23,845 bases of DNA from a virus. The DNA lies in the IMG/VR virus record IMGVR_UViG_3300017720_001307, positions 1-23,845 of that record; one strand, 5' to 3'. This document shows positions 1-23,845 of this stretch, piece after piece. The notes below the pieces were generated by a model. The model ran no database searches, was not told the DNA's origin, and was given only the letters and a program-made list of their open reading frames with translations. The translations under genes and the position numbers were made by a program. Within the stretch, counting starts at the first letter, position 1. Every line of letters begins with the position of its first letter.

Positions 1-43
1 TGGATAAATTGTCCTGTTCTCCCATTTATAACTTTTATTTTAC

Positions 44-74
44 CAAATATACGAAATATATTTGATATATACAA
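44..74 (-). promoter_or_regulatory. Bacteroidota-type promoter P1 (reads off the left edge)
   Basis: Read on the minus strand this site has TTG (74-72), a 20-nt spacer ending in TTTCG, then TATATTTG (51-44). This is an exact match to the Bacteroidota sigma-A -7 consensus TAnnTTTG. It lies just past the stop codon of the gp62 gene and points leftward, so it should drive genes beyond position 1. The same spacer length and TTTCG occur at four other sites in this window. No coding sequence is visible in bases 1-43. Confidence 0.75.
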
Positions 75-78
75 GGAT

Positions 79-528
79 TTATACCTTTAATTTTAATTTT
101 GTTATTTGCTTTTTATCTGTACCATATTTCTCACAAATATATTTTATCTGCTCTCTTCCTTCTCGAGTTGCATAAAGTATCTCTAAGTATTCGGTAGCTT
201 GTCTTTTGGAACACTCATATTCCACAGTTAGTAAATCCAATAACCAATCTTCATATTTCTGGTCTTTCTTACCTTTAACATATCTTAAATAATGTCTACC
301 CTTTGGTAGAATACCAATGTATGCTAAGTATAATGCTTTTGGTTCTAACGCTTGTGTATATGGTTGTAGTTCAGCTATTAAATCAATCCAATCTGAATTC
401 ATTGATAGAAATCTATGAATCATATAATTAGACCAACTCTTTAAATCAGAATCTTCCAACGTATCAAAATAATTTGGATTCTGTTCGTTTGTTATTGCCT
501 TTATATGGTCGAATAATGATTTAGCCAT
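79..528 (-). CDS. 62: Clamp loader small subunit (T4 gp62-like)
   Basis: The 149-residue product resembles the small clamp-loader subunit of T4-like phages, which joins gp44 to load the gp45 sliding clamp at primer-template junctions. The support is an early NYMIHRFLS segment (about 35-43), the LAYIGILPKGRHYLRYVKG block (about 68-86), and a C-terminal helical part with the pattern of gp62 homologues (ECSKRQATEYLEIL). It is shorter than T4 gp62 (187 residues) but near the size of marine T4-like versions. Its ATG follows the zinc-ribbon stop by one base, and promoter P1 lies just past its end. gp62 normally adjoins gp44. Here groEL and two small genes separate them. gp62 diverges fast, so the call rests on pattern and on the presence of gp44 and gp45 nearby. 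Confidence 0.72.
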   Translation of the reverse strand: MAKSLFDHIKAITNEQNPNYFDTLEDSDLKSWSNYMIHRFLSMNSDWIDLIAELQPYTQALEPKALYLAYIGILPKGRHYLRYVKGKKDQKYEDWLLDLLTVEYECSKRQATEYLEILYATREGREQIKYICEKYGTDKKQITKLKLKV

Positions 529-529
529 T

Positions 530-803
530 TTATTTTTTAGTTTGAAATTCTTTTGGTAATAATTGTTCGTTTACTTCTCCACAATCCCCACATAACCAAA
601 TTTCAACAGGAATAATAGCATCTTGCGGTGTGCCTGTTATAATCTTTGATATGGTTAAGAATTTCTGACCAGGTATGAATATTGTACCTCCACAATTGGT
701 ACATTTCATTTCCTTTGCTTTAGATAAATCTATCTTTGGTTGTTGTGGTCCGCCTGGTCCTTTTGGTGGTGTGTTTTTTCCTCCACCATTCATTCCTATA
801 ATT

Positions 804-811
<8 letters not shown>
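530..811 (-). CDS. Small zinc-ribbon protein, function unknown
   Basis: This 93-residue protein has two CxxC knuckles, CTNC at residues 37-40 and CGDC at 74-77. Together they make a typical zinc ribbon. The N-terminal 25 residues are rich in Gly and Pro and probably flexible. The 33-residue segment between the knuckles is beta-like (FLTISKIITG, IIPVEIWLC). Its ATG overlaps the stop of the upstream gene in the string ATGGCTAA, and it is followed almost at once by gp62, so the three genes should be translationally coupled. A nucleic-acid or protein-binding role is plausible from the fold and the replication context, but nothing in the sequence settles the target. Confidence 0.6.
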
Positions 812-2958
<2,147 letters not shown>

Positions 2959-3906
2959 TTATTTAATGTTTGATAATATATTTAATATTGTTGCCATAAA
3001 TGGAATTTCTTTATCAACAGCCAACGCATCTCTATGTTGACCTTCTGCTAATACTAAAATAACTCCACTTACACTCCCATTTGCAAATTCATCTACTTTA
3101 TCATAAAGAAGTGAATACATTTCTGTAAAGTCCTGTACTTTTGAATCTGCTATAGTTTTTCTTATTTTGGTATATTTGTTTCTGGTATCATCTGAAGATT
3201 TTAGGATTTCTACAACTTTAGTTTTAAAATCAGAATCCATTAAATCATTTTTAGATACTTTTAATTCACCTTTAAATGAATTAAGTTGACAGGTATTTAT
3301 TACCTTTCTAATATCAGGATATGCTGAATCTATAATAGGTACTAAATCTTCAACCTTATAATTTACATCTTCGGTTTTTAAGATTTTATCCATTTGTACA
3401 GCTACATCCTTTTTAGTTGGAGGAATAATTTGGAATGTTTGACATCTACTTTGAATAGGTTCAATAATCTTTTCAACATAATTACAAGTTAATATAAACC
3501 TACAATGTTTAGAAAATGTTTCCATTAAATTCCTAAGTATTGCTTGTGCGTTTGGTGTCATATAATCAAACTCATCAAGTATTACTATCTTATACTTTTT
3601 AAAACCTTGCGATGATGCAAAGTTTTTTACTTTATTACGAACTGTATCTACATTGTTTTCATCAGATGCGTTTATAATCATATAATCACATTCTATTGAT
3701 TTTACAACCAATTTAGCTAATGTAGTTTTACCCGTACCAGCTCTACCAAATAATAGTAAATGAGGTACATCACCAGTTTCTATATATTGTGCAATCTTTT
3801 CTTTTAGGTGTGCATTACCCACATAATCATCAAGCTTTACAGGTCTATATTTTTCAACCCATAATGAATTATCTACTGATTCTTCAGTTTCTTCAAAAAA
3901 TGCCAT
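2959..3906 (-). CDS. 44: Clamp loader large subunit (T4 gp44-like AAA+ ATPase)
   Basis: The 315-residue protein is a clamp-loader ATPase that, with gp62, opens and loads the gp45 sliding clamp. It starts with the conserved LWVEKYRPVKLDDYVGN (residues 15-31). Walker A is GRAGTGKT (54-61), Walker B is ILDEFD (109-114), sensor 1 is FILTCN (137-142), and the clamp-loader SRC motif is QSRCQTF (152-158). Length matches T4 gp44 (319 residues). The ATG begins one base after the stop of the 62-residue protein upstream, and groEL follows after three bases, so this is a tight operon that should be read from promoter P2 in front of gp45. Confidence 0.95.
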   Translation of the reverse strand: MAFFEETEESVDNSLWVEKYRPVKLDDYVGNAHLKEKIAQYIETGDVPHLLLFGRAGTGKTTLAKLVVKSIECDYMIINASDENNVDTVRNKVKNFASSQGFKKYKIVILDEFDYMTPNAQAILRNLMETFSKHCRFILTCNYVEKIIEPIQSRCQTFQIIPPTKKDVAVQMDKILKTEDVNYKVEDLVPIIDSAYPDIRKVINTCQLNSFKGELKVSKNDLMDSDFKTKVVEILKSSDDTRNKYTKIRKTIADSKVQDFTEMYSLLYDKVDEFANGSVSGVILVLAEGQHRDALAVDKEIPFMATILNILSNIK

Positions 3907-3907
3907 A

Positions 3908-4096
3908 TTAATCTATTGTTGTATTTCTAGTCCAGTAATCAGATATGGAAGATATACTATATTCGTAAAGTGATTTCTTAACTTTTACTTCTGATAGTTT
4001 ATCTTTCAATAAATCCAATTGAGCTGGCGTTATGTTATAATGATGGATTCCTTCTAAGAACCCTCGTAACCATTGTACAAATTCTTTTTCGTTCAT
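3908..4096 (-). CDS. Small conserved-looking phage protein (WLRGFLEG motif)
   Basis: The 62-residue product begins EKEFVQWLRGFLEGIHHYNITPAQL. This W-x-x-G-F-x-E-[GA] pattern followed by a predicted helix (LDLLKDKLSEV) recurs, from memory, in many small phage proteins of unknown function. It has no cysteine cluster, signal peptide or membrane segment. Its ATG overlaps the last base of the preceding gene's stop codon (4096), and gp44 begins one base past its own stop. That tight spacing is good evidence that it is a real, co-translated gene despite its size. Function is unknown. Confidence 0.7.
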   Translation of the reverse strand: MNEKEFVQWLRGFLEGIHHYNITPAQLDLLKDKLSEVKVKKSLYEYSISSISDYWTRNTTID

Positions 4097-5313
4097 TACC
4101 TACCTACTTCTTTTAAATAATTTTCTTTCATTTTATCCCAACTCATACCAATTGCATCTATGTAAAACAGATGTTCTGGTTTAAGTTTGTTATTATCATG
4201 CAATTTAGAATATCTCTTAATTGCTTGTCTTTTCCACCAATTATTGATGTAATCAATACCTTCAGTAAACTTCTTTTTCATCTTCAAATCTTTCTCTTCG
4301 ATTTCAGAACGAAGGAACTCAGGTCCGTTTTCATACATCATAGCAAGATATACTCCTCTCTTAAAACCATGATGATAACTTGTAGCTTTGATACCACACT
4401 CTTTAAAAATCTGAGTTAGTATCTTTTGTTTGATACCACTTACAGGTCCACTAGCACCTTTACCAGCTCCCATATTTTTACCATTACGAATTCTTTCATT
4501 AGTAATAGCTTTCTGATACCACTCTGCTCTATTCTCTTTTATCCATTGATGCCAAGGGTCATAAAACTCATCATCTGGTTTTAAGGAAATCTTACCAGCC
4601 GATTCACCTAATGTTTTGTAATGTGGGATTCCATTATATTGGGAATGTATTCCGTAAAGAGAAGTTGTACCAACAGCGATTAAAGTTTGTCCATATTTCT
4701 TTTTCCAAAATTCTCTAACTTCTGGTAATGTACACATCATAGCTGTAAGTTTACCTCCTAAGAAATTATATCCCAATGGCTGAGTACATACTATAGTAGA
4801 TGCCATAGTTGTATAATTAAGTTTACCTTCTTTAAACTTATTCTCTTTATTCCAACCTATGTATTTATCTCTTACACCCATTGATGTAACATCAGATGCA
4901 AGTGATACTAAACCTAAACCTTTACCACTTTTTTTATCTTTAATAAAGATTTTAACATTCCTACCAGGATTAGCTGTCCAACTCATTGTATGAATCATTC
5001 TACGAAGGTGAGTCCACTTTGTGGCACTCTCTTTATCATCTACAATCTCAATACAAGGTTCTAACTCTTCAATTTCTTTAATAGTTAGTTCTTTGTTATT
5101 GATATCAGTTGGTTTCCACTGCCAATCATAATAAGATGCTATGGTAGATTTATCTCTTAACATAGAATCCTCCTGCAGCTCAACCCATTTCTTATATAAT
5201 GTCTGTTCTTCAACACTCATTTCCATAAGATAATCCATATTATCAATGAGCTTTTGTTTCTCATCCTCAAATATAAATTCAGGTTTAGCTGGTTCGGTAT
5301 CCCAAAAACTCAT
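4096..5313 (-). CDS. DUF4338 (Druantia DruA-like) domain protein
   Basis: The 405-residue protein has a central region (about 118-240) that matches the DUF4338 pattern of DruA, a component of the Druantia anti-phage system. Visible features are GLGLVSLASD, then VRDKYIGW (147-154), then a TIVCTQPLGYNFLGGKL segment like the family's 'N-RFLILP...NLAS..L' stretch, FWKKKYGQTLIAVGTTSLYG and a NGIPHYKTLGESAG end like 'Y.AANW..LG.T.GR'. The N-terminal 100 residues and the C-terminal 160 residues are unassigned, and the latter is basic and helical. It lies between gp45 and gp44, sharing base 5313 with gp45's stop and base 4096 with the next start. No other Druantia gene is present, so a defence role is not implied. 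A DNA-linked enzymatic role is possible but unproven. Confidence 0.65.
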   Translation of the reverse strand: MSFWDTEPAKPEFIFEDEKQKLIDNMDYLMEMSVEEQTLYKKWVELQEDSMLRDKSTIASYYDWQWKPTDINNKELTIKEIEELEPCIEIVDDKESATKWTHLRRMIHTMSWTANPGRNVKIFIKDKKSGKGLGLVSLASDVTSMGVRDKYIGWNKENKFKEGKLNYTTMASTIVCTQPLGYNFLGGKLTAMMCTLPEVREFWKKKYGQTLIAVGTTSLYGIHSQYNGIPHYKTLGESAGKISLKPDDEFYDPWHQWIKENRAEWYQKAITNERIRNGKNMGAGKGASGPVSGIKQKILTQIFKECGIKATSYHHGFKRGVYLAMMYENGPEFLRSEIEEKDLKMKKKFTEGIDYINNWWKRQAIKRYSKLHDNNKLKPEHLFYIDAIGMSWDKMKENYLKEVGR

Positions 5314-6008
5314 TATTTAATCTCTACTAAATAATAATTAGAAACATAATCTCCATCTTCAAAAGAAAGATGTGCTAATCCCTTTGAAGAAATCTTTAAT
5401 GATGATTTATTAGAACCCTTATTAGCGATTAAAATAGCTTTAAGATATTTTGCTGAAAATGCAATCGGTTCGATATCACCTTCACAAGTACAATTAACGT
5501 TAATACTAATTCTATTAGAATTGATTGAAGAGTATCCTAAGATGATTTCTCCTTTGTTATCTTTACAAGTGAATGTAAATGTATCAGCATCAGCTAATGC
5601 ACCTTTTGATTTGATAAACTTAGTAACAAATTCATCATCCAATGTTAAATCGGAATCAAATGGTGGTAATGCTTTTAAATCAGGTACCGCTGGGATTACT
5701 GATGGTGCAGCTAACATATACTGAACCTTAGTTCCCTTATCACTAAATTTAAGAGCGCCTGTAGTTTCTTCTACTTTGATTGAAGAATCTAATACACTTA
5801 ACAACCCCTTTAATTGAGATGTAGTATAAATACCAAAATCTCCAGTTGGGAATTCTTTTTCTGTAACAGTAACATCACCTAATAAAGTTTTGTCATCTGA
5901 TATCATTTTTACCGATACATTCGCATCAGTTGAGTTTAACATTACCGATTCTACCTCACCACCGAGATTATATCGATTAATAAAACCATCCAGTTTTAAT
6001 TTTTCCAT
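5313..6008 (-). CDS. 45: Sliding clamp (T4 gp45-like)
   Basis: The 231-residue product is almost the length of T4 gp45 (228) and shows its layout: an N-terminal domain with the FGIYTTSQLKGLLSVLD helix-strand unit (like T4 YDLNGFLGILSLV), a central VQYMLAAPSVIPAVPDLKALPP linker, a second-domain DDEFVTKFIKSKGAL helix, and a C-terminal YVSNYYLVEIK strand. The clamp forms a trimeric ring that tethers the polymerase and, in T4, activates late transcription. Promoter P2 (6070-6040) lies 32 bases upstream with no other gene between, so gp45 should head the unit gp45-DUF4338-62aa-gp44-groEL-YubB-like-zinc ribbon-gp62. There is no clear Shine-Dalgarno; the start is preceded by AAAAGATAAAAA. Confidence 0.9.
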   Translation of the reverse strand: MEKLKLDGFINRYNLGGEVESVMLNSTDANVSVKMISDDKTLLGDVTVTEKEFPTGDFGIYTTSQLKGLLSVLDSSIKVEETTGALKFSDKGTKVQYMLAAPSVIPAVPDLKALPPFDSDLTLDDEFVTKFIKSKGALADADTFTFTCKDNKGEIILGYSSINSNRISINVNCTCEGDIEPIAFSAKYLKAILIANKGSNKSSLKISSKGLAHLSFEDGDYVSNYYLVEIK

Positions 6009-6039
6009 TTTTTATCTTTTATTAATTTAATATTTGTAA

Positions 6040-6070
6040 CAAATATACGAAAAATATTTGAATTATCCAA
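6040..6070 (-). promoter_or_regulatory. Bacteroidota-type promoter P2 for the gp45 operon
   Basis: On the minus strand TTG (6070-6068) is followed by a 20-nt spacer ending TTTTTCG and by a perfect TATATTTG (6047-6040). Predicted transcription starts about 6030-6035, giving a leader of roughly 25 nt before gp45. It lies at the stop codon of rnh (6072), so it separates the recombination genes from the clamp operon. It lacks the TTCC before the TTG that P3, P4 and P5 have. Confidence 0.82.
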
Positions 6071-6071
6071 A

Positions 6072-7127
6072 TTATTTCGTAATTATATTTGAAAAAGTAT
6101 CACGCAACCAATCGTTTATATTTCCAAAGTTGCCTATTACTTTGTATTTATTTAAGATTTTCATAAATCCTAATTTTGAAATCGGAGAAATAGGTTCGTT
6201 AAATCTATCCAATACGTTCATTTTAATATTACCACTTATATCAACATCATCTAATTGCATTAGTTCTCTGTTTAATAGTATTTGGTCTTTAGCTTCAACT
6301 ATATCTTTATAGATTTTTATCTTACCCTTTTTCTCTTCATTTTTTTGTTCTGATAATTTTAATAAATCATCTACAGTTAATTTAACATCTTCCGTAATTT
6401 CAGGAAATCGTTTAACTACTGTTTTAATACCACATCCGTAAACACCTGGTATATTATCTGATTTATCACCATCCAAAACTCTGTAAAGTAAAAGGTTCTT
6501 TGATTCGATACCAAATTCTTCTTTTACCATTTTCGTATTATAAATCTTCTTCTTAGTTGGTGACCATACGATTGTATCATCATCTACTAATTGTAAGAAA
6601 TCTTTATCAGTTGACATTATAACGGATTGTTCACCTTCCTTTAAAAGTTTTGTAGATATATAAGCCATAATATCATCAGCTTCAACTCCATCGTAAATCA
6701 TTGTAGTTAAAGGTAATGCATCTAACATTTCATTTAACCAAACAAATTGCCTTTTCATTGATTCACGCTCATCTTCGTCGTTCATCAAATCTTTATATTG
6801 GCGATTTACTCTAAGTTTATTCTTATCTCTTTGAGCTTTATATCCACTAAATTTCTTTTTTCGGGAAAGTGAACCACCTTGTCCATCAAATACAACAACA
6901 ACACGAGTCGGTTGTACATTTCTAATTGCGTAACCTATTGATTTTAGAACACCAGTAACTCCACCAACATGCTCACCATCATCATTCATTGTAGGAATGG
7001 ATGACCAGCATCTGATAAATGTATTTAAACCATCTATAATTAATACTCTATCATTGAGTTTTTTATCGATATTTTGGTTGTGTTCTTTTTCAACCGAGTT
7101 CCATATGTTTTTGTATAATTGTTTCAT
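6072..7127 (-). CDS. rnh: 5'-3' exonuclease / RNase H of the FEN family (T4 Rnh-like)
   Basis: The 351-residue protein is a flap-endonuclease-family nuclease that would remove RNA primers from lagging-strand fragments. The acidic active site is visible: Asp32 (IIDGLN), Asp81 (VVFDGQGG), Glu149, Asp151 and Asp152 (GVEADDIM), Asp174 and Asp176 (MSTDKDFLQL). The DGDKSDNIPGVYGCGIKT segment (about 219-236) is the helix-3-turn-helix DNA-binding motif. Basic residues in the Lys90-Arg100 region fit the arch. It is somewhat longer than T4 RNase H (305 residues). The ATG directly follows the stop of the 77-residue protein with no gap. The order gp32-uvsX-small protein-rnh suggests one transcription unit. 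Confidence 0.93.
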   Translation of the reverse strand: MKQLYKNIWNSVEKEHNQNIDKKLNDRVLIIDGLNTFIRCWSSIPTMNDDGEHVGGVTGVLKSIGYAIRNVQPTRVVVVFDGQGGSLSRKKKFSGYKAQRDKNKLRVNRQYKDLMNDEDERESMKRQFVWLNEMLDALPLTTMIYDGVEADDIMAYISTKLLKEGEQSVIMSTDKDFLQLVDDDTIVWSPTKKKIYNTKMVKEEFGIESKNLLLYRVLDGDKSDNIPGVYGCGIKTVVKRFPEITEDVKLTVDDLLKLSEQKNEEKKGKIKIYKDIVEAKDQILLNRELMQLDDVDISGNIKMNVLDRFNEPISPISKLGFMKILNKYKVIGNFGNINDWLRDTFSNIITK

Positions 7128-7361
7128 TTATCCGTTTATAACATCACCAGTTGAGGAATTAAAGTATTTGTTTAAAGTTGCGATTCTATCATCCGCATCT
7201 ACCAGCATAATGAGAGCTTCATCTGCATTTTTGTAGAAATCTTCTGTAGAATGGTCTCCAATACCAACTGCTTTATTTCCTAATAATTCCAATGAAAGGA
7301 GCGCTTTAGCTTTATCAGCTTCAGCTCCCTTCATTAACATTTCAAATAGTGTTTTTTCCAT
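7128..7361 (-). CDS. Small protein of unknown function between uvsX and rnh
   Basis: This 77-residue protein is mildly acidic, probably all-helical, and has no motif I recognise. It starts MEKTLFEMLMKGAEADKAKALLSLELLGNKAVGIGD and ends NKYFNSSTGDVING. Spacing supports expression: nine bases after the uvsX stop, and its TAA is immediately followed by the rnh ATG. Placement inside the recombination/replication unit suggests an accessory role in those processes, but this is inference from position only. Confidence 0.6.
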   Translation of the reverse strand: MEKTLFEMLMKGAEADKAKALLSLELLGNKAVGIGDHSTEDFYKNADEALIMLVDADDRIATLNKYFNSSTGDVING

Positions 7362-7370
7362 AACTTAATT

Positions 7371-8489
7371 TTATGCTTCTTCTTCGGCACCTTCAGAATT
7401 CCTTTCCATTGCTTCAACATCAAGGGTATCTGATTTATATTGTAGAATTGTTGATTCACATATCTTTTTATAGATTTGTTCTCTAACATCTTCTCTATTA
7501 TCCATTAATTCTATGAAATCTTTTGATTGGAATTTTAATTCCTCCCCAGTTTCAGTATCAATGTAAGTGTACCAAGCTCCAGCCTGTTTTAATAGTTTAT
7601 TTTCTTTCATTACTCCTAACCACGAACCGTAGTTATCTATTCCTCTATCAAAGTAGATTTCAAAATCAGCCGCCCTTAGAGGTGGTCCCATTCTGTTTTT
7701 TACTACTTGACAACGAACTTTCATTCCAACCGTCTTATCCTTACCATTTACCTTCATTTTGATTTGCCCCATATTCTTTAACCTTAATCTTACTGAAGCA
7801 TGGAAAGCAATAGCTTTTCCACCTGAAGTAGTCCAAGGGTCTCCGAACATAGCGTTCATCTTTTGTCTAAGTTGATTAGTGAATACCAATGAGATTTTCT
7901 GTCTACCAATCATATTGGTAATCTTTCTCATTGCCTTAGATATAATAATTGCCTTATCTGTAGCATATCCATCTTTTTTGTAATCAGCTGCCAACTCATT
8001 AGTTGTTGATGCTGCTGCTACCGAATCTACTACGATAGTAACTAATTTATCTTTGGAAGTTTCTCTAACTTTCTCAATGATAGTTTCTGTGAAATCAAAG
8101 ATTTGTTCAACCGAATCAGCTGATACATAAAGAAGTTTGGAAACATCAACACCGATTGCTTCTAAAAATTCTCTACTCACTGCCGTTTCTGTATCAATAA
8201 GAACAGCTACACCACCTTGCTTTTGTGTTTCAGCAAGTAGGTGAGCCGATACTAATGATTTACCCGATTGTTCTAAACCAGTAATTTCTGCGATTCTACC
8301 AACAGGAAAACCACCATAAGGGCGATTGGAAATTGCTACATCTAACATAGCACATCCTGTAGATACCCAACCTTGCACATTTGTAGGTGCTTCGTCCTCA
8401 TCTAAGAAGAATGCCACTTTGTTATTTTTCGCTTGTTTGTTAAGCTCACCCGCTAGGATGTCCGCTAAATCTAATTCTTTTTTCGCCAT
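7371..8489 (-). CDS. uvsX: RecA-like recombinase UvsX
   Basis: The 372-residue product is a RecA-family strand-exchange ATPase that works with gp32 in recombination-dependent replication. Walker A is GLEQSGKS (71-78). Next come the VLIDTETAVSREFLEAIGVD strand and acidic loop, Walker B as TIVVDSVAAASTTNEL, and the L1/L2 region VFTNQLRQKMNAMFGDPWTTSGGKAIAFHASVRLRL, which is close to the RecA signature (NQ.R.K.G...G.P..T.GG.A..F..S.R). The acidic C-terminus (NSEGAEEEA) resembles the regulatory tails of RecA/UvsX. Length is near T4 UvsX (391). It follows the gp32 stop by ten bases and lacks a clear Shine-Dalgarno. Confidence 0.93.
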   Translation of the reverse strand: MAKKELDLADILAGELNKQAKNNKVAFFLDEDEAPTNVQGWVSTGCAMLDVAISNRPYGGFPVGRIAEITGLEQSGKSLVSAHLLAETQKQGGVAVLIDTETAVSREFLEAIGVDVSKLLYVSADSVEQIFDFTETIIEKVRETSKDKLVTIVVDSVAAASTTNELAADYKKDGYATDKAIIISKAMRKITNMIGRQKISLVFTNQLRQKMNAMFGDPWTTSGGKAIAFHASVRLRLKNMGQIKMKVNGKDKTVGMKVRCQVVKNRMGPPLRAADFEIYFDRGIDNYGSWLGVMKENKLLKQAGAWYTYIDTETGEELKFQSKDFIELMDNREDVREQIYKKICESTILQYKSDTLDVEAMERNSEGAEEEA

Positions 8490-8499
8490 TTATTGGGGT

Positions 8500-9327
8500 T
8501 TATCCGTTAAACAAATCATCGAATGCAGCTGCTACATCATCAGTTTTCTTTGATGGTGCAGGTTTTTTCTCATCTACATCGAATGGTAAATCATCTTTTA
8601 CTGGTGCAGCTTCTTTCTTAGTTGAAAGAGTTTCTGCTGATACTGAAGGTTCACTAGCATTTTCATTTGCTGCGCCTGGATTTAACCAACCTTCTAATAC
8701 TGATTTTAATTCATCATAAGATAATTCAGAATATAAATCTGTAATTTCAGTTTGTGATTCCAAGAACTTTTGAACGTTATCAGCATTTTCAGTCAAAGGT
8801 GTTTGCTTTGGTTTAACTCTGATAGTTGTTACAGGATACGAAGTACCTGCTTCTTCAGCGGATTGATATTCAATTGTAATATCTCTACCACTGGTTGGGT
8901 CGGTGATATCACCATAATCTGGGTCTGCTATATATCCTAAAATTTCCTGATATACAGTTTTACCAAATCCCCAAAATTTCACTCCTTCACCTTCTTGCCC
9001 TCTAACCAAAACAGGTACGAAAGTTCTTAACTTCGGCTCCATTTGTTTAGCAGCTTTCCAATCTTCCTTATCACCCATTCTTTTTAGTTTATCCGCAAAC
9101 TCTACAATAGGGTCTGGTCTACCAAATGATTGTGGTGATAAATAAGTTTTGTTATTAATGTTGTAGTGAAAATACAATTCGATGAATGGATTATCCTTAT
9201 CGAATTTGTAAGGAACGATTCTTACTTGCGTTTTACCTGGTGTAGGTTTCCATAATGAATCACTCTTCTTTTGTGTGTTTTGTAGTTTGTTCAGTCTACC
9301 TCTGATTGCGTCAATGTTAATTGCCAT
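8500..9327 (-). CDS. 32: Single-stranded DNA-binding protein (T4 gp32-like), no zinc site
   Basis: The 275-residue protein binds single-stranded DNA during replication and recombination. It has a basic N-terminal arm (DAIRGRLNKLQNTQKK), the DSLWKPTPGKTQVRIVPYK start of the OB-fold core, FVPVLVRGQEGEGVKFWGFGKTVYQEILGYI, and a long low-complexity linker. It ends in an acidic tail (AAAFDDLFNG) like the one T4 gp32 uses to recruit partners. T4 gp32 holds zinc with a His and three Cys in the segment after the first strands. Here that segment reads YLSPQSFGRPDPIVEF and the whole protein contains no cysteine. The ATG is preceded by AAAAGGAG at a good distance, the strongest Shine-Dalgarno in the window. 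uvsX follows after ten bases. Confidence 0.88.
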   Translation of the reverse strand: MAINIDAIRGRLNKLQNTQKKSDSLWKPTPGKTQVRIVPYKFDKDNPFIELYFHYNINNKTYLSPQSFGRPDPIVEFADKLKRMGDKEDWKAAKQMEPKLRTFVPVLVRGQEGEGVKFWGFGKTVYQEILGYIADPDYGDITDPTSGRDITIEYQSAEEAGTSYPVTTIRVKPKQTPLTENADNVQKFLESQTEITDLYSELSYDELKSVLEGWLNPGAANENASEPSVSAETLSTKKEAAPVKDDLPFDVDEKKPAPSKKTDDVAAAFDDLFNG

Positions 9328-9426
9328 AATTACTCCTTTTAAGTTTAAAAATTTATTAATTTAATGGTTTTATTTACGTGTCTATCCTACACGCGGTGTT
9401 TACATATATAAGTATAACGTTCCACC
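9328..9426 (-). promoter_or_regulatory. gp32 promoter/leader with hairpins, AU-rich tract and strong RBS
   Basis: This gap of about 120 bases before gp32 holds, in minus-strand order: TTG (9428-9426) and TATATATG (9410-9403), one mismatch from TAnnTTTG but with only 15 nt between; two mutually exclusive hairpins, ACAC-CGC-GTGT (9399-9389) and CGTGT-AGGATAG-ACACG (9393-9377); then 36 nt (9376-9341) with only three C and no G; then AAAAGGAG just before ATG. A 5' structure followed by an unstructured AU-rich stretch and the ribosome site is the layout of the T4 gene 32 autoregulatory leader. The promoter call is weak; the leader layout is directly visible. Confidence 0.45.
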
Positions 9427-9448
9427 AAAAACGGCATACTTTTTAGGG

Positions 9449-10057
9449 TTAAATTACATTTTTTTTGCTATTTTTTCCGGTCCATTTTCCATTCACCATA
9501 TGACTGTAAATTATGTTAAAGTATTCTCTATCAAAGTAATCTTTTGCTTCACCTTTAAGTTTTACTTTAACCACATCTGTATTTGGGAATTTTATTTTAG
9601 TACCATAATTAAACATAGTCATAATACAATTTTCGTTTGCTAATTTAATACTTTGTTTTGGAAATATTTCTTTGTTAACATCCCTATGAGTATCGTGAAA
9701 TATACCATCAAATGTTTTACCAATTACAGGTAAGATATGATACCAATCACCATGTAGTATTGTAACATTTGGTTTATCTTTAGCCCATTCACAAGCTTTT
9801 TCGTATATTTCGGGATGTTTTTCTATAATTGTATGGGATTTAATATTATAAGTTTGAATTTCTGTAGCTGAAATACCCATTCCAAATCCTATCTCTAAGA
9901 TATCTCCACCATTTTGGGTAACAACTTTTGCGAACTCTTTCATCACATCAGTTTCAGCCACATGCATAACTAACCTATGTTTTCTGAATTTAGTATTATC
10001 AAAATCAGAGGTAGTTATCTTATCCTCACTTATATTTAAACTAATTACTTTGCCCAC
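9449..10057 (-). CDS. Class I SAM methyltransferase, GAMT-like (guanidino/arginine type)
   Basis: The 202-residue protein is a seven-strand SAM-dependent methyltransferase. Motif I is DILEIGFGMGISATEIQ (52-68), followed by the acidic strand end TIIEKHPE (Glu79), the WAKDKPNVTILHGDW region (Asp104) and FDGIFHDTH (116-124). This set (LE-GFGMGI-AT, HxIIE, GDW, FDGI-x-DT) is the signature of guanidinoacetate N-methyltransferase and its arginine-delta-methylating relatives. In human GAMT the YDTYP Asp contacts the guanidino group, and Asp122 is the match here. It overlaps the upstream DUF1599 gene by 13 bases and should be read from promoter P3. The substrate is not shown: it could be a small guanidino compound, a protein arginine or a modified nucleobase. 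Confidence 0.75.
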   Translation of the reverse strand: MGKVISLNISEDKITTSDFDNTKFRKHRLVMHVAETDVMKEFAKVVTQNGGDILEIGFGMGISATEIQTYNIKSHTIIEKHPEIYEKACEWAKDKPNVTILHGDWYHILPVIGKTFDGIFHDTHRDVNKEIFPKQSIKLANENCIMTMFNYGTKIKFPNTDVVKVKLKGEAKDYFDREYFNIIYSHMVNGKWTGKNSKKNVI

Positions 10058-10389
10058 TTTCCTCTCTGAACTATTTGTGATATGATTCCATACACACTTA
10101 AATCTTCATATGTATCTTGAATATTCTCTCCAACTTCATCGGGTTGTCCTTTTACTACTAATTGTAATAATCTTTGGATTTTATCATTTTTTCTAAACCA
10201 CAACCCAGTTAGTGCTATTTTTTTATCATCTTCGGTTTCTAAGTTTGAACCTACTGATATATTACCTGGTCCGTAATTCCTTTGTTTTTTACAAAAGGTA
10301 ACATACATCTCATCTAATATCTTTTTAAATTCTTTTGTGGTTTGGGGATATTTTTCTTCGCAGAATTGCTGCGCTGATTGTTGTTTCAT
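10045..10389 (-). CDS. DUF1599 / Nmad1 (nucleotide modification associated) protein
   Basis: The 114-residue product matches the DUF1599 family, also called nucleotide modification associated domain 1. Key visible parts are KKQRNYGPGNIS (34-45), ALTGLWFRKNDKIQRLLQL (59-77), and ENIQDTYEDLSVYGIISQIVQRGKW (88-112). These compare with the family pattern YG-GNI, GL--R--DK--RL--L, E-I-DTY-DLA-YA and a terminal G-W. The ExxDxxxD-like acidic and aromatic residues suggest an all-alpha nucleotide-binding fold. Family members occur in phages, often near base-modification genes. The gene heads an operon with the methyltransferase (13-base overlap), and promoter P3 lies 24 bases upstream. There is no Shine-Dalgarno. 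The precise reaction is unknown. Confidence 0.75.
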   Translation of the reverse strand: MKQQSAQQFCEEKYPQTTKEFKKILDEMYVTFCKKQRNYGPGNISVGSNLETEDDKKIALTGLWFRKNDKIQRLLQLVVKGQPDEVGENIQDTYEDLSVYGIISQIVQRGKWAK

Positions 10390-10412
10390 ATAACTTATTT
10401 AATTTGTTAACA

Positions 10413-10443
10413 CAAATATACGAAAAAGATTTCATATATCCAA
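10413..10443 (-). promoter_or_regulatory. Bacteroidota-type promoter P3 for the Nmad1-methyltransferase operon
   Basis: Minus-strand TTG (10443-10441), a 20-nt spacer ending TTTTTCG, and TATATTTG (10420-10413). Upstream it carries the extended block AATAATTCA-N5-TTCCTTGGAT, shared with P4 and P5 and absent from ordinary consensus descriptions. Start of transcription is predicted near 10405, only about 15 bases before the DUF1599 start codon. Confidence 0.82.
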
Positions 10444-10460
10444 GGAAAATTTGAATTATT

Positions 10461-10856
10461 TTAAGAAAATTTTATAATATCAAAAACTCTTGTGTTTATC
10501 TTCTTTGTTCCATCAACATTAGTTACTATGATGGAGTTTTTAAACTTATCCCAATCAACAGTAAAACTTTTATCTAAAGTTCCACCATTCTCTTCTTTGA
10601 TTAGTTCGTTTAATGCGTTAATTGTGTACAATGTATTAGATTGTTTTTTTCTATGTACCAATATTGTATCGGTCAATGGTTTCTCTGGCTTATATGCCGT
10701 ATCTATATTATAGGTTACAAACAATTCATCCAAATCAGATTTATTCTGTAGAACATATATGTAGTTGTAAACTATATGATATGTTTCTCTAATCTGTTGA
10801 AGCTGGTCTTGTAATTTCTCCTTAGTTGTAAAAGTACACAATAGTTGAGTTTTCAT
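10461..10856 (-). CDS. Unrecognised 131-residue protein
   Basis: I do not recognise this protein with a known function. It has no signal peptide, membrane segment or zinc motif. It alternates helix (TKEKLQDQLQQIRETYHIV) and strand (YNYIYVLQN, DTILVHRKK, NSIIVTNVDGTKK), suggesting a small alpha/beta fold. The segment DTILVHRKKQSNTLYTINALNELI is the most distinctive. It stands alone: 51 bases separate it from the upstream 744-residue gene, and promoter P3 for the next operon begins just past its stop. A weak purine stretch (GAAAGAGA) precedes the ATG. Confidence 0.6.
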   Translation of the reverse strand: MKTQLLCTFTTKEKLQDQLQQIRETYHIVYNYIYVLQNKSDLDELFVTYNIDTAYKPEKPLTDTILVHRKKQSNTLYTINALNELIKEENGGTLDKSFTVDWDKFKNSIIVTNVDGTKKINTRVFDIIKFS

Positions 10857-10907
10857 TCAGTCTCTTTCAATGTTTTATACTACTATAAGTATTAAATACT
10901 TGGAGAT

Positions 10908-13142
10908 TTATGATTTAGATTTGAAACAACTCTGCATTTCAGTTGAATAAGTCATTGTGTTACTTGTCTTTCCTACAGCACCTTCTTTACTTCTATAAGT
11001 TTTATATCCTAACTCTTTTTTACCCCCACTACCATCAACAACATATGTAAATACCTTTTTACCTGTTACATTACCAGTAGGGTTTCCATCTTTATCCTTT
11101 TCATTACTATCATATGTTAGAGCTTCTTCTTCTACTAATTCAAACTTTTGCTTAAATTCAGTTGTACTTTCTACACCCAAACATCCTCTTAAAACTTCAC
11201 CATTAACAATAGTTCCACCCATATTTACATCAAGAGAAGCACCAGCTATTGAATTTGGATTTCCTTTTGTATATGCTTTAGGTGGGTAATCCATCATAGT
11301 TAAATGAAATCCTCTAATATTTTCTTCTGCTTCCATTAATGTACCCAATCCAACCTTAACCCCATCTACATCAGCTTGATAGTCATTCATTACCTGAATT
11401 TTTTCTCTTTGCATTTCTACAACTTCTCTTCGTTGTTCAGATAATAGTTTCTTTACATCTAATCCAACTGTAGTAGGATTTTCTTCTTGATATTGTAGTG
11501 CAACTTTGTTAATTGATTTAACTATTGGGGCATTTAACTTATTACCATCATTAGCAAATTTATATATCATTTCTGCTTTTTGAATATTTGTTAAATCTTC
11601 GGGCTTTACACCTTTTGGTAAATAATTATCCCATTTTTTATTTATTTGAGTAAAGTCACCCTTTTTCCAAGCAGTTTCACCATATAAAGCATAATCCATA
11701 TTTTTCACCAAAGTTCCCTTATCGTTACTTATGATTTTTGCTATCTTATCTGTATCTAATTCTAATAAGTTACTTGCTATAGTAACTGATTGGTTATTAT
11801 ACTTTTCTTCAATTTCGGTCATTTTAGTAGAATATTCTTTATTGATATCTTTAGCTTTAGCTTTATCATCTTCATTTAGTAAAGATTTTTCAATGTAAGA
11901 ATTATAGTTATTCTCTTCATTCGCTAATGTAGAATTATCTTGAATATCTTGAGTTGTAGTTTTATCACTATGGAATTGTACTAATAAATTTCCATTTTCA
12001 TCAGTTACGAAAGTTGCAGTATCAGATGGATTCATTCCACCACCACCTGCTTTTATAAATTCATTTAAATCATCTTTCTCAACCTCAGTTCCATTTGGTA
12101 AGTAAACTTTTCCTTTTGCGTTATTTACCATATCAACTTGAGCAGATATACTAGCATCAGCTCCGTAGAATGGAAATGTTTTTGTTTCTTTACCAAACCC
12201 AACACTTGATTGAAGATTTTTAATTCTTTGTTGAGTTATTCTATGTTTTTTTATAGCAGAACGAGCTGAAACTCTTGATTTAGAGTATGATGCTCTTTCC
12301 TGCATAACTTCATTATATTGTTCTGGAAATTGTGGTTTGCTTGCTTTACCATTTCCAATTGCCTCTTTTCTTCTTTTTTCTAACTCAGGATTTTTTGGAA
12401 TACCAGCAGTTTCTTTTTGTTCCTTACCTAATGTTGTACCTCCAAATCTTTTGTGAGAATAATTTGCTAACTCTTCTTCAGTAGTATTAGGATATTTTTC
12501 TAATATAAGAACCAATTCACCAGAAACTATTTCATTAAATGCCGAACCCGGTCCACCTGGAGCTGGTTTTGAACCTGTTTTCTTTTCATATCCCTTATAA
12601 CCTTCATCAAACATTGTATTTTTAACTTCACTATCTCCAGTTTCAGATACAACTTTACCTATTTCTGTATTATCAACTTTTTTAGGGATTATTTTTTTCT
12701 TTTTAGCTTTATCTACATCAGATGGTTTATATGCTGGGTCATCTTTTGGTAATTGTGATTTAAATTCATCACCAGCTTCACCCGAAAATGCTGTTTTTGT
12801 TTCTTCAGGTTCTGATTCACCATCTTTATCTACTTTTACTAACTTACCACCATCATTTTTATAAGATATAAAATCATCTTCTTCTTTCCCATATCCTTTA
12901 CCTTTCCAAACAAGCCCCATTTTCTTAGCTCGTTCTTTTTCTCTATCATCTAAGGGTTCTTCTTCATCTTCTATTAAAAGATTTTCAATAAGTTCGTGTT
13001 TGATTGATGATAATCCTAATTCGGTCAGAATCTCACTAAGTAATTCTATATGTGAAGATTTTTTAAGTAAGGGATACCCTTCTCTTGAACGGAAGTTCAA
13101 TTCTTCTATTATTTGTTCTATAATCTGATTCTTATCCACCAT
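10908..13142 (-). CDS. Large 744-residue protein, unrecognised, possibly virion-associated
   Basis: No known enzyme motif stands out. Residues 1-55 form a compact helical unit (IIEQIIEELNFRSREGYPLL, then HIELLSEILTELGLSSIKHELIENLL). An extremely acidic stretch (EDEEEPLDDREKE) follows, then about 150 residues of low-complexity charged linker with runs such as KAKKKKIIPKK. The middle (about 330-420) holds a possible globular domain including NPSDTATFVTDENGNLLVQF and HSDKTTTQDIQDNSTLANEE. Residues 420-580 look coiled or helical. The C-terminus is beta-rich and contains VLRGCLGVESTTEF. An N-terminal helical module joined by a charged linker to other domains is reminiscent of internal or capsid-attached phage proteins, but that is inference. 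It lies between the secreted nuclease and the 131-residue gene, away from the main virion block. Confidence 0.55.
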   Translation of the reverse strand: MVDKNQIIEQIIEELNFRSREGYPLLKKSSHIELLSEILTELGLSSIKHELIENLLIEDEEEPLDDREKERAKKMGLVWKGKGYGKEEDDFISYKNDGGKLVKVDKDGESEPEETKTAFSGEAGDEFKSQLPKDDPAYKPSDVDKAKKKKIIPKKVDNTEIGKVVSETGDSEVKNTMFDEGYKGYEKKTGSKPAPGGPGSAFNEIVSGELVLILEKYPNTTEEELANYSHKRFGGTTLGKEQKETAGIPKNPELEKRRKEAIGNGKASKPQFPEQYNEVMQERASYSKSRVSARSAIKKHRITQQRIKNLQSSVGFGKETKTFPFYGADASISAQVDMVNNAKGKVYLPNGTEVEKDDLNEFIKAGGGGMNPSDTATFVTDENGNLLVQFHSDKTTTQDIQDNSTLANEENNYNSYIEKSLLNEDDKAKAKDINKEYSTKMTEIEEKYNNQSVTIASNLLELDTDKIAKIISNDKGTLVKNMDYALYGETAWKKGDFTQINKKWDNYLPKGVKPEDLTNIQKAEMIYKFANDGNKLNAPIVKSINKVALQYQEENPTTVGLDVKKLLSEQRREVVEMQREKIQVMNDYQADVDGVKVGLGTLMEAEENIRGFHLTMMDYPPKAYTKGNPNSIAGASLDVNMGGTIVNGEVLRGCLGVESTTEFKQKFELVEEEALTYDSNEKDKDGNPTGNVTGKKVFTYVVDGSGGKKELGYKTYRSKEGAVGKTSNTMTYSTEMQSCFKSKS

Positions 13143-13153
13143 CTATAAATATC

Positions 13154-13771
13154 CTATATTACACTTTTTCTTCGTTTACAACTATATTCGTATTCACTCC
13201 AATGTTTAGTTGGTGTAGAGTTTGGAAAATAATAACATTTAGAATCTCCATTTGGAAAATTTATATATTTAAAATATCCACTTGGAACATGTCCACCTGT
13301 AGGTAGAACCATATGCCCTTCTTTAAATTCTAAAACTACTCTAACTTTTAGAGTACCGAATTTGTTTGCCCACACTCTTTCTTGTGCTTCTAACTCTCTC
13401 CATGCTCCTCTATTTAATTTATCAAATTGTAGAGAGCAATTTAAATACGAAAATGTTGTTTTTAAATTTTTATATGAATCGGTAAAGGCAGCGGCCGGAG
13501 CCATATGCCCTTTATCCCAAACATTATTCTTATAATCAGCTGAGTTAGATGTGTACACTCCTTTTACTGTGTAAAAGTCCATTCCATCTCTATCAGCTAC
13601 TTTAGTTATCTTACGAACATCATATTCAACCCAATTTGGTTGTTCCAACGTTTCATTGTAAGATACTTTAAAAACTTCATTTTTAATAATTACATTTGTT
13701 CTGGTCTGAGCGAACAAACTCAAAACAACTCCTACGCATAATAGTAGGGATAAGCTTAACTTCCTTTTCAT
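13154..13771 (-). CDS. Secreted DNA/RNA non-specific endonuclease (NUC1 family)
   Basis: The 205-residue product has a signal peptide (KRK, then hydrophobic 5-20, then FAQ at 20-22; cleavage after Ala21 is likely) followed by a beta-beta-alpha-metal nuclease domain. The family motif DRGHMAPA appears as DKGHMAPA (87-94), with His90 as general base. The second motif, SYLNCSLQFDKLNRGAW (108-124), supplies the Mg-binding Asn (Asn120) and the N-x-G-x-W signature, followed by RELE. Such enzymes cut DNA and RNA in the periplasm or outside the cell. The FAQ end of the leader is typical of Bacteroidota exports. It lies after polA with a 29-base gap and no Shine-Dalgarno. Possible roles are degradation of host or extracellular nucleic acid for nucleotide salvage, or loosening of DNA-rich matrix. 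None is shown by sequence. Confidence 0.9.
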   Translation of the reverse strand: MKRKLSLSLLLCVGVVLSLFAQTRTNVIIKNEVFKVSYNETLEQPNWVEYDVRKITKVADRDGMDFYTVKGVYTSNSADYKNNVWDKGHMAPAAAFTDSYKNLKTTFSYLNCSLQFDKLNRGAWRELEAQERVWANKFGTLKVRVVLEFKEGHMVLPTGGHVPSGYFKYINFPNGDSKCYYFPNSTPTKHWSEYEYSCKRRKSVI

Positions 13772-13800
13772 TTAGTATAGTTTAGTTCAATATATAAATA

Positions 13801-15081
13801 TTAGAGTTTTGAATAATCCGAACCCCAATCCTGCTTAACTGGGAATCCGAATGACTCTAATGTTTCTTTTACTTTTAGTATAGTTTCTTTATCTTCTATA
13901 CCAAACTCATATAAGAATGAATCGTATGTGTAAAGAATAGGAAGGGGTAAACCTTCTTTTTTTAATTTATTCAATACTTCGATGTTGAATTCCGTTTCTG
14001 TCGCTTGTAGAATGTAGTTAAAGAATTTTTGAGCGTTTGGTTGTTCAATCCACCCCAACGGAATCTTTCTACCTTTTGGTGTTTGTAGATATCCTCTATC
14101 AACCGATTCGATTTGCATTTTGTGAATAAACTTATCTACTTTGTCGAAGAACGGAATCTTTCTATCTTCATCGGATACACCACCATAAAGGATTCTAAAC
14201 GTTCTTCCTTTGGATTCATCATAATCACAACCATATTGGTCTGCCAACCATTGGTGAACCGAAGTTTTTGGTAAATCGTATCCAATCAACTTTGCTATTA
14301 TTCTAACGTGATACGCATCGTAATCAAATTGTAATAATGTTTTACCATCTTTTGGTATAAAACACTCCCTACTACCATCTTTCTTATTAAGTGCTCCGTA
14401 ATTGATTCCTAAATGCCTATTTGAAGGTCTTGAGGTTATTGTGTATGGATTGTACTCCGTATATACCCTACTCCCCCCATCGCTTATGGATTTATGATTG
14501 CTTGGCCATCTATCAAAAAATTTTTCCCTATCGACCCGAACCCCCAATCGTTCTACATCTGAAAGGATAGGAATCATAGTATCATCTACCCAATTTTTAC
14601 CAATATTCTCATTTAGTGGTAAATTTTTGCTTATCTCATCGGTTATACCTCTTAGTACTTCACCCCACTTCATTATAGAGATACTTTTACCTAAATCATC
14701 TCTCATACCCAATCTATGGTAAAAGTTCGTTAAAACCTCTATTTTCTCTCTAAATGGATATATTTTATTATGCATAAAGAATAATACCGTTTGAACATCT
14801 TTCAAATCCGTTATTCCTAAATCAGTTTGTAACAATGATTTTTTATCCCAACACCATTTCTTTTTGTTAGAGGTTGTTAAGTCTATTTCTAACTTTTCAC
14901 AATCATTATGATTAAATGGTAGTATAAAATCTAAGTTTCGGAATTGGACATAGAGAAATGACAACCCATTATTCATAGGATGCCGTTCCAAATCGAAGAA
15001 AATTGGAATAATTACTGATTCTTCATTATTCCAATATTCTAAGAATTGTTCTTTCTCATATTGAGATTCTACTATTATCAA
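13801..15081 (-). CDS. Compact family A DNA polymerase with altered motifs
   Basis: The 426-residue protein has the palm and fingers of PolA-type polymerases. It shows TITSRPSN (214-221), motif A QFDYDAYHVR (251-260, catalytic Asp253), motif B K291-x3-F295-x3-Y299-G, the YLQTPKGRKIPL turn (331-342), NYILQATETEFN, and motif C TYDSFLYE (385-392, catalytic Asp387). The oddities are that the steric-gate Glu of motif A is His258, the usual Arg four residues before the motif B Lys is Tyr287, and HDE of motif C is YDS. The N-terminal 170 residues may be a reduced 3'-5' exonuclease: FFDLE (28-32) resembles exo I DxE, and the rest is unclear. T7 polymerase has 704 residues. It follows the LPD29 gene by one base, read from P4. 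T4-like phages usually use a family B gp43, so this may be the replicase, one half of a split enzyme or an accessory polymerase. Confidence 0.82.
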   Translation of the reverse strand: MIIVESQYEKEQFLEYWNNEESVIIPIFFDLERHPMNNGLSFLYVQFRNLDFILPFNHNDCEKLEIDLTTSNKKKWCWDKKSLLQTDLGITDLKDVQTVLFFMHNKIYPFREKIEVLTNFYHRLGMRDDLGKSISIMKWGEVLRGITDEISKNLPLNENIGKNWVDDTMIPILSDVERLGVRVDREKFFDRWPSNHKSISDGGSRVYTEYNPYTITSRPSNRHLGINYGALNKKDGSRECFIPKDGKTLLQFDYDAYHVRIIAKLIGYDLPKTSVHQWLADQYGCDYDESKGRTFRILYGGVSDEDRKIPFFDKVDKFIHKMQIESVDRGYLQTPKGRKIPLGWIEQPNAQKFFNYILQATETEFNIEVLNKLKKEGLPLPILYTYDSFLYEFGIEDKETILKVKETLESFGFPVKQDWGSDYSKL

Positions 15082-15082
15082 T

Positions 15083-15673
15083 TTAGCTTAATACTAATGA
15101 ACATCTTTCATATTCTTTCTTACTCATATAAGTTTTGTTATATTCTAAGAATGAACCTCCAAATTTATTATTAACCATATCTACCATAGTTTTCCAATCA
15201 GGATTAGATAGATTTTCTTTATACTCATTGTATGAGTTAACCCAATACTCAACAGAGCCCCAAGTTGGTTTGTTTTCAATAAATACATATGATGGGAAAT
15301 ATTTTAAAGGAGTTCCATTTTCTGAAGAAACAGAATCTTCTCTCATTTCATACATATCAATCATACCATTGAAAGTACCACCTTGCAGAATGTATTTCCA
15401 TTCTGATATCTTTTTGAATACATCATAATCTACTTCCGAACCATCGGTGTTACATACATTAACTCTTACAGAAGAACCACCACTATAAACATCAGAAGTA
15501 GCCCACACCTTTAAGGAAGGGTAATTTTTCTTAACAAATTGTTTGATTATCGAAGCACAACTCTTAGCGTTCATATAGATGTATTTTCCACCATCATAAT
15601 TATCATCTCCGATTTGTGTAACAGGAAGTTGGAACTCAGTTCCGTTGATTGAAAATTTAAATTTTTTACTCAT
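15083..15673 (-). CDS. LPD29-domain protein (polyvalent-protein associated)
   Basis: The 196-residue protein carries a region (about 35-110) matching the pattern of LPD29, a 'large polyvalent protein associated' domain from phages and conjugative elements. The elements are CASIIKQFVKKNYPSLKVWATSDVYSGGSSVRVNV, TDGSEVDYDVFKKI, and GGTFNGMIDMYE (like FDGMxD). The domain is usually one piece of a long multidomain protein delivered with DNA into a cell. Here it stands alone with a C-terminal extension of about 85 residues rich in Tyr and Asn. Its function is not known. It is the first gene after promoter P4 and is followed by polA after one base, so the two are co-transcribed. There is no Shine-Dalgarno; the sequence before the ATG is A/T only for about 12 bases. 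Confidence 0.65.
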   Translation of the reverse strand: MSKKFKFSINGTEFQLPVTQIGDDNYDGGKYIYMNAKSCASIIKQFVKKNYPSLKVWATSDVYSGGSSVRVNVCNTDGSEVDYDVFKKISEWKYILQGGTFNGMIDMYEMREDSVSSENGTPLKYFPSYVFIENKPTWGSVEYWVNSYNEYKENLSNPDWKTMVDMVNNKFGGSFLEYNKTYMSKKEYERCSLVLS

Positions 15674-15709
15674 AATTTTAACTTTTAGTGTTTTAACTTA
15701 TTTACATAG

Positions 15710-15740
15710 TAAATATACGAAAAATAAATGAGAAATCCAA
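15710..15740 (-). promoter_or_regulatory. Bacteroidota-type promoter P4 for LPD29-polA
   Basis: Minus-strand TTG (15740-15738), a 20-nt spacer ending TTTTTCG, and TATATTTA (15717-15710), one base from TAnnTTTG. Its upstream block AAAATAATTCAC-TTTTTCCTTGGAT abuts the CCA end of tRNA-Arg directly. Transcription is predicted to start about 15703, giving a leader of about 30 nt before the LPD29 gene. Confidence 0.78.
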
Positions 15741-15759
15741 GGAAAAAGTGAATTATTTT

Positions 15760-15836
15760 TGGTGACTTCGAAAGGATTCGAACCTTTGACCGTCTGCTTA
15801 GAAGGCAGATGCTCTATCCAACTGAGCTACGAAGCC
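15760..15836 (-). tRNA. tRNA-Arg (anticodon UCU), CCA encoded
   Basis: The minus strand folds as a full 77-nt tRNA. The acceptor GGCTTCG pairs with CGAAGTC, the D arm has AGCTCAGTTGGATAGAGC, the anticodon stem TCTGC/GCAGA encloses loop CTTCTAA with anticodon TCT, and the T loop GGTTCGAATCC is canonical. Discriminator A and a genomic CCA follow. It would read AGA codons, which an AT-rich phage uses heavily. It has its own promoter (P5) and lies between two nearly identical promoter modules. Confidence 0.96.
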
Positions 15837-15846
15837 ATTTACTCCG

Positions 15847-15877
15847 TAAATATACGAAATCTTTTTTAAATATCCAA
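15847..15877 (-). promoter_or_regulatory. Bacteroidota-type promoter P5 for tRNA-Arg
   Basis: Minus-strand TTG (15877-15875), a 20-nt spacer ending GATTTCG, and TATATTTA (15854-15847). The -7 box ends 10 bases before the first base of the tRNA, so the transcript would begin within a few bases of it. The upstream block AAAATAATTCAC-TTTTCCTTGGAT starts just past tRNA-Cys and is nearly the same as at P4. Confidence 0.78.
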
Positions 15878-15897
15878 GGAAAAGTGAATTATTTTCG

Positions 15898-15968
15898 AGG
15901 GTAGTGAGAGATTCGAACTCCCGTATATGGATTTGCAATCCACCACCTCACCACTCGGTCAACTACCC
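15898..15968 (-). tRNA. tRNA-Cys (anticodon GCA), no encoded CCA
   Basis: The minus strand gives a 71-nt tRNA. The acceptor GGGTAGT pairs with ACTACCC, the D arm is ACCGAGTGGTGAGGTGGT, the anticodon stem GTGGA/TCCAT holds loop TTGCAAA with anticodon GCA, and the T arm GGGAGTTCGAATCTCTC is nearly regular. The discriminator base is U, as expected for tRNA-Cys identity. The next bases are CG, so CCA must be added by the host enzyme, unlike tRNA-Arg next door. The first six bases lie inside the end of the PhyH coding region, whose stop codon is part of the acceptor stem. Confidence 0.93.
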
Positions 15969-16727
15969 GTTTTGTGGTAACTCAGCAGAACCTACATATA
16001 TAGGTTTTCTTTTCATTTGATTACCAGCAGCGAATTTAGCACCTTCTTTTATATACCCAGTTAAGAATGCTCTTCTAAATCTTTTTGATGTATTTGGTTC
16101 TGAACCATGTATTACGTTTGAATGTAGTAAAGCAATCTGTCCTTTTCTTAGATAACCATCTATATGTGGAAAATTGTGGTCTTTTGGTAATACACAAGGT
16201 TTACCTCTTTCACTTCTCCAATTCTTTGGATTTGAACCTACTCTTTCTTCATCTACCTCAATTGGTAACCTACCTAAGTGATGAGACCCCTCTAAATACC
16301 AAACAGAACCATTATTTGGGTCGTGATTATCTATAGCAACTGAAACATTTATTATTTCATTGGTATTACATTGTGTATAAAATATATTTTGATGCATATC
16401 TCTACCCAATTGTCCTGGTGGTTTATAATATGCCCAAGTTTGTACACCTAATATTTTAGAATCCATTAAAAACTCACAAGCTTCTATTACTTTAGGATGT
16501 TTCATTAATCCATCAAGTACTTTAGATTCTTTATGTGGGTACATATAAGGGTCATAATCTCCCCATTCACCTTCTGTATCGTTTTCTTGTCTATTAATTC
16601 TGATTCTTTCTAATTCATCTCCTATAGCATCAGCTTCTGATTCTGTTAAGAGATTTAAAATAGATACACCTTTGTATCTCCAATCAAATTGTAATTGTTG
16701 TTTTTCTTCTATTGATAAGTAACTCAT
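15963..16727 (-). CDS. PhyH-family Fe(II)/2-oxoglutarate oxygenase, HxN variant
   Basis: The 254-residue product has the phytanoyl-CoA dioxygenase (PhyH) fold pattern: WAYYKPPGQLGRDMHQNIFY (98-117), VSVAIDNHDPNNGSVWYLEGSHHLG (128-152), and LLHSNVIHGSEPNTSKRFRRAF (200-221). The iron site would be His112 and His207, with Arg218 binding 2-oxoglutarate. The usual HxD is HQN here (Asn114), so the carboxylate ligand is missing at its standard place. These enzymes hydroxylate varied small molecules or lipids; the substrate cannot be read from sequence. The gene sits between the baseplate block and the tRNAs, about 50 bases from its upstream neighbour, and its stop codon overlaps tRNA-Cys. A weak AAAGAAG stands before the ATG. 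Confidence 0.82.
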   Translation of the reverse strand: MSYLSIEEKQQLQFDWRYKGVSILNLLTESEADAIGDELERIRINRQENDTEGEWGDYDPYMYPHKESKVLDGLMKHPKVIEACEFLMDSKILGVQTWAYYKPPGQLGRDMHQNIFYTQCNTNEIINVSVAIDNHDPNNGSVWYLEGSHHLGRLPIEVDEERVGSNPKNWRSERGKPCVLPKDHNFPHIDGYLRKGQIALLHSNVIHGSEPNTSKRFRRAFLTGYIKEGAKFAAGNQMKRKPIYVGSAELPQNG

Positions 16728-16776
16728 ATAACTTCTTTAGTTTGTATATCTATATATATTAAGAAAATTAGAAAAA

Positions 16777-17460
16777 CTATTTTCTTGAGATATGATATTC
16801 TCCAAGATTTACCAATCTATTCTTTAAAGATGGCATTTTTCTTAATTGTTCTTCTATACTTCTTTTATTCGATGTATATACTCCCTTTTTCACATTTCCT
16901 TCCGCATCTTCATAATCCTCCAAAGGTCCGTTGATTCTCCATCTTAATTTTACTTGTTTGTAAAATGCATTAGTTGCTATTTGTGAAAATTTTGTTGATG
17001 AAACTTCACTAATAGGAGCTCTGTTATCATTTGCTCTTTGTACAAAATATCTTTTTACATATCCCCTTTTGTAATCTACATCTTTTGGTTTTGGTACAGA
17101 TGGTGAAACAGTTTGCCTAACTATAGATGGTACTCTTTTTACAGAATTATATGCTGATATCATTTCAGTATTAGATTGTTCTTGTACATAATTTTTCTTT
17201 AAACTATAAGGAACTACTTTTCTTTCTCTTTTTAGTTGCTTTAATTGTTCTTTAGTAGATTTTAGTTTTTCTTTTCTTTTTTTAAACTTCTTAACTAAAT
17301 CATAATCAAGTTTTAATTCTTTAACCTCCCTTACCCACTTTCGTTTCCTTCTTTTTAATTCTGTTCTTTCTGCTTCATCGGGATTTCTATCAAGAAAGCG
17401 TGCTTTATTATATCTTTCTTTGATTTTCTTTCTTCTACGTTCATTTTTATTATCTCTCAT
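16777..17460 (-). CDS. Highly basic protein next to baseplate hub, probably structural
   Basis: The 227-residue protein has an N-terminal half (1-95) packed with Lys and Arg and predicted to be long helices or coiled coil (for example ERRRKKIKERYNKARF, RKRKWVREVKELK, STKEQLKQLKRERK). The C-terminal part (about 130-225) looks globular: KRYFVQRANDNRAPISEVSS, FYKQVKLRWRINGPLEDYED, GVYTSNKRSIEEQLRKMPSLKNRLVNLGEYH. From memory this C-terminal pattern occurs in marine T4-like phage genomes near baseplate genes. The ATG follows the hub stop by two bases, so it belongs to the virion operon. A baseplate or tail role is inferred from position; the basic half could bind nucleic acid or an acidic protein surface. 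Confidence 0.6.
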   Translation of the reverse strand: MRDNKNERRRKKIKERYNKARFLDRNPDEAERTELKRRKRKWVREVKELKLDYDLVKKFKKRKEKLKSTKEQLKQLKRERKVVPYSLKKNYVQEQSNTEMISAYNSVKRVPSIVRQTVSPSVPKPKDVDYKRGYVKRYFVQRANDNRAPISEVSSTKFSQIATNAFYKQVKLRWRINGPLEDYEDAEGNVKKGVYTSNKRSIEEQLRKMPSLKNRLVNLGEYHISRK

Positions 17461-17462
17461 AA

Positions 17463-19736
17463 CTAATCATTAACCCTAAAGTCCCCCTTAATTGTTGTTG
17501 TCCATATACTTCCTGCTAAATTGTGAGTTACATCCATAACTTGAAAAAATCCACCATTTTTATATTTATCAGGTATTCCATCTACATTAAATGTATCACC
17601 ATGTACTATTCCACTAACACCATGTACAGTAAATGTATAGGTAATTGGTAATGGTACACCTGATGGATTACTCATTTTATTTTGGTCACCAAAGGAAGGT
17701 GCCATTTTCTGTGCAAACAATGCTTTATCTTCAAATACAGGAAATTGTAGAGATTCCACTAATGTGGATGCTGTTCTACCCTGTACATACTTTTCGTATG
17801 CACCTCCATCTAATCCAATTTTACCACTTTTAATTTTTGGATATGAACCAATTTTACCTAAAAAAGAATCATACAATGCAGCTGCTAATTCTTCTGAATC
17901 TTCTTTTGGTTGACCCGGTGGTTTTGCATCTTCCGCAACTGCATCTTTTTGATTCATTTCTTCTAACACCAAATCTCTTTTATTGGAGTAAATCCCTCCT
18001 CTTTTTCTTGTTGGATGTACATCTTCTTGAGTATCTACACCAGCTAATCTATCCGATACGATTGAATTCATCATTTCACCCGGTATATCAATACTCAAAT
18101 CCGATGATATAAAAAATGAGTCTGCTCCAGCGTGTTTAAATATAGAAGCTGGTACTTTACCATCCGATGTGAAGTTTAAATCAACTACTTGTAGTTCTAG
18201 CTTACAAGTATCTTTATTAGGTCTTTCCAGTATTTCAAATTTCCAAAGTGAATTAACTGCTTCAGACATTCCATTTAACATATCATACAATACATCTTGA
18301 TAAGTCATATTAGGTCTTTCCAATACTTCAACCGCAAAATCAAAGTTTATAAATAAATCATCCAAATAACCCCACCTATCACCGGGAGCGTTCCATGCAG
18401 CTGCTCCTCCACAAGTTGTACAATGTGAATCAGCTAATGGTTGTCTATATGGAAATTCAAATGCAGTTTCACCACTTTCTGTTTTAGCAGAACAATCTGT
18501 ATTCGTTTTTTCTGTTGGCTTACCCCCTTCTAAGAAGTCAAAGAATCCAAAGTCTGGTGTATTTGAATTAGGCACTATTAGTGTAGCTTTACTTGTTGAA
18601 AACATTTCATCAAATGCACTACAAATAGTATCTTTGGTATTTACTATCAATGGATAATTTTCACTACCTAATTTAAATCCTTTTTCTAAATCAATAAATT
18701 GTGCCGTATCTATAATTTTCTTTAACGTACCAAATTTAATAAATCTTTCATCACCAACACAAGATACACCTTCAGGTATAGTAGCTCTTTGACCCGAATC
18801 TGTATTTACTTTTGTATTTGTAGTTTCATCTTGTAAACTATCTTTTGTTTCTGGGTCAAAGTTTATGAAGTTTTCTTCTAATCCCAATTCACTCTCCAAT
18901 TTTTTAACTTCAGGTGTTAATCGTGATGATGGTAAATCATTAAACATCAATCTAAATAATTTTTGACCTGTACTCAATGAATCATCATCTATTTCATTTG
19001 GTCCGTATTTTTGTGAAGTTGCTGCTTCTTCAGCCTTTTCTTTTTCTTTTTTAGTAAATGATTTTTGTGATTGTAGTGTAGAAGGCATTTGACCTAAACC
19101 AGTACACTTTACACTAACTATAAATACTTCACCATTACTACTAATACTACCCCCAGTAATCATTCCGAAAAAACATTCATATGTTCCATCAGAATCTTTA
19201 TGTTTATTAATTACTTTTGTGTAATCATTTAATGCAGCAACAGAGTTTGTATCTAATGGAGTTAATTGAGTTATTGATTCTTCAACATTCCAACCAAATT
19301 CAATCATACAAGTATATCCTGGTTCTTGAAAATGTTCAGCAACTATTTCCATTTGCTCTAAGGTATAACAATTAATGTTGAACTCACAAGTTCTCGTCAT
19401 ACCACCTGCTCCGTTTTTAAGAGTTACGGAATCTATAAGTGGTCTTGGTCTTAAACCTCTACCCGGAGTATCATTAGTATTAACCGGCTTTCCTCCCCAT
19501 GTATCTCCTACTGTACCACCAAAGTCACCTCTACCATAAGCGGTTTGGTGCATATCACCTGAACCTGTATGGAATGTACTTTGTGATGGATTGGAATATA
19601 AAACTAAACCCGGCTCTGCACTAGCAGCTACCCTAAGCCAAGCTACTTTTTGAGTTGGGGATACTCCTTCGGAGTTTGTTTTCAATCTCCCTTTGACAAA
19701 ATCTGCAATTGGTCTATATGCGGGAAATGTTGACAT
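17463..19736 (-). CDS. Baseplate hub protein (gp27/GpD-like fold), large
   Basis: The 757-residue protein is probably the central baseplate hub. The first part (about 95-165: RPLIDSVTLKNGAGGMTRTCEFNI, YTCMIEFGWN) and the last 60 residues (TYTFTVHGVSGIVHGDTFNV, DGIPDKYKNGGFFQVMDVTHNLAGSIWTTTIKGDFRVND) have the gp27/GpD pattern: a beta-barrel that 'returns' as G-I--GD-F-V-GIP--Y---G-F-V--V-H-----W-T-IK. T4 gp27 has 391 residues, so this is almost twice as long. The extra middle (about 215-440) is low-complexity and includes a CTTC pair (SHCTTCGG). A repeated phrase, VLERPN and ILERPN, lies in the second half. Its ATG overlaps the LysM gene's stop (TAATG), so translation is coupled. Confidence 0.72.
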   Translation of the reverse strand: MSTFPAYRPIADFVKGRLKTNSEGVSPTQKVAWLRVAASAEPGLVLYSNPSQSTFHTGSGDMHQTAYGRGDFGGTVGDTWGGKPVNTNDTPGRGLRPRPLIDSVTLKNGAGGMTRTCEFNINCYTLEQMEIVAEHFQEPGYTCMIEFGWNVEESITQLTPLDTNSVAALNDYTKVINKHKDSDGTYECFFGMITGGSISSNGEVFIVSVKCTGLGQMPSTLQSQKSFTKKEKEKAEEAATSQKYGPNEIDDDSLSTGQKLFRLMFNDLPSSRLTPEVKKLESELGLEENFINFDPETKDSLQDETTNTKVNTDSGQRATIPEGVSCVGDERFIKFGTLKKIIDTAQFIDLEKGFKLGSENYPLIVNTKDTICSAFDEMFSTSKATLIVPNSNTPDFGFFDFLEGGKPTEKTNTDCSAKTESGETAFEFPYRQPLADSHCTTCGGAAAWNAPGDRWGYLDDLFINFDFAVEVLERPNMTYQDVLYDMLNGMSEAVNSLWKFEILERPNKDTCKLELQVVDLNFTSDGKVPASIFKHAGADSFFISSDLSIDIPGEMMNSIVSDRLAGVDTQEDVHPTRKRGGIYSNKRDLVLEEMNQKDAVAEDAKPPGQPKEDSEELAAALYDSFLGKIGSYPKIKSGKIGLDGGAYEKYVQGRTASTLVESLQFPVFEDKALFAQKMAPSFGDQNKMSNPSGVPLPITYTFTVHGVSGIVHGDTFNVDGIPDKYKNGGFFQVMDVTHNLAGSIWTTTIKGDFRVND

Positions 19737-20035
19737 TACTTGTTATTTAATTCGTTCTTAACTATTTCTAAATGATTTGCTGGTATTCTTAATATTGTAC
19801 CATCGGGTAATCCTAATTTACCATCGTGTATATTATTTGCTGTAGCTATTATCCACCAATATGCTGATGAACCATAGTATTCATTAGCAAGTGTATCTAA
19901 TCTATCACCTGTTTGGGATACTACATACTTATCTTCATTACTCTTAGGAATATTTTTTAATCTCCTAGCTTTATAGACAGTTCTACCATCAGGTGATTTT
20001 TTAGTTCCGTTTGTTTTGTATCTACTAATTGCCAT
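19736..20035 (-). CDS. 53: LysM-containing baseplate wedge protein (gp53-like)
   Basis: The 99-residue product carries one LysM-like domain at about 37-85: DKYVVSQTGDRLDTLANEYYGSSAYWWIIATANNI, then GLPDGTILRIP. Small LysM proteins of this kind occur in phage baseplates (gp53 of T4-like phages, protein X of P2-like phages), where they help build the wedge or hub rather than cut peptidoglycan. T4 gp53 has 196 residues, so this is a short form. It follows the tube-junction gene by one base and its stop overlaps the hub start. The gene number is a functional analogy and needs profile support. Confidence 0.75.
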   Translation of the reverse strand: MAISRYKTNGTKKSPDGRTVYKARRLKNIPKSNEDKYVVSQTGDRLDTLANEYYGSSAYWWIIATANNIHDGKLGLPDGTILRIPANHLEIVKNELNNK

Positions 20036-20036
20036 A

Positions 20037-21512
20037 TTAAGTTAATGAGTTAAAACTATATAAATTCGTTTTACCACTATTTCCTCTGTGCTCTACAAAT
20101 TTGAATGTAACAGCTACTTCTATAAAATGTGGTAATCGATAACCTTTTGATTTAGATGGAGGTGATGCCGAACCAAATCCACTTTTTCCAAAAAACTCAC
20201 CAGCTTCTCCCTCTTCTTCCGCATCAACACCAATCTCCCAAGTTCCATTATCAGGAATAGTGTAAGTTAAACTTTCAATAAAAGATGGTTTTTTTGCGTA
20301 CATATCACCTAATGTTAAAAATAAAAATGGTGCTTGTACATAACCAGGTGAACCCACATAAGCCAATGGGTAACATAATGATGTTAAATATTCTATTTTG
20401 TTCCAATTATTGATTAATTCTTTTAAATTCATTGGAAAAACAGTAAAATTAAAAGAAACACTTCTTTCTATACCCGAATATGTGTAATAGTTAAATGGAT
20501 TACCAACAAATTTAGCCGATTCCCAAGATGGAGTTACATTTTCAGTAAGACCTGTTATTGTAGCTCTAAAGTTAACTGCTTTACCACCTATAGCTTTTAT
20601 TTGTAATGGAATAAAATCCATTTTAGTGATTTCATTCTCACCAATAGTATCATGTAATCCAGCTTGATTAATACCATCTTGAGTATTTGAGAATCCTCTT
20701 TTGACTGGTAAATCATTTGTAGAATCTCTAAACTTACTATCTCTCTCACCTATTCTAGCTGCATCAGTACTTCCTGGTACTCCCGTTGCTCCATCTACAA
20801 CCTCACCACCAAAAAGTTTTGTTTTATATCCTCTACCAACTTTTAAATTATCTTTAATATATTTTTCAGGAGATATACCAACTAAATCAATAGCCAATGT
20901 GGTATCTGTACCATCTTGTGAAATTCCATCTTCAATCTGTTTTGAATATCGTGCATCTCCTCTATCAAAATATTCGGTTGGAATTGAAGCTGCATTACTT
21001 CCAGCTGATGGGGATTCACCGAATAACTTACCTCGTATTGCATCTTTAGCTGCTCCTATCAGTTTACCAGCTGCTTGTTGTGCTATCGTTTTAGGAGTAC
21101 CTCCACTTAATAAGTTACCCACAAATGAACCAGCTGCATCTGATTTGATTTTAGCTAATTCTTCAGGATATTTTACCATTTCAACTTTTCCTAATCTATC
21201 ATCATAAGAAGTTGGAATTATTGTTGTTGGTATTCCTAATTTTGAATTTACTTTATCTCTTAAATCTTTTATTTTACCACCTATTAAACCACCATCAGGT
21301 GTTTCTGAGAATGAAGCTCTCATATCTTCTACATCTTTAGTAGAACGATTTGCTATTCTTATTGCTTCATTACCATATAATAGGGGATTATTTAGTTCTA
21401 CGGCAGATTTGATTCGTAAACCACTTACTTCTTGTTCTAAAAAAGTATCTGGATTTGTTTCGATGTTTGTATCGACTGTACTGCTTCTAAATAATTCTAA
21501 TATCGTTGGCAT
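20037..21512 (-). CDS. Baseplate/tail-tube junction protein (gp48/gp54-like role)
   Basis: The 491-residue protein has an N-terminal and middle part that is polar and of low complexity (including a stretch rich in Gly, Ala and Asp at about 130-260). A C-terminal region (about 290-490) has a tube-domain pattern: INFRATITGLTENVTPSWES-like sequence, FVGNPFNYYTYSGIERSVSF, then FPMNLKELINNWNKIEYLTSLCYPLAY and a final EVAVTFKFVEHRG strand. The 'F-A-I-GLTE...P-W...Y-G...Y-Y-G-ERS-SF-F-V-P...EL...W-K...L..L-YP' pattern is, from memory, that of baseplate proteins that start the tail tube in T4-like phages. A Shine-Dalgarno-like AAGGA precedes the start. It lies between the tape measure and LysM genes, which supports the assignment. 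Confidence 0.62.
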   Translation of the reverse strand: MPTILELFRSSTVDTNIETNPDTFLEQEVSGLRIKSAVELNNPLLYGNEAIRIANRSTKDVEDMRASFSETPDGGLIGGKIKDLRDKVNSKLGIPTTIIPTSYDDRLGKVEMVKYPEELAKIKSDAAGSFVGNLLSGGTPKTIAQQAAGKLIGAAKDAIRGKLFGESPSAGSNAASIPTEYFDRGDARYSKQIEDGISQDGTDTTLAIDLVGISPEKYIKDNLKVGRGYKTKLFGGEVVDGATGVPGSTDAARIGERDSKFRDSTNDLPVKRGFSNTQDGINQAGLHDTIGENEITKMDFIPLQIKAIGGKAVNFRATITGLTENVTPSWESAKFVGNPFNYYTYSGIERSVSFNFTVFPMNLKELINNWNKIEYLTSLCYPLAYVGSPGYVQAPFLFLTLGDMYAKKPSFIESLTYTIPDNGTWEIGVDAEEEGEAGEFFGKSGFGSASPPSKSKGYRLPHFIEVAVTFKFVEHRGNSGKTNLYSFNSLT

Positions 21513-21523
21513 AATTTATTTCC

Positions 21524-23845
21524 TTATACTAATCCAAATGAATTAGATGTTTTTTTCTCAACAACTTGTTGGATTCCATCTGTAACTGCTTTTCCATCCA
21601 TAGATATATTTCCACTCTGCCTAACCGCTTGTATTAGTACATCCATTTTAGCTAATAATTCTTTATTAGATGATGATTCCGATTCATCTCCTCCAAATAA
21701 ACCTCCTACAAAATCACCAATACCACCAATTGCGCCACCAATTGCTTCACTAATTCCACCAGCATCGTTTACAGCGTTTGCAGCCATACCGATTGGAGTC
21801 ATTCCAATCATTTTACCCATAAACCCATCACCGAATAAATTAGATTTTTCTTGAACTACAGGTTTTGTTATGTCTGGAGCTTGTGGTATTAATTCAGCTG
21901 AAGCTTGTGGTATTAATTCAGATGGTGTTTTAGTAGCTATTAACGTATCTTCTGGGTCTGTTGATATTATGTTACCATTTTGTACGATACCATCATCAAT
22001 AGAACCTGCTACCTTCAGTTGTTCTGCTTCAAGAGATTGTTCCCCCGCCGTACCCATTGTAGATGTAACATCCGCAGAAGCAACTTCTGGGTCTGGTACT
22101 TCTTCATCATCACTAAACCAACTAAATGGATTTAATCCAGCTAAGTAATCTATAGCTTCCATTATAGGGCCTACTATATATTGCTGAACAAGACTTCCTA
22201 TATAATTAAATCCTTCTATCAATGGGTTTAGTAACATTCCAAAGAATTCTACCATAGGGTCTATTATAGTTCCCATAATAAATGAACTTAACATATTAAA
22301 TCCTTCAACAATTGGTCCTATCAATGATTTACCAAATTGTATCATAGGTTTTATAACATTATTCATTATAACTCTACCAACTGCTTGTAATCCTGCAAAT
22401 AAGATTCTGTAAGGAAGAGTTAAAATCTTTCCTATCTTCATAAATAAATCCCCTACAGGAGCTAATACGTTTTTGACTCTATCAAATATTGATGAGAATA
22501 TTCCTCCAATACTATCACCCACTCCACCAAATAAATTACTGAAGAAACTTCCGATTGATGGGAACATATCCACTATAGTCTCATAAAGTAGAGTTGGTAT
22601 TGCATAAAAGAACCTTAAAATACTTTCACCTATACTCATTAGTCCATCTCCAATTAAACTGAAATCTCCAGTAAATATTCCTTTAAATACATCATATATA
22701 CCTGATACAGCACCTAGTACCATTTTTAATGTATTTGAAAAGACATTAATTGCGAATGTTAGTGGACCTGCTAATAGAGTTCCTATAGTTTCAAATACTG
22801 CACCTATTCCAGCACCATCACCAAAAATATCAGACATTATATCTTGAATTGGTTTAAATGCATCCATAATTCCTTGAATAGCGTTACCAATCGGAGCAAA
22901 GAAACCTTTTATAAGTTTCATTATAGGTGATAATAACCCCATTATCATTTTACCAACAGGCATAAATGTCATCAATATATCTGAACCTATAGCTGATAGT
23001 TGATTAGCCATTTTATCAAATTCAGATTGCATTTGTTGATTAGCAATAACCGATTCTGTTTGTTTCTTTAAATCTTCATCCGATATATCTGAAAGTTCCT
23101 TACCACTAGCTAATAATTCCTCAGCTGCTTTCATTTGGTCTGCATCTAACTTACCAAATTGTTTTCTAAGATTTAATTGTTTTTGTATTTCTGCAACAGG
23201 CATACCACTAGCTTTAGCTATGGCATCTAATTGAAATTTGTTTACATTATTTAAATCAACTGTTTTTTCTAATGTATCTAATACGGATTGTTGAGCTCCT
23301 ACTATATTACCTTGAGCTGCTAATTCTCTTGCTTTGTTAAAGTTTATAGATTTACCTAACATAGCAGATGCCGTTAATTCATTTGTTATGCTACTTTCGA
23401 AATCTAATAAATTATCAGATACTTCAGCTGCCTGTTTTAGTGATGTACCCATTTTAGCAGCTTGAATAGCTGCTTTTGTTAAGTTACCAACTGAACCTTG
23501 GAAATAGGTAGCTGCAACTTCAGCACTATTGGCTATATCAGCCATTACTTTACCAGGCGCTACACCAGCTAATTGAGATGCTAATGCAACTTGTTGGACT
23601 TGATATTGGGCTTGTTCAGCTGATAATCCAGCCATATTTTGGAATACCTCATTAGCTCCTATAGAAGCTTGAGTAGCTATTCCCATATTTTTATTTAATG
23701 CTACTACAGATGTTAATACTTCTTTTGATGGTTGTACTAATCCTTCAAATTGATTCGTAAATTCAGCAGCTACCTTAGCTACCTCTCCCATTGAAGCTCC
23801 CAAAGCTACTGTAGATTTATATGATTTTAGAATAGTAGTATCTAA
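21524..23845 (-). CDS. Tail tape measure protein, 5' end beyond window
   Basis: The reading frame stays open to the right edge (LDTTILKSYKSTVAL precedes the first visible TTG), so at least 773 residues are visible and the true start lies outside. The N-terminal visible half is helical and Ala-rich, with a segment (ESSITNELTASAMLGKSINFNKARELAAQGN) typical of tape measure proteins of T4-like marine phages. The middle (roughly 275-560) is strongly hydrophobic and Gly/Ile/Phe-rich, with repeated MxxFxPI and IxGIF/IxGFF patterns, as expected for a protein that lines the tube and enters the host membrane. The C-terminus (KELLAKMDVLIQAVRQSGNISMDGKAVTDGI) is also family-like. The product sets tail length and is placed first of the baseplate genes seen. 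A short tandem repeat lies near the C-terminal linker. Confidence 0.85.
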   Translation of the reverse strand, partial: LDTTILKSYKSTVALGASMGEVAKVAAEFTNQFEGLVQPSKEVLTSVVALNKNMGIATQASIGANEVFQNMAGLSAEQAQYQVQQVALASQLAGVAPGKVMADIANSAEVAATYFQGSVGNLTKAAIQAAKMGTSLKQAAEVSDNLLDFESSITNELTASAMLGKSINFNKARELAAQGNIVGAQQSVLDTLEKTVDLNNVNKFQLDAIAKASGMPVAEIQKQLNLRKQFGKLDADQMKAAEELLASGKELSDISDEDLKKQTESVIANQQMQSEFDKMANQLSAIGSDILMTFMPVGKMIMGLLSPIMKLIKGFFAPIGNAIQGIMDAFKPIQDIMSDIFGDGAGIGAVFETIGTLLAGPLTFAINVFSNTLKMVLGAVSGIYDVFKGIFTGDFSLIGDGLMSIGESILRFFYAIPTLLYETIVDMFPSIGSFFSNLFGGVGDSIGGIFSSIFDRVKNVLAPVGDLFMKIGKILTLPYRILFAGLQAVGRVIMNNVIKPMIQFGKSLIGPIVEGFNMLSSFIMGTIIDPMVEFFGMLLNPLIEGFNYIGSLVQQYIVGPIMEAIDYLAGLNPFSWFSDDEEVPDPEVASADVTSTMGTAGEQSLEAEQLKVAGSIDDGIVQNGNIISTDPEDTLIATKTPSELIPQASAELIPQAPDITKPVVQEKSNLFGDGFMGKMIGMTPIGMAANAVNDAGGISEAIGGAIGGIGDFVGGLFGGDESESSSNKELLAKMDVLIQAVRQSGNISMDGKAVTDGIQQVVEKKTSNSFGLV
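21878..21921 (-). repeat. 24-base tandem repeat in the tape measure gene
   Basis: Two copies of a 20-base identical sequence (21878-21897 and 21902-21921), offset by 24 bases, encode the peptide ELIPQAS/AELIPQAPD in a Pro/Ala-rich linker before the C-terminal domain. The in-frame, eight-residue step points to a slippage duplication that leaves the frame intact. Confidence 0.8.

Follow-up and report, generated by a model that had tools for sequence, protein, structure and literature searches.

Replication in T4 is the textbook case of one family B polymerase working with accessory factors. The DNA considered here, a 23.8-kb virus fragment (the window), raises the question of what a small family A polymerase, hereafter sPolA, does beside genes for a T4-type clamp, clamp loader and recombinase. 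A sequence-only reading of the window described this protein as a minimal family A enzyme and considered three roles: a split replicase, a replicase adapted to modified nucleotides, or a repair or template-switching polymerase. On the evidence below, sPolA is probably a helper for short DNA stretches in marine T4-type phages, and not their main copier.

The sPolA gene and its product

The features of the gene, its product and the gene upstream are as follows.

13801..15081, minus strand: sPolA, small thumbless family A polymerase, 426 aa (ORF, alignment and model); key residues R218, D253, H258, K291, F295, Y299, Q359 and Y386-D387-S388
14617..15081, minus strand: vestigial 3'-5' exonuclease-like N-terminal domain, about residues 1-155 (alignment and model)
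13801..14601, minus strand: polymerase domain, about residues 161-426, without thumb and with shortened fingers (alignment and model)
15083..15673, minus strand: LPD29-domain protein gene, immediately upstream of sPolA

The ORF recognized earlier at 13801-15081 is real and encodes a 426-aa polymerase-like protein, but its strand has to be corrected to minus. The plus-strand reading of this interval contains 33 stops, whereas the minus-strand ORF begins with a TTG directly past the stop codon that ends the LPD29-domain gene and runs for 426 amino acids with no internal stop. The whole-protein score of the window sPolA against PF00476 (DNA_pol_A; 22.9 bits) falls below the curated cut-off of 34.3 bits, and the protein is therefore referred to here as having a divergent family A fold rather than as a routine member of that family; the family member from Flavobacterium phage immuto clears the cut-off, at 43.9 bits (Pfam). 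The PHROGs match is to DNA polymerase (1.9e-14). A search of solved structures with the single sPolA sequence as query gave no significant match, and the same search with an sPolA profile found Klenow at 1.1e-6.

Structure prediction, which the sequence-only reading had called for, yielded a Klenow-like fold over the whole chain (AlphaFold; 37 sequences from the window and IMG/VR; pLDDT 89.6, pTM 0.89). The model can be aligned with the large fragment of Bst Pol I along 398 residues (Z 25.6, 3.6 Å, about 16% identity), Foldseek matches it to the Bst/Klenow Pol I large fragment with an E value of 6e-18, and the model and fold searches together identify a Pol I-type palm and fingers. The description of the enzyme as minimal was correct in that it is reduced, but too mild. 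Every member aligned lacks the thumb, about 90 residues that would lie between helix H and the TxxxR motif, and the model contains no thumb helices. The segment past motif B is shorter than in E. coli Pol I, and the fingers are short. The search for a conserved exo I DxE (D30 and E32 in the window protein) across the family found none, this region being variable, and the D424 and D501 exonuclease regions are shortened or missing in the alignment. Lacking the proofreading carboxylates, sPolA would be a proofreading-free enzyme.

Active-site residues and constraint

When sPolA is aligned with the Pol I of E. coli and with PolAs of phages, D253 falls opposite D705, H258 opposite E710, Tyr287 opposite R754, K291 opposite K758, and Y386-D387-S388 opposite H881-D882-E883. 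The residues singled out from the sequence alone thus all stand: both catalytic Asp residues (253 and 387) and the motif B Lys291 are present, the sugar-gate Glu is replaced by His258, HDE has become YDS in motif C, and the motif B Arg is absent. Among non-redundant family members, R218, D253, K291, Y299, Q359 and D387 (equivalent to R668, D705, K758, Y766, Q849 and D882) are present in 118/118, as are the motif A Asp, the motif B Lys...Tyr-Gly and the motif C Asp. His at the gate and Tyr-Asp in motif C are equally invariant (118/118 for each), with a Glu gate and HD found nowhere in this set. The R754 position is Tyr in 112 of the 118 members, and the E883 position is Ser in 104 and Ala in 14. 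Because the odd residues are fixed across the 118 members, they are family signatures rather than marks of decay. Decay or dispensability of the gene was rejected, as none of the 118 members has lost a catalytic Asp and sPolA is present at the readable UvsX loci. The median pairwise dN/dS is 0.17, with stronger constraint on the polymerase domain (0.14) than on the N-terminal domain (0.23); the gene is under purifying selection.

The substitutions are not all equally unusual. Ser at the E883 position is ordinary among phage enzymes; the true departures are His at the gate and Tyr in motif C. Motif C is HDS in CRP-3 PolA, and the family A polymerase of Thermus phage vB_Tt72 (Tt72 polymerase) resembles sPolA in having Ser at this position and is active, its S616A mutant keeping 76% activity (PMC9324360). 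Tt72 polymerase differs from sPolA in its strong proofreading, its thumb and its Glu gate (PMC9324360). The gate is Glu in all six other PolAs compared, those of E. coli, immuto (777 aa), P318, AnnaL29, CRP-3 and Tt72, the last taken from PMC9324360; in Tt72 polymerase the gate mutant E389A has 35% activity, and D384A and D615A have 4% (PMC9324360). A His gate could loosen sugar selection, but its side chain is bulky, and any prediction would be unsafe. Relative to the bacterial Pol I large fragment (Klenow/Bst), sPolA thus shares the fold and the equivalents of R668, D705, K758, F762, Y766, Q849 and D882, but differs by E710H, R754Y, H881Y and E883S/A, by having no thumb and short fingers, and by an exonuclease site that is not conserved.

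Distribution and gene neighbourhood

At least 592 relatives of sPolA were found in IMG/VR. Among 50,697 phage records searched, it occurs in three lineages only, those of immuto, Microcystis phage Mel-JY01 and the uncultured 484-kb LR756508; the remaining matches are ordinary PolAs. It also occurs in metagenome-assembled genome (MAG) contigs of Flavobacteriales and Winogradskyella. The immuto (gp001, NC_055915) and Mel-JY01 proteins, which share 27% and 26% identity with the window sPolA, have the same length, the His gate and YDS/YDA, and are encoded upstream of p131-gp32; the former is annotated as "DNA polymerase family A" and the latter as "hypothetical protein". In a Flammeovirgaceae MAG contig (L210:8200-8270), unrelated DNA meets the sPolA gene mid-frame, probably through chimeric assembly, and this truncated copy does not look like a degraded gene.

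The genes of the window that accompany sPolA are listed below.

10461..10856, minus strand: p131, conserved 131-aa protein, candidate sPolA partner (co-occurrence)
8500..9327, minus strand: gp32-like ssDNA-binding protein (PF08804, 2.2e-14)
7371..8489, minus strand: UvsX/RecA-type recombinase (PF00154, 4.3e-59)
6072..7127, minus strand: 5'-3' exonuclease/flap nuclease of the Pol I N-terminal-domain type (PF02739, 1.7e-33)
5313..6008, minus strand: gp45-like sliding clamp (phrog_223, 2.9e-13)
2959..3906, minus strand: gp44-like clamp loader (phrog_168, 5.2e-82)

The gene order, with local variation, is the same in all clades: baseplate genes, sPolA, a variable segment, p131, gp32, RecA/UvsX, flap nuclease, gp41 and NrdB. 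In the window, this order is interrupted by the gene of a NucA-type nuclease and by those of a protein of 744 aa, an Nmad1-like protein and a methyltransferase. Close relatives keep the neighbour that directly follows sPolA (13154-13771, minus strand), the gene of a DNA/RNA non-specific endonuclease (PF01223) whose product probably bears a signal peptide. sPolA is present at every UvsX locus with at least about 8.4 kb of upstream DNA; the one apparent exception (L154) is the same contig as L020, with sPolA lying just past the end of the stretch. It is also found at 35/35 p131 loci having at least 5.4 kb upstream, and p131 occurs in the same three phage lineages. p131 is highly conserved and is modelled with a pLDDT of 93; nothing exceeded the cut-off in a Pfam search, and fold searches gave no convincing relative (best Foldseek E value 0.24; highest Z 6.2, for the ferredoxin-like N-terminal half). 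Linkage of this kind would not in itself demonstrate a joint function.

Replicases of the relatives

As the window is a fragment, its own gp43 would lie outside the view, and statements about the replicase rest on relatives whose sPolA is 58-77% identical. Of 25 relatives searched, 18 gave a PolB match above the cut-off; the other seven are immuto and six contigs of 48-69 kb, which are fragments. The intact gp43-like family B polymerases are 838-855 aa long, and the DTDS, SLYP and KKRY motifs were found in 10 of 10 PolBs examined. In the immuto/L211 clade the PolB is split between motifs A and C, with motif A in an ORF of 556-584 aa and motif C in one of 307-324 aa; the halves, seen in L300, L301 and L302, carry the SLYP/DIE and DTDS motifs. 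No PolB was found in 8 of 15 records searched in this clade (seven linear contigs and the Winogradskyella MAG). Immuto differs in that its replicase candidate is a second, full-length family A polymerase of 777 aa, no PolB being detected. A DnaG-type primase of about 315 aa is encoded by the four contigs larger than 200 kb and by immuto, and falls below the cut-off in Mel-JY01 and LR756508.

The search for a gp43 or another PolA, proposed in the sequence-only reading, thus had a positive outcome in relatives: most larger contigs encode a gp43-like PolB, intact or split, and immuto encodes a second PolA. That reading had held that a gp43 elsewhere, together with a gene that is dispensable or degraded in relatives, would count against it; the gp43 is there, but relatives retain the gene in undegraded form.

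Possible roles of sPolA

Since most relatives with larger contigs encode a separate PolB or full PolA, sPolA appears not to be the main replicase. The contrary proposal, that sPolA is itself the principal replicase or one half of a family A replicase in two parts, finds a foothold in small contigs such as the window, which show no other polymerase gene, but the polymerases of most larger relatives oppose it, and motifs A, B and C all lie within sPolA, which is therefore not half an enzyme. The main-replicase reading is already largely refuted, and either version is extremely improbable. Adaptation to modified nucleotides was suggested by the methyltransferase and the weak Nmad1-like gene about 3-5 kb from sPolA. 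The Nmad1 assignment (ORF 10045-10389) reduces to a sub-threshold DUF1599 match (16.8 bits against a cut-off of 25; Pfam). The methyltransferase occurs at this place in the nearest relatives only and is not conserved with sPolA, and in a clade of about 36% identity the operon has no Nmad1-like gene but retains sPolA. The annotation of immuto includes a 7-deazaguanine pathway with DpdA, but DpdA works on finished DNA. Such an adaptation is very improbable.

The proposal of a repair or template-switching polymerase survives, from genomic context. We favour, with modest confidence, a catalytically competent, proofreading-free, thumbless family A polymerase accessory to a gp43-type replicase; what the computation shows is the fold, motif conservation, loss of the thumb and exonuclease site, a separate replicase and primase, and constant linkage to gp32, the recombinase, the flap nuclease, the helicase and p131. 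Such an enzyme would add short stretches of DNA to fill gaps, to extend ends in D-loops or to bypass lesions, with substrates that gp32 and UvsX may deliver, and the flap nuclease would receive its product, the pair forming a "split Pol I". Absence of the thumb would imply low processivity and the need for a partner, possibly p131, to hold the DNA. A more specific version, in which a widespread and hitherto undescribed family A subfamily, thumbless and with an invariant His gate, forms a two-subunit enzyme with p131 as DNA-holding subunit for recombination-coupled or primer-handoff synthesis in T4-type phages, is a tentative and somewhat doubtful possibility. Catalysis could be very weak, given that other residues stand in for the Glu of the gate, the Arg of motif B and the His of motif C and that loss of the thumb should weaken DNA binding. 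The same losses, with the decayed exonuclease site, would suit a pseudo-polymerase without catalytic activity, whose structural or regulatory task would be to bind primer termini and bring in gp32, UvsX or the helicase; this is nevertheless unlikely, as all 118 members keep the metal-binding Asp pair, Lys and Tyr of motif B and the counterparts of R668 and Q849, residues that a dead enzyme would not need. It is quite unlikely, too, that sPolA makes or extends primers, as a short initiator polymerase lengthening RNA primers before gp43 takes over, its His gate relaxing sugar discrimination. The ribonucleotide-excluding Glu is replaced by His in every member, and the gene shares one cluster with the gp41 helicase in most clades; however, His is still a bulky gate, and the DnaG-type primase of the largest relatives already covers de novo priming, so a primase is not the first choice.

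Precedents and significance

In the open-access literature on phages pairing family A and B polymerases, the only precedent found was a Pol III alpha. Group 2.2 jumbo phages carry a minimal split Pol III alpha beside PolB, for which repair or one-strand synthesis has been proposed (PMC7824862). As with sPolA, a reduced second polymerase accompanies a T4-type PolB replisome (PMC7824862), but the jumbo-phage enzyme is a Pol III (pol beta fold) in two pieces, whereas sPolA belongs to family A. The open-access papers searched describe no family A counterpart without a thumb, a scope that makes this a weak absence, and a search by terms of a virioplankton PolA survey (PMC6302109) found no mention of such a protein.

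A large marine T4-type lineage thus keeps a second, stripped-down family A polymerase whatever its replicase (intact PolB, split PolB or PolA), which suggests that gp43 leaves some polymerase step of recombination-dependent replication or repair to another enzyme. As a very small thumbless family A core, sPolA is also useful for probing the roles of the thumb and the Glu gate.

Other genes of the window

Four further minus-strand genes were observed. A DruA-domain protein (PF14236, Druantia; 4096-5313) is encoded between the gp45 clamp and clamp-loader genes, and at the same place in the relatives L160 and L164. A 62-aa ORF of no family (3908-4096) separates the DruA gene from the clamp-loader gene, near the place expected for gp62. 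A phage-encoded GroEL (1357-2955) adjoins the clamp loader, and a phytanoyl-CoA dioxygenase (PhyH) gene is carried by this T4-type phage at 15963-16727.
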